NCBI RefSeq assembly: GCF_018687955.1
Contig: NZ_CP061309.1
Span: forward strand, 682,001-746,000
Length of the DNA stretch: 64,000 nt
From: Polynucleobacter ibericus
GTDB taxonomy: Bacteria; Pseudomonadota; Gammaproteobacteria; Burkholderiales; Burkholderiaceae
Direction of reading: 5' to 3'
Part shown: piece by piece, positions 1 through 64,000 of the stretch
Position numbering within the stretch: the first letter of the stretch is position 1
Layout of the letters: every line of letters begins with the position of its first letter
Translations under genes and position numbers: made by a program
The notes under the pieces: generated by a model
The model's input: only the letters and a program-made list of their open reading frames with translations
Database searches by the model: none
What the model was told of the DNA's origin: nothing

Positions 1-1158
1 GAAGAGGCCGTCCAATACTTTGGGTAATGGAAAATATTGCTTGAGCTCATTCTCAGAAAAAGAATAACGCTCTTGTTTTAGTCTTTCGGAGGCAAAGGCA
101 ACATCCCATGGCTCCAAACCATCGGTAAAAGCCAGTTCAGTTTTTGCAAACTCAGAGAGTTCTTGCCAGTCTTTAAGCGCAAAGGGTTTTGCCTTCTGCG
201 CAAAGTTTGTTAAGAAAGTATCAACCTCATCAACACTGCTAGCCATCTTCGGCGCTAAGCTCAGGGCGGCATAGTTTTTAAAGCCCAACATGCGCGCTTC
301 TTCATTACGCAGTCTTAATTGTTCCAGCATGTTTTGGGAGTTGTCCCAATCTAGTTTGCCATGGGCGTACTGGGGCGCTAGTTCAGAAGCACGAGTCACG
401 TAGGCTTCGTACATCAAGCGACGCAGGGCTCTGTTCTCGGAGTATTGCATCACTGGGTAATAGGAGGGAAAGTGCAGGGTAAAAGCCCAGCCCTGAAGAC
501 TCTTCTGTTGAGCAGTATCTGCTGCTGCAGCAATCGCATCCTCGGGAAGGCCTATCAGATCAGCTTTATCCTTGATGAGATGCACAAAGCTATCGGTAGC
601 ATCTAAGACATGATCTGAAAAGGCCTTACCTAAGGTTGCTTGCTCATCCTGAATTTGAGAAAAGCGCGGCTTATCTGCGTCACTCAGTTCAGCGCCGCCT
701 AAACGGAAATCTCGTAAAGAGTTCTCAATTACTTTCTTCTGTGCGTTACTGAGTTTTGCAAAGTCTGGTGCTTTACTAAGTTCTTTAAACTTTTGGTAGA
801 GATCTAAATTCTGACCAAGACTAGAAAAGAAGGCGGTAACTTTCGGTAACATCTCACCATAGGCGGCACGCAACTCTGGCGTATCAGCAACGCTATTCAG
901 GTGAGAAATCACGCCCCAGGATCTACCAAAAGATTCGGTGGCATCTTCTAGGGGCTCAGCCAACGCATCCCAGTTAGATGGAGTATCTGGATGAACAGCT
1001 AGGTCTACCGCATTTTGCGCATGTTTAAGAAGATACTCAATCGCCGGCGCAATATGCTCTGGCTTTACTTCTGAGTAGGCAGGAATGCCGCGTCCAAAGT
1101 TAACGAGTGGATTGCTTTGTAATTCTGCGGGGAGGGTGTTAGCAAGGGATGTAGTCAT
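1..1158 (-). CDS. prlC: Oligopeptidase A (M3 metallopeptidase), 5' part only
   Basis: Reading the minus strand from an ATG at 1158 gives an open frame of 386 codons that runs off the left edge. The N-terminus (MTTSLANTLPAEL, then NPLVNFGRGIPAYSEVKPEH) matches the start of thimet-type oligopeptidase A, a cytoplasmic zinc endopeptidase that degrades short peptides, including cleaved signal peptides. Family members are about 690 residues long, so roughly the N-terminal 55 percent is present and the zinc-binding HExxH motif lies outside the window. folD is 68 bases upstream on the same strand, so the two may share a transcript. Identification comes from recognising the sequence; the catalytic half cannot be inspected here. 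Confidence 0.88.
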   Translation of the reverse strand, partial: MTTSLANTLPAELQSNPLVNFGRGIPAYSEVKPEHIAPAIEYLLKHAQNAVDLAVHPDTPSNWDALAEPLEDATESFGRSWGVISHLNSVADTPELRAAYGEMLPKVTAFFSSLGQNLDLYQKFKELSKAPDFAKLSNAQKKVIENSLRDFRLGGAELSDADKPRFSQIQDEQATLGKAFSDHVLDATDSFVHLIKDKADLIGLPEDAIAAAADTAQQKSLQGWAFTLHFPSYYPVMQYSENRALRRLMYEAYVTRASELAPQYAHGKLDWDNSQNMLEQLRLRNEEARMLGFKNYAALSLAPKMASSVDEVDTFLTNFAQKAKPFALKDWQELSEFAKTELAFTDGLEPWDVAFASERLKQERYSFSENELKQYFPLPKVLDGLF

Positions 1159-1226
1159 CCCTCTAGCTTAATGGACTGGGAACAATTTTGCCAAAAGTAC
1201 CAGTCAATTCCTTGATGCAAACTCAG

Positions 1227-2081
1227 TTAATGCTTGGAGGCCTTTTCAGCAGCTTCCAAGGTATTCATTAGCAACATGGTGATGGTCATAGGACCTACGC
1301 CACCAGGGACGGGGGTAATCCATCCAGCCACATATTTGGCAGTATCAAAATCCACGTCGCCACAAAGCTTGCCGTCGGGTAGGCGGTTGATACCAACGTC
1401 AATGACAACGGCACCATTCTTGACCATGTCACCGGAGATCATTTTGGGTTTGCCAGTTGCCACCACCAAAATATCAGCATCTTTTGTATGGTGCGCTAAG
1501 TCGCGAGTCTTGCTGTTGCAAATCGTAACGGTTGCGCCAGCTTGCAAGAGGAGCATGGCCATAGGCTTACCCACAATATTGGAGGCGCCAACAATTACCG
1601 CACGGGCACCACGAATGGGGTATTCAATGCTTTCCAGAATCTTCATGCAGCCATATGGGGTGCACGGTTTGAATTCTGGTTGGCCAACCATCAGGGCACC
1701 AGCGTTGGCAACGTGAAATCCATCTACATCTTTTTCTGGGGCAATTGCTTCAAGCACTCGCTCAGAGGCAATATGTTCAGGTAGCGGTAGTTGTACCAAG
1801 ATGCCATGAATTGCAGGATCCGCATTGAGCAGGGCAATACGAGCAAGTAATTCATCTTCGCCAAGCTCAGCAGAATAGCGCTCTAAAACAGAATGAAAGC
1901 CGACATCTTCACAAGCTTTAACTTTATTGCGGACATACACAGCGCTGGCAGGGTTGTCTCCCACCACTATAACTGCTAAACCAGGTCTTGTGCCTTTAGC
2001 AGTAACAATGGCGCCACGTGCAGCAATCTCAGCACGTAGTTTTTTAGAAAGGGCGTTTCCGTCTAGTAATTGGGCTGGCAT
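1227..2081 (-). CDS. folD: Bifunctional methylene-THF dehydrogenase / methenyl-THF cyclohydrolase
   Basis: FolD interconverts 5,10-methylene-, 5,10-methenyl- and 10-formyl-tetrahydrofolate in the cytoplasm, feeding purine and formyl-Met synthesis. The 284-residue product has the normal family length. Visible signatures are the substrate-site [14 protein letters not shown] segment with the catalytic lysine, the [11 protein letters not shown] stretch, the Rossmann [14 protein letters not shown] motif for NADP, and the C-terminal [14 protein letters not shown] signature. It lies 15 bases downstream of the response-regulator gene on the same strand, so readthrough from the two-component operon is possible. 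Nothing is missing or truncated. Confidence 0.97.
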
Positions 2082-2096
2082 TGAAAACCCCAGTAA

Positions 2097-2744
2097 TTAA
2101 TTAGGCTGGGGGTCAGATAAAGCAAGGCGTAGCAGGTCTGCCACAGTGTTGACGTTGAGTTTTTCCATGATGTTGGCACGGTGTGCTTCAACAGTCTTAA
2201 TGGAGATGCCAAGGTCATCAGCAATCTGTTTATTTAGACGACCAGCAACAATGCGCTCTAACACTTGACGCTCACGACCGGTGAGTTTACTCAGCAAGCT
2301 CTGCGTAATTTTGCGTTGGCTAGCTTGTGAATAGTCGATACGCGCTTTAGCAAGCATGCGATCTACTAAACCGCAAAGATCATTTTCTTTAAAAGGCTTT
2401 TCAATAAAATCGACTGCGCCACGCTTCATGGTAGAGACAGCCATGGAGACATCGCCATGACCAGTAATAAAGGCAACTGGCATTGGGAGATTTTCGCTAG
2501 TGAGGCGCTCTTGTAATTCAAGGCCTGACATACCGGGCATACGAACATCCAAAATAGCGCAAGAGATAGTGGACTTATCGGTGCTTTGTAAAGACTGCAA
2601 GAAACGTTCCGCGCTTGCGTGACAACGAACAACGTAACCATTGCTTTCTAAAAGCCAAGTAAGAGAGTCTCTTACCGCTTCATCATCATCTACTACGTAA
2701 ACAACTTCAGCTTGGTTGGGTTTTGCATTGGCACTTAAGTTCAT
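2097..2744 (-). CDS. FixJ-family response regulator (REC + LuxR HTH)
   Basis: A 215-residue two-domain regulator. The receiver domain (about residues 12-130) contains the acidic pair in VVDDDEAV, the phospho-acceptor aspartate in AILDVRMPGMSG, the conserved Thr in FITGHGD and the Lys in EKPF. A LuxR/FixJ helix-turn-helix follows (about 150-210: LTGRERQVLERIVAGRLNKQIAD, KTVEAHRANIMEKL). Family knowledge: phosphorylation by a partner kinase causes dimerisation and DNA binding. It lies 35 bases downstream of the sensor kinase gene, which is almost certainly its partner. The stimulus is unknown; divergence from aceE makes a role in carbon or pyruvate control plausible, but that is inference. Confidence 0.9.
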   Translation of the reverse strand: MNLSANAKPNQAEVVYVVDDDEAVRDSLTWLLESNGYVVRCHASAERFLQSLQSTDKSTISCAILDVRMPGMSGLELQERLTSENLPMPVAFITGHGDVSMAVSTMKRGAVDFIEKPFKENDLCGLVDRMLAKARIDYSQASQRKITQSLLSKLTGRERQVLERIVAGRLNKQIADDLGISIKTVEAHRANIMEKLNVNTVADLLRLALSDPQPN

Positions 2745-2779
2745 ATCAGTTCTCGCGAGGTAATTCTGAAAATTCGATG

Positions 2780-5305
2780 TTAACCATTAGCCTTGGATTC
2801 AGGAGATTCCAGGGGTAGAAGTATTGTAAAGGTGCAGCCGGCCAGCTTGGTCTGTTCTGAGTCTGAGACGTTGGTGGCCCAGAGCCTGCCATGATGTGAC
2901 TCAATAATGGAGCGGCAAATATTGAGACCCATGCCCATTCCGTCGGATTTTGTGCTGAAAAACGGCTCAAACATGTGTTGCAGCACGTTTTCAGGAATCC
3001 CACCCCCAGTATCCGTAACCTGGATTCTGAGCATGGCCGGGAAAATGCTGGTGTCTAGGTCTGCGCTAATTCGTACGGGTGGCGCCGACCAACGGGAGGA
3101 GAGGGGGTAGGCCTCACGAACGCTATCCAAGGCATTTTTAAGAAGATTGACGACCACCTGCAGGATCAGAACTGGATCCAGGTTTACTACAGGTAGATTT
3201 TCAGCGATCTCGGACTGGATGCTCAAGCGATGGCGGTGGGCTTCAATTTCCACCAAGCCGACTGCGTCACTGATGATTTCTTTTACACAAGACTCTTTGC
3301 GCTGAGGCTCACTGCGTTTTACAAAGCTCCGAATACGCTGAATGATAGTGCCAGCACGATGTGCTTGTTCAGAAGCCTTTTCTAGTGCAGGTAGGATGTC
3401 TTTACTGAGCGCTGGATCTAGATTGCCATCCAAGCGTTTGGCAACCCCCATGCAGTAATTTGAAATAGCGGAAAGCGGTTGATTGAGTTCGTGCGCCAAT
3501 GAAGACGCCATTTCGCCCATAGTGGTTAGACGACTTGTAAATTGCATCCGCTCCTCTTGCTGGCGAGCTTGGTCTTCTGCTGCCTTACGGGGCGTGATAT
3601 CGGTAGCAATCAAGAGTTGAGCAAGATGTCCATCGACCCAGGGAATAAAGCGACGACGTACCTCGAACCATTTATTACTACCATCGGTCAACTGAATATC
3701 TTCTGACTCTGATTCCTGATACAGGAAGGAGGTTGGAATGCCGTCACGAATGTAATCTTGTAGATCTTGCGCAATATTGTGCAAGGTATCAATTTTCTTT
3801 TCCTGGTGAGCCAGCTGAAAGTGCCCCTTGGAGTCATTGCCAAAATTTTCCCGATAGAAGCGATTGGCAAACAGCAATTCGTCTGTCTCTAAGGAGACAA
3901 CAGATACTGCTGCATCTAAGCCCTCTAAAACAGTGGTGAAGCGTTCTTGTGAAGCGGCTAATTCTTCACGAATCTTTTTTGGTTCGGAAATATCAATCAA
4001 TGATGTGACCCAGCCAGTCTGCTTACCTTTTTCATTAATCAACGGAGCAATAAAGGTGCGCGTCTGAATTAATGTGCCATCGCGCTTGAGAACAGCACCC
4101 TCAATACCCACCTTCATGTTGCCGGAGATGTTGGCCTTCAGGGCACGATTCATCTTCTCTACAAGCTCATCTCTTCTGTTATCGGGCCAGAATGGAAAAG
4201 GTGGAGTGAGACCCATTAACTCCTCTGATGACCAGCCCGTCATTTCACAGAAGGCGCGATTCACATAGGTGATCCGTTTTTCCATATCGTGAGCACGAAT
4301 TCCAACCGGAGTGGAGTTTTCCATGGCATTACGAAAACTGGTTTCAGTGCGTAGGCTAGCTTCCGCTTCTTGACGCACCTGCATTTGTTTAAGGACTGAC
4401 CACAAACTCCAAATCACGAAGATGCACAATCCAATGACAACCCCAATCAACATCCGGAAGGTGAGGTTAGTGGGAGGTGGGTAAGTGTCAATCCTTAAAG
4501 TAATGTTTGGGCTCAAGACTCCAATGTCTAAGCTGGTTTGATTACTAAATGCCCTTTTGGGCGTATCTTTATCGGAAGAAATACCCAGTACTTTTTCATT
4601 GTCGGTTAGTAAAGTAAAGCGATAGTAGGATTTGAGTTCTCCAGGGATGACATCTAATATGCCTTGCGTGGTGTATAGAACAGCCAAGAAGCCAGTAATT
4701 TCACCGCTGACAATATTGGGCACCACTTGCCAAAAAACAATTTTTCTCTCTGCAGAAATTGGTTCGTCACTCGGTAGGTTTAATGTAATAAATTGACTAA
4801 ACGCAGCCCGACTGGTTACTCGACTCAGCTCTATAACGGAAGCAAGGCTGGTATTAATGAGTTGATCATTTTGGGTTTTATTAATCCAGTCTGTTTTTCC
4901 GCTGTCGACTGGAGCGATCCATTGCCGTTGATTTTGACTATTCAGCGAAATGATTTTGATGATCTCATGATTGTTGATGACGAGATCTTCAGCCTGCTCT
5001 CGAGCAATTTGTTTGAATTTAGCTTGGTCTTCGCTAGCCGCTACTTCACGATTGATGGTTGTTAATGCGTCTAGATTATTTGCGAAGCGCGCTTGAATTC
5101 GTTGCTTTGCAAATGAGAGCTCTCTGAATAGAGCTGCTTCTTGTTGATTCTTTTCTTGTAATTGCAGCGTGCCCAAAATAACGCCCATGACAGCAGTAAA
5201 CAGAACAATTGCCAGCAGCGGGGTGTAAACGAGTCTAAATCCGCGTATTTTGCGGAGCCACCGATAGGGGCTGATGATGAAGCTTGAAAGAGGCGTTAAT
5301 TTCAT
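2780..5305 (-). CDS. Membrane PAS sensor histidine kinase, partner of the FixJ-type regulator
   Basis: With the start at the ATG at 5305 (MKLTPLSSF) the protein has 841 residues. Order: a transmembrane segment at about 25-42, a periplasmic region of roughly 260 residues, a second transmembrane segment near 290-312, PAS domain 1 (about 325-445), PAS domain 2 (about 455-590), HisKA with the HELNQPLSAISNY H-box, and HATPase_c with NLLKNALDS, DTGGGIPE and GMGMGLNICRSII boxes. The layout resembles DctS/TodS/FixL-like kinases. An in-frame upstream ATG at 5395 would add 30 residues rich in Lys, Arg and Cys ahead of the signal anchor and looks non-coding. Neither start has a strong Shine-Dalgarno. 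The ligand is unknown. Confidence 0.88.
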   Translation of the reverse strand: MKLTPLSSFIISPYRWLRKIRGFRLVYTPLLAIVLFTAVMGVILGTLQLQEKNQQEAALFRELSFAKQRIQARFANNLDALTTINREVAASEDQAKFKQIAREQAEDLVINNHEIIKIISLNSQNQRQWIAPVDSGKTDWINKTQNDQLINTSLASVIELSRVTSRAAFSQFITLNLPSDEPISAERKIVFWQVVPNIVSGEITGFLAVLYTTQGILDVIPGELKSYYRFTLLTDNEKVLGISSDKDTPKRAFSNQTSLDIGVLSPNITLRIDTYPPPTNLTFRMLIGVVIGLCIFVIWSLWSVLKQMQVRQEAEASLRTETSFRNAMENSTPVGIRAHDMEKRITYVNRAFCEMTGWSSEELMGLTPPFPFWPDNRRDELVEKMNRALKANISGNMKVGIEGAVLKRDGTLIQTRTFIAPLINEKGKQTGWVTSLIDISEPKKIREELAASQERFTTVLEGLDAAVSVVSLETDELLFANRFYRENFGNDSKGHFQLAHQEKKIDTLHNIAQDLQDYIRDGIPTSFLYQESESEDIQLTDGSNKWFEVRRRFIPWVDGHLAQLLIATDITPRKAAEDQARQQEERMQFTSRLTTMGEMASSLAHELNQPLSAISNYCMGVAKRLDGNLDPALSKDILPALEKASEQAHRAGTIIQRIRSFVKRSEPQRKESCVKEIISDAVGLVEIEAHRHRLSIQSEIAENLPVVNLDPVLILQVVVNLLKNALDSVREAYPLSSRWSAPPVRISADLDTSIFPAMLRIQVTDTGGGIPENVLQHMFEPFFSTKSDGMGMGLNICRSIIESHHGRLWATNVSDSEQTKLAGCTFTILLPLESPESKANG

Positions 5306-5430
5306 GAATATGGAACATTTTGCCTTATTCGACTGCTCAAACCTCGAATATCGCTGTTGAACGCGCTTCTTATTTGCAGTGCAATAAAATACCACATTAT
5401 GAGAAATACTATCATTATGTGGAAAATTGC

Positions 5431-5459
5431 TTGTTTACACCCATATACCTTCCTAGAAT
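5431..5459 (+). promoter_or_regulatory. Candidate sigma-70 promoter of aceE
   Basis: TTGTTT at 5431-5436 and TAGAAT at 5454-5459 are separated by 17 bases and lie about 50 bases ahead of the aceE start. The -10 matches consensus at five of six positions; the -35 is weak, fitting a regulated or moderate promoter. Predicted from sequence only. Confidence 0.42.
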
Positions 5460-5509
5460 ATTGCCTATAAAGTGAATAACAAATGAAGCACTATTAAATG
5501 GAGACAACA

Positions 5510-8206
5510 ATGGCAGCAGTTCCAGACCAAATATTAGGTAAACAGAATGCCCAGGATGCAGATCCGGGAGAAACTCAAGAATGGTTACAAGCGCTTGATG
5601 GCGTCATTCGTACCGAAGGTCCTGAGAGGGCTGCCTATCTTATAGACCAGCAGATTTCTCATGCACGTGTAAATGGAGTGGTGCAACCATTCCATGCAGA
5701 GACTCCTTACATCAATACTATTCCTGTTGAGAACCAAGCGCGCTTACCTGGCGATCAAAACGTTGAACATCGCATTCGTTCATACACGCGCTGGAATGCC
5801 ATGGCAATGGTTCTGCGTGCCAATAAGGATACCAACGTTGGTGGTCACATTTCTTCATTCCAGTCAGCAGCTACTTTGTATGACGTTGGCTTTAATCATT
5901 TCTGGCATGCGCCATCTCCAGAACATGGTGGAGATTTAATATTTGTACAAGGCCACTCCGCACCAGGTGTATACGCCCGTGCTTACATGTTGGGACGTCT
6001 TGAAGAAAGTCAACTTAATAACTTCCGCCAAGAAGTAGGCGGCAAAGGTATCTCTAGCTATCCACACCCATGGTTGATGCCAGATTTCTGGCAGTTCCCA
6101 ACGGTATCGATGGGCTTAGGTCCCATCATGGCGATTTATCAAGCGCGCTTTATGAAGTACCTCACGGATCGTGGCTTCATTCAGGAACAAAGCCGCAAAG
6201 TTTGGGCTTTCTTGGGCGATGGCGAAACCGATGAGCCAGAATCACTGGGCGCGATTGGTATGGCTGGCCGCGAAAAACTCGATAACCTCATTTTTGTTAT
6301 TAACTGTAACTTGCAGCGCTTAGATGGACCGGTGCGCGGTAATGGAAAAATTATTCAGGAGCTCGAGAGTGAGTTCCGTGGTTCAGGCTGGAATGTCATC
6401 AAGGTAGTGTGGGGCGGTCAGTGGGACGCTTTGTTTGCCCGCGATAAGAAGGGCATCTTGATGCAACGCCTGGGCGAGATCGTCGATGGTCAGTATCAGA
6501 CTATGAAGTCTAAGAACGGCGCATATGTACGTGAGATCGTCTTTAACACCCCAGAACTTAAAGCCCTAGTCAGTGACTGGAGTGATGACGAGATCTGGCA
6601 ATTGAATCGTGGTGGTCATGACCCCCATAAAGTATTTGCCGCTTTTCACGCTGCGGTAAATCATAAAGAGCAGCCAACGGTTATCTTGGCCCACACCATT
6701 AAAGGTTATGGCATGGGTGGCTCCGGTGAGGCGATGAATATTGCCCACCAAGCTAAGAAGATGAATGACGACGATGTGCGTCGTTTCCGTGATCGCTTTG
6801 AGATTCCTGTAAAAGATGAGCAGTTAGATGAAATGCCTTTGGTGAAGTTTGCTGAAGGTAGTCCTGAGCTGGAATACATGAAGGCGCGCCGTCAAGAGTT
6901 GGGCGGCTACTTGCCACAACGTCGCACTAAAGCAGAGAGCTTGCCAGTTCCAGCCTTGGATGTTTTTGCGCCGCTACTCGAAGCAACAGCCGAAGGTCGT
7001 GAGATTTCTACAACCATGGCATTTGTGCGCATGCTCAACACAGTGGTGCGCGATAAGGTTTTAGGTAAGCGCGTAGTACCAATCGTTCCAGATGAATCCC
7101 GTACTTTCGGTATGGAAGGTATGTTCCGCCAATTGGGTATTTGGAATCAATTGGGTCAGCTTTACACACCAGAAGATCATGATCAATTGATGTTCTATAA
7201 AGAGGATAAGACTGGCCAGATTCTGCAAGAGGGTATTAACGAGGCTGGTGGTATGTGCGACTGGATCGCTGCAGCTACTTCTTACTCTACGCATGGCGTA
7301 CCGATGTTGCCTTTTTATATTTTCTATTCCATGTTTGGTTTCCAGCGTATTGGTGACTTAGCTTGGGCAGCAGGCGATATGCGTAGCCGTGGTTTCCTGC
7401 TCGGCGGTACTGCGGGTAGAACGACCTTAAATGGCGAAGGCTTGCAACACGAAGATGGCCATAGCCACTTGTGGAGTGGTGCAATTCCGAACTGCATTAG
7501 CTATGACCCAACATTCTCTTTTGAATTAGCGGTAGTGATTCAAGATGGTATGCGTCGTATGCTAGAAGTCCAGGAAGATGTTTACTACTACGTTACTTTG
7601 ATGAATGAGAACTACGCTCATCCTGCAATGCCTAAAGGCGCAGAAAAAGACATCATTAAGGGTATGTATAAGCTCAAGTCAGTAGGTGACGATAAAGCTA
7701 AGTTGCGTGTACAACTCTTAGGCTCTGGAACCATCTTCCGTGAAGTGATTGAAGCGGCTGAGATTCTCCATAAAGACTGGGGCATTGCTTCCGACTTATG
7801 GGGTTGCCCAAGCTTTACTGAGTTGGGTCGTGATTGGAATGCCGTGCACCGCGCTAATCTCCTAAATCCAGCTGCTGCACCAGCCTTATCTCATGTGGAG
7901 AAGTGCCTGAAAGACACCGCTGGTCCTGTGATTGCTGCAACTGACTATGTTCGCTTGTTTGCCGAGCAGATTCGTCCAGCGATTCAGCATATGGGTCGCC
8001 GCTACGAAGTCTTGGGCACTGATGGCTTTGGTCGTTCCGATACCCGTGAAAAACTTCGTGACTTCTTTGAAGTAGATCGTCGTTGGGTAGTTCTGACTGC
8101 ATTGAGATCTTTAGTTGACTCAGGTCAGCTTGATCGTTCCAAGTTGGCTGAAGCGATTCAGAAATACGGCATCGATACTACTAAACCAAACCCAATGACG
8201 GTTTGA
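5510..8206 (+). CDS. aceE: Pyruvate dehydrogenase E1 component (homodimeric type)
   Basis: E1 decarboxylates pyruvate on thiamine diphosphate and transfers the acetyl group to the lipoyl domains of E2. The ATG at 5510 is chosen because GGAGA at 5500-5504 is well spaced before it; an in-frame ATG at 5498 sits ahead of that Shine-Dalgarno. The product is 898 residues, normal for the single-chain AceE family. The thiamine diphosphate motif is clear: GDGETDEPES about 30 residues before NCNLQRLDGPVRG. Other family blocks seen are NVGGHISSFQSAATLYDVGFNH-type residues near 110 and EDGHSHLWSGAIPNC. First gene of aceE-aceF-lpdA, divergent from the sensor kinase. Confidence 0.97.
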   Translation: MAAVPDQILGKQNAQDADPGETQEWLQALDGVIRTEGPERAAYLIDQQISHARVNGVVQPFHAETPYINTIPVENQARLPGDQNVEHRIRSYTRWNAMAMVLRANKDTNVGGHISSFQSAATLYDVGFNHFWHAPSPEHGGDLIFVQGHSAPGVYARAYMLGRLEESQLNNFRQEVGGKGISSYPHPWLMPDFWQFPTVSMGLGPIMAIYQARFMKYLTDRGFIQEQSRKVWAFLGDGETDEPESLGAIGMAGREKLDNLIFVINCNLQRLDGPVRGNGKIIQELESEFRGSGWNVIKVVWGGQWDALFARDKKGILMQRLGEIVDGQYQTMKSKNGAYVREIVFNTPELKALVSDWSDDEIWQLNRGGHDPHKVFAAFHAAVNHKEQPTVILAHTIKGYGMGGSGEAMNIAHQAKKMNDDDVRRFRDRFEIPVKDEQLDEMPLVKFAEGSPELEYMKARRQELGGYLPQRRTKAESLPVPALDVFAPLLEATAEGREISTTMAFVRMLNTVVRDKVLGKRVVPIVPDESRTFGMEGMFRQLGIWNQLGQLYTPEDHDQLMFYKEDKTGQILQEGINEAGGMCDWIAAATSYSTHGVPMLPFYIFYSMFGFQRIGDLAWAAGDMRSRGFLLGGTAGRTTLNGEGLQHEDGHSHLWSGAIPNCISYDPTFSFELAVVIQDGMRRMLEVQEDVYYYVTLMNENYAHPAMPKGAEKDIIKGMYKLKSVGDDKAKLRVQLLGSGTIFREVIEAAEILHKDWGIASDLWGCPSFTELGRDWNAVHRANLLNPAAAPALSHVEKCLKDTAGPVIAATDYVRLFAEQIRPAIQHMGRRYEVLGTDGFGRSDTREKLRDFFEVDRRWVVLTALRSLVDSGQLDRSKLAEAIQKYGIDTTKPNPMTV

Positions 8207-8221
8207 TAAGAGATAAATACT

Positions 8222-9835
8222 ATGAGTCAAATAATTGAAATCAAAGTCCCGGATATCGGTGACTATAAAGATGTGCCCGTCATTGAAGTCTTGGTAAAGG
8301 CTGGTGACAAAGTTGAGAAAGAGCAATCCATCGTTGTGCTTGAGTCTGACAAAGCCACCATGGATGTTCCATCCTCGCACTCTGGCATCGTCAAAGAAGT
8401 CAAAGTCAAAGTAGGCGACAACCTTTCTGAGGGATCACTTGTAATTACTTTGGAAGAGGGCGCAGCTGCAGCTCCAGCGGCACCTGTAGCAAGTGCGCCC
8501 GCTGCAGCACCTGCAGCAGCAAGCACGAGTAGCAATAGTGGCTCACCTATTGAAATCAAAGTCCCGGATATCGGTGACTATAAAGATGTGCCCGTCATTG
8601 AAGTCTTGGTAAAGGCTGGTGACAAAGTTGAGAAAGAGCAATCCATCGTTGTGCTTGAGTCTGACAAAGCCACAATGGATGTTCCATCCTCACATTCTGG
8701 CATCGTCAAAGAAGTCAAAGTCAAAGTAGGCGACAACCTTTCTGAGGGATCAGTCGTTCTGATTTTGGAAAGTGGATCAGCAGGCGCTGTGGCAGTTCCT
8801 GCTACTGCACCCGTAGCAGCAGCACCCGCCATTCCAGCAACAAAAACAGTAGAGCCTCCCATTGCGCGTGCACCTGCGCCTCCTCCGCTGAGCAATACAC
8901 CTCCGCCTGTAGATACAGCAGTAAGTCATGCAAGCCCATCAGTGCGTAAGTTTGCGCGTGAGCTTGGCGTGACGGTTGCGCAAGTTAAAGGTTCTGGCCC
9001 TAAAGGCCGCATTACCCAAGAAGACGTTCAAGCATTTGTGAAGGCAGCTATGAGTGGTGGAGCAGGTAGTCCTGCGGCTGCTAGCGGTGGTAGCTTGGGT
9101 GGTTTAAATCTCATTCCTTGGCCAAAAATTGATTTCACAAAGTTTGGTGAGATCGAGCGTCAGCCACTCAATCGTATTAAGAAACTCACTGCAGCTAATT
9201 TAGGTCGTAACTGGGTAATGATCCCAGCTGTGACGTATCACGAAGATGCAGACATCACTGACCTAGAAGCATTCCGTGTTCTCACTAATAAAGAGAATGA
9301 GAAGAAGGGTGTCAAGATCACTATGCTTGCTTTCTTAATGAAAGCCGCAGTAGCTGCATTGAAAAAATATCCAGAGTTCAATAGCTCTTTGGATGGTGAT
9401 GATCTGATCCTTAAGAAATACTTCAATATTGGTTTTGCGGCAGATACTCCAACGGGATTGGTTGTGCCAGTGATTAAAGATGCCGATAAGAAGGGTATTT
9501 TTGAATTAGCCAAAGAAACTTCAGAGTTAGCAGCACTCGCACGTGATGGCAAATTAAAGCCAGATCAAATGCAGGGCGCTAGCTTTACGATTTCATCTCT
9601 AGGCGGTATTGGTGGCACGTATTTCTCACCAATTGTTAATGCCCCTGAGGTAGCGATCTTAGGCGTCAGCAAAGCAGCGATGAAGCCAGTTTGGGATGGC
9701 AAGCAATTTGTGCCACGCCTGATTTGCCCATTGTCTCTATCCGCAGATCACCGTGTGATTGATGGTGCTTTAGCAACCCGTTTTGGTGTGTACATTGCCC
9801 AACTCTTGGCCGACTTCCGTCGCGCTAGTCTGTAA
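8222..9835 (+). CDS. aceF: Dihydrolipoamide acetyltransferase (E2) with two lipoyl domains
   Basis: E2 core of the pyruvate dehydrogenase complex, moving acetyl groups from E1 to CoA. The 537-residue protein has lipoyl domain 1 (about residues 4-77) and 2 (about 109-182), each with the lipoylated lysine in ESDKATMDVP, joined by Ala/Pro-rich linkers. An E1/E3-binding domain follows (ASPSVRKFARELGV ... GSGPKGRITQEDV, about 240-275), then the catalytic domain ending with the His-Asp active site in LSADHRVIDGALA. The two lipoyl segments are almost identical in DNA as well as protein (listed separately). The gene starts 15 bases after aceE and stops 9 bases before lpdA. Confidence 0.97.
   Translation: MSQIIEIKVPDIGDYKDVPVIEVLVKAGDKVEKEQSIVVLESDKATMDVPSSHSGIVKEVKVKVGDNLSEGSLVITLEEGAAAAPAAPVASAPAAAPAAASTSSNSGSPIEIKVPDIGDYKDVPVIEVLVKAGDKVEKEQSIVVLESDKATMDVPSSHSGIVKEVKVKVGDNLSEGSVVLILESGSAGAVAVPATAPVAAAPAIPATKTVEPPIARAPAPPPLSNTPPPVDTAVSHASPSVRKFARELGVTVAQVKGSGPKGRITQEDVQAFVKAAMSGGAGSPAAASGGSLGGLNLIPWPKIDFTKFGEIERQPLNRIKKLTAANLGRNWVMIPAVTYHEDADITDLEAFRVLTNKENEKKGVKITMLAFLMKAAVAALKKYPEFNSSLDGDDLILKKYFNIGFAADTPTGLVVPVIKDADKKGIFELAKETSELAALARDGKLKPDQMQGASFTISSLGGIGGTYFSPIVNAPEVAILGVSKAAMKPVWDGKQFVPRLICPLSLSADHRVIDGALATRFGVYIAQLLADFRRASL
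8234..8437 (+). repeat. Lipoyl-domain coding repeat, copy 1
   Basis: This 204-base segment of aceF recurs exactly 315 bases downstream at 8549-8752. I count three differences in 204 bases (ACC/ACA, TCG/TCA, CAC/CAT), all silent third positions, so the two encoded lipoyl-domain segments are identical. Such nucleotide identity points to recent duplication or continuing gene conversion. Confidence 0.95.
8549..8752 (+). repeat. Lipoyl-domain coding repeat, copy 2
   Basis: Second copy of the 204-base segment at 8234-8437, in the same orientation and reading frame (315 = 3 x 105). The flanking Ala/Pro linkers are not repeated at this level, so the duplicated or converted unit is the folded domain itself. 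Confidence 0.95.
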
Positions 9836-9844
9836 GGGGGGTCT

Positions 9845-11608
9845 ATGGCTAAGCAAACCATCCTAGTTCCGGATATTGGCGACTACTCAGATGTACCAGT
9901 GATAGAAGTGCTGGTTAAAGTGGGTGATGTGATTGAAAAAGAGCAGCCGCTGTTAGTGCTCGAGTCTGATAAGGCAACCATGGAAGTGCCGGCAGATGCT
10001 GCGGGTACTGTTACTAGTATCGCAGTCAAGCTAGGCGACAAAGTCAGCAAAGGTTCTGTGATTGCTGAGATTGAAGCGAGTGGAGCGGCGCCAGCTGCAA
10101 AACCTGTTGCAGCACCTGCGCCAGCAGCACTTGCTCCAGCTCCAGTAGCAGGGCAGTACAGCGGCAAGGTTGATCATGAGTGTGAAGTGTTGGTGCTTGG
10201 CGCTGGCCCCGGTGGTTATAGCGCAGCGTTTCGTAGTGCTGACCTGGGTATGAATACCGTATTGGTAGAGCGCTACCCTACATTGGGTGGTGTTTGCTTG
10301 AATGTCGGCTGTATCCCTTCTAAAGCATTGCTACATACAACCTCAGTGATGGATGAAGTTAAAACCATGGCTAAGCACGGCATTACTTTTGGTGCCCCAA
10401 AGATTGAGATTGATCAATTACGTGGCTACAAAGAATCCGTCATTGCTAAATTAACTGGTGGTCTTGCTGGAATGGCAAAGGCTCGCAAAGTAAAAGTAGT
10501 ACGTGGCCTTGGTAAGTTCTTGGATGCAAACCATGTTGAGGTTGAATTAACTGATGGCACTGGCCAGGATCTCACTGGCAAAAAAGAAGTAGTGCGTTTT
10601 CAGAAGGCGATCATTGCCGCTGGTAGTCAGCCAGTGAAATTACCTTTCTTGCCAGAAGATCCTCGTATTGTCGATAGTACAGGCGCCTTGCTACTCAAGA
10701 GCATTCCTAAGCGCATGCTCGTTATTGGCGGCGGCATTATTGGTTTAGAGATGGCGACTGTTTACAGCACGCTAGGTTCACGTATTGATATCGCAGAAAT
10801 GATGGATGGCCTGATGGCCGGCGCCGATCGTGATTTAGAAAAAGTCTGGGAGAAGTTCAACGCTGGACGTTTTGAAAAAATCATGCTCAAGACGCGCGCA
10901 GCTAAAGCTGAAGTCAAGCCGGATGGTATTCAAGTTTCCTTTGAGGGCGAGAACGCGCCTGCTGAACCGCAAACTTATGACTTGGTATTGGTTGCAGTAG
11001 GTCGCACCCCTAATGGCAAGAAGATTGATGCTGGTAAAGCAGGTGTGCAGGTTGATGAGCGTGGCTTTATTCCAGTTGATAAACAAATGCGCACCAACGT
11101 GGCTAATATTTTTGCCATTGGCGATTTGGTTGGTCAGCCGATGTTGGCACACAAGGCAGTACATGAAGGTCACGTTGCTGCCGAAGCTGCTGCAGGCGAA
11201 AAGTCTTATTTTGATGCTAAGCAAATTCCATCGGTTGCCTATACTGATCCTGAGGTAGCTTGGGCTGGTCTGACAGAAGAGCAGTGCAAGGCTCAAGGCA
11301 TCGCTTATGAGAAGGGCTTATTCCCTTGGGCAGCTAGTGGTCGCGCAATTGCCAATGGACGTGATGAAGGTTTCACCAAGCTCATATTTGATGCGACTAC
11401 CCATCGCATTATTGGCGGCGGCATTGTGGGCACGCATGCTGGTGATTTGATTGGTGAAGTATGTTTAGCTATTGAGATGGGTGCTGATGCAGTTGATATC
11501 GGTAAGACCATTCATCCGCATCCAACGCTTGGCGAATCAGTCGGTCTTGCAGCTGAAGCGGCTCATGGTCACTGCACTGACTTGCCACCAGTGAAAAAGA
11601 AATCTTAA
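9845..11608 (+). CDS. lpdA: Dihydrolipoamide dehydrogenase (E3) with N-terminal lipoyl domain
   Basis: E3 reoxidises dihydrolipoyl groups with NAD+ through FAD and a redox disulfide. The 587 residues exceed the classical ~475 because residues 1-80 form a lipoyl domain (lysine in [10 protein letters not shown]) joined by an Ala/Pro linker. The flavoprotein part shows [14 protein letters not shown] for FAD, the disulfide [16 protein letters not shown], the NAD site [14 protein letters not shown], the FAIGDL motif and the C-terminal HPHPTLGES with the active-site His and Glu. Lipoyl-bearing Lpd proteins are known in the PDH operons of Neisseria and Burkholderiales. A GGGGG tract sits just before the ATG. 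An intrinsic terminator follows. Confidence 0.97.
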
Positions 11609-11631
11609 GTTACGCTGATGCATTAAAGAAA

Positions 11632-11653
11632 AAGCCCCGAGGAATCGGGGCTT
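11632..11653. terminator. Bidirectional intrinsic terminator between lpdA and the phasin gene
   Basis: Perfect 9-bp stem AAGCCCCGA / TCGGGGCTT with a GGAA tetraloop, flanked by A and T runs on both sides. It sits between two convergent genes and can serve both. Confidence 0.9.
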
Positions 11654-11690
11654 TTGCATTATCAAGCACCCAAAGTGCTTAGCAACGAGA

Positions 11691-12245
11691 TTACTTCTTC
11701 TTTGCGGATTTGGTTACTGTATCGGCTGCTTTCATCATTGTTTCAGAGGCGCTACTAAGGTTAGTTTGCGCAACTTCAACTGCATGCTTCACTGCCTTCT
11801 GGCTGGTTTCAAACACATTGTTCGCAGAAGCAATGGCTTGCTTCATGGCTTGAACGGCAGCATCTGATCCCGCTGGAGCATTCTTTGTCCACTCTTCAAC
11901 TAGAGCATTCATTTTCTGTTGACCAGCTTGCAATTCTTTTTCAGCGGACTGAGTAAAGCTATTTTGTGTTTCGTGGGCCAATTCATATAAATGACGGCTG
12001 TAAGCCATAATCTTTTCCGCCATTGGTTGCACTGCTTCTGCTTGATGAGCGAGTAATTGCTGAATGTCTTTTACTTCTAATGCTTTCTTGGCACTATTCA
12101 TGCTGTCGCTTAAGCTTTGCTTAGCAATCTGCATATTGAGCTCAACTAACTTTTCAATGCTTTGCAATGCTTGATTGGTTAATCCACTCAAGGTCTCTAA
12201 GTTAGCTTTTTGTGCTGCGGCAAGTTGTTCTGGAGTTAAGTTCAT
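11691..12245 (-). CDS. Phasin family protein (polyhydroxyalkanoate granule protein)
   Basis: Phasins coat polyhydroxyalkanoate granules and control their number and size. The 184-residue product is soluble, Ala/Gln/Lys-rich and predicted almost wholly alpha-helical, with the phasin_2-type N-terminus (MNLTPEQLAAAQKANLETL ... LVELNMQIAKQSL) and a Lys-rich C-terminal tail (KSAKKK) as in PhaP-like proteins. Monocistronic: its own upstream region is at 12246-12440 and it shares the terminator with lpdA. The region just upstream contains ATATTGC twice (near 12322-12337), of unknown meaning. Assignment is by family resemblance; no PHA synthase is in the window. Confidence 0.85.
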   Translation of the reverse strand: MNLTPEQLAAAQKANLETLSGLTNQALQSIEKLVELNMQIAKQSLSDSMNSAKKALEVKDIQQLLAHQAEAVQPMAEKIMAYSRHLYELAHETQNSFTQSAEKELQAGQQKMNALVEEWTKNAPAGSDAAVQAMKQAIASANNVFETSQKAVKHAVEVAQTNLSSASETMMKAADTVTKSAKKK

Positions 12246-12440
12246 TTGCGATCTCTTTTCGTTTAACTTTTTAATTTTGACTAAAGGCTTTTATCTAATG
12301 TACTCCCATTACATCAGTATATTGCATATATATTGCGTTGCAGCATAAGTTCCATTCCTTAGATCTGGGAAGGGAATATTAGAAAAGAGCCTAAAATTAG
12401 ACTCTCAGTAAAAATACTCAATAATTTCAGTAAGTTATCA

Positions 12441-13328
12441 ATGAAGCTTTCCCTAGACACTGCGATTGCCCCGTTATTCGTGCTCATTTGGAGTACCGGC
12501 TTTGTGATTGCGCGTTTAGCGATGCCTTACGTTGAGCCGGCTACCTTCTTGTTTTGGCGTTTTTCAGGGGTTCTAGCAGCGATGGCGGCGCTTAGTTTGA
12601 TATGGAGAATCACCTGGCCCAACTGGTCGCAAATCAAGCACATTGCCGTTGCTGGCATCTTGCTGCAGTTTGGCTATTTGTTGGGAGTTTGGTTTGCTGT
12701 CCGCTTAGGAATGACAGCGGGGCTAGTTGCCATCATAGTTGGTCTTCAGCCAATTGTGACTGCATGGTTTGCTGCCTGGATTTCAGAAAGGGTATCGCCA
12801 CGTCAATGGATCGGCCTAGGATTTGGATTTGCAGGCGTTGCCTTGGTCGTTGCGGAAAAGATTGGTTTTGTGCACATTCCATTGGCTAGTTACATATTGG
12901 CATTTATTGCACTTATTTCAATTACGTTTGGCACGTTGTATCAAAAAAAATTCTGCCCTGTGTTTGATCTGCGCGCTGGATCTTCGATTCAGTTTGGTGT
13001 GTCAGCAGTACTGTGCTTTATCTGCATGCTTTTATTTGAGTCGGGTGAAATGGTGTGGAACCTTCCTGTGACTAGTGCATTGCTGTGGGCTATCTTCCCT
13101 TTATCCATTGGATCGATTAGCTTGCTATTTATGATGATCCGCAAGGGCGCCGCTACTAAAGTGACGAGCTTTCTTTATTTAGTGCCACCGACAACTGCCG
13201 CTATGGCTTGGTTGTTATTTGACGAGCCATTCACATTATTAATGGCAGTAGGCTTGTGTTTGACGATGACTGGCGTGGTACTGGTAAATGCCCGTCAGAC
13301 CAATACCGTAGCAACGATTGCAGAATAG
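12441..13328 (+). CDS. EamA/DMT-family inner-membrane transporter
   Basis: A 295-residue, strongly hydrophobic protein with about ten predicted transmembrane helices in two repeated halves, the drug/metabolite transporter layout. Visible features include the N-terminal PLFVLIWSTGFVIARLAMPY segment, the GLVAIIVGLQPIVTAWFAAW region, and a C-terminal half ending WLLFDEPFTLLMAVGLCLTM. Substrates of this family vary widely (amino acids, nucleotide sugars, drugs) and cannot be inferred here. It is a lone gene between the phasin gene (divergent) and the peptidase gene. Function beyond export/transport is unknown. Confidence 0.85.
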   Translation: MKLSLDTAIAPLFVLIWSTGFVIARLAMPYVEPATFLFWRFSGVLAAMAALSLIWRITWPNWSQIKHIAVAGILLQFGYLLGVWFAVRLGMTAGLVAIIVGLQPIVTAWFAAWISERVSPRQWIGLGFGFAGVALVVAEKIGFVHIPLASYILAFIALISITFGTLYQKKFCPVFDLRAGSSIQFGVSAVLCFICMLLFESGEMVWNLPVTSALLWAIFPLSIGSISLLFMMIRKGAATKVTSFLYLVPPTTAAMAWLLFDEPFTLLMAVGLCLTMTGVVLVNARQTNTVATIAE

Positions 13329-13449
13329 AACGATTGCATTGGCAATCATTTAGTGGGATGAAATACCTAGATTGGGGCGAATAAAACCGCCTTGCCTTAG
13401 GAAATTAATTATCATTCCGTATGTTGAAAGTTTTGGAAGGTATTTTGGG

Positions 13450-14466
13450 ATGCGTTTGAATCGATTTTGGCTTGTTGCCCTAGGGGCACTTTTTGCTATT
13501 GGCACCATAGTAAATACTCCAGCTATTGCTGCCAATAAAGAGAAGCAGACTGCCAAAACTCCCGCCAAAGCTGCTACCAAGACCAGTACAAAATCTACTA
13601 AGAAGCCTAAAACAGTACGGGTAACTGTAACGCGTTCAACAGAGCCAGTTGTTCCTGCAAGACCATCACTTGCAACTGCTTTAGGATTGCGCGGTCAACA
13701 CGATGACCTTAATCTGAAATCCAGTGTGGCGATGGTCGTTAATCAAGATACCAAAGAAGTATATTTTGAAAAGAACCCATCAGTGAGTTTGCCAATCGCT
13801 TCGATTACTAAGCTTATGACGGCGATGGTGGTGTTAGATTCTAAGATGCCTTTAGACGAGACTTTAGTCATCAACTCTGAAGATGTGCAAAGTTACCGCA
13901 CTTCACGTTTAGCTGGTGGTACGGTGTTAACTCGAGAAGAGGCATTGCTATTAGCCTTGATGTCCTCTGAAAACCGCGCTGCATATACCTTAGGCAGAAA
14001 TTATCCTGGCGGTGTTTCATCGTTTGTGGGTGCCATGAATCGTAAAGCCAGAGAACTTGGCATGGATCATTCCCACTTTGCAGATCCAACTGGGCTTATG
14101 AGTGAGAACGTTGCTACAGCGGAAGATCTCACGCGTATGTTGAGCGCTGCATACCAATATAAAACTATTCGTGAGTTTTCTACTTGGCCCGATTTGACGA
14201 TGGTGATTGCAAAACGTCCTCAGAAATTCTTGAACACTAATCGCTTAGTACGCTCAGGTGATATGAATATCGGTTTGCAAAAAACGGGCTTTATTAATGC
14301 TGCTGGTAAGTGTCTGGTTATGCAGGCTAGAGTAAACAACACACCCTTGTTATTGGTCTTCCTAGATTCTGTGGGAACACAATCTCGTTTTGCTGATGCT
14401 GTGCGCGTGCGTGATTGGTATGAGCGTATGCCTTCTGGTGCTCAGCCGATTCGTCGCCTAATGTAA
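13450..14466 (+). CDS. pbpG: D-alanyl-D-alanine endopeptidase (penicillin-binding protein 7 type)
   Basis: Periplasmic serine peptidase that cleaves peptidoglycan cross-links. The ATG at 13450 is chosen because GGAAGG precedes it and the protein then begins MRLNRFWLV with a proper signal peptide cleaved after about AIA; a longer frame from 13372 adds 26 implausible residues. In the 338-residue product the catalytic SxxK is SITK (about 118-121), SxN is SEN (about 173-175) and KTG is at about 278. LLALMSSENRAA and YPGG closely match E. coli PbpG. A Lys/Thr-rich spacer follows the signal peptide. Converges with the IclR gene. Confidence 0.9.
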   Translation: MRLNRFWLVALGALFAIGTIVNTPAIAANKEKQTAKTPAKAATKTSTKSTKKPKTVRVTVTRSTEPVVPARPSLATALGLRGQHDDLNLKSSVAMVVNQDTKEVYFEKNPSVSLPIASITKLMTAMVVLDSKMPLDETLVINSEDVQSYRTSRLAGGTVLTREEALLLALMSSENRAAYTLGRNYPGGVSSFVGAMNRKARELGMDHSHFADPTGLMSENVATAEDLTRMLSAAYQYKTIREFSTWPDLTMVIAKRPQKFLNTNRLVRSGDMNIGLQKTGFINAAGKCLVMQARVNNTPLLLVFLDSVGTQSRFADAVRVRDWYERMPSGAQPIRRLM

Positions 14467-14476
14467 CTGCAGTAGA

Positions 14477-15301
14477 TTAGGTCGCTGAGCCTGGCTCAGC
14501 AGACTTGGGTTTAAACCCCATTCCTTTGGAGATCTGTAGGGCAGTTTCTTGAAGGGCGCGTAGCCAATCTGCCTGAATGCGATCTGTTGGGGCGCTCAAG
14601 GATAGGCCGGCGACTAATTTTCCAGTGTCATCCAAAATAGCAGCAGCTAAACAACTTACGCCCAGCTCTAATTCTTCATCATCCCGAGCGTTGCCCACTT
14701 TACGAACCTGATTGAGTTCAGTTTCGAGTTTGCCAAGCTCAGTGATGCTATTGCGAGTGTGGCCGGATAAACCAGTTCGAGTGACATATGCGCGAACTTG
14801 AGCAGGGTCATCGCTTGCTAAAAAGAGTTTGCCAACTGAGGTGAGGTGCAGTGGAGCGCGACCACCAATGGCACGAACTACCTGCATGCCAGAGCGCTCG
14901 CTATAAGCGCGATCAACGTAAACGATCTCGTCTCCTTGGCGAACAGATAAGTTCACGGTTTCGCCAGTGAGCTTGTGCAAAGTACGCATTGGTAATTGAG
15001 CGGCTTCACGCACGGATAAGCGTGCTTTAACTAAATTACCCAGTTCTAAGAGTTTTAGGCCAAGGCGATAAGTGCCGCCATCGCCACGCTCAACCAGACG
15101 GCAGGCAACCATATCATTCAAAATGCGGTGCGCCGTAGAAGGGTGCAGACCAGTCATTTCGGCTAGATTTTTAAGGCTACTGGATTCTTCTTGTTCCGCA
15201 AGGGCATCTAATAAATTCATCATGCGCTCAACTACCTGGATAGCGGTCTTGCCAACCTCGCCGGTAGATTTAGGAGTTTTGATAGTTTTGCTAGTGCTCA
15301 T
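14477..15301 (-). CDS. IclR-family transcriptional regulator
   Basis: A 274-residue regulator with an N-terminal winged helix (about residues 20-80; SSLKNLAEMTGLHPSTAHR) followed by the IclR effector-binding domain (about 95-265), which contains the usual RAIGGRAPLHLTSVGKLFLA and ELGVSCLAAAILDDTGKLV blocks. IclR proteins respond to small organic acids or aromatic intermediates and often control a neighbouring operon, but here the neighbours are cell-wall and pyrimidine genes, so the regulon is not evident. Its upstream region carries a 7-bp inverted repeat (listed). Low-specificity assignment, high family confidence. Confidence 0.9.
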   Translation of the reverse strand: MSTSKTIKTPKSTGEVGKTAIQVVERMMNLLDALAEQEESSSLKNLAEMTGLHPSTAHRILNDMVACRLVERGDGGTYRLGLKLLELGNLVKARLSVREAAQLPMRTLHKLTGETVNLSVRQGDEIVYVDRAYSERSGMQVVRAIGGRAPLHLTSVGKLFLASDDPAQVRAYVTRTGLSGHTRNSITELGKLETELNQVRKVGNARDDEELELGVSCLAAAILDDTGKLVAGLSLSAPTDRIQADWLRALQETALQISKGMGFKPKSAEPGSAT

Positions 15302-15316
15302 AGCCCTTATTGTAGC

Positions 15317-15347
15317 GATTTCAAATCAAATTGCATATTATGAAATC
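15317..15347. promoter_or_regulatory. Inverted repeat upstream of the IclR gene, possible operator
   Basis: GATTTCA (15317-15323) and TGAAATC (15341-15347) form a perfect 7-bp inverted repeat with a 17-base AT-rich spacer, 16 bases upstream of the IclR start codon. IclR proteins commonly autoregulate through palindromes, so this is a candidate operator; the long spacer makes it weak evidence. Confidence 0.3.
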
Positions 15348-15390
15348 TGATCTTATAAGCTTGCCCTAGCAAATGAGGGCATTTCTAGTA

Positions 15391-16419
15391 CTACCTTAGG
15401 GCTTTAGCGCACTCATTGACGAGGTCTGGACCACGATAGATTAAGCCGCTATAGAGTTGGATCAGACTTGCGCCCGCAACAATCTTTTCTCTAGCATCTG
15501 CACCCGATAGGATGCCGCCAACGCCAATGATCGGTAGTTGATTACCCAGTCTGGCTTTCAAAGCTTTGATGACGATATTCGAGGCATTGCGAACAGGTGC
15601 GCCGGATAGGCCGCCAGCCTCTGTAGCAAATTGCATTCCTTGGACTGCATCTCGTGAGATGGTGGTGTTAGTTGCAATCACTGCGTCAATTCCAAACTCC
15701 ATGAGAAGGTCCGCAATCAGATTAATGTCTTCTAGATCTAAGTCTGGTGCAATCTTCAAAAAGAGAGGCTTGCGTACACCATAGCGATCACTTAAACGCT
15801 TTCTGGCTTCATTAAGAGTGCCCAATAATTCACGAAGCATCTCTTCGCCTTGTAGAGCGCGCAGATTTTGCGTATTCGGGGAGGATATATTGACGGTAAT
15901 GTAGGTCGCAATTTCATAGACTGCTTCCATTGCGAGAACATAGTCACGAGAGGCTTCTTCAATGGGGGTGCTGGCGTTTTTACCAATATTCAAACCCATT
16001 ACTCCACCACTTTGCCAAAACTGGGAACGACGTACCCGAGCGACGCAGGCATCCACGCCATCGTTATTAAAGCCCATGCGATTAATGATAGCCTGAGCTT
16101 CGGACAAGCGAAACATACGTGGCTTGGGATTGCCCGGTTGTGGTTTTGGTGTAACCGTGCCAATTTCTAAGAACCCAAATCCTAATGCAGCGAGTGCATC
16201 AATATGTTTGCCGTCTTTATCCAATCCCGCCGCCAATCCAACGGGATTGGGAAACTCAATACCGCAAAGCGTTTGTGGATCGTTAATCGGTTTTGTAACA
16301 AAGCGCTCTAACATACCCCAGCGCTGGGCGCGATCCATATTGCTGAGGGTGAGGTTATGTGCTTTTTCTGGGTCTAAGCAAAAAAGCCAAGGGCGTAGAA
16401 GAGAGTAACGATCGATCAT
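15391..16419 (-). CDS. pyrD: Dihydroorotate dehydrogenase, class 2 (quinone-dependent)
   Basis: Oxidises dihydroorotate to orotate in pyrimidine synthesis, passing electrons through FMN to membrane quinones. The 342-residue length and the N-terminal extension ([21 protein letters not shown]) are those of class 2 enzymes. Seen motifs: [13 protein letters not shown], the catalytic-serine loop [20 protein letters not shown], and the C-terminal phosphate-binding [13 protein letters not shown] followed by [12 protein letters not shown]. It follows bpt by 9 bases on the same strand, so it is probably the last gene of an aat-bpt-pyrD transcript. Confidence 0.97.
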
Positions 16420-16428
16420 GGATAGATA

Positions 16429-17175
16429 TTATGACTCAGACAGCTTTTGCCAATGGTCATCTATCAAACCCTCCATCGGCTGGTACTTGATCTTGTAAGA
16501 CATCTTGTCACTTTCCTTGATGTAATAACCAAGATAAAGGTAAGGCAAGCCTAATATGCGCGCTTGTTCAATCTGCCACAGAATGCTGTAACTACCATAG
16601 CTCGCAGTTGGGATAGAGGTATCGTAAAAGGTATAAACCGAGGAGATGCCTTGCTCCAAGATATCGATCATGCTTACCATGCGTAAACGACCGGGATGCG
16701 GTTCATGCGGCCCATCCCGAAACTCCACAATGCGTGAGTTCACTCGACTTTGCAATAAAAACTGCATGTACTGATCTTGATCGTCGCTATCCATGTCACC
16801 ACCGGCATGTCGCTCAGTTTGATAGCGTTGATAGAGTTGATAATGTTCCTCTTGGTAACCCAGATTAAGGACTGAGGCTTCTAGGTTCGCATGTTTTTTT
16901 TGGGCACGACGCTGACTACGTGTGGGAATAAATTGATTTACCAAAATACGTGTAGCAATGCAGGCTTTACATTCATCACAATAAGGTCTATAGGTGTACA
17001 AGCCACTACGTCTAAATCCGGCATTGAGTAAATCATTGTAGACATCCGCATGAATAAGGTGAGATGGCGTTGCTACCTGTGAGCGAGCTGTCTTATTGGG
17101 GAGATAGCTACAAGCGTATGGTGCGGTTGCATAGAACTGCAGTGCGGTTAGAGGAAGTTCTTTAAGCTGAGTCAT
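16429..17175 (-). CDS. bpt: Aspartate/glutamate leucyl-tRNA-protein transferase (Ate-like)
   Basis: Adds a destabilising residue to proteins with N-terminal Asp or Glu in the bacterial N-end rule pathway. The 248 residues match the bacterial ATE-like family: N-terminal [14 protein letters not shown], the Cys cluster [16 protein letters not shown], the [12 protein letters not shown] linker and the C-terminal [20 protein letters not shown]. The start overlaps the aat stop by four bases (ATGA), so translation is coupled to Aat, the enzyme acting on N-terminal Lys/Arg. Bacterial ATE-like proteins usually transfer leucine rather than arginine; that is family knowledge, not visible here. Confidence 0.93.
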
Positions 17176-17909
17176 AGCCAGTGATGCAAGATTGTTTTAT
17201 CAAAAGTCCAAGATGTCTCAATCTTAGTTTGATTTACGGATATTTGCAGTTGCTCCAAAAAGACCTGCCTAGCTATTGGGGCTGCGCCCAATGAGAGTAG
17301 ATGAGCCGTTTCTTGCTGGCAGTCGATCATGCTCACCTGGTTCGCCAGACACCATGAGCTCAGGGCAGCTAAAGCGATTTTAGAGGCGTTAGTCTTGCGA
17401 CTAAACATGGATTCACCAAACACCATGCCCCCAAAGGCGACGCAATATAGCCCCCCAGTCAACTGGCCATCCTCTATGACGCCAATGCTATGTGCATTTC
17501 CTTGTTCGTGGAGTGCGGTGTAAGCATCAATGATTTCATGGGTAATCCATGTGCCGTCTTGATCTTTTCGGCTACTGGTAGCGCATGAGCGAATGACCGC
17601 CCCAAAATCGCCATCCACTACTATTTGAGATTGCGCATGCTGACAAAAGGCGCGAATAATTTTTCGCAAGGAGTCGCTGCATTTAAATTCATCAGGCTTT
17701 AAGACCATCCTGGGGTCTGGTGACCACCAGAGAATCGGTTGATTATCGGAATACCAAGGAAAGATGCCTTGTTGATAAGCGCGAGCGAGTTGTCCTGGAT
17801 AAATCTGTTCGCTGACGGCAATTAATCCAGGCACGCTAGGATCGGGATCGTCCTCAAACAATGGGTTTGGGAAAGGATCCTGAGGTCCTAGCCAAGCAAT
17901 CTGACTCAT
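17172..17909 (-). CDS. aat: Leucyl/phenylalanyl-tRNA-protein transferase
   Basis: Transfers Leu or Phe from tRNA to proteins with N-terminal Lys or Arg, marking them for ClpAP. The 245-residue product carries the family signatures [38 protein letters not shown] and the C-terminal [14 protein letters not shown] / [10 protein letters not shown] blocks. Translationally coupled to bpt by an ATGA overlap. Ten bases separate it from the Nudix gene upstream, so both probably belong to one long minus-strand transcription unit. Confidence 0.95.
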
Positions 17910-17918
17910 AAGAACTCT

Positions 17919-18479
17919 TTAAATTCTTTCAGAAGGCAAGATATCGCGGCTGCGCACATGAAACTCTTGCCCAGAATCTAAAAGGCCGGCAGCGCGATCC
18001 GCAAAGAACCACTCGAGCGTTTGCTTGACGGTAGGGAAGGCTAGTTCATTCCAGGGAATTTCATGTTCATGAAAGAGCGCGACCTCTAAACTTTCTTCAC
18101 CAGCAGAAAATTCTGGATTCGTCATCGCAGCTAAATAAAAGAGGTGTACTTGTTCGGCATGTGGCACATTGAGCAATGAATAGAGCGGACCGATTTCTAC
18201 AACGGCACCTGCTTCTTCAAGAGTCTCGCGCGCAGCGCCATGACTTGTGCTTTCGCCTAGCTCCATAAAACCTGCTGGAAGCGTCCAGTAGCCATGACGC
18301 GGCTCAATTGCACGACGACATAACAGAATCTGTTTGCCATACACCGGTATGCTACCCACGACGTTACGAGGATTTTGATAATGAATACTGCCGCAGGATT
18401 CGCAGACATGGCGCTCACGCGAATCATCCGCCGGAATTTTAATTGTCAATACAGAGGCGCAATTAGGGCAATACTTCAT
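17919..18479 (-). CDS. Nudix hydrolase with N-terminal zinc ribbon
   Basis: The 186-residue protein opens with a zinc-ribbon CPNCASVL ... CESCGSIHYQNPRN and continues with a Nudix domain whose box GFMELGESTSHGAARETLEEAGA shows the G-x5-E-x7-REXXEEXG pattern with all catalytic Glu/Arg residues (16 conserved spacing kept). Enzymes of this architecture hydrolyse nucleoside diphosphates linked to another moiety (ADP-ribose, FAD, NADH); the exact substrate is not decidable from sequence. It sits 9 bases after pabBC stop-side on the same strand and 9 bases before aat. Shorter than NudC (about 260), so not a canonical NADH pyrophosphatase. Confidence 0.87.
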   Translation of the reverse strand: MKYCPNCASVLTIKIPADDSRERHVCESCGSIHYQNPRNVVGSIPVYGKQILLCRRAIEPRHGYWTLPAGFMELGESTSHGAARETLEEAGAVVEIGPLYSLLNVPHAEQVHLFYLAAMTNPEFSAGEESLEVALFHEHEIPWNELAFPTVKQTLEWFFADRAAGLLDSGQEFHVRSRDILPSERI

Positions 18480-18488
18480 GCTGACTTT

Positions 18489-20315
18489 CTAAAAATGGGC
18501 TTTAATGGCGCCGCGCAGGGCATTGCTAAGAATAATCTCTTCTGCCATTGAAACATCATTAATAGTCAGGTTGGCTTCACGGGCATTCATAGCGGGGTCG
18601 GCAAGCAGGGCGGCCCGCATGACTCCAGGCAAAAGACCGGCCGATATCGGTGGTGTCAGCCATTCAGAACTACCTTGAGATTTGATAAAAATACTAGTCC
18701 TACCACCTTCAGTAACAAAACCATACTCATTTACAAATAGAGCGTCAAAGCCACCTCGCTTGACAGCCTCCTGCCACGCTTGATCGTATAGGGCGCGTTC
18801 ACTGGTCTTGTGTTGCAGCAAGGCATTCCCAGAAAACATTGTTACATCACCGGTAAGAATATCCTTTGCCCAGAAAATTTTGACGGGCTCAATAATGGGG
18901 TCTATGACAGCAGTAGCAACTGAAAGCTCGCCGTTAGCAGCAAGATCGAGCCTTAAGCGATAAGCAATATTTTTATCTAAGGATGCGCATGTACCGAAGA
19001 CTAATTGCTTTGCCAGCGCTAAATCAAAAGCAATTCTTAAAGCCTTGGCTGAGACTTGCATGCGCTGAAGATGGTCTGCCAATCGCAGCGTCTCTCCATT
19101 AGAAATCGCCATAGTTTCGAACAGACCGGTAGCACTCGGGAGATCCATTAAAAAGGCTGCTTTAATGCGACACTCTTGCCATTCTTGGTCGGCATCAGAG
19201 TCATTCGTAATGCCGGCACCAATCCCGAGGGTGAAGTGAGACGCCTGAGACCTTTCATCCCGCTCGATCTCGACTGTACGAATCGGCACACTAAAGGCGA
19301 AATTCCCAGTAGGATCAAGCCAGCCTAAGGCACCACAGTAATAGCCACGATCTTCAGACTCTAACTCTTGAATGATTTCCATACTGCGTTTTTTGGGGGC
19401 GCCTGTCACTGATCCACAAGGGAAGACGGCAGTAAAAATATCAAACAGGGAAGTATTTGGTTTGACTTGGCCCTGCACGGTAGAAGTCATTTGCAATACA
19501 TCGCCATGCCTTGCTACTTCAAATAAATTCGGAACTGAAACAGAGCCAGGCAGAGAGATGCGACTGAGGTCATTACGCAGTAAGTCAACTATCATGACAT
19601 TCTCTGCTTGATTCTTCGGATCGTCCGATAGAGCACTCGCTACAGCAGATAAGGCGCTAGCAGTGCCTTTCATCGGCATTGCTTTCAAGGTATCACCATC
19701 ACGCGCAATAAAGAGCTCGGGAGATTGCGATAGCAAAAAGCGATCCTCATGTTCAATATATGCTCCAAATCTACCGGGTTGACGATCGCGTAAGCGACCA
19801 TATAAGGCTAATGGAGCGCCATAAGTCTTGCCAGTGATGCGGTAGGTATGATTAATTTGGTAGCAATCACCACTGCGTATGTATTCCTGAATTGCTCCAA
19901 TATCGGCAGAAAATTGCCTCTCATCTAGAGATTCCCGAACATCCATGACCCCTGCATTTAATTGGGATTGATCGAGCACTGCGAGTTTTTGAGAAATGCA
20001 GTGATCAACATCTTGCTTGGACAGTTTTTTAAAGTCCGCAAAAGACCAGGCCTCGATGAGTGGGTGGGAACTACTAGAGTGACCAACTCGCTCAGGTAGT
20101 TTATGAATCAACCTACCCAATTCGTAAGCGAAAGCGGAGACAACGAATTCCCCTCTAGTAAGAGCGAGCGAGATTTCTTCTAAACAGGTTTGTATGGCAT
20201 TTAAATCAGATCTCGCATCACCACTTGGCAGAACGCGCCAGTAATGCAATGCAGTCTCGTAGAGACGGCTGGTGGGTGAGGCCGCGGTGCTTTGCGCATC
20301 GTCGAGCAAAATCAT
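18489..20315 (-). CDS. pabB: Fused aminodeoxychorismate synthase I and aminodeoxychorismate lyase (PabB-PabC)
   Basis: Makes p-aminobenzoate for folate. The 608 residues comprise a chorismate-binding domain (about 90-390), with DCYQINHTYR, AMPMKGTA, NVMIVDLLRNDL, VFPCGSVTGAPKK and FSVPIRT blocks, then a class IV aminotransferase-like lyase domain (about 395-605) starting GLFETMAISNGE and ending with EIILSNALRG. The fusion thus covers the last two steps; a PabA glutaminase would have to come from elsewhere (or be shared with TrpG). Bifunctional PabBC is known in other Betaproteobacteria. Start ATG at 20315 lies 24 bases downstream of ppiA's stop. Confidence 0.93.
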   Translation of the reverse strand: MILLDDAQSTAASPTSRLYETALHYWRVLPSGDARSDLNAIQTCLEEISLALTRGEFVVSAFAYELGRLIHKLPERVGHSSSSHPLIEAWSFADFKKLSKQDVDHCISQKLAVLDQSQLNAGVMDVRESLDERQFSADIGAIQEYIRSGDCYQINHTYRITGKTYGAPLALYGRLRDRQPGRFGAYIEHEDRFLLSQSPELFIARDGDTLKAMPMKGTASALSAVASALSDDPKNQAENVMIVDLLRNDLSRISLPGSVSVPNLFEVARHGDVLQMTSTVQGQVKPNTSLFDIFTAVFPCGSVTGAPKKRSMEIIQELESEDRGYYCGALGWLDPTGNFAFSVPIRTVEIERDERSQASHFTLGIGAGITNDSDADQEWQECRIKAAFLMDLPSATGLFETMAISNGETLRLADHLQRMQVSAKALRIAFDLALAKQLVFGTCASLDKNIAYRLRLDLAANGELSVATAVIDPIIEPVKIFWAKDILTGDVTMFSGNALLQHKTSERALYDQAWQEAVKRGGFDALFVNEYGFVTEGGRTSIFIKSQGSSEWLTPPISAGLLPGVMRAALLADPAMNAREANLTINDVSMAEEIILSNALRGAIKAHF

Positions 20316-20339
20316 CGCGGCAGACCTAGTTAGTTTGAT

Positions 20340-20915
20340 TTACTTCAGAATCGTGGCAGATTCGATGGTAACTGTCTTGCTTGGAACGTCGGCCATTCTG
20401 CCCATACGTGGAGCAGGTGCAACCATGGTTGGCACTTTGCGGATAGCGTCAATGGTTTGTGTACCAGAGATCACTTTGCCAAATACGGTATAGCCATTAC
20501 CCATTGCATTGGGGTAATCCAAGGCAGCATTGTCTTTGACGTTGATAAAGAACTGGGAAGTAGCTGAATCAGGATCGGATGTCCGAGCCATAGCAATCGT
20601 ATACATATTGTTCTTAAGGCCATTCTGTGCTTCAGAAACTACTGGAGAATCGGTAGGTTTCTGATTTAAGTCTGCAGTAAAGCCGCCACCCTGAATCATG
20701 AAACCGTCAATCACGCGATGAAAGATAGTGCCGTTATAAAAACCGCTCTTTACATAGTTTAAAAAATTGGCAGTTGTCTTAGGCGCCTTCACATCGTCCA
20801 ATTCCACAACAAAATTACCCATCGTGGTTTTAAATTCGACCTTTGGTCCTGCAAATGCTGCTTGACTAGCAAAACAAGAAACGGCAACAACTAGGGCGGC
20901 AAAAAGCTTACGCAT
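20340..20915 (-). CDS. ppiA: Periplasmic peptidyl-prolyl cis-trans isomerase, cyclophilin type
   Basis: Catalyses proline isomerisation of exported proteins. The 191-residue precursor has a signal peptide (MRKLFAALVVAVSCFASQAAFA) and a cyclophilin domain with the active-site FHRVIDGFMIQGG segment, ARTSDPDSATSQFFIN and the C-terminal GNGYTVFGKVISG. The export signal distinguishes it from cytoplasmic PpiB. Good purine-rich sequence (GGAGTTTTT) precedes the ATG. It is upstream of pabBC on the same strand and could be cotranscribed with it. Confidence 0.93.
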   Translation of the reverse strand: MRKLFAALVVAVSCFASQAAFAGPKVEFKTTMGNFVVELDDVKAPKTTANFLNYVKSGFYNGTIFHRVIDGFMIQGGGFTADLNQKPTDSPVVSEAQNGLKNNMYTIAMARTSDPDSATSQFFINVKDNAALDYPNAMGNGYTVFGKVISGTQTIDAIRKVPTMVAPAPRMGRMADVPSKTVTIESATILK

Positions 20916-20999
20916 AAAAACTCCTTAAATGAGATAAAAACAGCTTGTAGTTGATTGTATTGCTCAATACCGCGTGAGGTATAAATCGTCTCAGGCCTA

Positions 21000-21626
21000 T
21001 TAGATCAGCCCATTCGGAACATTGCCAGCATAGGCATATGAAGCCTCTTCAAACATACCGGGCCTCGCTAGATAGTCCAGAGTCCAGTCGATGGTATCGA
21101 TACCCCAAAAACAGTGTTGGTTCACTATGAGGGCGGGCACTCCAAATGCACCATCAGCCTTGGCTTGATTGGTATTAGCAATCAATTTTGCTTTAACTTC
21201 TGGATTCTCAGGCTTTGCTGTATCTGCGGGTAGGCCGAGATAGACGCAAAAATCTGGCCAAGATAGATTGGGGTCTTTGCCTTCTACCCAAACATAATCA
21301 AAGGCACGCTCAAGCAATGCCCAATTTGCGTTCTGTTCAACCAAAAGGCGCTGTGCAGCAACTGTCAAAAATGGATGATGTTCAGGAAAGCGAAAAGGAA
21401 TGCCTAGTTTCTCTGCTTGCCAAACACAGAACTGATAGGTGTGTGGACGTTTAGCAGCCACTTCCCCTGGGCCTTTATTCTCTGCAGCCCTAAGAAGTCC
21501 ACCCAGCAGAATCGGCACGGGTTTAATATCGAGCTTGTCCTCAAGGCGGTGTCTTTGCTTGATATATAAGTAAGCAAACGGCGAAACAATATCGTAATAG
21601 AAGGTAGCCGCAATCTTTGTGCTCAT
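21000..21626 (-). CDS. DsbA-fold 2-hydroxychromene-2-carboxylate isomerase family protein
   Basis: A 208-residue thioredoxin-fold protein related to HCCA isomerase (NahD) and kappa-class GSTs. Motifs seen: the N-terminal YYDIVSPFAYLYIKQ (catalytic Ser region), FGVPALIVN and FWGIDTIDWTLDYL near the C-terminus. The start at 21626 is preferred because AAGAAAG precedes it and it avoids a 26-base overlap with rarA; a longer frame from 21677 also exists. No aromatic-degradation genes are adjacent, so the substrate may be a glutathione conjugate other than naphthalene-pathway HCCA. It follows rarA by 25 bases. Confidence 0.85.
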   Translation of the reverse strand: MSTKIAATFYYDIVSPFAYLYIKQRHRLEDKLDIKPVPILLGGLLRAAENKGPGEVAAKRPHTYQFCVWQAEKLGIPFRFPEHHPFLTVAAQRLLVEQNANWALLERAFDYVWVEGKDPNLSWPDFCVYLGLPADTAKPENPEVKAKLIANTNQAKADGAFGVPALIVNQHCFWGIDTIDWTLDYLARPGMFEEASYAYAGNVPNGLI

Positions 21627-21651
21627 ATCGCTTTCTTCTTGATCGTTCCCA

Positions 21652-22965
21652 TTACTTCTTCTTATGCTCTTCATCAAGCTTTTTCAAGAATGCCAATTTC
21701 TCTTTGATTTGTGACTCGAGGCCACGCTCAACGGGCTCATACCAATGCGGATCTTTCATGCCTTCTGGCAAATACGATTCACCAGCAGCATAAGCATGAG
21801 GTTCATCATGTGCGTAGCGATACGCCTTGCCATGACCTAATTCTTTCATCAGCTTAGTTGGAGCGTTACGCAGATGGTTGGGTACAGGCTTAGATTGATC
21901 GTTAGCCACATAAGCGCGTGCAGCATTAAAAGCGTTGTAACTGGCATTGCTCTTAGAGGCTACCGCCAGATAAACTATTGCCTGTCCAAGGGCAAGCTCG
22001 CCTTCTGGAGAGCCCAGCCTTTCATAGGTCTGAGCGGCATCATTAGTCAATTGCATTGCTCTTGGGTCTGCTAAGCCTATATCTTCCCAAGCCATGCGAA
22101 TGATTCTTCTTGCCAGATACCGCGGGTCTGCGCCACCATCGAGCATGCGGCAAAACCAATACAAGGCCGCATCGGGATTAGAGCCTCGCACAGATTTATG
22201 CAGAGCAGAGATTTGATCGTAGAAATGATCCCCACCTTTATCAAAGCGTCGCGCTTGAGCACTAAGCGCATTTTCAATAAATGCTTGATTAACAATCTTT
22301 ACTTCTGCACCGGGAGTGAGTACTGCATTGCGCACTTGCTCAACTAAGTTGAGAAGACGCCTAGCATCGCCATCCGCATTGGCAATCAGGGTGTCAATTG
22401 CAGTAGATTCAAATTGCACGCCAGGCATCGCATATTGGTGCGCGCGATCAAAGAGTGATTTCAATTCATCAGAGGACAGCGACTTCAGTACGTACACCTG
22501 CGCACGCGACAACAGTGCAGAATTCACTTCAAAAGACGGGTTCTCGGTAGTGGCGCCAATAAAGGTAAATAAGCCTGATTCCACATGGGGTAGCAGGGCA
22601 TCCTGCTGGCTTTTATTAAAGCGGTGAATCTCATCTACAAATAAGATTGTTTGCTTGCCGTACTGAGCCATATTTTGTTGGGCTTGCTCAATTGACTCAC
22701 GAATTTCTTTTACGCCAGCTAGCACCGCAGAGATTGCAATGAATTCTCGATCAAAGGCTTTAGCCGAGAGACGCGCCAAGGTAGTTTTACCGACGCCTGG
22801 AGGTCCCCACAAAATCATCGAATGTGGCTTACCCGAAGCAAATGCAAGATTGAGTGGTTTACCGCTTGCTAATAAATGGGTCTGCCCAATGACTTCTTCA
22901 ATCGTTTTTGGACGCAGTGCTTCTGCTAAAGGTGGAGGCGGTGCGCTATCAAAAAGACTGCTCAT
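21652..22965 (-). CDS. rarA: Replication-associated recombination protein A (AAA+ ATPase, MgsA)
   Basis: RarA acts at stalled replication forks and binds SSB. The 437-residue length is standard. Seen: N-terminal PLAEALRPKTIEEVIGQ, Walker A GPPGVGKTT, Walker B LFVDEIHRFNKSQQDAL, sensor-1 GATTENPSF, and the C-terminal tetramerisation/MgsA domain with SDPDAALYW-like SNPDAALYWFCRMLDGGADP and the YRYAHDEPHAY signature. It lies 4 bases after the DUF3429 gene on the same strand. Confidence 0.96.
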   Translation of the reverse strand: MSSLFDSAPPPPLAEALRPKTIEEVIGQTHLLASGKPLNLAFASGKPHSMILWGPPGVGKTTLARLSAKAFDREFIAISAVLAGVKEIRESIEQAQQNMAQYGKQTILFVDEIHRFNKSQQDALLPHVESGLFTFIGATTENPSFEVNSALLSRAQVYVLKSLSSDELKSLFDRAHQYAMPGVQFESTAIDTLIANADGDARRLLNLVEQVRNAVLTPGAEVKIVNQAFIENALSAQARRFDKGGDHFYDQISALHKSVRGSNPDAALYWFCRMLDGGADPRYLARRIIRMAWEDIGLADPRAMQLTNDAAQTYERLGSPEGELALGQAIVYLAVASKSNASYNAFNAARAYVANDQSKPVPNHLRNAPTKLMKELGHGKAYRYAHDEPHAYAAGESYLPEGMKDPHWYEPVERGLESQIKEKLAFLKKLDEEHKKK

Positions 22966-22969
22966 TGCA

Positions 22970-23449
22970 TCATGCTTGAATAAAAAGAATCACTAAAGAG
23001 GCCCAGGTTAAACAGGCGGCAGCAATATAGGTCAGGCGATTGCGCATCGTCATAAATGCAGAGCGCGCAGCTTCGTCGGTGAAATAATATTGATATGTAT
23101 TCTGATCAATATTGCGTTGAATCAGTAAGGTGGACGCCAGAATGAGCAGGCCTACTGGAATATAGATATGTAGCGCCATCCAGGCTACGAGCGCCGGAAT
23201 AACCCCCCAGATCCAAGCGTTGCGGTCTTCCCAGCGGTCGCCAGCAGGCGCTTTTCCTAACAGATGTAAATTAGCGCCCCAATGCAATGCTCCCATAAAT
23301 GAAGTGATCACAGCCGCATAACCCGCTAAAGATTCAGCGCTTAAGTAGTTCACAGGCGTTGGTGCTAATTGAACCATTAAGGCTAACCCAATGAATGGAA
23401 TAAGACCGGCATAGCCAAGCTTGCGAACTAAAGGAGGAATGGGATTCAC
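22970..23449 (-). CDS. DUF3429-family inner-membrane protein
   Basis: A 159-residue hydrophobic protein with about five predicted transmembrane helices and the family features LGYAGLIPFIGLAL and SFMGALHWGANL (His-Trp in the second or third helix). It matches DUF3429, widespread in Proteobacteria and of unknown function. It lies between the hydroxyacyl-CoA dehydrogenase gene and rarA on the minus strand, 4 bases ahead of rarA, suggesting cotranscription rather than functional linkage. Confidence 0.8.
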   Translation of the reverse strand: MNPIPPLVRKLGYAGLIPFIGLALMVQLAPTPVNYLSAESLAGYAAVITSFMGALHWGANLHLLGKAPAGDRWEDRNAWIWGVIPALVAWMALHIYIPVGLLILASTLLIQRNIDQNTYQYYFTDEAARSAFMTMRNRLTYIAAACLTWASLVILFIQA

Positions 23450-23485
23450 GATAAGGGTTTCTAAATAAGGAAAATAGGAAGCAAA

Positions 23486-24340
23486 TTATTTGTCGTAGGT
23501 ATATACGCCGCGTCCAGTTTTGCGACCGAGATAGCCGGCAGCAACCATTTCACGTAGTAGTGGGCAAGGGCGATATTTAGAGTCACTGAAGTTTTCAAAA
23601 TAGACTTCCATCACTGCTAAGCAAGTGTCTAGGCCAATTAAATCTGCTAATGCTAAAGGTCCAATCGGTTGATTGCAGCCCAACTTCATGCCGGCATCAA
23701 TATCTTCTGGGCTAGCAAGTCCTTCGGATAAAACAAAGAATGCTTCGTTAATCATAGGTAGCAAAATACGATTCACTACAAAGCCTGGTGAGTTTTTCAC
23801 AGTGATTGGTTCTTTGCCAATACGCTTGGCCATCTCAATAATGGCAGCGTGTGTAGCGTCACTGGTTTGGAGCCCGCGAATCACTTCCACCAAGGCCATC
23901 AGGGGCGGCGGGTTAAAGAAGTGCATGCCAATAAAGCGCGCAGGATTGGAATCAAGCGCTGCCAATTTAGTAATAGACAGAGATGAGGTATTAGTGGCAA
24001 TGATGGTGTCTTTACTGACAATTTCATCTACTTGTTTGAGAATCTTTTCTTTAATCGCTTGATTCTCAGTGGCCGCTTCAATCACTAATCCCAGACCCTT
24101 GAAGTCAGCGTAAGTAGTGCTGCCTTTGATGCGTTTGAGGGCTGCTTCTTTTGCTTCTGCTGTGAGAGTTTCTTTTTTGACAAGGCGATCTAAGCTCTTG
24201 CTAATTTGATCGAGACCACGCTGAACGGCTGCCTCATTAATATCAACCATGACAACATTTAAGCCGGCTACTGCACACACCTGCGCAATACCATTACCCA
24301 TAGTGCCTGCACCAATGACGCCTACTGATTGAATGCTCAT
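23486..24340 (-). CDS. 3-hydroxybutyryl-CoA dehydrogenase (3-hydroxyacyl-CoA dehydrogenase)
   Basis: NAD(P)-dependent oxidoreductase interconverting 3-hydroxybutyryl-CoA and acetoacetyl-CoA. With the ATG at 24340 (AGAGGA before it) the product is 284 residues, standard for PaaH/Hbd single-domain enzymes. The Rossmann motif GVIGAGTMGNGIAQ, the catalytic His in MHFFNPPPLMALVEVI, the conserved Asn/Ser in NSPGFVVNRIL and the C-terminal GRKTGRGVYTY are all present. A frame open from 24400 would overlap the GST gene and is not used. Could serve fatty-acid, PHB or aromatic catabolism; no thiolase or PHB gene adjoins. Confidence 0.93.
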   Translation of the reverse strand: MSIQSVGVIGAGTMGNGIAQVCAVAGLNVVMVDINEAAVQRGLDQISKSLDRLVKKETLTAEAKEAALKRIKGSTTYADFKGLGLVIEAATENQAIKEKILKQVDEIVSKDTIIATNTSSLSITKLAALDSNPARFIGMHFFNPPPLMALVEVIRGLQTSDATHAAIIEMAKRIGKEPITVKNSPGFVVNRILLPMINEAFFVLSEGLASPEDIDAGMKLGCNQPIGPLALADLIGLDTCLAVMEVYFENFSDSKYRPCPLLREMVAAGYLGRKTGRGVYTYDK

Positions 24341-24341
24341 C

Positions 24342-25070
24342 TTATTTCCTCTTTTGATACTGGGTTGAACCAAATAACTGCTCTCTCGCCTTGGCATCAT
24401 GCAAAGGCTTACGTAATGCCGTCAATACTTCACAACCACGCTGCACCGCTGGTCGTGCACCAATCTTTTCAAACCACTTTTTGAAATACGGGTAGTCATT
24501 AATCTCAATACCTTGATTTTTCCAATTACGAGTCCATGGATAAATCGCAATATCGGCAATTGAATAAGATTTCCCGGCAATATAGGGATTATCTTTCAGT
24601 TGACGATCCAAGACCCCATAGATGCGTTTAGCTTCATTGGTGTAGCGGTTGATAGCGTATTCAATCTTCTCAGGTGCATAGAGTCGAAAATGGTGGTTTT
24701 GCCCAAGCATAGGGCCTAAGCCTCCCATTTGGAACATGAGCCACTGCAGAACTTCATATTTGCCGCGGGTATCTTGAGGCAGGAACTTACCAGTCTTACC
24801 AGCTAAATAGAGCAGGATCGCACCTGACTCAAAGAGGCTGATAGGTTTGCCATCCGGACCATTTGGATCAACGATCGCAGGAATCTTGTTATTGGGGCTG
24901 ATCTTTAAGAACTTGGCTGCAAATTGATCGCCAGCGCCAATATCAATCGGATGAGCGATCCAGTCATGACCTAGGCGATAACCGCATTCTTCGAGCATGA
25001 TGTGTACCTTGTGGCCATTCGGTGTGGGCCAGCTGTACACATCAATTACGGTAGATTTTTGTTTGGCCAT
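24342..25070 (-). CDS. Nu-class glutathione S-transferase / disulfide-bond oxidoreductase (YfcG/YghU-like)
   Basis: The 242-residue product has the thioredoxin-like N-terminal domain with the nu-class TPNGHKVHIMLEECG signature, the SPNNKIPAIVDP and SLFESGAILLYLA glutathione-site blocks, and an all-helical C-terminal domain (SIADIAIYPW N-capping box). YfcG/YghU enzymes reduce disulfides and organic peroxides using two bound glutathiones. One base separates its stop from the next gene's start. Detoxification or thiol homeostasis role is inferred from family. Confidence 0.9.
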   Translation of the reverse strand: MAKQKSTVIDVYSWPTPNGHKVHIMLEECGYRLGHDWIAHPIDIGAGDQFAAKFLKISPNNKIPAIVDPNGPDGKPISLFESGAILLYLAGKTGKFLPQDTRGKYEVLQWLMFQMGGLGPMLGQNHHFRLYAPEKIEYAINRYTNEAKRIYGVLDRQLKDNPYIAGKSYSIADIAIYPWTRNWKNQGIEINDYPYFKKWFEKIGARPAVQRGCEVLTALRKPLHDAKAREQLFGSTQYQKRK

Positions 25071-25078
25071 TTCGTCCT

Positions 25079-26275
25079 CTAGATAGTTTCTAAATGTTGT
25101 AAAGCACTTGTCAGTGTTTGATTTTGTTTAGCGAAACAAAAACGAATGACGCCTGATTCAGTAGCTTGCTCATAAAAAGCGGAGACAGGTATAGCTGCCA
25201 CTCCAATTTCAGTTGTAAGCCATTTACAAAAGTCAGCCTCATTGAATTTTGCTTGGGGAATGTTTAATGCCGAGTAATCCACGCACTGAAAATAGGTGCC
25301 TGGAGTAGGGAGTAATTTAAATTTAGTTTTGCTCAAGCCTGCTCTAAAAAAATCACGCTTAGCTTGATAAAAAGCCGGAAGATTTAAATAATGTTTGGCA
25401 TCAGATAAATAGGATGCTAAGCCATACTGCATTGGTGTGTTAACAGTAAATACATTGAACTGATGAACCTTGCGAAATTCTTTAGTAAGCGAAGGGGGTG
25501 CGGCAACATAACCCACTTTCCAACCAGTCACGTGATAAGTCTTGCCAAAGCTAGAAACCAGAAAGCTCCTAGCGGCAAGCTCAGGATGAGAAGCAACACT
25601 GTGGTGCTGTGCTCCGTCATAGACCATATGCTCATAGACTTCGTCACTCAAAATCAATGTGGAAGTATTGCGCAGCAAATCTGCGAGACGATCTAAGTCA
25701 GTCTTGCCCCAAACCATTCCAGTAGGGTTATGTGGCGTATTAATAATAAGTATTCGGGTTTTAGGATTGATTGCCTTGGCCAAGGCATCCCAAGGAATTT
25801 CATAAGAAGCAACTTGCCCATGCTCATCACGAGACACTTGCATAGAAATGGCAATCGTTTTGCCACCCGCCAATTCGATTGAAGGCCGATAGCTGTCATA
25901 TGCTGGTTCAATAATGATGACTTCATCGCCTGGGCTAACGCAAGCGAGTATGGCCGTCAAAATACCTTGTGTACCACCGGCGGTAATGGTGATATCGGTA
26001 TCGGCATCAAAGTGATGACCGTATAAGTTTTGAATCTTCTGACTAATGCCATTGCGTAACTCTGCAATACCAATCATGGGCGGATATTGATTGCGATCAG
26101 CCAACATCGCTTCATTTACTTCGCCAATCAACTTTCGATCGCATGGAAAATCAGGAAATCCTTGACCAAGATTGATTGCTTGATGCTCTGCTGCAAGCGC
26201 TGACATCACAGTAAAGATCGTAGTTCCAACCTGCGGTAGGCGACTTGGAAAAGAGGGGATCTCAAGCGGGTTCAT
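25079..26275 (-). CDS. PLP aminotransferase, class I/II (methionine aminotransferase, YbdL-like)
   Basis: A 398-residue fold-type I aminotransferase. The PLP lysine is in SSFGKTYHVTGWKVGY, with the NPHNPTG loop and the DEVYEHMVYDG aspartate also visible. The N-terminus (FPSRLPQVGTTIFTVMSALA, INLGQGFPDF) is characteristic of YbdL-type enzymes, which prefer methionine, histidine or kynurenine. Likely function is transamination of 4-methylthio-2-oxobutanoate in methionine salvage or general aromatic transamination; substrate not provable here. Divergent from yaaA with an 85-base shared upstream region. Confidence 0.88.
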   Translation of the reverse strand: MNPLEIPSFPSRLPQVGTTIFTVMSALAAEHQAINLGQGFPDFPCDRKLIGEVNEAMLADRNQYPPMIGIAELRNGISQKIQNLYGHHFDADTDITITAGGTQGILTAILACVSPGDEVIIIEPAYDSYRPSIELAGGKTIAISMQVSRDEHGQVASYEIPWDALAKAINPKTRILIINTPHNPTGMVWGKTDLDRLADLLRNTSTLILSDEVYEHMVYDGAQHHSVASHPELAARSFLVSSFGKTYHVTGWKVGYVAAPPSLTKEFRKVHQFNVFTVNTPMQYGLASYLSDAKHYLNLPAFYQAKRDFFRAGLSKTKFKLLPTPGTYFQCVDYSALNIPQAKFNEADFCKWLTTEIGVAAIPVSAFYEQATESGVIRFCFAKQNQTLTSALQHLETI

Positions 26276-26360
26276 GGCGGTGGAGGGTGGCGTCCTGTCT
26301 TTTAAAGCGGAGATAGCGGGTAGTCGCTAGAATGGTAAAAATACATAAACAAATTGTGCC

Positions 26361-27137
26361 ATGCTGATCGTCCTTTCACCCGCTAAATCCTTGGATTACA
26401 AGACACCCGTTAAGGTCAAGGCGCCGACCTTGCCCGAGTTTGTCTCAGAATCCGCTAAGCTGATTGCCGATCTTAAGAAATTGGCACCCCAAGATCTCTC
26501 TAAATTGATGGGTTTATCTGATCAATTGGCCGTTTTAAATGTCGGCCGCTATCGAGATTGGACTAAGAAGTTCACGGAAGAGAACAGCAAGCCAGCAATC
26601 TATGCCTTTGATGGCGATGTCTACGATGGTTTTGATGTCAAAACCCTCGATGCCAAGTCTGTTCAGTTTGCTCAAGACCATATCCGGATTCTGTCTGGTC
26701 TCTACGGCGCACTCAAGCCCTTAGACTTGATGCAGCCCTATCGCCTAGAGATGGGCACTTCCTTCAAGAATGCCAGAGGTAAAGATCTCTATGCATTCTG
26801 GGGTAGTAGAGTGACCGACTCCATCAAGAAGGTCTTAGAAAAGCAAAAGAAGCCTGTCTTGCTCAATTTGGCTTCGGAAGAGTATTTCAAGGTGCTCCAG
26901 CCTAAAGACTTAGATTGCCAAGTGATTTCCCCGGTATTTCAGGATGCCAAGGATGGTAAGTACAAGATTATTTCTTTTTATGCCAAGCGCGCTCGCGGTT
27001 TAATGGCGCGATATGTGGTTGAAAATCGCATTAAAGATCCAGCAGACTTAAAAGGCTTTAATTTGGATGGATATAAGTACTATGCCGCTGAATCTAAGTT
27101 GGATAAGCCGGTATTTAGAAGGGCAGAAAGAAAATAA
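26361..27137 (+). CDS. yaaA: Peroxide stress protein YaaA
   Basis: UPF0246 protein of 258 residues starting MLIVLSPAKSLDYKT, with the family blocks YAFDGDVYDGFD, GLYGALKPLDLMQPYRLEMG, LLNLASEEYFK and ISFYAKRARGLMARY. In E. coli YaaA limits free iron and oxidative DNA damage during peroxide stress and can bind DNA. Its stop overlaps the next start by one base (TAATG), so the DUF2863 gene is translationally coupled. Confidence 0.94.
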   Translation: MLIVLSPAKSLDYKTPVKVKAPTLPEFVSESAKLIADLKKLAPQDLSKLMGLSDQLAVLNVGRYRDWTKKFTEENSKPAIYAFDGDVYDGFDVKTLDAKSVQFAQDHIRILSGLYGALKPLDLMQPYRLEMGTSFKNARGKDLYAFWGSRVTDSIKKVLEKQKKPVLLNLASEEYFKVLQPKDLDCQVISPVFQDAKDGKYKIISFYAKRARGLMARYVVENRIKDPADLKGFNLDGYKYYAAESKLDKPVFRRAERK

Positions 27138-28348
27138 TGGCCGTACATCGCACTAAATCTTCGCAGCGTAATTCCCCAGAGGTGGAAAAGTTGGTAGCTG
27201 ACGCTATTTCTTTGGCTGCTTCTGGAAGTCAAGTCGAAGACCGCTTTTGGGAGGAGCGCTTGAATGTGCGCTTAATGCGCTTACTCAAAAGTCAAAATCA
27301 AAATGTGATTGATGCCGCCTTAGATCAAACCTTTCGGATTAATACTGTAGCCTTTGAGGTGCTTGCTGATATCGCGGAAACCTTGGCTGAATCCCTAAGA
27401 ATCGAGCACGAAGGGCAGGAGTGGGATGTGGTGTTATTGGCGATGCCAATCGTTGCTCATACGCGCTACCAAATTCCTTCTGGCCCACTGCCAACGAATA
27501 TCATCGAATCTACTGCTCAAGCATTGCATAGTGCTATTGCCTCAACGGACACACGTCTAGCAATCGTTCCTTGGTTGTACAGCATTGATCAAATGCCTCA
27601 TTCACATTGCCAAACTCGCATCCTGACTGAATCATTAGCAAGTGCAGCCATTTCTGGAAAAGACGTCAAACTTGAGTTGCGCGACATGTCGGAGACCATA
27701 GCTGTTTTGGCTGACCCCCGTTTCATCATTGCTGCCCTAAGTGCACCCGCTGGTTCGCCAATCTTCCGTTGGCAGGCTGAGCCGCCAGCTCGTCAAGAGC
27801 GTGGCGTGAGTTTGATCGGTTGGCAAAACGCCATGCAAGAACCTATTGCCTCTTTATTACCGGGCTGTGAGTTTGAGCTCTTACTACCTGAGGCGTATTT
27901 CACAAACTGCCGCCTCGCTGATAAACATGTGCGACCTTTGAGTATTCGTGCTGCAGTCAATTTTCTGGAAAGTACTCTCGGCATCTTGCCTGCCGGCCTG
28001 TCTTGTGTCGTTGGCGCATTTGGTGAAGAGCAGGCAGATGAATATCGTATTGCCTTCAGTGCCAAAGGATCGTCCGAGATAATGTATGGCGTGATCTGGC
28101 CCCTCTATGATCGCGAGAGTGTGGCGAGTGATGCCTTGAATGATTTGTCAGATGACGAAAGTCCAATCAAGAAGATTTGTGACGCCCTACATGATGCGGG
28201 AGTAGATGATGTATTCCGTCATGCCATGTTATTTGATCCTGAGCTTTGTGATGATTGTGGTGCACCCTTATTTCCGGACCGCTCGGGTGAGGCGGTACAT
28301 GCGGAGATGCCGGATGACGCACCATCACAGCAGCCTTTATTTCATTAG
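27137..28348 (+). CDS. DUF2863-family protein of unknown function
   Basis: A 403-residue soluble protein found mostly in Betaproteobacteria. There is no signal peptide or membrane segment. N-terminal half contains helical, Leu/Ala-rich sequence; the central part has AMQEPIASLLPGCEF and LLPEAYFTNCRLAD; near the C-terminus a CDDCGAPLFPD motif resembles half of a zinc ribbon. Its ATG at 27137 overlaps the yaaA stop by one base, indicating coupled translation and hinting at a stress or DNA-related role. An intrinsic terminator follows directly. Function unknown. Confidence 0.85.
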   Translation: MAVHRTKSSQRNSPEVEKLVADAISLAASGSQVEDRFWEERLNVRLMRLLKSQNQNVIDAALDQTFRINTVAFEVLADIAETLAESLRIEHEGQEWDVVLLAMPIVAHTRYQIPSGPLPTNIIESTAQALHSAIASTDTRLAIVPWLYSIDQMPHSHCQTRILTESLASAAISGKDVKLELRDMSETIAVLADPRFIIAALSAPAGSPIFRWQAEPPARQERGVSLIGWQNAMQEPIASLLPGCEFELLLPEAYFTNCRLADKHVRPLSIRAAVNFLESTLGILPAGLSCVVGAFGEEQADEYRIAFSAKGSSEIMYGVIWPLYDRESVASDALNDLSDDESPIKKICDALHDAGVDDVFRHAMLFDPELCDDCGAPLFPDRSGEAVHAEMPDDAPSQQPLFH

Positions 28349-28353
28349 ATAAC

Positions 28354-28382
28354 AAAAAAGCCGAGGATCTCTCGGCTTTTTT
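28354..28382. terminator. Intrinsic terminator after the DUF2863 gene
   Basis: Stem AAAAAAGCCGAG / CTCGGCTTTTTT with loop GATCT (28366-28370); 12-bp perfect stem including the A/T tracts. The arrangement works on both strands and can also end the convergent 28403-28777 gene. Confidence 0.93.
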
Positions 28383-28402
28383 GTTTAATGCGATGTCAGA
28401 AA

Positions 28403-28777
28403 TTAATTCTGCACAAATGGTTCCGCGCCGGCAAACAAATGCGGTAACTTGCCGGTCTTCATATCTGCTGTTTGGCAGAAATCGGCGAGTCGAATACCTG
28501 CTTTAATGTTGAATAACATTGCCTTGTTGCCGAGCACCACAAGGTCAAAACCTGAGTTGGTGTTCTTGTAACGTAAGCTGCCAGGCAAAGAAGTCTGACG
28601 CTCTAGCTCGTAATTTTTAGATTCCCAAGTTAGGCGAACTTTTTCTGTCGAGCCAGCAGTTTTGAACTGCTTACTGTCTTGACAGCTCCAAGTGTGCACT
28701 TCTTCATTAGCGCTCACGTTTGCTGCGCCTAAGAGGCTGGCAAGCAGAATGCTAATTGCGAGAAGGTTTTTCTTCAT
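28403..28777 (-). CDS. Small exported protein, possibly MliC-like lysozyme-inhibitor fold
   Basis: A 124-residue precursor with a clear signal peptide (cleavage near NVSA). The mature part has WSCQDSKQF, KVRLTWESKNYELERQ, GSLRYKNTNSGFDLVV and a second cysteine in ADFCQ, a pattern reminiscent of the MliC/YajI C-type lysozyme inhibitor beta-barrel (Trp-x-Cys start, paired Cys, SGxxY-like middle). No lipobox, so it would be a soluble periplasmic form. It follows mdh by 11 bases and could be cotranscribed. The MliC relation is a guess from pattern; a structure search is needed. Confidence 0.6.
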   Translation of the reverse strand: MKKNLLAISILLASLLGAANVSANEEVHTWSCQDSKQFKTAGSTEKVRLTWESKNYELERQTSLPGSLRYKNTNSGFDLVVLGNKAMLFNIKAGIRLADFCQTADMKTGKLPHLFAGAEPFVQN

Positions 28778-28788
28778 CTGTATTTTCC

Positions 28789-29778
28789 TTAAGAGAGTAA
28801 GTGCTTAACGCCTGTTTGCTCTTCGAGTAATTCATTCAATGTGTGAGTCATGCGCTCGCGGGAGAATGCATCGATCTCTAAACCTTCGATCATTTTGTAT
28901 TCGCCGTTTTCGCAAACTACTGGGAAGCCATAAATTACTTCAGCAGGAATGTCATATTCGCCTTTAGAAGGAATGCCCATCGTTACCCACTTACCGTTAG
29001 TACCGAGTACCCAATCATGAATATGATCAATCGCTGCATTCGCTGCAGAGGCTGCAGAAGAAAGACCACGAGCTTCAATGATGGCTGCACCACGCTTACC
29101 AACTGTAGGAATGAAAACATCTTTATTCCATGCTGCATCGTTGATAGCATCTTTTACTGACTGGCCATCGATCGTTGCAAAGCGATAGTCTGGGTACATT
29201 GTTGGGCTGTGGTTACCCCAAACAACTAACTTCTCAATATCAGCAACAGGCTTGTTCAACTTGCTGGCCAATTGCGAGAGGGCGCGGTTGTGATCGAGGC
29301 GCAACATTGCAGTGAAGTTTTTCGCAGGAATATCTGGTGCAGATTTCATAGCGATGTAAGCATTGGTATTTGCTGGGTTACCAACAACCAATACTTTTAC
29401 AGTTTTCTTAGCAACGGCATTTAATGCCTTACCTTGCGCTGTGAAAATTTGTGCGTTAGCGGAGAGCAAGTCTTTGCGCTCCATGCCAGGACCACGTGGA
29501 CGTGCACCAACTAAAAGAGCAACATCGATATCTTTAAATGCAGTCATTGGGTCAGAGTGTGCTGTCATGCCGGCCAAGAGCGGGAATGCGCAGTCTTCCA
29601 ACTCCATCATTACGCCAGTCAACGCCTTTTGTGCTTTTTCGTCTGGAATTTCCAATAATTGGAGGATGACGGGCTGATCTTTGCCCAAAAGGTCGCCATT
29701 GGCGATGCGGAATAGAAGGGAATATCCGATTTGACCGGCTGCACCGGTTACGGCGACACGCATTGGGGCTTTTGCCAT
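28789..29778 (-). CDS. mdh: Malate dehydrogenase
   Basis: NAD-dependent oxidation of malate to oxaloacetate in the TCA cycle. The 329-residue protein belongs to the cytosolic-type LDH/MDH group common in Betaproteobacteria: [17 protein letters not shown] for [18 protein letters not shown] with substrate arginines, [26 protein letters not shown] and the catalytic His in [13 protein letters not shown]. Divergent from the gntR gene; a candidate promoter with perfect TTGACA lies in the shared region. Confidence 0.97.
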
Positions 29779-29833
29779 TGCTTATAACTCCAGAGGAAGG
29801 TTAATTAATGAAAACTTTTCTATTATCCATTCA

Positions 29834-29863
29834 AGTGTAGGGACTTTAGCTTTACACTGTCAA
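29834..29863 (-). promoter_or_regulatory. Candidate mdh promoter
   Basis: On the minus strand TTGACA (29863-29858) and TACACT (29839-29834) are 18 bases apart, about 55 bases upstream of the mdh start. The -35 is a perfect match and the -10 matches at four of six positions. Confidence 0.5.
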
Positions 29864-29879
29864 TGATGTCTTATATAAG
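29851..29879 (+). promoter_or_regulatory. Candidate gntR promoter
   Basis: TTTACA (29851-29856) and TATAAG (29874-29879) with a 17-base spacer, each five of six to consensus, about 49 bases upstream of the preferred TTG start of the GntR gene. Confidence 0.55.
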
Positions 29880-29881
29880 AC
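29868..29881. promoter_or_regulatory. Perfect 14-bp palindrome, likely GntR operator
   Basis: GTCTTATATAAGAC is a perfect palindrome that covers the -10 box of the GntR gene and lies just upstream of the mdh -35. The placement suits repression of the regulator's own gene and an effect on mdh. A 14-bp two-fold symmetric site fits a dimeric GntR winged helix. Confidence 0.6.
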
Positions 29882-29927
29882 TAGAATTACTTTGAATTTT
29901 ATCTAATTGAAGTGGTCTGGAGCGAAT

Positions 29928-30665
29928 TTGTCTGATGTGACTTTGCCTGTTGCCTCATTTAGCCCTCTGTACGAACAGATTAAGGCGATGATTTTGGCTA
30001 GTTTGCAAGCCTCGGAATGGCTTCCGGGAGAGGCTATTCCCAGTGAAATGGAGCTTGCAGCCCGTTTTGCCGTCAGCCAAGGCACTGTCCGTAAGGCGAT
30101 TGATGAGCTAGCCTCTCAAAACCTGCTGGTACGCCGCCAAGGGAAGGGCACTTTTGTTGCCACCCACCAAGAGGACGACTGGCAATACCGTTTTTTACGT
30201 CTAGCTCCTGATTCTGGGGAAAAGTTCCACCTCATCAACCAATTTTTGACCTGTGAGAAGACTGCCGCGACGGCTTATGTGGCTGATTTGCTTAAATTAA
30301 AGGCAGGGGACCCCATCATTCAGATCGATCGGGTACAGAGTTTTGCTGGCAAACCCATTGTTTTTGAAGAGATTTTGCTGCCCGGAGCCCGTTTTAGCGG
30401 CCTTGACCTTGATGCCCTCAACGCCTGGCATGGCCCTATGTACGCCTTTTATGAAGGTCAATACGCTACTCACATGGTGCGCGCTGAAGAAAAAATTAAG
30501 GCTGTTGCTGCCGACGAAGCCTTGGCAAAACATCTTCATCTGAAAGAGGGGGCGCCGCTCCTCTCTGTTGAGCGCGTGTCATTCACATACGGGAATAAAC
30601 CAGTAGAAATTCGCCACGCTAGGTACGACACTTCAGAGCAACATTACGAAAACAAATTGAACTAA
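29928..30665 (+). CDS. GntR-family regulator with UTRA effector domain
   Basis: A HutC-type regulator: winged helix at about residues 10-75 (SPLYEQIKAMI ... MELAARFAVSQGTVRKAIDELA, RRQGKGTFVA) and a UTRA ligand-binding domain at about 90-240. The TTG at 29928 is preferred as start because GGAG at 29919-29922 is spaced five bases before it; another in-frame TTG at 29907 lacks such a site. No ATG is available near. It stands between mdh (divergent) and the sdh operon (downstream, same strand), so TCA-cycle control by a carboxylate ligand is a reasonable inference. Confidence 0.87.
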   Translation: MSDVTLPVASFSPLYEQIKAMILASLQASEWLPGEAIPSEMELAARFAVSQGTVRKAIDELASQNLLVRRQGKGTFVATHQEDDWQYRFLRLAPDSGEKFHLINQFLTCEKTAATAYVADLLKLKAGDPIIQIDRVQSFAGKPIVFEEILLPGARFSGLDLDALNAWHGPMYAFYEGQYATHMVRAEEKIKAVAADEALAKHLHLKEGAPLLSVERVSFTYGNKPVEIRHARYDTSEQHYENKLN

Positions 30666-30755
30666 GGCAGAGACGCGCTAGATTAGTAAAAACCAGTAAA
30701 TCACCCCTTGAAACGCTAAAAAATCCCCACCACCCCTAAGGTTTCCAATAGAATA

Positions 30756-30770
30756 TGTTGCGATACAACA
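30756..30770. promoter_or_regulatory. Short inverted repeat upstream of sdhC
   Basis: TGTTG-CGATA-CAACA is a perfect 5-5-5 inverted repeat 40 bases ahead of sdhC in the 144-base gap that must contain the sdh promoter. A nearby TAGAAT (30749-30754 region) could be a -10. No resemblance to the 29868 palindrome, so a different factor would be needed; weak evidence. Confidence 0.25.
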
Positions 30771-30809
30771 AAACCACACTGAACCTCCACCTAAAGATAG
30801 AGATTACCC

Positions 30810-31229
30810 ATGGTTGATTCACAGCAAACTGTAAAAAAAGATAGACCTGTTTATAAAAATATTGGTCTTGCACAATTGATTAAATACCGCCTTCCTTGGG
30901 CCGGTAAAGTATCGATTCTTCATCGTATTAGTGGAGCAGCACTATTTTTAATGCTGCCTTTCTTGCTATATCTCTTGGATCAAAGCTTGGCTTCAGAAGT
31001 GAGCTATCAAAAGTTTCAGGCAATCACTGGCCACTTCCTAGTGAAAGTGATTTGCCTGGGATTAATTTGGTCTTTCTTACACCATTTCTGCGCTGGTATT
31101 CGTTACCTCCTTTTGGACTTAGAGATCGGCGTTGAAAAGGTTGATGCAAACCGCTCAGCAATTTTTGTATTTTTCTTAGGTCTTGCTTTGACTGCGGTTG
31201 TAGGTCTCAAACTATTCGGCTTGTATTAA
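30810..31229 (+). CDS. sdhC: Succinate dehydrogenase cytochrome b556 subunit
   Basis: Membrane anchor of complex II, binding heme b and ubiquinone. The 139-residue protein has three transmembrane helices; family signatures are NIGLAQLIKYRLPWAGKVSILHRISG-type residues near 15-40 (the SxxHR quinone/heme site) and the second-helix HHFCAGIRYLLLD with the heme histidine. First gene of sdhCDABE. Confidence 0.94.
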   Translation: MVDSQQTVKKDRPVYKNIGLAQLIKYRLPWAGKVSILHRISGAALFLMLPFLLYLLDQSLASEVSYQKFQAITGHFLVKVICLGLIWSFLHHFCAGIRYLLLDLEIGVEKVDANRSAIFVFFLGLALTAVVGLKLFGLY

Positions 31230-31253
31230 GCGCACATCATTTAAGGAAATTTC

Positions 31254-31619
31254 ATGCCTATTTATCAAATTGGACCAAAGCGCTTAGTTGTAGGTGCGCA
31301 TTACGGCCTTAAAGAGTGGATTATTCAGCGTGTAACTGCGATCGTGATGGTCGTTTTCACAATTGTTCTATTGGTCGACTATTGCATTACTGGTAGCGCA
31401 ACTTATGAAGGCTGGTCTGCTTTGTTTAGCAACCAATTCATGAAGTTATTGACGCTATTGGCATTCATCAGCTTGTTCTATCACGCATGGATTGGTATCC
31501 GTGACATCTGGATGGACTACATCAAGCCTGTCAGTATTCGTTTGACACTTCAAGTGTTGACCGTTCTGTATCTCGTAGCCTGTGCGGCCTATGCCGTTCA
31601 AATTTTGTGGAAAGTGTAA
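31254..31619 (+). CDS. sdhD: Succinate dehydrogenase hydrophobic membrane anchor subunit
   Basis: Second membrane anchor of complex II, 121 residues with three helices. The GLKEWIIQRVTAIVMVV start and the YHAWIGIRDIWMDYI segment, with heme/quinone-site His and Asp-Tyr, are typical. Four bases separate its stop from the sdhA start codon. Confidence 0.94.
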   Translation: MPIYQIGPKRLVVGAHYGLKEWIIQRVTAIVMVVFTIVLLVDYCITGSATYEGWSALFSNQFMKLLTLLAFISLFYHAWIGIRDIWMDYIKPVSIRLTLQVLTVLYLVACAAYAVQILWKV

Positions 31620-31623
31620 TTCG

Positions 31624-33402
31624 ATGACTGCGATTAAAAAATCATTGCCACGCCGCCGTTTTGATGCGGTGATTATTGGAGCGGGTGGTTCAGGTATGCG
31701 CGCATCATTGCAGTTGGCTGAAGCCGGCTTGAATGTTGCGGTACTCACTAAGGTATTTCCAACACGTTCACATACTGTTGCTGCACAGGGTGGTATCGGT
31801 GCTTCCTTGGGCAATATGAGTGAAGATAATTGGCACTATCACTTTTACGACACCATCAAGGGATCTGACTGGTTAGGTGACCAAGATGTGATCGAGTTCA
31901 TGTGTCGCGAAGCTCCAAAAGTGGTTTACGAGTTAGAGCACTTTGGCATGCCGTTTGACCGTAACCCAGATGGCACGATTTATCAGCGCCCATTCGGTGG
32001 CCACACTGCAAACTACGGCGAGAAGCCAGTACAACGTGCTTGCGCTGCAGCTGACCGTACTGGTCACGCAATGTTGCACACTTTGTATCAACGTAACGTG
32101 CGCGCAAAGACTAATTTCTTTGTTGAGTGGTTAGCGTTAGATTTGATTCGCGATGATGCTGGTGACGTTGTTGGTGTTACCGCTCTCGAAATGGAAACTG
32201 GTCAGGTTTATATCTTGGAAGCCAAGATTGTGATGTTGGCTACTGGTGGTGCAGGCCGTATTTGGGATGCATCTACAAACGCATTTATTAATACTGGCGA
32301 CGGTATGGGCTTAGCAGCTCGCGCAGGCATTCCATTAGAAGATATGGAATTCTGGCAATTCCACCCAACTGGCGTAGCCGGTGCGGGCGTATTGTTGACA
32401 GAAGGTTGCCGCGGTGAAGGCGGTATCTTGCGCAATAAAGATGGTGAGCGTTTCATGGAACGTTATGCGCCAACTTATAAAGATTTGGCACCACGCGACT
32501 TCGTTTCACGTTGTATGGACCAAGAGATTAAAGAGGGGCGCGGTTGTGGTCCTAACGGTGACTACGTTGTGCTCGATTTGACGCACATTGGCGCCGAAAC
32601 CATCATGAAGCGTTTGCCTTCGGTTTACGAAATTGGTGTGAATTTTGCAAACGTGGACGTGACTAAAGAGCCAATTCCAGTTGTGCCTACGATTCACTAT
32701 CAGATGGGCGGCATTCCTACCAATATCAATGGTCAAGTTGTTGTGCCAGCGAATGGTATTCACAATGAGATTGTTAATGGCTTGTATGCGATTGGTGAGT
32801 GTTCATGTGTTTCAGTTCACGGCGCCAACCGCTTAGGAACAAACTCATTGCTCGACCTCTTGGTATTCGGTCGCGCAGCAGGTAACCACATTGTTGGTTT
32901 GAATTTGAAGGATCGTGAATTCAAACCATTGCCTGCAAACGCCGGTGAGCAAACGTTAGAGCGTATTGCGAAGTTGGATAACTCAACTTCGGGCGAGTAC
33001 GCACAAGATGTTGCGAACGATATTCGTAAGTGCATGCAGAAATATGCTGGTGTATTCCGTAACCAGGAGTTGATGGACGAAGGCGTTCGTCAAATGGCGA
33101 AATTAACAGAGCGCGCCAAGCACCTATGGGTTAAAGACAAATCAGAGATTTTCAATACAGCACGTATCGAAGCTTTGGAAGTGGCTAACTTGGTTGAGAC
33201 TGCAAATGCAACCATGATTTCAGCTGCTGCTCGCAAAGAAAGTCGTGGCGCCCATTCGCACGATGATCATCAAGAGCGTGATGACGCCAATTGGATGAAG
33301 CATACCCTTTGGTATAGCGAAGGTAATCGTTTGACCTACAAGCCAGTTGTATTGAAGCCCTTGACTGTTGAGTCCTTCCCTCCTAAAGAACGTACTTTCT
33401 AA
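31624..33402 (+). CDS. sdhA: Succinate dehydrogenase flavoprotein subunit
   Basis: Catalytic FAD subunit oxidising succinate to fumarate. The ATG at 31624 (MTAIKKSLPRRRFD, with GGAAAG upstream) gives 592 residues, standard; a longer in-frame extension into sdhD is rejected. Seen: VIIGAGGSGMRASLQLAEAG for FAD, the covalent-FAD histidine in RSHTVAAQGGIGAS, the active-site QFHPTG and HGANRLGTNSLLDLLVFGR, and the C-terminal HTLWY-type end. Confidence 0.97.
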   Translation: MTAIKKSLPRRRFDAVIIGAGGSGMRASLQLAEAGLNVAVLTKVFPTRSHTVAAQGGIGASLGNMSEDNWHYHFYDTIKGSDWLGDQDVIEFMCREAPKVVYELEHFGMPFDRNPDGTIYQRPFGGHTANYGEKPVQRACAAADRTGHAMLHTLYQRNVRAKTNFFVEWLALDLIRDDAGDVVGVTALEMETGQVYILEAKIVMLATGGAGRIWDASTNAFINTGDGMGLAARAGIPLEDMEFWQFHPTGVAGAGVLLTEGCRGEGGILRNKDGERFMERYAPTYKDLAPRDFVSRCMDQEIKEGRGCGPNGDYVVLDLTHIGAETIMKRLPSVYEIGVNFANVDVTKEPIPVVPTIHYQMGGIPTNINGQVVVPANGIHNEIVNGLYAIGECSCVSVHGANRLGTNSLLDLLVFGRAAGNHIVGLNLKDREFKPLPANAGEQTLERIAKLDNSTSGEYAQDVANDIRKCMQKYAGVFRNQELMDEGVRQMAKLTERAKHLWVKDKSEIFNTARIEALEVANLVETANATMISAAARKESRGAHSHDDHQERDDANWMKHTLWYSEGNRLTYKPVVLKPLTVESFPPKERTF

Positions 33403-33419
33403 GCGAAGAGAAATAGAAA

Positions 33420-34124
33420 ATGAGTGATATCCGTATATTCGAAATTTACCGCTATGATCCAGATGTCGATGCAGCGCCACGCATGGAACGCTATGAGTTA
33501 GAACTCACTGGCGAGCGTATGTTGTTGGATGCTTTGATTTCTTTGAAAAAGCAAGACGAAACCATTTCTTATCGTCGTTCATGCCGTGAAGGCGTGTGCG
33601 GTTCAGATGCCATGAACATTAACGGTAAAAACGGTTTGGCTTGTTTGACCAATATGTTGACATTGCCTAAAGTCATCACATTGCGCCCATTGCCTGGCTT
33701 GCCAGTTGTGCGTGATTTGATCGTTGATATGACTTTGTTCTTCAAGCAATACTTGTCTATTAAGCCTTACTTGGTAAACGACAATCCGCCTCCTGAAAAA
33801 GAACGTCTCCAGAGTCCTGAAGAGCGTGAAGAGTTGAATGGTTTGTATGAGTGCATCTTGTGTGCATCCTGCTCAACTTCATGCCCATCATTCTGGTGGA
33901 ACCCAGATAAGTTCGTTGGCCCAGCGGGCTTGTTACAGGCCTATCGCTTTATTGCCGATAGCCGTGATGAAGATACCAATCAGCGCTTGGACAACTTAGA
34001 AGACCCATACCGCTTGTTCCGTTGCCATACCATCATGAATTGCGTGGACGTATGTCCTAAGCACTTGAACCCAACGAAGGCAATTGGCAAGATCAAGGAG
34101 TTGATGGTTCGTAGGGCAGTATGA
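33420..34124 (+). CDS. sdhB: Succinate dehydrogenase iron-sulfur subunit
   Basis: Carries the 2Fe-2S, 4Fe-4S and 3Fe-4S clusters linking SdhA to quinone. In the 234 residues the plant-type ferredoxin cysteines are in [22 protein letters not shown] and the second domain has [23 protein letters not shown] and CPKHLNP. The stop overlaps the sdhE start (ATGA). Confidence 0.97.
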
Positions 34125-34390
34125 CCCTCGGCAATGCAGAGTTATATCGTTTAAAAAGTGATGCCCGCAGGGGCTTGCTAGAGAACGATTTAATTCTGCA
34201 GCGTTTCTTTGAGCGTTACGGCTCTCAGTTAAGCGTGGAAGATGGATCAGTTCTGAGTCAGTTATTGGCTTTAGATGACAATGACTTAATGGATCTATTG
34301 ATTGGCCGCAAGGATTCTGTAGCGAGCTTGGAGAAAGAGATGCATACAGACTCTTTCAAACTGGTTTTACAAAGGCTGAGAGAGAAGTAA
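34121..34390 (+). CDS. sdhE: FAD assembly factor SdhE
   Basis: A small protein (89 residues) that promotes covalent flavinylation of SdhA. The hallmark RGxxE motif is present as [11 protein letters not shown], followed by the family-type [12 protein letters not shown]. Four-base overlap with sdhB indicates coupled translation, ensuring matched supply. Confidence 0.93.
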
Positions 34391-34472
34391 TTCAGCAATT
34401 TGGTGCAGTGGCTGCATGGATGTATGAATGAATAGTGTATTAATCATAATTTTGAATGACTAAGGATTAGAA

Positions 34473-35786
34473 ATGATTGAATCGGACATCAAGGCAAAAC
34501 TCTCATTTTCGGATGGAACACCAGATATTGATCTGCCAATTTACAAAGGGACAGTCGGTCCTGACGTAATCGACATTCGCAAGCTTTATGGTCAGACAGG
34601 TAAGTTCACTTACGATTCAGGCTTTCTTTCTACTGCGTCATGCAATAGCAAAATTACCTACATCGATGGCGATAAGGGTGAGTTGCTCTATCGCGGCTAC
34701 CCAATTGAAGATTTAGCAAACAACTGCGACTTCTTGGAAGTTTGTTATCTCTTAATCAACGGTGAATTGCCAAACGCTGCTGAGAAAAAAGACTTCGATG
34801 AAATGGTCATGCACCACACCATGGTGCATGAGCAAATGCAATTCTTCTTGCGTGGCTTCCGTCGTGATGCGCATCCAATGTCGGTATTGACTGGCTTGGT
34901 TGGTGCAATGGCAGCCTTCTATCATGACGAGATTGATTACAGTGATCCGCATGCTCGTGAAGTAGCGCAAATTCGCTTGATTGCGAAGATGCCAACTTTG
35001 GTAGCGATGGCTTATAAATATTCCGTAGGACAGCCATTTATCTACCCAGATAACTCTCTGTCATATACAGCAAACTTTATGCGCATGATGTTCGCAACAC
35101 CGTGTGAAGATTACAAAGTGAACCCAGTATTGGTGCGCGCTTTGGATCGTATCTTCACATTGCATGCTGACCATGAGCAAAACGCTTCTACCTCAACAGT
35201 GCGTTTGTGCGGTTCTTCAGGTACAAATCCATTTGCAGCGATTTCTGCTGGTATTGCTTGCCTTTGGGGTCCAGCGCACGGTGGAGCAAACGAAGCTTGC
35301 TTGCAGATGTTGAATGAAATTCAAGCCCAAGGTGGCGTTGATAAGATTCATGAATTCATTGCCCAAGTAAAAGATAAGAACTCTAGCGTTCGTTTGATGG
35401 GCTTTGGTCACCGCGTTTATAAAAACTTTGACCCACGCGCTAAATTGATGCGTGAGACTTGCTATGAAGTATTGAATGAATTGGGCTTGCAAGATGATCC
35501 ATTGTTCAAGTTGGCAATGACTCTCGAGAAGATTGCTTTGGAAGATGACTACTTCGTAAGCCGTAAGCTCTATCCAAACGTAGATTTCTACTCTGGCATC
35601 GTGCAACGCGCTTTGGGCATCCCAACAGAAATGTTTACTTGTATTTTTGCTCTAGCAAGAACAGTAGGTTGGATTGCTCAGTGGGAAGAAATGATTACTG
35701 ATCCTGAGTACAAGATTGGACGTCCACGTCAGTTGTATGTTGGCGAAACAGCACGTAAGGTTCCAAACATTACAGTTCGTAAATAA
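34473..35786 (+). CDS. gltA: Citrate synthase (type II, hexameric)
   Basis: Condenses oxaloacetate and acetyl-CoA. The 437-residue product has the N-terminal domain typical of Gram-negative NADH-sensitive enzymes. Active-site segments are seen: [24 protein letters not shown] (His), [14 protein letters not shown] (His) and the Asp in NVDFYSGIV. It follows sdhE by 82 bases with possible own promoter (CATAAT near 34446), and leads straight to leuC 18 bases after its stop. Confidence 0.97.
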
Positions 35787-35804
35787 AGTTTTTTAAGGTC
35801 ACTC

Positions 35805-37214
35805 ATGTCTCGTACGCTTTATGACAAATTGTGGGATGACCACGTTGTTTACTCTGAAGAGGATGGCACAGCCACGATCTATATTGACCGTCAATTGCTA
35901 CATGAGGTAACTAGTCCTCAGGCATTTGAAGGTTTAAATTTGGCTGGTCGTCCTGTTTGGCGTATATCTGCCAACTTGGCAGTTTCGGATCACAACGTAC
36001 CAACGACTGATCGGTCCGAGGGCATTGCAGACCCCATCTCGAAGCTACAAGTAGATACCTTGGATCAAAACTGCGATGCCTTTGGTATTACGCAATACAA
36101 AATGAATGATGCCCGCCAAGGGATCGTTCACGTTATCGGACCAGAGCAGGGCGCAACTTTGCCTGGTATGACTGTAGTTTGCGGAGATTCTCATACGAGT
36201 ACCCATGGCGCCTTCGGTGCCCTGGCATTTGGTATTGGCACTTCTGAAGTTGAGCACGTATTAGCAACTCAAACTTTGCTCATGAAGAAGAGCAAGAACA
36301 TGTTGGTGCGCGTAGATGGGCGTTTGCAACCAGGATCTACCGCTAAAGATATCGTGCTTGCTGTCATCGGTAAGATTGGCACAGCAGGCGGTACTGGTTA
36401 CACCATTGAGTTTGCTGGTGAAGCGATTCGCAACCTTTCCATGGAAGGTCGCATGACACTGTGCAATATGGCAATTGAAGCTGGCGCACGCGCTGGTTTG
36501 GTTGCGGTTGATGAAACTACCATTGAATATATTCAAGGTCGCCCTTATGCACCTAAAGGTCCTGCGATGTTGCAAGCTATGCAATATTGGAGAACCTTGC
36601 ATTCAGATGCGGATGCTAAGTTTGATGCAGTGGTGGAATTGCGTGCTGAAGAAATTGCTCCGCAAGTCACTTGGGGTACTTCACCGGAAATGGTGCTGGC
36701 TATCAGCGAACGTGTTCCTGATCCGGAAAAAGAACGCGATCCAAATAAACGCTCTGCAATGGAGCGAGCTTTGGAGTACATGGATCTGGTGCCAAATACA
36801 CCGCTGAGTAGCATCTCTATAGACAAAGTCTTTATCGGCTCTTGTACAAATAGCCGTATTGAAGATATGCGTGCCGCTGCTAAGGTAGTAGATCGCTTAG
36901 GTAAGAAGGTCGCCGCTAATGTGAAGTTGGCATTAGTTGTGCCTGGCTCCGGTTTAGTGAAAGCACAAGCAGAACGCGAAGGCTTGGATCGTATTTTTAA
37001 GGCTGCTGGATTCGAATGGCGTGAGCCTGGTTGCTCTATGTGTTTGGCTATGAATGCCGATCGCTTAGAACCAGGAGAGCGCTGTGCCTCTACCTCCAAT
37101 CGTAACTTTGAAGGTCGTCAAGGTAATGGTGGTCGTACTCATTTGGTCAGCCCAGCAATGGCAGCTGCTGCTGCGATCGAAGGTCACTTTGTTGATGTTC
37201 GCAAGATTTCATAA
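35805..37214 (+). CDS. leuC: 3-isopropylmalate dehydratase large subunit
   Basis: Forms, with LeuD, the 4Fe-4S isomerase of leucine biosynthesis. The 469 residues carry the cluster ligands in [13 protein letters not shown] and [11 protein letters not shown], along with [19 protein letters not shown] and [12 protein letters not shown]. Followed after 12 bases by a small lipoprotein gene and then leuD. Confidence 0.97.
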
Positions 37215-37226
37215 GGAAACAGAGTA

Positions 37227-37433
37227 ATGAAATTTTCTTTTTTATCGCTAATCGCTAGATTAACCTTCGTAGGTTTAGTTGGCTTAGTCATTTCTGCATG
37301 CGCTAGCACCATGGAAGGTATGGGTAAGGATCTGCAAAATATGGGTACCTCCATGGGCGGATCAAGTAATACGCAGCAAAATAATCAGTCACAAACAAAG
37401 GGTAAGGACGTTGTTGTTACTCCTGTGAAGTAA
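37227..37433 (+). CDS. Small entericidin-like lipoprotein
   Basis: A 68-residue precursor with a signal peptide ending in the lipobox VISAC (Cys about residue 25), a short helical segment MEGMGKDLQNMGTSMGG resembling entericidin A/B, and a Gln/Asn/Ser-rich tail. Entericidins are tiny outer-membrane lipoproteins with toxin/antitoxin-like or envelope roles; their function is poorly known. Its position between leuC and leuD, with 12- and 24-base gaps, means it is expressed with leucine genes. Similarity is pattern-based. Confidence 0.75.
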   Translation: MKFSFLSLIARLTFVGLVGLVISACASTMEGMGKDLQNMGTSMGGSSNTQQNNQSQTKGKDVVVTPVK

Positions 37434-37457
37434 ACAAATAAAGCTAAAGTCAGAATC

Positions 37458-38105
37458 ATGGATAAATTTACGGTATATAAAGGTTTAGTTGCTCCGCTTA
37501 ATCGCGAGAACGTGGATACCGATGCCATTATTCCGAAACAGTTTCTGAAATCGATTAAGAAGACTGGCTTTGGTCAAAATCTTTTTGATGAATGGCGCTA
37601 TCTTGATCATGGGGAGCCTGGTCAGGATTGCAGTACTCGTCCAATCAATCCAGACTTCGTATTGAATCAACCGCGCTACAAAGGTGCCGGGATTCTGTTG
37701 GCCCGTAAAAATTTTGGTTGCGGTAGTTCGCGTGAACATGCTCCTTGGGCTTTAGATCAATTTGGCTTTAGAGCGGTGATTGCGCCAAGTTTTGCAGACA
37801 TCTTCTATAACAATTGTTTCAAAAACGGTGTTTTACCGATTGTTTTGACGGAAATGCAGGTTGACCATCTTTTTAATGAAACCCAAGCATTTAGCGGTTA
37901 CCAGCTCACCATCGATCTAGAGGCTCAGCAGGTTATTGCCCCTGATGGAACTGCTTACAGCTTCGAAGTAGCACCATTTAGAAAATACTGCCTACTCAAT
38001 GGCTTAGACGATATTGGCTTAACTCTGCAACATGCAGATAAAATCAAGGCTTATGAAGCTGAGCGCATCCTCAAGATGCCTTGGCTCGCTACACAATTGC
38101 CGTAA
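37458..38105 (+). CDS. leuD: 3-isopropylmalate dehydratase small subunit
   Basis: Small subunit of isopropylmalate isomerase, 215 residues, with the swivel-domain signatures [14 protein letters not shown], the substrate-binding [13 protein letters not shown] and the [16 protein letters not shown] segment. It lies 24 bases before leuB. Confidence 0.97.
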
Positions 38106-38128
38106 TTTCGTTGATTTAAAGGCCTTTC

Positions 38129-39199
38129 ATGAAAATTGCAGTCCTACCGGGCGATGGTATCGGCCCGGAAATCGTTGCTCAAGCCGTTCGAGTGCTGCAG
38201 GCGCTTGGGCCAAAGTTTGACTTAGAAGAAGCTCCAGTAGGTGGGGCGGCTTATGACATCGCTGGACATCCTTTGCCACCAGCTACTTTAGAGCTAGCTA
38301 AAAAAGCCGATGCTATTTTGTTTGGTGCGGTGGGTGATTGGAAATACGACACCCTTGCACGAGAGTTACGTCCAGAGCAAGCCATATTGGGTTTGCGTAA
38401 GCATTTGGAGTTATTCGCCAATTTCAGACCAGCTATTTGTTATCCAGAGTTGACTGCCGCATCTAGCCTTAAGCCTGAAATTATTGGCGGCCTAGATATT
38501 TTGATTGTGCGCGAACTCAATGGCGATATCTATTTTGGTCAGCCGCGCGGCATTCGCACTTCAGAGTTGCCTTTGTTTCAAGGCGCGCGTGAAGGATTCG
38601 ATACGATGCATTACAGCGAGCCAGAAGTGGAACGTATTGCTCATGTTGCATTTGAAGCTGCGCGTAAGCGTGGTAAAAAAGTTTGCAGCGTTGACAAAGC
38701 AAACGTCCTAGAAACTTCACAGCTCTGGCGTGAGGTGATGATTCGTGTTTCCAAGGATTATCCAGATGTAGAGTTATCCCACATGTATGTGGATAACGCC
38801 GCAATGCAGTTGGTTAAAGCGCCAAAGGCGTTTGACGTTGTGGTAACTGGTAATCTGTTTGGCGACATTCTCTCCGATGAAGCCGCCATGTTGACTGGCT
38901 CTATTGGTATGTTGCCGTCTGCTTCTTTGGATAAGAACAATAAGGGCTTGTATGAGCCGAGCCATGGATCTGCGCCCGATATTGCTGGTAAAGGCATCGC
39001 CAATCCACTGGCAACGATTTTGTCGGCTGCAATGATGCTGCGTTATTCCTTAGGAATGCCTGCAGAAGCTGACAGAATTGAAAAGGCAGTGCAAAAAGTA
39101 TTGGCGCAAGGTTTACGCACTGCTGATATTTATACCGAAGGCACGAAAAAAGTGTCTACCGTAGAAATGGGCGATGCTGTTGTTGCAGCACTCGCATAA
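38129..39199 (+). CDS. leuB: 3-isopropylmalate dehydrogenase
   Basis: NAD-dependent oxidative decarboxylation of 3-isopropylmalate, third leucine-specific step. The 356-residue protein shows the N-terminal [17 protein letters not shown], the substrate site [14 protein letters not shown], catalytic [10 protein letters not shown] and [18 protein letters not shown], plus [19 protein letters not shown]. 54 bases separate it from asd. Confidence 0.97.
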
Positions 39200-39253
39200 G
39201 AAGTAAAAAAATAAACATAAACAGAAATCAAATTCACTAGATAGTTAAACATC

Positions 39254-40411
39254 ATGGCAAATTTAAAAACTCCTTTGGTTGGTTTAGTTGGCTGGCGCGG
39301 TATGGTTGGCAGCGTTCTCATGGAACGTATGCTTGCTGAAAAAGACTTCGATCTCATCGAGCCCGTATTTTTTAGTACCAGCCAGGCGGGTGGGGAAGTG
39401 CCTATGCTCAATGGCCAAAAAGTCACTAAGAGCGAAAGTACTTTGCAAGATGCGAATGACATCAAAGCTTTATCCCGTTGCGACATCATTCTGACTTGCC
39501 AAGGCGGCGATTACACCAATGAGATTTTCCCTAAGTTGCGTGCAGCTGGGTGGAATGGTCACTGGATTGATGCGGCTAGTGCATTGCGCATGAAAGATGA
39601 CGCAGTATTGGTTTTGGATCCCGTGAATCGTCCAGTAATTGATAAGGCTTTGGCTGCTGGCGGTAAGAATTGGATCGGTGCTAATTGCACTGTGAGTTTG
39701 ATGATGATGGCTATGGGCGGCTTGGTTAAAGCTGACATGGTTGAGTGGATCAGTGCCATGACATACCAAGCAGCCTCTGGTGCTGGTGCTCAAAACATGC
39801 GCGAGCTATTGCTGCAGATGGGTGCTTTGCGTGACAGCGTAGCTACTGAGTTAGCTGATCCATCTTCATGGATCTTGGATATTGATCGCAAGGTTACTGA
39901 AACATTGCGATCTGCTGATTTCCCGAAAAAGAACTTCCGTAATACTGCCTTGGCTGGTAGCTTGATTCCTTGGATCGATGTCCCTGTGGACAATGGGCAA
40001 ACTAAAGAAGAGTGGAAGGGTGGCGCGGAGTTCAATAAGATCTTAGGCCGACCAGCATTCCGTTCACCTGGCAGCATTCCGGTAGATGGTTTATGCGTGC
40101 GCGTTGGTGCAATGCGTTGCCATTCACAAGGTTTGACTGTAAAGCTGAAAAAAGACATCCCTCTGAAAGAGATCGAAGCGATTTTGGCTGCAGATAACCA
40201 GTGGGTGAAAGTGGTGCCAAATGATCGCGAAACTACTGAGCGTGATTTGTCACCTGCAGCTATCAGCGGCACATTAACTGTTCCGATTGGCCGCTTGCAT
40301 AAGATGGCAATGGGCCCAGAGTATTTAGGCGCATTTACTGTTGGTGATCAGCTCTTGTGGGGTGCTGCTGAGCCATTGCGTCGCATGCTGCGCATTTTGC
40401 TTGAAAAGTAA
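39254..40411 (+). CDS. asd: Aspartate-semialdehyde dehydrogenase
   Basis: Reduces aspartyl phosphate to aspartate semialdehyde, feeding lysine/diaminopimelate, threonine and methionine. The 385-residue form is the Gram-negative E. coli-like type. NADP motif [17 protein letters not shown], active-site cysteine in [15 protein letters not shown], and the C-terminal His-bearing [14 protein letters not shown] are present. FimV begins 10 bases after. Confidence 0.97.
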
Positions 40412-40421
40412 TCCAGTCTTT

Positions 40422-41816
40422 ATGTTTCGTATTAGCCAAATAGGCTTGTTAAAGCTACTGAGCTTTGTTCTGTTGAGCTGGTCAACAATGGTGGGCGCTA
40501 TTTCTTTAGGCGCCCCACAGTTGCAGTCACGTCCCGGTGAGCCGTTGCGGGTGGAGATACCAATTCGAGTTGCTGCTGATGAGCAGAGCGCTTTATCTAG
40601 CCTGAATGTGGCAATGCCTAATAAGTCAGTCTATGAGCGTTTGGGTATCTCACAAAAAATATTAGAACTCAACCCACAGGCGATGGTATATCGCAATCGC
40701 TCTGAGCAACTCATGGTACTGGTGGAGACAGTCAATTCCGTCCCAATGACGGATGATCCATTTTTAGATGTGCTGGTTAATCTCAATTGGTCTAGTGGAA
40801 GCCTCACAAAAACATTTACCTTGTTATTAGGAAATGCAGAGAAAATTACGGTGAAGCCTGGGCAGTCTCTATCTGAGATTGCCGCCATCATTGCACCTCA
40901 ATTAGATGGCGCAACCTTAGATCAAACCATGATGGCTTTATTTAAAGCTAATCCGGATGCTTTTGCTAGCGGCAGCATCAATCGCCTGGCCGCTGGTGCT
41001 GAATTATCTAAACCAAGCCAAGCGCTATTGCGTTCCATTAGTCCTGCTGAGGCAAATCAGTTTGTTGCTGATGCCAATGAGCAATGGCGTCAAGAGCGCG
41101 AAGAAAGAGGGGCTGGTGCCGGCAATGGAAAAGCAGGAAGCGTTAAAGCCGGAGAAGTTGTCCCTAAAGATCGTCTGAAGATTGGCTCAAGCGCCGATGG
41201 GAATGATCAAGAGCGTCGCTATACAGAAGAGTTGGTTGCCCAAGAGAAAATGCTGGAGCAAACCAAAGCCCGCGTTGCTGAATTAGAAAAGAATATTGCT
41301 GATTTGCAAAAGCTCTTAGATAAATCTAAAGAGAAAAAAGCAGTAGACAATAACTTTGGCCTAGGTGGTTTTGGGCCAGCAATCCTAGCTCTTGCTTTGA
41401 TTGCTTTGACGGGTTTATTGCTCTGGGGTTTAGCGCGTAATGCTAGACGCTCTGAAGTGCCAACTTTCCACACATCAAACGACCATTCTGCAAAAGATCT
41501 TGGTAAAGCGGAGAAACTTGCAGCTGGATCTCCTTTTGAAATGCCAGCTCGTGCTAAGACGTTATTTGAAGGCATTGATCTTGATCTATCAAAGCCGGCA
41601 AAAGAGACCCCTGTAATCAGCACCCCAGTATCAAACCCGTTAGCTGATACCCTACGTGTTAAGTTAAATCTAGCGCGTGCCTATATTACGATCGAGGACT
41701 TTTCTGCAGCTAAAAAGTCGATTGAAGAAGTGCTTCATGTCAGTAGCTCAGTTGACCCAGCAATCACCATTGAAGCGCAGGGCTTGTTAGCAGAGATCTC
41801 GCATCGCAATACCTAG
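40422..41816 (+). CDS. fimV: FimV-family LysM-type cell-pole/twitching protein, short form
   Basis: The ATG at 40422 is just after asd; an earlier frame from 40341 overlaps asd. The 464-residue product has a signal/anchor N-terminus, the FimV N-terminal domain (ISLGAPQLQSRPGEPLRVEIPI), a LysM-like segment (ITVKPGQSLSEIAAIIAP), a coiled coil (about 290-335), a transmembrane helix (GPAILALALIALTGLLLWGL) and a C-terminal TPR-like FimV motif. Pseudomonas FimV exceeds 900 residues; this one lacks most of the acidic central repeats. Role in peptidoglycan-linked polar assembly is inferred. The asd-fimV-truA order is conserved in Pseudomonas. Confidence 0.88.
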   Translation: MFRISQIGLLKLLSFVLLSWSTMVGAISLGAPQLQSRPGEPLRVEIPIRVAADEQSALSSLNVAMPNKSVYERLGISQKILELNPQAMVYRNRSEQLMVLVETVNSVPMTDDPFLDVLVNLNWSSGSLTKTFTLLLGNAEKITVKPGQSLSEIAAIIAPQLDGATLDQTMMALFKANPDAFASGSINRLAAGAELSKPSQALLRSISPAEANQFVADANEQWRQEREERGAGAGNGKAGSVKAGEVVPKDRLKIGSSADGNDQERRYTEELVAQEKMLEQTKARVAELEKNIADLQKLLDKSKEKKAVDNNFGLGGFGPAILALALIALTGLLLWGLARNARRSEVPTFHTSNDHSAKDLGKAEKLAAGSPFEMPARAKTLFEGIDLDLSKPAKETPVISTPVSNPLADTLRVKLNLARAYITIEDFSAAKKSIEEVLHVSSSVDPAITIEAQGLLAEISHRNT

Positions 41817-41819
41817 ATT

Positions 41820-42656
41820 ATGCGTATAGCCCTTGGCCTTCAGTATGACGGCAGTCCCTATTCCGGCTGGCAAACCCAGGTTAATCGAAATACCGTTCAG
41901 GATGAATTAGAAAAATCGATTTCATCCTTCGTCGGTGAGCAAGCCCTGGACTGTCCGATACATACTATTACTGCAGGTAGGACCGATACCGGAGTCCACG
42001 CTCTAGGTCAGGTAGTTCACTTTGATACCAATGTGGAGCGTGAAGACTTTTCATGGGTGAGGGGAGTGAATTCATTCTTGCCCCCATCTATTGTTGTGAA
42101 TTGGGCAAAGCCGGTCCCAGAAGAATTTAGCGCACGTTTCTCCGCCTATGAGCGTGAATACATCTATGCCTTACAAGCAGGACCCTGTCGTTCACCAATG
42201 TCTCATGCACGCGCAGGCTACTTAATGTTGCCCCCAAGTCAATGGCTCGATATTGAGGGGATGATAAAAGCTGCTCAATGTTTAATCGGTGAGCATGACT
42301 TCAGCTCATTTAGATCATCAGAGTGTCAAAGTAAAACACCAATCAAAACGATTTACTCGATTGAGATTATTTCCGAGCAGCCATGGTTATATTTTCGGAT
42401 TCGGGGCAATGCCTTTTTGCATCACATGATTCGCAATGTGGTCGGTTGCTTTTTACAGATTGGCCAAGGAAGACAGAAAGCAGAATGGATGTCAGAAGTA
42501 CTTGCCGCCAAAAATAGAAAAATTGCTGCACCTACCTTTATGGCAGATGGGCTGTATCTAGCCAAAATTACCTACCCAGACGAATTTGCCATTCCTCAGC
42601 CCTTGCTGGAAAACTCCTGGCTGCCTACCCGGGTTATCGGGAAACCAAGGCAATAA
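41820..42656 (+). CDS. truA: tRNA pseudouridine(38-40) synthase
   Basis: Isomerises U38-U40 in the anticodon arm of many tRNAs. The 278-residue protein has the N-terminal [14 protein letters not shown], the catalytic aspartate in [17 protein letters not shown], and [14 protein letters not shown] near the C-terminus. Three bases after fimV and upstream of trpF. Confidence 0.96.
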
Positions 42657-42682
42657 GAGGCCCTTGGCCTTATCATTCATTT

Positions 42683-43360
42683 ATGGGCTTACTGACATAC
42701 TCTCCCGGCCGTACTAGGGTCAAAATCTGTGGTTTAAAGATTGCGGCAGATATTGATTCTGCCGTTTCTGCAGGGGTAGATGCGGTTGGCTTTGTCTTTT
42801 ACCCTCCCAGTGTGCGTGCTGTTAGCCCTAATATCGCTGCCCAGCTCATTTCTAGGCTCCCAGCAGGGGTAGATGCCGTTGGACTCGTTGTAAACGCTTC
42901 GGATGAGGAATTTGCCGCTATTCGGGCTGTTGCATCGATCACTTTATGGCAGTTTCACGGGGATGAGACCCCAGAACGCTGCGCGCAGCTAGCTGCAGGC
43001 GAACCGTGGATGAAGGCTGCTCGTGTCGGAGCTGGCTTCGCTTTTGATGATTTTTCCCTACAATATGGGGATGCAAACGCTTTTCTGCTGGATGCTCTCG
43101 TTGAGGGTTATGGTGGCGGAGGCGTTCCTTTTGATTGGCAAGGAATTCCACAAACATGGGTAAGCGAAAACGCGCCTCGGGTCGTTTTGAGTGGTGGATT
43201 GAACACGCACAACGTGGGCGAGGCGATTGCACGTCTGCATCCTTGCGCAGTTGACGTCAGTAGTGGCGTAGAAAGCAGCAGGGGTGTTAAGGACCCTGCA
43301 CTCATGATTCAATTTATTGAAGCAGTGCGTGCAGCAGATGCCAAAACATCATCCCAATAA
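42683..43360 (+). CDS. trpF: Phosphoribosylanthranilate isomerase
   Basis: Third step of the tryptophan branch, converting PRA to CdRP. The 225-residue TIM-barrel begins after a short extension with RTRVKICGLKIAAD (catalytic Cys) and ends with VDVSSGVESSRGVKD, the phosphate-binding motif. It opens trpF-trpB-trpA; the other trp genes (E,G,D,C) are elsewhere. Confidence 0.95.
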   Translation: MGLLTYSPGRTRVKICGLKIAADIDSAVSAGVDAVGFVFYPPSVRAVSPNIAAQLISRLPAGVDAVGLVVNASDEEFAAIRAVASITLWQFHGDETPERCAQLAAGEPWMKAARVGAGFAFDDFSLQYGDANAFLLDALVEGYGGGGVPFDWQGIPQTWVSENAPRVVLSGGLNTHNVGEAIARLHPCAVDVSSGVESSRGVKDPALMIQFIEAVRAADAKTSSQ

Positions 43361-43390
43361 TTTGCTGTAGAAAAATCAAAAGAGGTAGCT

Positions 43391-44584
43391 ATGTACGATA
43401 AGCCAGATGCACGAGGACATTTCGGTCCCTATGGCGGCGTGTTTGTTTCTGAGACGCTGATGTTTGCACTAGATGAGCTCAAAGAAGCCTATGCAAAATA
43501 TCAGAACGATCCAGAATTCATTGAAGAGTTTCACTACGAGCTTAAACACTTTGTGGGAAGACCATCCCCGGTTTATCACGCTAAGCGTTGGAGCGAAATG
43601 CTCGGTGGCGCGCAGATCTATCTCAAGCGTGAAGATTTAAATCACACCGGTGCCCATAAGATTAATAACGTGATTGGCCAAGCGATGCTGGCTAAGCGTA
43701 TGGGTAAGCCTCGCATCATCGCTGAGACAGGCGCTGGTCAGCACGGTGTTGCTACTGCGACCATCTGCGCCCGCTTTGGTCTTGATTGCACGGTATATCA
43801 AGGTTCAGTTGACGTAGCCCGTCAAGCGCAAAATGTGTTCCGCATGAAATTACTCGGCGCTAAAGTGGTTCCAGTGGAGTCTGGTACCAAGACTTTGAAG
43901 GATGCACTCAATGAAGCGATGCGTGATTGGGTGACAAACGTCGATAACACTTTTTACATTATCGGTACTGTTGCCGGCCCCCATCCTTATCCAATGATGG
44001 TGAGAGATTTCCAAAGCGTTATCGGTGAAGAGTGCAAAGTGCAAATGCCGGAGATGACTGGGCGTCAACCTGATTATGTTTTGGCTTGCGTCGGTGGTGG
44101 CTCTAATGCCATGGGAATTTTTTATCCGTATATTGATTTCCCTGAAGTCAAACTCGTTGGTGTTGAGGCAGCAGGGCATGGATTAGGTAGTGGCTTGCAT
44201 TCAGCTGCACTGTGCGTAGGCAAGCCTGGTGTATTGCATGGCAACCGTACTTACTTATTGCAAGATGAGAATGGTCAGATTTCTGAGACCCATTCTGTTT
44301 CTGCTGGCATGGATTATCCCGGCGTCGGTCCTGAGCATGCCTGGTTAAAAGATTCTGGTCGCGCGGACTATGTAGCGATTACCGATGAAGAAGCGCTGCA
44401 AGCATTCCATGATTGCTGCCGCATTGAAGGCATCATTCCAGCACTTGAGTCCTCACACGCTATTGCCTATGCTTGCAAACTGGCTAAGACTTTGCCAAAA
44501 GATAAAACCATCTTGGTCAATCTCTCTGGCCGTGGTGACAAGGATATGCATACCGTTGCTCAAGCAACTGGCTCTGAAGGCTAA
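43391..44584 (+). CDS. trpB: Tryptophan synthase beta subunit
   Basis: PLP enzyme making tryptophan from indole and serine, working with TrpA. The 397-residue type 1 enzyme has the PLP lysine in [22 protein letters not shown] (catalytic Glu in [10 protein letters not shown]), [10 protein letters not shown] for the PLP phosphate, and GRGDKDMHT near the end. An AAAGAGGT Shine-Dalgarno precedes the start. Confidence 0.97.
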
Positions 44585-44616
44585 GAAAAAAACAAGAACA
44601 GAAAAATAAAATAGCT

Positions 44617-45414
44617 ATGTCAAAAATTACTGCGCTCTTCAAGGAGTTAAAAGCAACCGGTAAGAAAGGATTGATTCCTTTTATTACTGCAGGCGATCCT
44701 GATCCTAAACAAACCGTTGAATTAATGCACGCATTAGTGCGTGGCGGTTCAAGTGTGATCGAGTTGGGGGTTCCGTTTTCAGATCCAATGGCTGACGGTC
44801 CTGTGATTCAGAGATCATCGGAGCGCGCATTGACTCAAGGCGTCACTCTTCGCAGTTGCTTAGAGATGGTGAAAGAGTTTCGCAAGACTGATGCCAATAC
44901 ACCAGTTGTTCTAATGGGCTATGCAAATCCAGTGGAGCAAATGGGGGCAGAGCGTTTTGCAACTGAAGCAAAAGCGGCTGGGGTTGATGGTGTTTTGGTA
45001 GTGGATTACCCACCAGAAGAGTGTGTGGATTTTGCTGCGCGTATGCGAGTTGCTGGCATTGATCCTATTTTCTTATTGGCGCCAACTTCATCACATGAGC
45101 GTATTAAAGAGGCTGCCAAAATAGCTTCTGGTTATATCTATTATGTTTCTATGCGAGGAGTTACGGGTGCATCTAACCTGAATACCCAGGATGTAGCCAG
45201 CATCATCCCGAAAATTCGGGAAGAAACGGATGTTCCGATTGCTGTGGGCTTTGGAATTAGCGATGCCGCTAGTGCCAAGGCGGTATCTGCCAGTGCTGAT
45301 GCTGTCGTGATTGGTAGCCGAATTATTCGCCTTTTAGAGGATGCGCCCCCTGGTCAAGCGGTACAATCACTGGAAACCTTCATTCGTGAGATTCGTGACG
45401 CATTGGATAGTTAA
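44617..45414 (+). CDS. trpA: Tryptophan synthase alpha subunit
   Basis: Cleaves indole-3-glycerol phosphate to indole inside the alpha-beta complex. The 265 residues include [11 protein letters not shown], the catalytic Glu in [16 protein letters not shown], the catalytic Asp in [11 protein letters not shown], and [13 protein letters not shown]. accD starts 5 bases downstream. Confidence 0.97.
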
Positions 45415-45419
45415 AACTA

Positions 45420-46307
45420 ATGAGCTGGATAGATAAATTACTCCCACCCCAAATTCAACATACTGATCCTGCAAATCGCAAGTCAGTACCGGAAGGATTG
45501 TGGGTTAAGTGCCCAAGCTGCGAAACGGTTCTTTACAGCACTGATATTGAAGCCAATTTATCTGTCTGCCCAAAATGCAGTCATCACATGCGTATCGGCG
45601 CACGTCTGCGCCTAGATAGTTTGCTTGATGAAAAAGGTCGGTATGAGATTGGTGCTGATATTTATCCAACTGATCCATTGAAGTTTAAAGATTCCAAAAA
45701 ATATCCAGATCGCATAAAAGAAGCAAACGATGCTTCTGGTGAATCCGAAGCCTTGATTGTGATGGGCGGCAAGATTGAATCCATCCCCGTAGTCGCTGCG
45801 TGTTTTGAATTCCAATACATGGGTGGCTCGATGGGCTCTGTAGTGGGTGAGCGTTTTGCTCGCGGTGTACAGGAAGCCATCAATAAGAAGTGTGCATTTA
45901 TTTGCGTTACTGCTACTGGCGGCGCTCGGATGCAAGAGAGCTTGTTATCTCTGTTCCAAATGGCCAAGACCAACTCGATGTTGACCTTGTTGGCAAAAAA
46001 AGGTTTGCCTTACATTAGCGTTCTTACCGATCCGACGATGGGCGGTATCTCTGCAAGCTTTGCCTTTATGGGTGATGTCGTGATGGCTGAACCAAAAGCA
46101 TTAATTGGCTTTGCTGGACCGCGTGTGATTGAGCAGACTGTGCGTGAGAAATTACCAGAGGGATTCCAGCGTTCGGAATTCTTGATGCAAAAGGGTGGCA
46201 TTGACATGATCGTAGATCGTCGTCAGATGCGCGGTGAAATTGCCCGCTTGCTTGCTTTGTTGCAGAAGCTTCCTGAGCCTGCGATCGCGGGTAGCGCAGC
46301 CGTTTAA
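45420..46307 (+). CDS. accD: Acetyl-CoA carboxylase carboxyltransferase beta subunit
   Basis: Part of the enzyme that makes malonyl-CoA for fatty acids. The 295-residue protein has the zinc-ribbon ([15 protein letters not shown] ... VCPKCSHHM) and the carboxyltransferase core with [23 protein letters not shown] and [17 protein letters not shown]. folC overlaps or follows directly. Confidence 0.97.
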
Positions 46308-46311
46308 GCGC

Positions 46312-47637
46312 TTGAGCTCAGCACACCAAGCCCCCATAATTTTTTCTAGCCTAGAGGCTTGGCTTAGCCACCTCGAAACTGCTCACCCTGTTGGGATCGA
46401 CATGGGTCTGGAGCGAATTAATCGTGTGAAGGCCGCATTAGATCTGCATTTCGATTGCCCAGTCATCACTGTTGCCGGTACGAATGGCAAAGGATCCACC
46501 TGCGCATTTCTGGAGAGCATTCTTTTGTCTTCCGGCTATCGTGTTGGTTGCCACACCTCTCCACACCTACTCAAATTTAATGAGCGTGCTCGCATCAATG
46601 GTGAAGATGTTAAGGACAATATCTTGCTTGAGCATTTCGCTGCTGTTGAAAATGCTCGCGTAAGTTTGGTTGATGCCCCAACGTTGACGTATTTTGAATT
46701 CACCACTTTAGCCATCATGCATTTGTTCGCTAAATCAAATTTAGATGCAGTTGTATTAGAGGTTGGTATGGGCGGTCGTTTAGATGCCGTCAATATCGTG
46801 GATGCAGACTGCGCCATCGTGACTAGCATTGATATTGATCATGCAGATTTCTTGGGTGGGACACGCGAAGCCATTGGTTTAGAGAAGGCAGGCATCTTCC
46901 GTCCAGGACATATTGCAGTTTGTGGTGATCCAGTGCCGCCTCAGTCACTTATTGACCATGCTGAAAAGTTGGGCTGTGATCTCTGGCTGCAAGGGCGTGA
47001 CTACAACTTCCAGGGTGATAAGCAGCAGTGGGGTTGGGCAGGGCGCAAAAAACGCTTCAGCGGCCTCGGCTACCCAGCTCTGCGCGGCGCTAATCAGATA
47101 CTCAATGCCTCCGCAGTGATAGCCGCCCTGATGGCGCTCCATCAGCGCCTCCCAGTTAGCGCCCAAGATATTCGCAATGGCTTTGCTCTCGTTGAGCTGC
47201 CAGGCCGATTTCAAGTTTTGCCAGGTCAGCCTACCGTGGTGCTAGATGTTGCCCACAACCCCCATGCCGCTGCCACTTTGTCCCAGGGGCTCGATAAGAT
47301 GGGTTACCACCCCTACACCTATGCCATTTTTGGGGCTATGGCAGACAAGGATATTGAGGGGGTGATTAAACCCCTCTTAAATATCGTGGATTTCTGGTTT
47401 TGCACGGATTTGCCGACTCCCAGAGCGGCTAGCGCTCAGGCTTTGGCTGAGAAGCTTGAAGCCATTGGCGTTAAGCCAAAAAACGGGGCAGATGGCGGTA
47501 TTGAATGCTTCCCAGAACCTGCTTTAGCGTATCAAAAAGCGCTATCTTTGGCAGGTGAGGGTGATAGAATTGTGACCTTCGGATCCTTCTATACCGTTGC
47601 AGGCGTAATGACTTACCGAAACAACCAGGCCCACTGA
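46312..47637 (+). CDS. folC: Dihydrofolate/folylpolyglutamate synthase
   Basis: Adds glutamate to dihydropteroate and to reduced folates. Key motifs: the P-loop TVAGTNGKGSTCAFL, the Omega-loop TSPHLLKFNERARING, HADFLGGTREAIGLEKAGI and the C-terminal VLDVAHNPHAAATL. The start is uncertain: I place it at the in-frame TTG at 46312, 5 bases after accD, giving 441 residues. A GTG at 46234 is inside accD and adds an unlike, Cys-rich stretch; there is no ATG before the conserved domain. The SD is weak at either. Activity assignment is unaffected. Confidence 0.92.
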   Translation: MSSAHQAPIIFSSLEAWLSHLETAHPVGIDMGLERINRVKAALDLHFDCPVITVAGTNGKGSTCAFLESILLSSGYRVGCHTSPHLLKFNERARINGEDVKDNILLEHFAAVENARVSLVDAPTLTYFEFTTLAIMHLFAKSNLDAVVLEVGMGGRLDAVNIVDADCAIVTSIDIDHADFLGGTREAIGLEKAGIFRPGHIAVCGDPVPPQSLIDHAEKLGCDLWLQGRDYNFQGDKQQWGWAGRKKRFSGLGYPALRGANQILNASAVIAALMALHQRLPVSAQDIRNGFALVELPGRFQVLPGQPTVVLDVAHNPHAAATLSQGLDKMGYHPYTYAIFGAMADKDIEGVIKPLLNIVDFWFCTDLPTPRAASAQALAEKLEAIGVKPKNGADGGIECFPEPALAYQKALSLAGEGDRIVTFGSFYTVAGVMTYRNNQAH

Positions 47638-47640
47638 TCC

Positions 47641-48447
47641 ATGATTCGTTTACCAAGCTTTTTTAAGCGAAAAACCCAGTCTGATGACCTTGAATTTGAT
47701 TCAAGGGGTGGTCGCACCGCCAAAAGAGCGGCGCCACGCAGTTTCCAACGCGCTGCCGAAGCTGAAGAACTTGCCCTTACAGAAGATCCAGAACAACAAA
47801 GAGCACGCCATCGTCTGATTGGTGCTGCGGTGTTAGTGTTGATTGCCGTTGTAGGATTGCCACGTATTTTGGATAGTAAGCCTAAGACAGCGCATAACGA
47901 TATCGCCGTCAATATTGTGACGAGCTTGCCTATCCCGGGCACCGAAACAAAACCAGAAACGAAGCCTGAAGAAAAACCTAAGGCTGAAGCAATTACAGAG
48001 CCTGCAAAAGAAGCCCCTAAAGTTGCCGCTACCCCTGAAGCAAAGCCTGAAGCTAAATCCGAAACAAAGCCAGCTGCTCCTGCGGTAAACAAAGCTGGCA
48101 CATTAGGTTTGGCAGCGGGTGAGGAAGTAGTTGCTACCGCTAGTCCTAAACCTGACGCTAAGCCCAATGCAGAAGATACGGCTAAACCTGCCGTTACAAA
48201 TGGTTCAGGTAAGTATGTTATTCAGATTGGCGCCTTTGCATCGGAAGAGCGTGCTAAAGGTTGGATTGCAAAACTGAAAGATCAAAAGATTCCGAACTAC
48301 GTCTTGAATAAGACGGGTACTGATGGAGCCAAGTTGTATGTTCTGCGCGCAGGGCCATACACCGATAAAGATGCTGCGGAAGCGGCGGAAAAGAAAATTA
48401 AGGCGATGGGTCTTTCACCAAGACTCGTCGAATCCGGTAAGCAGTAA
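47641..48447 (+). CDS. dedD: SPOR-domain membrane protein (DedD-like)
   Basis: Single-pass inner-membrane protein expected to bind septal peptidoglycan. In the 268 residues: cytoplasmic segment 1-57 with basic patches, transmembrane helix about 58-76 (LIGAAVLVLIAVVGLP), a low-complexity Lys/Pro/Glu/Ala periplasmic linker (about 95-190, KPETKPEEKPK), and a C-terminal SPOR domain (about 193-268, YVIQIGAFASEERAKGW). The neighbours folC and cvpA match dedD position in many Proteobacteria. Its stop overlaps the cvpA start by one base (TAATG). Confidence 0.9.
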   Translation: MIRLPSFFKRKTQSDDLEFDSRGGRTAKRAAPRSFQRAAEAEELALTEDPEQQRARHRLIGAAVLVLIAVVGLPRILDSKPKTAHNDIAVNIVTSLPIPGTETKPETKPEEKPKAEAITEPAKEAPKVAATPEAKPEAKSETKPAAPAVNKAGTLGLAAGEEVVATASPKPDAKPNAEDTAKPAVTNGSGKYVIQIGAFASEERAKGWIAKLKDQKIPNYVLNKTGTDGAKLYVLRAGPYTDKDAAEAAEKKIKAMGLSPRLVESGKQ

Positions 48448-49013
48448 TGGAATACTTATCCACCCTCAAGCTAACATCGGTGGATTACTTCACCCTAGTT
48501 GTGCTTTTGGTATCAGCTCTAGTTGGCATCTCACGTGGTTTGTTTAAAGAGGTGCTTGCTTTGGCCTCTTGGTTTGCAGCTGCTTGGGTTGCTTATCACT
48601 ACAGCAATTACCTCTCCACCGAGTGGTTATCAACTTTTCATCTGGATGAGCTACTCAGTTTAGGTATCAGCTTCCTCATTCTGTTCATATTGACTCTCAT
48701 CATTTGCGGTTTGTTTGGTGGAGTAGTGCAAAGAATTATTTTGTCAGTAGGCCTCAGTTTGACTGACCGATTCTTGGGTTTGGTATTTGGCGTGATTCGT
48801 GGCGGCTTAATCGTGGTGGTGCTAGCTACCTTGGCTGCACTCACACCCATTCCGCAAAGTATGGCCTGGAAAAATGCCATTACCAGACCAGCAATTGATA
48901 TGGCAACCGGTTTAATTAAAGGTTGGCTTCCTGCCGACTGGGCAAAGCAATTGGGTGAAGCTATGCCTAAAGTTACCCCTACCATTACTCCTAAAATAAC
49001 AATAGGAATCTAG
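48447..49013 (+). CDS. cvpA: CvpA-family inner membrane protein
   Basis: A 188-residue protein with four predicted transmembrane helices, beginning LTSVDYFTLVVLLVSALVG and containing GISRGLFKEVLALASWFAA and LGLVFGVIRGGLIV, all CvpA signatures. CvpA is tied to colicin V production, bile and envelope stress in enterobacteria; the biochemical role is unknown. The adjacency to purF is the usual proteobacterial arrangement. Confidence 0.92.
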   Translation: MEYLSTLKLTSVDYFTLVVLLVSALVGISRGLFKEVLALASWFAAAWVAYHYSNYLSTEWLSTFHLDELLSLGISFLILFILTLIICGLFGGVVQRIILSVGLSLTDRFLGLVFGVIRGGLIVVVLATLAALTPIPQSMAWKNAITRPAIDMATGLIKGWLPADWAKQLGEAMPKVTPTITPKITIGI

Positions 49014-49017
49014 AGAT

Positions 49018-50556
49018 ATGTGCGGCGTCGTCGGAACTGTTTCCCACTCACCAGTAAATCAACTTCTCTATGATGCTTTGTTGCTTTTGCAACATCGCGG
49101 TCAAGATGCTGCAGGCATTGCGACGATGAACGGTAATTCGTTCACGATGCATAAAGCCAACGGCTTAGTCAGAGACGTCTTTAGAACGCGCAATATGCGT
49201 AGCTTGGTAGGAAGTGCTGGTATTGGTCAAGTACGTTATCCAACCGCTGGGTCTGCTAGTAGCGAAGAAGAGGCTCAACCGTTTTATGTAAGTGCACCAT
49301 ACGGCATTATCTTGGCGCACAACGGTAATCTCACTAATGCACCTAGTCTACGCGTTGAGATGGCTTATCGCGACCGTCGTCACATCAATACCAGTTCTGA
49401 TACTGAAGTATTGCTCAACGTTTTGGCTGATGAACTGCAAAAAGAAACCAATAGCGCAGCTCTCGATGAGGGCGCGATGTTTAATGCGGTGACTGGGGTA
49501 ACTAATCGCGTTAAAGGTTCTTACGCCGTAGTTTCTTTGATTGCAGGTTATGGCTTATTGGCTTTCCGTGACCAGTACGGTATTCGTCCACTGTGTATTG
49601 GGCGAATTGATACTCCTCAAGGTCCTGAGTGGATGATTGCATCAGAGTCTGTGGCGCTAGAAGGCTTAGGCTTTACCTTTGTCCGCGACGTCAATCCAGG
49701 CGAGGCAATCTATATCGACTTAGATGGTAATTTCTATTCACGCCAATGCGTTCCTAATGCAGTGTTAACACCATGCATTTTTGAATACGTCTACATGGCA
49801 AGACCAGACTCTACGATTGATGGCGTTACTGTCTACAACGTGCGTATGCGCATGGGTGATTATTTAGCTGAGAAGATTCGCAAGGAGACTGATGTCTCTG
49901 AGATCGATGTTGTGATGCCGATTCCAGACTCTAGTCGTCCAGCTGCTATGCAAGTGGCAAAAAACCTTGGTGTGGATTACCGTGAAGGCTTCTTTAAGAA
50001 TCGTTACATTGGCCGTACCTTCATCATGCCTGGTCAGGCTGTTCGCAAGAAGTCGGTTCGTCAAAAACTGAATGCCATGCGTATTGAGTTCAAAGACAAG
50101 ACTGTCTTAATTGTGGATGACTCCATTGTTCGTGGCACAACCTCTTTTGAGATTGTTCAGATGGCTCGTGAATCTGGTGCTAAGAAAGTGATCTTTGCAT
50201 CCGCTGCGCCACCAGTGCGCTTCCCGAACGTATATGGTATTGATATGCCAACCCGTAGTGAATTGGTTGCTTACGGCCGTACCGATGAAGAAATCAACAA
50301 GATGATTGGCGCTGATCAACTCATCTATCAAAGCATTGAAGATATGAAGCAGGCGGTCAGAGACGTTAATCCGGATATTAAGCAGTTTGAAGCTTCTTGC
50401 TTTGATGGGAATTACATCACTGGCGACATCACCGAGTCATATCTAGATGCTTTGGAGGCCGCTAGAAATACCTCGGCTGCTAAAGCAGATCGTCAGAAGG
50501 ATTCGAGCGACTTTGCTCGCTCGCAGCTCCATCTGCATTTGGCTACCGAAGACTAA
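49018..50556 (+). CDS. purF: Amidophosphoribosyltransferase
   Basis: First committed step of purine synthesis. Cys2 of MCGVVGTVSHS becomes the N-terminal nucleophile of the glutaminase. In the 512 residues: glutaminase LLLLQHRGQDAAGIAT, IGQVRYPTAGS, the HNGNLTNAPSLR site, and the PRPP-binding loop TVLIVDDSIVRGTTS. It starts four bases after cvpA. A hairpin follows before metZ. Confidence 0.97.
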   Translation: MCGVVGTVSHSPVNQLLYDALLLLQHRGQDAAGIATMNGNSFTMHKANGLVRDVFRTRNMRSLVGSAGIGQVRYPTAGSASSEEEAQPFYVSAPYGIILAHNGNLTNAPSLRVEMAYRDRRHINTSSDTEVLLNVLADELQKETNSAALDEGAMFNAVTGVTNRVKGSYAVVSLIAGYGLLAFRDQYGIRPLCIGRIDTPQGPEWMIASESVALEGLGFTFVRDVNPGEAIYIDLDGNFYSRQCVPNAVLTPCIFEYVYMARPDSTIDGVTVYNVRMRMGDYLAEKIRKETDVSEIDVVMPIPDSSRPAAMQVAKNLGVDYREGFFKNRYIGRTFIMPGQAVRKKSVRQKLNAMRIEFKDKTVLIVDDSIVRGTTSFEIVQMARESGAKKVIFASAAPPVRFPNVYGIDMPTRSELVAYGRTDEEINKMIGADQLIYQSIEDMKQAVRDVNPDIKQFEASCFDGNYITGDITESYLDALEAARNTSAAKADRQKDSSDFARSQLHLHLATED

Positions 50557-50568
50557 AAAGCGACAGGT

Positions 50569-50590
50569 ATTTGCCTCACTCGAGGCAAAT
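50569..50590. terminator. Hairpin between purF and metZ
   Basis: ATTTGCCTC (50569-50577) and GAGGCAAAT (50582-50590) form a perfect 9-bp stem with loop ACTC. No T tract follows on either strand, so this may be a weak terminator, attenuator or RNA-stabilising hairpin rather than a standard intrinsic terminator. Confidence 0.45.
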
Positions 50591-50616
50591 CCCCAATTCG
50601 GTGTCAAAATAGCAGC

Positions 50617-51825
50617 ATGAAGAGCAAAACTACCCGTCAAAAACCAGATTTTTCTAAGTTAGCGCTAGAGACCTTGGCTGTTCGCGCTGGCACTCGTCGT
50701 ACGGCTGAGTATCAAGAGCACTCAGAAGCGATGTTCCTAACCTCCAGTTTTTGTTTTGATAGCGCCGAGTTAGCTGCCGATGGTTTTGCACATGCTGACC
50801 AAGGCTTTATCTATTCTCGTTTTACCAACCCAACTGTGAGCATGTTCCAGGATCGCTTGGCTGCACTAGAGGGTGGCGAGGCTTGTATTGCAACGTCATC
50901 TGGCATGGCTGCCATCATGACGATGGCGATGGCGCATTTGCAGGCAGGGGACCACGTTGTATGTTCTCGCTCGGTATTTGGTGCAACGATTCAGTTGTTC
51001 ACCAATATTTTGGGTCGCTTTGGCATTACAACAACATACGTTGATTTGGCTGATACCAAGTCGTGGCAGACCGCTGTCCAACCAAACACTAAACTCTTTT
51101 ACTTAGAAACTCCTTCTAATCCTTTGACTGAGATTGCTGATATCAAAGCTATTGCAAAGATAGCAAAGAAGGCAGGCGCCTTATTTGCTGTTGACAACTG
51201 CTTCTGTACTCCAGCATTGCAAAAACCATTGGCGCTCGGTGCTGATGTCGTGATTCATTCGGCAACTAAGTACTTAGATGGTCAGGGTCGAGTTGTTGGT
51301 GGAGCCATTGTGGGTAGTAAAGATTTCATCATGGGTAAGTTATTCCCATATGTGCGCACTGCAGGACCAACCCTTTCTGCATTTAATGCTTGGGTATTCC
51401 TAAAAGGCTTAGAGACTTTAGAGCTTCGCATGAAGCAGCAGAGTCATAATGCGCTGGCTTTGGCTCAATGGCTTGAGAAGCAGCCTGGAGTCGAACGTGT
51501 TTACCATCCAGGTTTGAAGTCTCATCCTCAGCATGCCTTGGCAATGCGCCAGCAAAAAGAGGGCGGGGCAATCCTGTCTTTCACGCTTAAGGGCGGTAAG
51601 AAGGCTGCCTTCAAGCTCATTAATCAAACCAAGCTTTGCTCAATTACTGCAAACTTGGGTGACACTCGCACAACTATTACGCACCCAGCCACTACAACAC
51701 ATTGCCGCGTAACACCTGAAGCCAGAAAAGCTGCCGGCATTACTGATGGTTTAGTACGTATTGCAGTTGGACTCGAGAATATCAATGATCTCAAAAGCGA
51801 TTTGGTTGGCGGGCTCAAGAAATAA
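50617..51825 (+). CDS. metZ: O-succinylhomoserine sulfhydrylase
   Basis: PLP enzyme that makes homocysteine directly from O-succinylhomoserine and sulfide. The 402-residue Cys/Met-metabolism protein has LAVRAGTRRT at the start, the YSRFTNPTVSMFQDRLAALEG segment, and the PLP lysine in VVIHSATKYLDGQGRVVGG. Following purF matches Pseudomonas metZ. The direct sulfhydrylation route fits a sulfide-handling organism. Confidence 0.93.
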   Translation: MKSKTTRQKPDFSKLALETLAVRAGTRRTAEYQEHSEAMFLTSSFCFDSAELAADGFAHADQGFIYSRFTNPTVSMFQDRLAALEGGEACIATSSGMAAIMTMAMAHLQAGDHVVCSRSVFGATIQLFTNILGRFGITTTYVDLADTKSWQTAVQPNTKLFYLETPSNPLTEIADIKAIAKIAKKAGALFAVDNCFCTPALQKPLALGADVVIHSATKYLDGQGRVVGGAIVGSKDFIMGKLFPYVRTAGPTLSAFNAWVFLKGLETLELRMKQQSHNALALAQWLEKQPGVERVYHPGLKSHPQHALAMRQQKEGGAILSFTLKGGKKAAFKLINQTKLCSITANLGDTRTTITHPATTTHCRVTPEARKAAGITDGLVRIAVGLENINDLKSDLVGGLKK

Positions 51826-51855
51826 GCCTCACCCCTTCATCAAAAGATTAAAAAC

Positions 51856-52473
51856 ATGAGCTTTGCTGATGCAACTCAGTTCTGGAATGAGCGCTTTGAT
51901 AAAGAGGAGTTCATCTTTGGTAAAGAGCCGAATGAGTATTTGGTTGAGAAAACAAATCAATACCTAAAGCCCAAGAACAAGGTGCTATGTATCGCTGATG
52001 GCGAAGGGCGTAACGGTGTCTGGCTTGCTAAACAAGGAATGCAAGTCATTGCCTTTGATGCGTCCGATATCGCGCTAGCCAAAGCAAAACAGTTTGCTAA
52101 AGATAATCATGTCAATGTTGAATATTCATTTTCAGATACTGATAGCTTTGCTTGGCAAGCAAATTCTTATGATGCAGTGATTGGTATTTTTATCCAGTTT
52201 GCTGACCCCGCAATGCGTGAGCGTATCTTTAGGCAAACATATCAAGCACTCAAGCCAGGTGGCATCTTTATTCTGCAGGGCTATACACCCAAACAGCTTG
52301 AATATAAAACTGGTGGACCATCTTTAATAGAGCATCTCTATACAGAAGCGTTAATTCGGGATCTCGCTAAAGAGTTTCAGATTCTTGAGCTAGTAAGTTA
52401 TGAGAAAGGGCTCTCTGAAGGACCAAGACACACTGGTATGTCTGCAATTTTGGGTTTAGTTGCTCAAAAATGA
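51856..52473 (+). CDS. Class I SAM-dependent methyltransferase
   Basis: A 205-residue methyltransferase with motif I in VLCIADGEGRNGVWLAKQG, motif II-like acidic residue in VIAFDASDIALAKAK, and the post-motif LKPGGIFILQGYTPKQL. It resembles the TehB/thiol-type small methyltransferases, whose acceptors include tellurite, selenite or small thiols; the acceptor here is undetermined. It lies 30 bases after metZ and 10 bases before the CRP/FNR gene, so it may be part of the sulfur region. Confidence 0.82.
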   Translation: MSFADATQFWNERFDKEEFIFGKEPNEYLVEKTNQYLKPKNKVLCIADGEGRNGVWLAKQGMQVIAFDASDIALAKAKQFAKDNHVNVEYSFSDTDSFAWQANSYDAVIGIFIQFADPAMRERIFRQTYQALKPGGIFILQGYTPKQLEYKTGGPSLIEHLYTEALIRDLAKEFQILELVSYEKGLSEGPRHTGMSAILGLVAQK

Positions 52474-52483
52474 GTTTTCTCCT

Positions 52484-53200
52484 ATGAAGATCATTGAAAT
52501 TAAAAGTGCATGGCAGGGTAACAGCGATTGCAGTGTATGTTCCATTCGAAGTTCTGCCTTATTCGCCGAGTTGAATGAGGAAGATTTTTCCAAAATTCAT
52601 TCGCCTATTGATGATCTGCGCTTTGAAGCCAATGCAGGTATCTATACACAGGGTGATTCTTCGGAGTATCTGTATACATTGCGCGAAGGGTATATTAAGT
52701 TATTGCACATTAACTCTGATGGCTCCAGCAGAATCGTACGATTAGTTATGCCTGGAGATCTATTTGGTATGGAAGCCTTGTTAGAGGAGCGCTATGCACA
52801 TTCCGCTAGCGCTTTGTCGAACGTTCATTTATGCCGCATTCCAAAAGCAATCATCTCCAGCCTGGGCGAAGAGTCGCCACGTTTACACCGCCAGATAGTA
52901 AAAAAATGGGGTGAGGCTTTAGCTCAATCTGAATCTTGGTTTTCTGAAATCAATACCGGCCGAATTGAAGTGCGCTTAGCCCGCTTTTTTCTCAGGGTGG
53001 CAAAAGTATCGGGGGAGATGGCAGTTGCACCGCTCTTTAAGCGCGAGGATATGGGCTTAATGATGGATGTGAAGTTTGAGACTATTAGTCGAGCGCTTGC
53101 TTCTATGGCCGAGCAGGGGCTGATTTCCAACATTAGCAGATTAAGTATTCAGATTCCGAATATGGAAAAGCTTAAAAGCTTTTCTCAAGCAGGGTCTTAA
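52484..53200 (+). CDS. CRP/FNR-family regulator with incomplete FNR-type cysteines
   Basis: The ATG at 52484 gives 238 residues; an in-frame TTG at 52460 overlaps the preceding gene. It has a cyclic-nucleotide-binding-like domain (about 25-135: GIYTQGDSSEYLYTLREGYIKL, VMPGDLFGMEALL), a dimer helix and a winged helix. The recognition helix FETISRAL has the E-xx-SR pattern of FNR, predicting TTGAT-N4-ATCAA sites. Near the N-terminus Cys16 and Cys19 form CxxC, and Cys117 aligns with FNR Cys122, but the residue aligned with FNR Cys29 is Ala25. A matching FNR-like box is upstream of the YeeE/YedE operon (54481). Signal unknown: cluster, redox or thiol. Confidence 0.86.
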   Translation: MKIIEIKSAWQGNSDCSVCSIRSSALFAELNEEDFSKIHSPIDDLRFEANAGIYTQGDSSEYLYTLREGYIKLLHINSDGSSRIVRLVMPGDLFGMEALLEERYAHSASALSNVHLCRIPKAIISSLGEESPRLHRQIVKKWGEALAQSESWFSEINTGRIEVRLARFFLRVAKVSGEMAVAPLFKREDMGLMMDVKFETISRALASMAEQGLISNISRLSIQIPNMEKLKSFSQAGS

Positions 53201-53231
53201 AGCTAATAGAAGAAGATAGGTAAGGAGAAAT

Positions 53232-53259
53232 AAAAAAGACTGCCGTAGCAGTCTTTTTT
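53232..53259. terminator. Bidirectional terminator between CRP/FNR and HiPIP genes
   Basis: Stem AAAAAAGACTGC / GCAGTCTTTTTT with loop CGTA, A and T tracts on both ends, between two convergent genes (stops at 53200 and 53286). Confidence 0.93.
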
Positions 53260-53285
53260 ACCTTAGTGCTTAACTAAATATTTAA

Positions 53286-53594
53286 TTAAGCCTTCTTAGC
53301 GTAAGCAGAGCACCAGCCTTTGCCAGCAACTTTCTTAGTGCCAAATAAAGAGCAGCCGCCAGTTGCATCGCCCACTTTACCTTGGAACAAAGCGCAGTTA
53401 TCGCACTCTTGACCGGTGGCATATTTAGGATACTTAGCTTTATCTACAGCAGTTGCAACTGCCTTGTATCCCAAAGCGGCAGCTTGTGGGTCAGTCTCAG
53501 TAACCATTGCTTGAGCTTGAACATTGCCATTCAATGCCAAAGTACAGGCACCAGCAGCAGACAAAATCATAAATTGACGACGACTATTTTTCAT
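53286..53594 (-). CDS. hip: High-potential iron-sulfur protein (HiPIP)
   Basis: Small periplasmic 4Fe-4S electron carrier. The 102-residue precursor has a twin-arginine signal (SRRQFMILSAAGA) and four cluster cysteines at about 64, 67, 81 and 95 (CDNC, GGC, GWC), spaced as in known HiPIPs. In sulfur oxidisers HiPIP can carry electrons from periplasmic oxidases such as Sox to the terminal oxidase; here it lies among sulfur genes but on the opposite strand, with its own upstream region shared with the rhodanese gene. Confidence 0.9.
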   Translation of the reverse strand: MKNSRRQFMILSAAGACTLALNGNVQAQAMVTETDPQAAALGYKAVATAVDKAKYPKYATGQECDNCALFQGKVGDATGGCSLFGTKKVAGKGWCSAYAKKA

Positions 53595-53727
53595 AAAGAC
53601 TCCAGTGTTCAGGTAGGTAAAAAGCTTTAATAACTAGCTATAGGGGATATTAAAGGGGATAACACCGCCAACAATAGGGGTTTCTCAGTATTAAGTTTAG
53701 TCAATCTTGGGCTCACACTACCTGAAT

Positions 53728-53751
53728 ATGCATAAATACGTATATAAGCAT
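53728..53751. promoter_or_regulatory. 24-bp imperfect palindrome upstream of the periplasmic rhodanese gene
   Basis: ATGCATAAATAC followed at once by GTATATAAGCAT forms a 12+12 inverted repeat with 10 of 12 positions paired, 43 bases upstream of the 53794 start. ArsR-family dimers bind such 12-bp half-site pairs. A related half site (ATGCATATATAA, 11 of 12 to the half-site consensus) occurs upstream of the ArsR/SoxR gene near 60003. Confidence 0.5.
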
Positions 53752-53793
53752 TTAAATCACTGTTTTACGACAAAATATTACATAGAGGGTTTT

Positions 53794-54378
53794 ATGAAAA
53801 AGTTTATTTTTCTTGGTCTGATGTTGTTTTCAGGCCTCGTATCAGCACAATCCGCTGCACCTGCAAGTCCTGAGCTACTGCAGATTATTGATAAATCTAC
53901 CAAATTTGTCGTTAACACCCCAAAAGGTCCGGTAGAAATCACTCGTGTGATGACGCCCTGTGCCAAGAATAAGGGCTGGCTGCAACCATTGATTCCAATC
54001 AAGGGTGTTGTGCCAGTTGATGAGATTGACGTATTGAATGCACTGAATGATAAAGACTCAATCGTGGTTGATATGCGAGTGGTTGATGACCGCGTTAAAG
54101 GAACAATTCCAGGCTCAGTCGGTATACCGTACACCGAAGTAGCGATGCGTATGGATGAGTTGGGTTGCAAAAAACCTGCTGCTGGTTCAACCAAATGGGA
54201 TTGCTCTAAAGCCAAGAAGGTTTATGCTTTCTGTAACGGCCCTGTTTGCCCGCAAAGCCCTATGGCAATGTCAGCGATGACACGCGACGGCTTCCCAGCA
54301 ACGAAGATTTATTACTATCGTGGCGGCATGTTGGATTGGGATGCATTGGGATTAACAACCGTAAAAGGTGAGTTCTAA
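53794..54378 (+). CDS. Periplasmic rhodanese-like protein with CNGPVC active loop
   Basis: The ATG at 53794 (GAGGG upstream) gives 194 residues with a signal peptide (MKKFIFLGLMLFSGLVSA). The rhodanese domain covers about 75-190: VVDMRVVDDRVKGTIPGSVGIPY, then the active-site cysteine Cys147 in YAFCNGPVCPQS with a second cysteine at 152 in the loop, and GGMLDW. The double-Cys loop (CxxxxC) suggests the persulfide can be resolved by the neighbour thiol, as in thiol-exchange rhodaneses. Sulfur donor unknown. A terminator follows; it is a single-gene unit between HiPIP (divergent) and the YeeE/YedE operon. Confidence 0.88.
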   Translation: MKKFIFLGLMLFSGLVSAQSAAPASPELLQIIDKSTKFVVNTPKGPVEITRVMTPCAKNKGWLQPLIPIKGVVPVDEIDVLNALNDKDSIVVDMRVVDDRVKGTIPGSVGIPYTEVAMRMDELGCKKPAAGSTKWDCSKAKKVYAFCNGPVCPQSPMAMSAMTRDGFPATKIYYYRGGMLDWDALGLTTVKGEF

Positions 54379-54405
54379 TCTTATTAACTTAAGCTCTGAA
54401 TATAG

Positions 54406-54425
54406 AAGGGGGCCACGGCTCCCTT
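54406..54425 (+). terminator. Terminator after the rhodanese gene
   Basis: AAGGGGGCC and GGCTCCCTT at 54406-54425 form a stem with one G-T pair and a very short loop, followed by T-rich sequence (TTTAT). Suits a plus-strand intrinsic terminator. Confidence 0.8.
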
Positions 54426-54480
54426 TTTATTGCCTAATCCCTGCATGAAGAGCCATTCAACATACTAGATCCATTCATTC

Positions 54481-54494
54481 ATGATTTAGATCAA
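54481..54494. promoter_or_regulatory. FNR-type box upstream of the YeeE/YedE operon
   Basis: ATGAT-TTAG-ATCAA matches the FNR half-sites TTGAT-N4-ATCAA at nine of ten specific positions. It is centred about 70 bases upstream of the expected transcription start, a position used by class I activators. The CRP/FNR gene at 52484 has the FNR-type E-xx-SR recognition helix, so it is the natural candidate ligand. Confidence 0.6.
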
Positions 54495-54522
54495 ATTCTG
54501 CTGACTTGTTTGCTTATACCTA

Positions 54523-54553
54523 TTGACATTGCAATTTAAATTGATAATATATA
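54523..54553 (+). promoter_or_regulatory. Promoter of the YeeE/YedE sulfur operon
   Basis: A perfect TTGACA at 54523-54528 is followed after 14-19 bases by an AT-rich -10 zone (GATAAT at 54543, TAATAT at 54545, TATATA at 54548). The exact -10 cannot be chosen by eye; all choices are inside the palindrome at 54544-54567. Confidence 0.65.
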
Positions 54554-54567
54554 AATGTATATATTAT
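54544..54567. promoter_or_regulatory. Perfect 10-4-10 palindrome, candidate BigR/SqrR operator
   Basis: ATAATATATA-AATG-TATATATTAT is a perfect 24-bp inverted repeat lying on the -10 region, 27 bases before the first start codon. AT-rich palindromes over the -10 are known operators of BigR-type ArsR repressors, and a gene for such a repressor lies in the same operon (57573). Binding there would block transcription until the repressor disulfide or tetrasulfide forms. Confidence 0.72.
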
Positions 54568-54593
54568 TTAAACCTTAAATGAGGTCAGTAAAG

Positions 54594-55121
54594 ATGGTGA
54601 ATAAAGCAGGGCAGGCTAAACCAGCGTCGTATATGAGCCCATTGCTAGCAGGCATCCTGCTTGGAATGGTTCTATTGACAACTTTTGTAATCACAGGTCA
54701 TGGGCTTGGGGCGACAGGATTTACTACCCGTTTGACTGCGTGGGTTGGAATGTATGTTGTACCAGCTGCTACTAATGCAAATGACTATTTGGGTGGAATG
54801 GTGGAAGAAGGCAAGCCTTTAAATGCTTGGATTACCTGGCAGGTGATCGGCGTGGCTTTAGGCGCATTGTTGTCTGCATTCCTAGCAAAGAGAATTCACA
54901 TTCAGATGGACGGCAAGAAGTTTCTCGGTGGCGCTAAGCGTCCGATGACGGCATTGTTTGGCGGTATCTTGGCAGGTTTTGGAGCACGTGTTGCTGCGGG
55001 TTGCACCAGTGGTCTTGGATTGTCTGGCGCCGCGGTACTCAGTTTGGCTGGATTTGCTTTCCTTGGTACATTCTTTGCGGTGGGTTTATTAGTAAGCCGC
55101 TTCTTGAAAGAGGAGAAATAA
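54594..55121 (+). CDS. YeeE/YedE-family half-size membrane protein A (sulfur-compound transport)
   Basis: The ATG at 54594 is chosen for GAGGT (54581-54585) eight bases before it; an ATG at 54579 overlaps that site. The 175-residue protein has about five transmembrane helices and the family core GAGARVAAGCTSG-like block GFGARVAAGCTSGLGLSG with the conserved cysteine. YeeE/TsuA proteins import thiosulfate; half-size pairs (PmpA/PmpB type) occur in sulfur operons and with BigR. It pairs with the next gene, one base downstream. Thiosulfate or sulfane-sulfur uptake is inferred. Confidence 0.85.
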   Translation: MVNKAGQAKPASYMSPLLAGILLGMVLLTTFVITGHGLGATGFTTRLTAWVGMYVVPAATNANDYLGGMVEEGKPLNAWITWQVIGVALGALLSAFLAKRIHIQMDGKKFLGGAKRPMTALFGGILAGFGARVAAGCTSGLGLSGAAVLSLAGFAFLGTFFAVGLLVSRFLKEEK

Positions 55122-55122
55122 G

Positions 55123-55689
55123 ATGAGCGAAATTCTTTCAGGACTTCTTTTGGGTGCAGCCTTTGGTTTTGTTTTGGAGCGCGCGGGTTTTGGCAATCCT
55201 AATAAATTAACTGGCCAATTTCGACTAACAGATTGGTCTGTGTTTAAGGTCATGTTCACCGCTATTGTGTTTGCTGCAGTTGGGCTCATGGTTTTAGAAA
55301 AGGCTGGGTTGGTGGACGCTGGTAGTTTGTTTGTGCCTCCAGCATTCTTGGGCGCAGCTGCATTGGGTGGAGCGCTTGTTGGTGCTGGCTTCGCAATTGG
55401 TGGGTATTGCCCTGGAACATCAGTAGTTGGCTTAATGTCTGGTCGCATTGACGCAGCAATCTTTTTGCTTGGCCTGCTTTTAGGCACCGTAGTTTTTGCT
55501 GTTATTTACCCAGAGATAGAGGTCTTAACTACTTTAGGTGAATTCGCTAAAGCGGATTCATTGCCAGATGCTTTCAATATCTCAGATTGGTCGATTGATA
55601 TCGGAATGATTGTCGCGGCCGTTGGTGTTTTTGTCTTGGGCTCTTGGATGGAAAAGAAATCCAAAGGCCCCGTTAGTTCTCAAGCTTAA
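55123..55689 (+). CDS. YeeE/YedE-family half-size membrane protein B (sulfur-compound transport)
   Basis: A 188-residue membrane protein with about five helices. Conserved core GAGFAIGGYCPGTSVVGL carries the cysteine-containing GGYCPGT motif of the second YeeE half, complementary to the GCTSG motif of the first protein. Together the two would rebuild the pseudo-symmetric pore of full-length YeeE/TsuA, where thiosulfate is relayed along cysteines. The start follows the previous stop after one base, indicating coupled synthesis. Confidence 0.85.
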   Translation: MSEILSGLLLGAAFGFVLERAGFGNPNKLTGQFRLTDWSVFKVMFTAIVFAAVGLMVLEKAGLVDAGSLFVPPAFLGAAALGGALVGAGFAIGGYCPGTSVVGLMSGRIDAAIFLLGLLLGTVVFAVIYPEIEVLTTLGEFAKADSLPDAFNISDWSIDIGMIVAAVGVFVLGSWMEKKSKGPVSSQA

Positions 55690-55706
55690 TCATAAAAAGG
55701 AAATAT

Positions 55707-55940
55707 ATGTCGAAAAAATCTACTGTAGCTGCATTGGCACTTGCCTTAGCAGGTTTATCGGCGGCTCCACTTGCACTTTCAGCTGATGCGCCTGCGAATC
55801 CAACAAGTGCAGAGCAAAAAAATCCTTGTGGCCCTAAAAAAGAAGCCTCCAATCCTTGTGGTCCAGCAAAGAAAAAAGCAACCAACCCTTGTGGCCCTTC
55901 AAATCCTTGCGGCCCAAAGAAGCGTAAGGCAGCGGAGTAA
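55707..55940 (+). CDS. Secreted NPCGP-repeat small protein, function unknown
   Basis: A 77-residue precursor. A signal peptide runs to about residue 26 (LALSA then DAP). The mature 51 residues are low-complexity Lys/Ala/Pro with four NPCGP pentapeptides, placing cysteines at about 41, 51, 62 and 68; the last two repeats are separated by one Ser. There are no other Cys, no aromatic residues and a basic tail (KKRKAAE). SD AAGGAAA precedes the ATG. The gene follows the transporter pair. I know no assigned function; a thiol/persulfide or metal-carrying role is a guess from cysteine count and neighbours. Confidence 0.8.
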   Translation: MSKKSTVAALALALAGLSAAPLALSADAPANPTSAEQKNPCGPKKEASNPCGPAKKKATNPCGPSNPCGPKKRKAAE

Positions 55941-55947
55941 CTTTTAA

Positions 55948-56574
55948 ATGCTCGCCCAATCTAATCTCTGGTTAGCAGCGCAGAAGTTGGCAAACATTCA
56001 AATGCAGTACGCAAAATCCAGACGTACTTTGAATGAAGCTGCTTTAGGCGGCGCTAGGGATTTTGTTGAGTGGCAACACTATCCGAGCAATGATTTGGTT
56101 GATGTGAATAGTGGCTATGAGTTTTATTACCATGCGCATTCAGCTGATGAAATGCCCAATGGAGAGCATGGCCATTTTCATGTAATTAAACGGGATGCAG
56201 AGAGCTTTCATCACCTTGTTGGTATTTCATTAGATCAAAAGGGTTTGCCAACCCGATTATTTACAACGAATGAGTGGGTCACAGGCGAGACAATGATTGA
56301 TTCAGCGGCGACCATTAAATTCGCAAAAGAATTTGAGATGGTCGTAAAGGGTCGTATGGCACCCGTAAGCAATTGGGTTAGCGCACTTATTCAATTATTT
56401 AGCGCAGAAATTGAAAAATTGATTGTGGATCGCGATCAAAAAATTAGATTACTAGATGTCGAATACGGCAATCGTGAGATTACGCTGAATTCTAGAAAGC
56501 ATCATGTTTTAACGGAGTGCAAGATTGATCTACTAAGTCGTCTTTCAGAAAATTTATTGGCAGTTAATTCTTAA
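55948..56574 (+). CDS. Conserved hypothetical protein with EHGHFH motif (DUF6969-like?)
   Basis: A 208-residue soluble-looking protein without signal peptide or membrane helix. A helical N-terminus (1-42) precedes a compact block rich in aromatic and histidine residues: YYHAH (60-64) and EHGHFHV (73-79), potential metal ligands His62, His64, Glu73, His74, His76, His78. Two further helical parts follow. I associate the motif tentatively with DUF6969; I cannot verify. It is 7 bases after the NPCGP gene and 9 before the rhodanese, so is firmly in the operon. Function unknown; the motif could bind iron, zinc or a persulfide-oxidising metal. Confidence 0.72.
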   Translation: MLAQSNLWLAAQKLANIQMQYAKSRRTLNEAALGGARDFVEWQHYPSNDLVDVNSGYEFYYHAHSADEMPNGEHGHFHVIKRDAESFHHLVGISLDQKGLPTRLFTTNEWVTGETMIDSAATIKFAKEFEMVVKGRMAPVSNWVSALIQLFSAEIEKLIVDRDQKIRLLDVEYGNREITLNSRKHHVLTECKIDLLSRLSENLLAVNS

Positions 56575-56583
56575 GGGGTAGAA

Positions 56584-57561
56584 ATGAAAAAGATTCAATG
56601 GGCAGTAGCTCTTGTCTTGGCTAGCATGGTAAGTTTCGTGCAGGCTATTACATTGCCTGGGCCAGTGGTTAGTGCTGAATGGCTTGCTGCAAACCAATCT
56701 GAAGTGCAAATTTTGGAGGTAAGAGGTGATGTAGCTAGCTATGTACGTAGCCCTGAGTTTGAAGTCGATAAAAAGACTGGAAAAAAGATGCTAGTAGAGG
56801 TTGGTGGTCATATATCAGACTCTAGCTTGTTGGACTTTAAAATGGTTAGAGCCGATCGCATGATTGATGGGAAAAAGATTAAATACTTGATTCCTGAAAA
56901 AGCAGATTTTGAAAAAATTATTCAAGCTGTTGGTATTAGCTCTGAAAAGCCTATCGTTTTGGTACCAATTGGGTTGGATATTTCCGATGTGGACGAAGCC
57001 TTACGAGCCTATTGGCAGTTCAAAGTTTATGGGGAGGACAATATTGCCGTTTTAGATGGCGGTATGGCAGGCTGGCTTGCTGAAGGTCGTGATTATGTAG
57101 TTAGCCCCTCAATCAAGACCGGCGGAAACTGGACTGCAAAAGCTGAACGCAAAGAGTTGATTGCCAATTCAGAGCAAGTAGCCTCTGCATCAAAAAGCGG
57201 TAAGGTGAATTTGATTGACGCTCGTCAACCAGCGCAATTTTTTGGCTTAAGTAAACGTGACTATGTAGGTGCTTATGGACACATTGCCGGAGCAAAAGAA
57301 CTAGCCCCAGAGTTGTTGGCAAAAACTTCAAAGGGTGCGCTGTATTTTTGGGATAAAAATACCTATAACGCATTGTTGACAGCAAACGGCATTAATCCAA
57401 AATCACCAGCTATTAGTTATTGCAATAGCGGTCATTTGGCAGCTGGCGGTTGGTTTGTATTGTCAGAGCTAGTGGGTAATAAATCAACCAAGTTGTATGA
57501 CGGCTCTTTATATCTTTGGACTCTTGAAGGTCGTCCATTAGTAGGCGTTCCTCTTAATTAA
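56584..57561 (+). CDS. Exported two-domain rhodanese-family sulfurtransferase
   Basis: A 325-residue precursor with signal peptide (MKKIQWAVALVLASMVSFVQA). Two rhodanese domains: the first (about 25-175) lacks an active-site cysteine at the expected loop (ILVPIGLDISD where Cys would be), so it is structural; the second (about 195-320) has Cys280 in SYCNSGHLAAGGW, the catalytic loop, preceded by NLIDARQPAQFFG. Matches thiosulfate:thiol sulfurtransferases of the TST/YnjE type. In the operon it would move sulfane sulfur onto an acceptor thiol, perhaps the NPCGP protein or glutathione. Confidence 0.88.
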   Translation: MKKIQWAVALVLASMVSFVQAITLPGPVVSAEWLAANQSEVQILEVRGDVASYVRSPEFEVDKKTGKKMLVEVGGHISDSSLLDFKMVRADRMIDGKKIKYLIPEKADFEKIIQAVGISSEKPIVLVPIGLDISDVDEALRAYWQFKVYGEDNIAVLDGGMAGWLAEGRDYVVSPSIKTGGNWTAKAERKELIANSEQVASASKSGKVNLIDARQPAQFFGLSKRDYVGAYGHIAGAKELAPELLAKTSKGALYFWDKNTYNALLTANGINPKSPAISYCNSGHLAAGGWFVLSELVGNKSTKLYDGSLYLWTLEGRPLVGVPLN

Positions 57562-57572
57562 GGTTGCGTGCT

Positions 57573-57890
57573 ATGTCTCTTTCTGTCACCAACATCAACC
57601 TGCAAAAGATGCAGTCATCAGCAGATGATGCCTGTCGCTTGATGAAGGTTCTTTCTAATCGGGATCGGATGATGTTGTTGTGTCAAATCAGTCAAGGGGA
57701 GAAGTGCGTCGGTGAGTTGGAGGCATGCCTTGATATTCAGCAGCCAACCTTATCGCAGCAGTTAACCGTTTTAAGGAAAGAGGCGTTGGTAAAAACCAGA
57801 AGAGAGGGCAAGCAAATTTATTACTCGCATTCCAAACATGTTGCCTTGGAAGTGATGAAAGTGCTTTATCAGAATTACTGTAGTAAATAA
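57573..57890 (+). CDS. bigR: ArsR-family persulfide-sensing repressor (BigR/SqrR/YgaV type)
   Basis: The ATG at 57573 has AAGG upstream; a TTG at 57564 is possible. The 105-residue winged helix has the helix-turn-helix QQPTLSQQLTVLRKEAL and the wing REGKQIYYS. Cys37 (RMMLLC) and Cys103 (QNYC near the end) are 66 residues apart, the spacing of the sensing pair in BigR (42/108) and SqrR (41/107), which form a disulfide or tetrasulfide with reactive sulfur and leave DNA. The operon's own palindrome at 54544 is its likely target, giving autoregulation. One more Cys is at 21 and others at 45 and 52 outside the pair. Confidence 0.9.
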   Translation: MSLSVTNINLQKMQSSADDACRLMKVLSNRDRMMLLCQISQGEKCVGELEACLDIQQPTLSQQLTVLRKEALVKTRREGKQIYYSHSKHVALEVMKVLYQNYCSK

Positions 57891-57908
57891 TTTAAAAGGA
57901 GCTTTAAT

Positions 57909-58094
57909 ATGAAATGCAATGTTGGCAGTATTGATCGTATGTTACGCATGGTAGTGGGATTGGTATTAATTGGTCTGGCTGCAACTGGCACTGTTGGTGT
58001 CTGGGGCTGGATCGGTGTAGTGCCTCTTGCAACGGGTCTATTTAGATTCTGCCCAGCCTATCCACTATTGGGAATTAATACTTGCGGCAAATAG
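57909..58094 (+). CDS. DUF2892 small membrane protein
   Basis: A 61-residue protein with two transmembrane helices (RMVVGLVLIGLAATG and GWIGVVPLATGLF) and Cys at positions 3, 48 and 58 (MKCNVG at the start; CPAYPLLGINTCGK at the end), matching the DUF2892 domain that is fused to rhodanese in E. coli YgaP. It is the last gene of the sulfur operon. Function unknown, but its repeated pairing with rhodaneses implies sulfur chemistry at the membrane. A hairpin follows. Confidence 0.88.
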   Translation: MKCNVGSIDRMLRMVVGLVLIGLAATGTVGVWGWIGVVPLATGLFRFCPAYPLLGINTCGK

Positions 58095-58118
58095 AACTTA
58101 CGCAATAAGATAAATCCA

Positions 58119-58146
58119 AAGGGGTGCATAGGCTTAAGCACCCCTT
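58119..58146. terminator. Hairpin between the DUF2892 gene and modC
   Basis: AAGGGGTGC (58119-58127) and GCACCCCTT (58138-58146) form a perfect 9-bp stem around a 10-base loop, between convergent genes. T-runs are short on both sides (TTCTGG plus; TTTGGA minus), so strength is uncertain. Confidence 0.65.
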
Positions 58147-58157
58147 CTGGGCAGTTC

Positions 58158-59267
58158 TTAGTGATCTACAAATCGTCTAGGATCATTAATGGGGCGCAGG
58201 GGCATGATATGAATTTGATCTCCATCGAATTCAATATGCATTTGACTGCCAACTTCCATGCCCAGTCTTTTCACTTCAGATGCTGATGCTACCCACTCGA
58301 TTTTGTGCGAGCTATTCTGAATCTGTAATTGCACAACAGCAATTTGTCCTAGGCTGCTAATTTCTACGGTGGTAGCTGGAATGCTGGCAGAGGTTGGAGT
58401 GTTATTGATTCTTAATCCATCCTGTGGAATCACCCAAGCAACTTGCGCGTTTGAAGGAATCTTTCCTTTGTCAGCCACAGTAAAAGTTTTTTCACATCCA
58501 TCCCAGGTGAGATTTCCTGCATTAAATATTCCATGAAACATATTGCTGATGCCTACTAACTCAGCAACGCGTGAATTGCGGGGTTTTTGGAATAACACTT
58601 GTGGCGGAGCCGTTTGCAGGCTAATGCCGTTATCAATTACCGTAATGCGGTCAGCAAGCAGATCGGCCTCACGCAGGTCATGTGTAACCAACAGAATGGG
58701 AATGTTCAAGTCCTTGCGTAAATCTGCGAGGGTTTTGTAAAGACTCTGACGGGTTGGTGCATCTACTGCGGAGAAGGGCTCATCTAGTAACAAAATCTTT
58801 GGCTGCCGGGCTAGAGCTCTTGCAAGCGCAACGCGCTGCTGCTGTCCGCCAGAAAGCTGGCTGGGTAAACGATGAGCAAGTTCTGCTATTCCCATGCGAT
58901 TTAACCAATCTTGAGCAATTTCTTTGCGCTCACTTACTTCATGGGTGGAATTTTGCAGTGGGATGATGACGTTTTCAACGGCGGAAAGATGTGGAAATAG
59001 GGCGTACTGTTGAAATAAGAACCCGCAAGAGCGTTGTGCTGGTGCTAGGTTTTTAATTACTCCTGAAAGTTCACTCGCTTCAAACCAGGTTTCTCCGTCA
59101 CACTCAATTTTTCCGAACTTCGCTTGACTCAGTCCGGCGATAGTTCTAAGGGTGCTAGTCTTGCCGCTACCAGACGGTCCTACAAGTGCATGCAATTGAC
59201 CAGGAGCGCACTCCAAGTTGATTTGCAATGGATTGGGGAGGGTTTGGTTAATTTTGAGTTTGAGCAT
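58158..59267 (-). CDS. modC: Molybdate ABC transporter ATP-binding protein
   Basis: ATPase of a molybdate-type importer, 369 residues. Walker [13 protein letters not shown] signature [15 protein letters not shown], Walker [13 protein letters not shown], then a C-terminal TOBE domain (about 295-360, [29 protein letters not shown]) used for oxyanion sensing. Its start codon overlaps the modB stop by one base. ModC and sulfate/tungstate ABC proteins are alike; molybdate is inferred from the TOBE domain and the neighbouring molybdoenzyme gene soxC. Confidence 0.86.
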
Positions 59268-59920
59268 TAGCCTCTCCCTTTGCTCTGTAGGGTGGCGCCT
59301 CTTCCAAAGACACCATAAGAGAGCGCGATTGCAATCAGTGAAATTCCTAGAAGAAGCAAGGCAAGCGCCCCAGCGCCGGCAGTATCAAAACTTTGTACCT
59401 TATCGTATATAGCAATAGATACCGTTTTAGTTTCGCCTGGGATAGCGCCTCCGACCATGAGGACAACGCCAAACTCACCCAGGGTATGGGCAAAAGTCAG
59501 AACGGCTCCGCTGGTAATGCCTCTCCAGGCCAGTGGAAGCTCAATTAAACGAAAGATTTGCCAATTGGATAGGCCGCTTACTTGGGCAGCTTCGCGAATT
59601 TCTGGATTAATAGCTTCAAAAGCACGCTGAATCGGCTGTATTGCAAATGGTAGGTTGACTATGAGAGATGCAATCAAAATGCCGGCAAAGGAAAAAACCA
59701 ATGGAAACCCCAAGAAGCTCTTCCCGCCCAAGCCAACCAGTAGGTAATAGCCCAAGACGGTTGGGGGTAGAACGAGTGGTAAAGCTAAGGCCGCCTCAAC
59801 CCAGGGCTTGCTTCTATTGAGGCTCAGCAGGCTATGGGCCACCCAAACCCCAAAAGGGATGATCAGGGCTAAGGTCCATAGAGCTAGTTTTAGCGAAAGA
59901 AGGATTGCGTCTGTGTCCAT
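59267..59920 (-). CDS. modB: Molybdate ABC transporter permease
   Basis: With ATG 59920 (MDTDAILLSLKLALW) the protein has 217 residues and five to six transmembrane helices. The EAA loop motif is EAAQVSGLSNWQIFRLIELPLAWRG (residues about 125-150). The family's LALPLVLPPTVLGYYLLV segment is present. A frame from 59959 would add 13 residues with no SD. No modA gene is adjacent, so a periplasmic binding protein must be encoded elsewhere. Divergent from the ArsR/SoxR gene, so a shared 110-base control region exists. Confidence 0.87.
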   Translation of the reverse strand: MDTDAILLSLKLALWTLALIIPFGVWVAHSLLSLNRSKPWVEAALALPLVLPPTVLGYYLLVGLGGKSFLGFPLVFSFAGILIASLIVNLPFAIQPIQRAFEAINPEIREAAQVSGLSNWQIFRLIELPLAWRGITSGAVLTFAHTLGEFGVVLMVGGAIPGETKTVSIAIYDKVQSFDTAGAGALALLLLGISLIAIALSYGVFGRGATLQSKGRG

Positions 59921-59931
59921 CGGTTTGATTG

Positions 59932-59946
59932 TATTGCTTAGCAATA
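59932..59946. promoter_or_regulatory. Palindrome TATTGC-TTA-GCAATA ahead of modB
   Basis: A perfect 6-3-6 inverted repeat 12 bases upstream of the modB start and about 85 bases upstream of the SoxR start. Its location suits a repressor of modBC. It does not resemble the ModE box as I know it, so the binding factor is open. Confidence 0.35.
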
Positions 59947-59991
59947 TAGGGTAACTCACTATACCGATTTAGCCGCTTAAGGAGTCCAATC

Positions 59992-60013
59992 TATGCGCAT
60001 ACATGCATATATA
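59992..60013. promoter_or_regulatory. Candidate SoxR operator region with ATGCAT elements
   Basis: TATGCGCATA (59992-60001, perfect palindrome) and ATGCATATATAA starting at 60003 lie 18-39 bases ahead of the GTG of the ArsR/SoxR gene. The second element matches 11 of 12 positions of the half site ATGCWTAWATAC taken from the palindrome at 53728. The same ArsR protein may bind both, coupling the rhodanese gene to sox. Confidence 0.42.
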
Positions 60014-60030
60014 ACAAGGTGATGATTTAA

Positions 60031-60366
60031 GTGAAATCTAGGGTTCAAAAAGCAACAAAAAACTTATCTCCAAAACAGATGGAAAAAGTGTTTTCTCAGG
60101 TTGCCGCCTATTTCAATGTACTGTCTGAGCCAGCACGCCTGCGCATTATGTATTCAATCTGCAGTGGAGAAAAGTCCGTTTCTGAAGTGGTTGAAATGTG
60201 TGGCTCGAGTCAGGCGAATGTCTCAAGACATCTTTTAGCTTTGCATAAAGCTGGAATATTACTCAGACGCAAAGAGGGTGTAACGGTTTATTACTCAATT
60301 GCAGACAATGCAACTGTAGAAATGTGTCAGTCAGTCTGCGCAAAGATTGCTGAAGGTATTCATTAA
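60031..60366 (+). CDS. soxR: ArsR-family regulator of sox genes (SoxR type)
   Basis: Starts at GTG 60031, with AAGGTG about ten bases before it. The 111-residue winged helix has the helix-turn-helix SSQANVSRHLLALHKAGI and wing RRKEGVTVYYS. Cysteines at 44, 57, 99 and 103 offer thiol switches, but the first is placed three residues later than in BigR/SqrR, so the pairing differs from the repressor at 57573. Its position immediately before soxC (36 bases) and family precedent (SoxR of Paracoccus and Pseudaminobacter) identify it as the likely sox repressor. Confidence 0.85.
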   Translation: MKSRVQKATKNLSPKQMEKVFSQVAAYFNVLSEPARLRIMYSICSGEKSVSEVVEMCGSSQANVSRHLLALHKAGILLRRKEGVTVYYSIADNATVEMCQSVCAKIAEGIH

Positions 60367-60401
60367 GTTTTGCAGTAAATCACTTTTCAAGTAGAGGTCA
60401 A

Positions 60402-61802
60402 ATGACTAAGAAGCAAATTGAATTAAGTGTCGAGGATATCTCGGCAGTTGAAAAGCCGGCAAATAGAGCCCGCTTGGTTAAAGCGCCAGAGCACTTTATC
60501 TCTCAAGAGTTAATTGCTGACATTAACGCCAATGGTCTTGATGAAACTCGCCGTGGCTTCTTGCGCAAAGGCTTCATGTCTGCAGTTGGCGGAGCGGCAG
60601 CAAGCTTGGCTGCACCACTGGCCTTTGCTGCGGGCGAGGGCGACCCAGCAATTTTAGAAAAACAAGAATGGCAAACAACGCTTGGTAAAAACGTTGCCAC
60701 CATGCCTTATGGTGTGCCATCTATCTATGAGGCTAATTTAATTCGTCGTGAGTCACCAGGCTTAACACGTGTATCAGCAGCATCGGTTGCCTTTACACCT
60801 TTGCAAGGCTTATTTGGAACAATTACGCCAAACGGTTTGCACTTTGAGCGCCATCACCAAGGTTGGTACAACCTCAACCCAGAAACCCATCGTCTAATGG
60901 TCAATGGCATGGTGAAAAATGCTCGCGTCTTCACGATGAACGACTTGATGCGTTTGCCTTCAGTTTCTCGTACACATTTCATTGAGTGCGGTGCAAATAC
61001 CGGCTTAGAGTGGGGCAACGTTGCTGTCCCTACAGTGCAATATACACACGGCATGTTGTCCTGCTGCGAATTCACAGGCGTACCATTGAAAGTATTGCTT
61101 GAAGAGTGCGGGGCAGATCTGAAAAAAGGCAAGTTCTTACTTGCTGAAGGTGGTGATGGCTCTGGCATGACTCGCACCATTAATTTGGAAAGCTGCCTAG
61201 AAGACACTATTGTCGCCTGGAGTATGAATGGCGAGATGCTTCGTCCAGAAAACGGCTTCCCATTGCGCTTGGTAGTGCCTGGGGTGCAAGGTGTTAGTTG
61301 GGTTAAATGGTTGCGCCGTCTTGAGGTAGGTGACATGCCTTGGAACTCTAAAGACGAAGCGGTTCACTACATTGAATTGATGCCAGATGGTATTCACCGT
61401 CAGTATGCATCTATTCAAGAATGCAAATCAGTTATCACTACACCATCTGGCGGCCAGCAATTGCTAGACAAAGGTTTCTACAATGTGAGCGGTATGGCAT
61501 GGTCTGGTCGCGGCAAGATTAGGCGTGTTGATGTTTCTTTTGATGGTGGCAATAACTGGCGTCAAGCGCGTCTCGAGACTCCGGTGCTCACTAAGTCAAT
61601 TACCCGCTTCAATATTGATTGGGTCTGGGATGGATCGCCTGCAATATTGCAATCTAGAGCGGTTGATGACACAGGTTACATCCAGCCTTCAATTAAAACG
61701 TTGCGCAATGTTCGTGGTACACGTTCGATTTATCACAACAACGCAATTCAGTCTTGGAAATTAGATTCAAACGGCGAGGTGAGCAATGTACAAGTTGGGT
61801 AA
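60402..61802 (+). CDS. soxC: Sulfite/sulfane dehydrogenase molybdenum subunit SoxC
   Basis: Molybdopterin subunit of Sox(CD)2, oxidising the sulfane sulfur bound to SoxY to a sulfone. The 466-residue precursor has a twin-arginine signal (ETRRGFLRKGFMSAVGG, residues about 48-64). The Mo-ligating Cys196 is in THFIECGANTGLEW; further blocks are YTHGMLSCCEFTGVPL and RLVVPGVQGVSWVKWL. The C-terminal dimerisation domain follows (VDVSFDGGNNW). The stop lies inside soxD (17-base overlap). Confidence 0.94.
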   Translation: MTKKQIELSVEDISAVEKPANRARLVKAPEHFISQELIADINANGLDETRRGFLRKGFMSAVGGAAASLAAPLAFAAGEGDPAILEKQEWQTTLGKNVATMPYGVPSIYEANLIRRESPGLTRVSAASVAFTPLQGLFGTITPNGLHFERHHQGWYNLNPETHRLMVNGMVKNARVFTMNDLMRLPSVSRTHFIECGANTGLEWGNVAVPTVQYTHGMLSCCEFTGVPLKVLLEECGADLKKGKFLLAEGGDGSGMTRTINLESCLEDTIVAWSMNGEMLRPENGFPLRLVVPGVQGVSWVKWLRRLEVGDMPWNSKDEAVHYIELMPDGIHRQYASIQECKSVITTPSGGQQLLDKGFYNVSGMAWSGRGKIRRVDVSFDGGNNWRQARLETPVLTKSITRFNIDWVWDGSPAILQSRAVDDTGYIQPSIKTLRNVRGTRSIYHNNAIQSWKLDSNGEVSNVQVG

Positions 61803-62877
61803 ATCGATTGCTCGTTTAGGGCTGTTGTCCGCAGCATTACTGGCTGCTAATTTTGTTTATGCACAAAGTACTCAGGGCGCTGTCAAATTTCCTGGAGTGG
61901 GCCGAAATGCCACCCCCGCTGAAGTAGCGGCATGGGATATCGACGTGCGTCCTGATTTCAAAGGATTACCAAAGGGATCTGGTTCAGTTGAGCAAGGTCA
62001 GACCATTTGGGAGGCCAAGTGCGCTAGTTGCCACGGTATTTTCGGTGAATCTAATGAGATCTTTACGCCAATTACTGGCGGCACTACAAAGGATGATGTT
62101 AAGACTGGAAGAGTGGCTTCTCTCGCGGATATGAAGCAGCCACAGCGAACCACCTTAATGAAGGTTCCCACTGTTTCTACTTTATGGGATTACATCTATC
62201 GTGCAATGCCATGGAATGCTCCAAGGTCCTTAACTCCGGACGATACGTATGCATTAGTAGCCTTCATCCTGAGCATTGGCGAGGTGGTACCTGATGATTT
62301 CGTTCTCAGCAATACTAATATTGCTGAAGTACAAGCGAAAATGCCTAACCGTAATGGCATGACTAGAAAGCATGGATTCTGGAATGTGAAAGACAAACCG
62401 GATGTCAATGGTTCTGCTTGCATGAATAATTGCGTGGCATTTGTTCAAATCGGTTCTACTTTGCCCGATTTTGCTCGTGATGCTCATGGCAACATCGCTG
62501 ATCAAAATCGTATGTATGGCCCTTATCGTGGTGCTGATACGACCAAGCCACCAATTGCAAAACTACCTGGTGCACTGGGAGAGGGTTTAGCGCATGCTAA
62601 GGATACTCACTCCAGCGCACCAAAGGGAGCGGCAGCCTTATTTAAAAATGAGAATTGCTCTGCCTGTCATGCCCCAAACGCAAAGCTAGTTGGCCCATCA
62701 ATCGCGGATATTTCCGCTAAATATAAAGACCAAAGTGGCGCTGTAGATAAGCTGATGACCAAGGTCAAGAACGGTGGAGCTGGGGTTTGGGGTTCGATTC
62801 CAATGCCGCCGCAAGCGCAATTATCTGATGCAGATCGTAAAACGTTGGTGGAATGGATGCTATCGGGCGGTAAATAA
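61786..62877 (+). CDS. soxD: SoxD diheme c-type cytochrome subunit
   Basis: Cytochrome partner of SoxC, taking electrons from the sulfane dehydrogenase. The 363-residue precursor has a signal peptide to about ANFVYA and two heme-binding motifs, CASCH (79-83) and CSACH (291-295), plus a Met ligand in SIPMPPQ. Its ATG at 61786 overlaps the end of soxC by 17 bases, so translation is coupled and a stoichiometric complex is likely. Confidence 0.93.
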   Translation: MYKLGKSIARLGLLSAALLAANFVYAQSTQGAVKFPGVGRNATPAEVAAWDIDVRPDFKGLPKGSGSVEQGQTIWEAKCASCHGIFGESNEIFTPITGGTTKDDVKTGRVASLADMKQPQRTTLMKVPTVSTLWDYIYRAMPWNAPRSLTPDDTYALVAFILSIGEVVPDDFVLSNTNIAEVQAKMPNRNGMTRKHGFWNVKDKPDVNGSACMNNCVAFVQIGSTLPDFARDAHGNIADQNRMYGPYRGADTTKPPIAKLPGALGEGLAHAKDTHSSAPKGAAALFKNENCSACHAPNAKLVGPSIADISAKYKDQSGAVDKLMTKVKNGGAGVWGSIPMPPQAQLSDADRKTLVEWMLSGGK

Positions 62878-62918
62878 GGGGTGCTTAGGTAATTACCAGT
62901 ATGGTTTATTACAAAGCA

Positions 62919-62928
62919 GATAATATAT
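62919..62928 (+). promoter_or_regulatory. AT-rich element ahead of soxY, partial match to the 54544 operator
   Basis: GATAATATAT at 62919-62928 is identical for ten bases to the left side of the BigR-type palindrome (54543-54552), but the right arm is not conserved. It may be a -10 of an internal soxY promoter (upstream TTACCA, 19-base spacing) or a half operator. Weak. Confidence 0.3.
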
Positions 62929-62958
62929 TCATAGTAAGAGATTAATAAAGGAGTTTTT

Positions 62959-63411
62959 ATGAATCAGCAGCGACGCAGTTTATTGAAATATTCAGCCGTT
63001 TTTGGCTTGATGGCTTCTGCGGGTCTTATTAGCGTAGCCCAAGCTCAAGAGTGGAATAAAGCCGCATTTGAAGGCAAGAGCCTTGATGATGTATTTAAGA
63101 TCTTGGGTGCAGGCAGCCCAGAGAAGTCTGGTGCAGTTACTTTGAATGCTCCTGACATCGCAGAAAATGGTGCAGTTGTGCCAGTCGGCATTACAACTAC
63201 CCTTAAAGCAGAGCAAATGGCAATCTTGGTTGAGAAAAACCCAAGCGCCTTAGCTGCGCAATTCTTTATCCCTGCAGGCACTGAGTCATTTGTTACTACT
63301 CGTATCAAGATGGGTCAGACCTCCAATGTATATGCCTTGGTAAAAGCCGATGGCAAATGGAGTATGTCTGTTAAGGAAGTGAAAGTAACTTTAGGTGGTT
63401 GCGGCGGTTAA
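62959..63411 (+). CDS. soxY: SoxY sulfur-carrier protein
   Basis: Periplasmic carrier to which thiosulfate sulfur is attached. The 150-residue precursor has a twin-arginine signal (NQQRRSLLKYSAVFG) and the hallmark C-terminal GGCGG with the swinging Cys148. SD AAGGAG precedes the ATG. It works with SoxZ as a heterodimer; SoxZ follows 54 bases later. Confidence 0.96.
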   Translation: MNQQRRSLLKYSAVFGLMASAGLISVAQAQEWNKAAFEGKSLDDVFKILGAGSPEKSGAVTLNAPDIAENGAVVPVGITTTLKAEQMAILVEKNPSALAAQFFIPAGTESFVTTRIKMGQTSNVYALVKADGKWSMSVKEVKVTLGGCGG

Positions 63412-63465
63412 TCCCCCAATCTATCTGAATACCATTAATTAATTACTAGATTACAAGAGGAAAAC

Positions 63466-63774
63466 ATGGCTGATCCAATGCGCGTTAGAGCTGCTGAGAA
63501 CGGTGGAATTGTGGATGTAAAGATTTTGATGAAACACGATATGGAATCTGGTCAGCGTAAAGACGCTTCTGGCAAGACAATTCCAGCTTGGTTCATCAGC
63601 ACAATTAATGTCAAAGCAAATGGCAAAGATGTATTGAATGGTCAATTTGGTCCAGCAGTTTCTAAGGATCCATTCTTGAACTTCAAATACAAGGGTGCTA
63701 AGGGCGACAAGATTGTTGTGAGCTGGGTAGATAGCAAGGGTGACAAGCGCACCGATGAAGCAACTGCTTCTTAA
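63466..63774 (+). CDS. soxZ: SoxZ sulfur-carrier partner protein
   Basis: A 102-residue protein without signal peptide, expected to be exported bound to SoxY by the Tat system. The N-terminal MADPMRVRAAENGGIVDVKILMKHDM-type start and HDMESGQRKDASGKTIPAW are SoxZ signatures; the Ig-like fold follows (VSWVDSKGDKRTDE). AGAGGAAA precedes the ATG. Confidence 0.95.
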   Translation: MADPMRVRAAENGGIVDVKILMKHDMESGQRKDASGKTIPAWFISTINVKANGKDVLNGQFGPAVSKDPFLNFKYKGAKGDKIVVSWVDSKGDKRTDEATAS

Positions 63775-63826
63775 TTGCTCGTTTCAATAGATCTTTACTA
63801 CCACCTGAGTTTTGAAAGGGTTGCAA

Positions 63827-64000
63827 ATGCAGCGTAAATTTACTTTAGGGTTGGCCTCTGGACTGTTGGCCACCTTACTAGCAGTGTCATCGTCAGTTTC
63901 AGCACAAAAGAGTGCAACAGACGATATCGCTAAATATCGCGAGATGATCGCTGATGGCAACCCCTCAGAGCTGTATGAAGCCGCTGGTGAAGATCTATGG
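63827..64000 (+). CDS. soxA: SoxA c-type cytochrome, 5' part only
   Basis: 58 codons from the ATG at 63827 (GAAAGGG upstream) to the right edge. A signal peptide (FTLGLASGLLATLLAVSS, cut near SVSA) is followed by KYREMIADGNPSELYEAAGEDLW, the N-terminal SoxA hallmark (residues in order, shortened here). SoxA with SoxX couples thiosulfate to SoxY; heme motifs are outside the window. 52 bases follow soxZ. Confidence 0.9.
   Translation, partial: MQRKFTLGLASGLLATLLAVSSSVSAQKSATDDIAKYREMIADGNPSELYEAAGEDLW

Follow-up and report, generated by a model that had tools for sequence, protein, structure and literature searches.

The question raised by this stretch of the Polynucleobacter ibericus genome (64,000 nucleotides, here called the window) was whether a very small open reading frame lying among sulfur genes encodes a real secreted peptide and, if so, what such a peptide and its neighbours might do. 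The predicted product reads MSKKSTVAALALALAGLSAAPLALSA followed by DAPANPTSAEQKNPCGPKKEASNPCGPAKKKATNPCGPSNPCGPKKRKAAE, the junction being the signal peptide cleavage site as judged by eye, and a Shine-Dalgarno-like AAAGGAAA stands upstream of the ATG. The first-pass annotation of this DNA had described a signal peptide and a 51-residue mature part with four cysteines, all in NPCGP motifs, and this description was borne out: the only cysteines are residues 41, 51, 62 and 68, each within an NPCGP, and not one of 200,000 shuffled versions of this part contained even two NPCGP. The four cysteines and the four prolines preceding them were invariant in 20 distinct relatives of 77 codons, with both Cys codons in use, and pairwise-pooled dN/dS was ~0.05 for the whole ORF and ~0.03 for the mature part, synonymous sites being near saturation. 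The peptide is under strong purifying selection, and because the cysteines are invariant with both codons and the dN/dS is low, a spurious ORF is excluded. The residues that varied were the one following each Cys (G, A or S) and the first N (N, K or S).

The gene is single-copy in its own 1.9-Mb, one-contig genome. A single-query search with the peptide found strong relatives (E < 1e-20) in 11 of 37 same-genus genomes, its own included, and matched 24 of 50 other genomes only at E-values of 0.002 to 1, which we treated as noise. No family matched it in Pfam (E up to 0.1) or NCBIfam (E up to 1), and a search of viral contigs gave no relative. Metallothioneins are marked by CxC and CxxC clusters; we rejected this assignment for the peptide, as its cysteines are spaced 6 to 11 residues apart.

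The peptide is encoded by the third gene in a run of seven (ST1, ST2, the peptide, a DUF6969 protein, a periplasmic rhodanese, a SqrR/BigR-like repressor and a YgaP-like membrane protein; Table 1), with intergenic gaps of 1, 17, 7, 9, 2 and 18 bases. It had been described as lying between sulfur transporters and a periplasmic rhodanese; both do flank it, but the DUF6969 gene between it and the rhodanese had been overlooked. Sigma-70-like sites numbered 6, against a mean of 7.9 for shuffled sequence, and the promoter and terminator scans gave results at chance level. Both transporter proteins scored above the cut-off of the Sulf_transp profile PF04143, ST1 over positions 175-306 and ST2 over positions 2-157 of 310, with ST2 also matching PF20398; since ST1 corresponds to the C-terminal part of Sulf_transp and ST2 to its N-terminal half, they resemble a split YeeE. 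ST1 weakly matched TsuA structures (E 0.025), and ST2 matched nothing in the PDB at E 0.1. We rejected the name TsuA for either protein: on the NCBIfam TsuA models, which have cut-offs of 400 and 645, ST1 reached 33.9 bits and ST2 33.3 bits.

In the rhodanese the catalytic cysteine, C280, lies within YCNSGHLA, and the structural matches are thiosulfate sulfurtransferases. The only cysteine of ST1, of ST2 and of the rhodanese was kept in 49 of 49, 52 of 52 and 55 of 55 alignment rows, respectively, that have a residue there. The best PDB matches of the ArsR-family repressor include 6o8l-6o8o and 3pqk, with the columns of both sensor cysteines aligned, and the repressor probably reports persulfide to the seven-gene operon. 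Slightly downstream lies a SoxC-like molybdopterin oxidoreductase gene. Just upstream we noted a HiPIP gene (53286-53594, minus strand) and a second secreted rhodanese gene (53707-54378), found in 9 and 6, respectively, of the 80 loci described below (the best 80 of at least 554) and in Polynucleobacter loci only. In the available portion of PMC3308952 a Polynucleobacter genome is noted to have a putative rhodanese besides sox genes, with no mention of the NPC-peptide operon.

Table 1. Features of the operon, in positions of the window
Feature	Position	Strand	Remarks
Sigma-70-like promoter match	54523..54550	+	TTGACA-16-TAATAT; just upstream of operon; suggestive only
ST1, half-size YeeE/YedE-type transporter	54579..55121	+	one Cys (C142); Sulf_transp C-terminal part
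ST2, half-size YeeE/YedE-type transporter	55123..55689	+	one Cys (C96); Sulf_transp N-terminal half
NPCGP repeat peptide, candidate RiPP-like precursor	55707..55940	+	77 aa; stop codon included in coordinates
Signal peptide of NPCGP peptide	55707..55784	+	26 residues; cleavage site read by eye
NPCGP repeat 1	55821..55835	+	residues 39-43
NPCGP repeat 2	55851..55865	+	residues 49-53
NPCGP repeat 3	55884..55898	+	residues 60-64
NPCGP repeat 4	55902..55916	+	residues 66-70
DUF6969 protein, candidate peptide-modifying metalloenzyme	55948..56574	+	PF22308, E 2.3e-51; no signal peptide by eye
Two-domain rhodanese, thiosulfate sulfurtransferase type	56584..57561	+	PF00581; N-terminal signal peptide by eye
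ArsR-family repressor, SqrR/BigR type	57564..57890	+	both sensor Cys positions aligned
YgaP-like transmembrane protein	57909..58094	+	PF11127; last of run

The partner that had been missed may be more important than the peptide itself. The DUF6969 protein scored 174.7 bits against PF22308 (cut-off 27) over residues 10-193. In an alignment (A2) of 51 rows, consisting of the window and 50 of the 80 loci with the remainder dropped by hand as near-copies, 17 columns were invariant, including H62, H64, E73, H74, H76, H78, H89 and D163, and H44, D49 and D52 were nearly so; since the loci were retrieved through the motifs EHGHFH or NxWVTG, the invariance of the residues in those motifs is partly a product of selection. 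E73 and H78 were replaced in three Pfam matches from the sample of the order described below (L046-L048), in which the other HxH residues stayed. This conserved, His-rich set of residues looks like a metal site, and in an AlphaFold2 model (pLDDT 95.3) the histidines map to three consecutive predicted strands or their immediate vicinity, an arrangement in which they may cluster around a metal. Searches for solved or viral relatives gave nothing usable, the best results being E 0.14 (Foldseek against the PDB), Z 3.6 (VIA), E 0.029 (viral library) and E 0.32 (profile against PDB sequences), though a new fold does not follow from this, and an hhalign comparison with one MNIO protein returned a probability of 1%. 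With neither a solved relative nor similarity to MNIO, the catalysis proposed below is a guess from the residues.

For the gene neighbourhood we used 80 loci, the best of at least 554 relatives, retrieved by a motif scan of genome contigs with the DUF6969 alignment and including ten named Polynucleobacter and ten Azospirillum; genes in them were called with our own ORF script rather than a gene finder. Having been taken from the top of at least 554, the loci lean towards the branch that carries the transporter genes, and as they were fetched by DUF6969 its constancy in them is by construction; every count out of 80 below carries this scope. Judged by DUF6969, Polynucleobacter supplies the closest named relatives among the matches listed. 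An ORF with three or more NPC within 60 residues occurred in 56 of the 80 loci, against none of 80 reversed-sequence controls. We added seven reduced forms of the peptide by hand, with two NPC (L093, L094, L096 and L113), one NPC (L097) or APCAPK...HPCGL (L125 and L127), and with these counted a same-strand peptide starting no more than 700 nt upstream of DUF6969 was found in 58 of the 80; longer NPC proteins end just upstream of DUF6969 in L105 and L126. Both transporter halves lay upstream on the same strand in 50 of the best 80, and all 50 had the peptide (five in reduced form). The rhodanese was downstream in 48 of these 50, and the complete order ST1-ST2-peptide-DUF6969-rhodanese was kept in 48 of the 80, a five-gene unit with representatives among named beta- and gammaproteobacterial strains. 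Two arrangements vary the theme: an unsplit Sulf_transp gene followed by the short APCAPK...HPCGL peptide and then DUF6969 (L125), and a peptide-DUF6969 pair kept together nearly 2 kb from ST1-ST2-rhodanese (L062). The 45 full peptides from transporter context had 195 of 197 cysteines preceded by Pro, with four cysteines in 37, and we aligned 20 hand-picked mature NPC peptides separately (alignment A3).

Two doubts voiced beforehand, that homologs might be scattered away from sulfur genes and that repeat number might drift with loss of cysteines, were checked; the first did not apply here and the second proved half justified. The link to sulfur genes stood in the transporter branch, where all 50 ST1-ST2 loci (of the best 80 of at least 554) have the peptide, but a second branch has cytochromes as neighbours and, in some genomes, genes of bufferin or mercury type, so that a role with metals is possible. 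Repeat number does drift, from 1 to 11 in transporter loci (the single NPC being in the same operon, in L097) and to 31 in L129, and a few units lack Cys, namely NPGAAR (L033), NPGAAK (L118) and NPSAVK (L210), and these belong to the second branch. On a DUF6969 tree of 83 rows the transporter/rhodanese context required two changes against 22.4 in shuffles, a difference to which near-copies contribute. DUF6969 stood without an NPC peptide and without an ST1, ST2 or Rhod2 match in 15 of the best 80 loci, ten of them Azospirillum (L108-L112, L114, L121, L122, L124 and L128), and one of the 15 (L099) has another rhodanese gene nearby. Conversely, DUF6969 accompanied NPC repeats without a transporter-half or rhodanese match in L105, L116, L118 and L126.

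In profile searches for NPC-repeat genes, a check of the kind that the first-pass annotation had proposed, DUF6969 was present in the same genome in 13 of 16, 10 of 17 and 8 of 11 cases. The first of these figures comes from 300 genomes sampled within the order (PF22308 in 19, the NPC profile at E up to 1e-4 in 16), the second from a phylum sample of 398 genomes (PF22308 in 19, the NPC profile in 17) and the third from a class sample of 350 genomes, in which the NPC profile matched 12 and the own genome was set aside; all eight class-sample pairs lay within ~1.1 kb. The window's genome, G000, and G034 are common to the order and phylum samples. Hypergeometric p-values (7e-16 for the order, 6e-11 for the phylum) ignore relatedness and are not relied on. 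These samples test the pairing with DUF6969, and the transporter linkage rests on the loci fetched by DUF6969. We retained among the 16 an NPC match in G202 that we judged spurious on reading its frame, and in the 19 and the 13 a DUF6969 match in G047 that is a 36-position fragment; in G167 and G413 the NPC and DUF6969 matches lie on different contigs. The conserved two-gene unit inside this sulfur operon is real, and we found no description of an NPCGP or NPC-repeat peptide with DUF6969 among the open-licence papers covered by our searches.

NPC proteins in genomes with no DUF6969 match were found in G072, G217, G354, G384, G453, G488, G573, G586, G607, G756, G760 and G994. G573 and G586 are less than 70% complete; G217, G354, G384, G607 and G760 are 99-100% complete and had neither a DUF6969 nor an MNIO match, so that modification is not obligatory for all NPC proteins. 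Such genomes, together with the Azospirillum loci that have DUF6969 and no peptide, fit a reading in which the peptide is a plain persulfide thiol carrier that DUF6969 leaves untouched, handling instead the imported sulfur in the cytosol. The pairings in L105, L116, L118 and L126 speak against it, since they make the peptide, and not sulfur import, the thing that DUF6969 is tied to, and we regard this separation of the two genes' roles as quite unlikely.

A peptide that is worked on by its neighbour has a precedent in the bufferins and the Buf_EGKCG/oxazolins, RiPPs modified by MNIO (DUF692) enzymes, which according to the available text of PMC12452194 share with our unit a Sec signal peptide, Cys motifs and an adjoining metalloenzyme-like gene; in the EGKCG type of that text the Cys motif is repeated in variable number, like that of the NPC peptides. 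The NPCGP peptide differs in having DUF6969 as its partner, NPC[G/A]P as its motif and a sulfur transporter and a rhodanese as neighbours. It has the Sec signal peptide (by eye) and Cys-motif core of a bufferin-type precursor; its own genome gave no MNIO (PF05114) match and the peptide no Buf1 (DUF2282) match, and for want of these two we did not file it as a bufferin.

The MNIO search covered 41 genomes chosen for their NPC or DUF6969 matches; MNIO was present in 4 of 15, 5 of 15 and 6 of 11, close to NPC or DUF6969 in five. A bufferin-type cluster of MNIO, DUF2063 and DoxX genes follows the NPC peptide of G072, which gave no DUF6969 match; G072 is the single genome with NPC and MNIO in the absence of DUF6969, and a plasmid search with its NPC peptide found no relative. 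In G670 a DUF2282 (Buf1)-MNIO-DUF2063-DoxX series is followed by a KCGA-repeat protein with a signal peptide and then by DUF6969, in G832 MNIO comes about half a kb after the NPC peptide-DUF6969 pair, and G150 and G675 each have an MNIO gene no more than ~8 kb away. Other Cys repeats also stand directly upstream of DUF6969, such as KCAP (G155) and PCVKTKAGG (L038). Genes of the FGE-sulfatase family were seen near DUF6969 (L126:3545-4480 and L099:4984-5892), and FGE-sulfatase fusions occur among bufferins in the available part of PMC12452194. By analogy with the bufferin clusters, as far as that part describes them, what all these arrangements share is a secreted Cys-repeat protein with a candidate metalloenzyme that has no signal peptide of its own. 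We put forward with some hesitation, and at slightly less than an even chance, that secreted (N)PC[G/A] repeats receive a Cys-centred modification from DUF6969, which would then be a metalloenzyme family so far unrecognised, acting on peptides in parallel to MNIO; in one branch the modified product would be a dedicated sulfane-sulfur shuttle feeding a split YeeE.

Loci outside the transporter context have repeats such as NPCAAK and NPCNPC, and in 9 of 10 proteins scanned, as likewise in L105, these are attached to a SoxA/TsdA-type cytochrome c domain (the nine also matching CCP_MauG). SoxA/TsdA-like c-type cytochromes with NPC repeats, often at both ends, were noted at L035:93-839, L140:1501-2157, L141:782-1483, L145:1752-2273, L177:1402-2010, L178:1471-2316 and L183:1471-2112. 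Cytochrome P460 domains fused to long NPC-repeat regions were noted at L118:4051-5109 and L126:4689-5759, and a P460 match on the NPC protein of L173 was below cut-off. By Pfam, DsbD_TM, multihaem-cytochrome and thioredoxin genes adjoin NPC genes in L187 and in part in L188 (DsbD_TM in both, thioredoxin in L187), and similar genes were recognised by eye in L191, L201 and L243. With the nine cytochrome fusions, these neighbours would suit a redox or electron-transfer module in which thioredoxin/DsbD-type reductants and c-type cytochromes would be the cycling partners of the NPC thiols, with the sulfur branch as an offshoot; however, the window's operon has no DsbD, thioredoxin or cytochrome gene, the SoxA/TsdA-type domains point to thiosulfate chemistry, and such a module seems to us very improbable.

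Some of the second branch has mercury-type neighbours: at L191:4748-7652 MerT, MerR-family and Pyr_redox_2 genes (the last mercuric-reductase-like by eye) stand beside DUF6969 and an NPC peptide, and MerR-family genes stand beside DUF6969 at L199:247-705 and L201:2120-2554. Because of these neighbours and of the bufferins, the main rival to a sulfur carrier is a soft-metal buffer, in which the peptide, whether modified by DUF6969 or not, would chelate periplasmic Cu(I), Hg(II) or similar as bufferins do. Its sulfur neighbours would then be explained by a link between thiol and metal stress. Metals fit the second branch, with its cytochromes and, in some genomes, mercury-type genes, as well as or better than sulfur does; MNIO clusters lie near NPC or DUF6969 in the five genomes named above, and the available text of PMC12452194 places bufferins in copper stress and MerC fusions in mercury clusters, to which the FGE-sulfatase genes of L126 and L099 may be added. 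Against this, the sulfur transporter and rhodanese are constant in the transporter branch (48 of the 80 loci that are the best of at least 554), the families matched by the seven operon genes include none for metal resistance, and the single NPC of the L097 operon would be poor for chelation. On balance we consider metal buffering by the window's peptide unlikely, if not strongly so.

The reading we prefer is that the peptide is a RiPP-like secreted Cys peptide, modified by DUF6969 in the cytosol and serving here as a periplasmic sulfane-sulfur carrier, to which we would give a little less than an even chance. The NPC-repeat peptide would be the secreted product of a two-gene unit and DUF6969 its partner, a metal-dependent cytosolic enzyme that would work on the peptide as its substrate before Sec export, most likely at the Cys of the (N)PC[G/A] motif, much as bufferins are worked on by MNIO enzymes. 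With the rhodanese on one side and the split YeeE-type importer on the other, the mature peptide of the transporter branch would act as a flexible, multi-site carrier of periplasmic sulfane sulfur, and the system would be under a persulfide-sensing repressor. That its sites may carry persulfide, as the first-pass annotation had suggested, we infer from the neighbours, and the support for this idea is contextual. SoxY, or SoxYZ, is a sulfane-sulfur carrier of the periplasm with a flexible Cys-bearing segment that ends in GGCGG, and the peptide would resemble it as a flexible Cys-bearing segment carrying periplasmic sulfane sulfur, while differing in having no Pfam match, four sites and no GGCGG end.

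The transporters can be compared with the SoxT/TsuA (YeeE-YedE) importers treated in PMC11582611, of which part was available: together ST1 and ST2 cover most of the Sulf_transp profile and have a conserved Cys each, but the window's transporter is split into two half-size genes. The importer partners given in that part are TusA, a DsbA-like protein, SoxS and a cytoplasmic rhodanese, with no Cys-repeat peptide among them, and the DsbA-like and SoxS proteins are discussed there as possible presenters of sulfur to SoxT-type importers. The BigR-controlled yeeE-yedE-pdo2 operon of Acinetobacter baumannii, as described in the accessible part of PMC7315123, likewise has two YeeE/YedE genes and a persulfide-sensing ArsR-type repressor; where it has a persulfide dioxygenase, the window has the peptide, DUF6969 and a periplasmic rhodanese instead. 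If our reading is true, DUF6969 would be a second enzyme family for the recently found signal-peptide-bearing Cys peptides, the peptide would offer an answer to the question raised by the SoxT work of what presents periplasmic sulfane sulfur to YeeE-type importers, and RiPP-like peptides would be seen to be used in sulfur trafficking.
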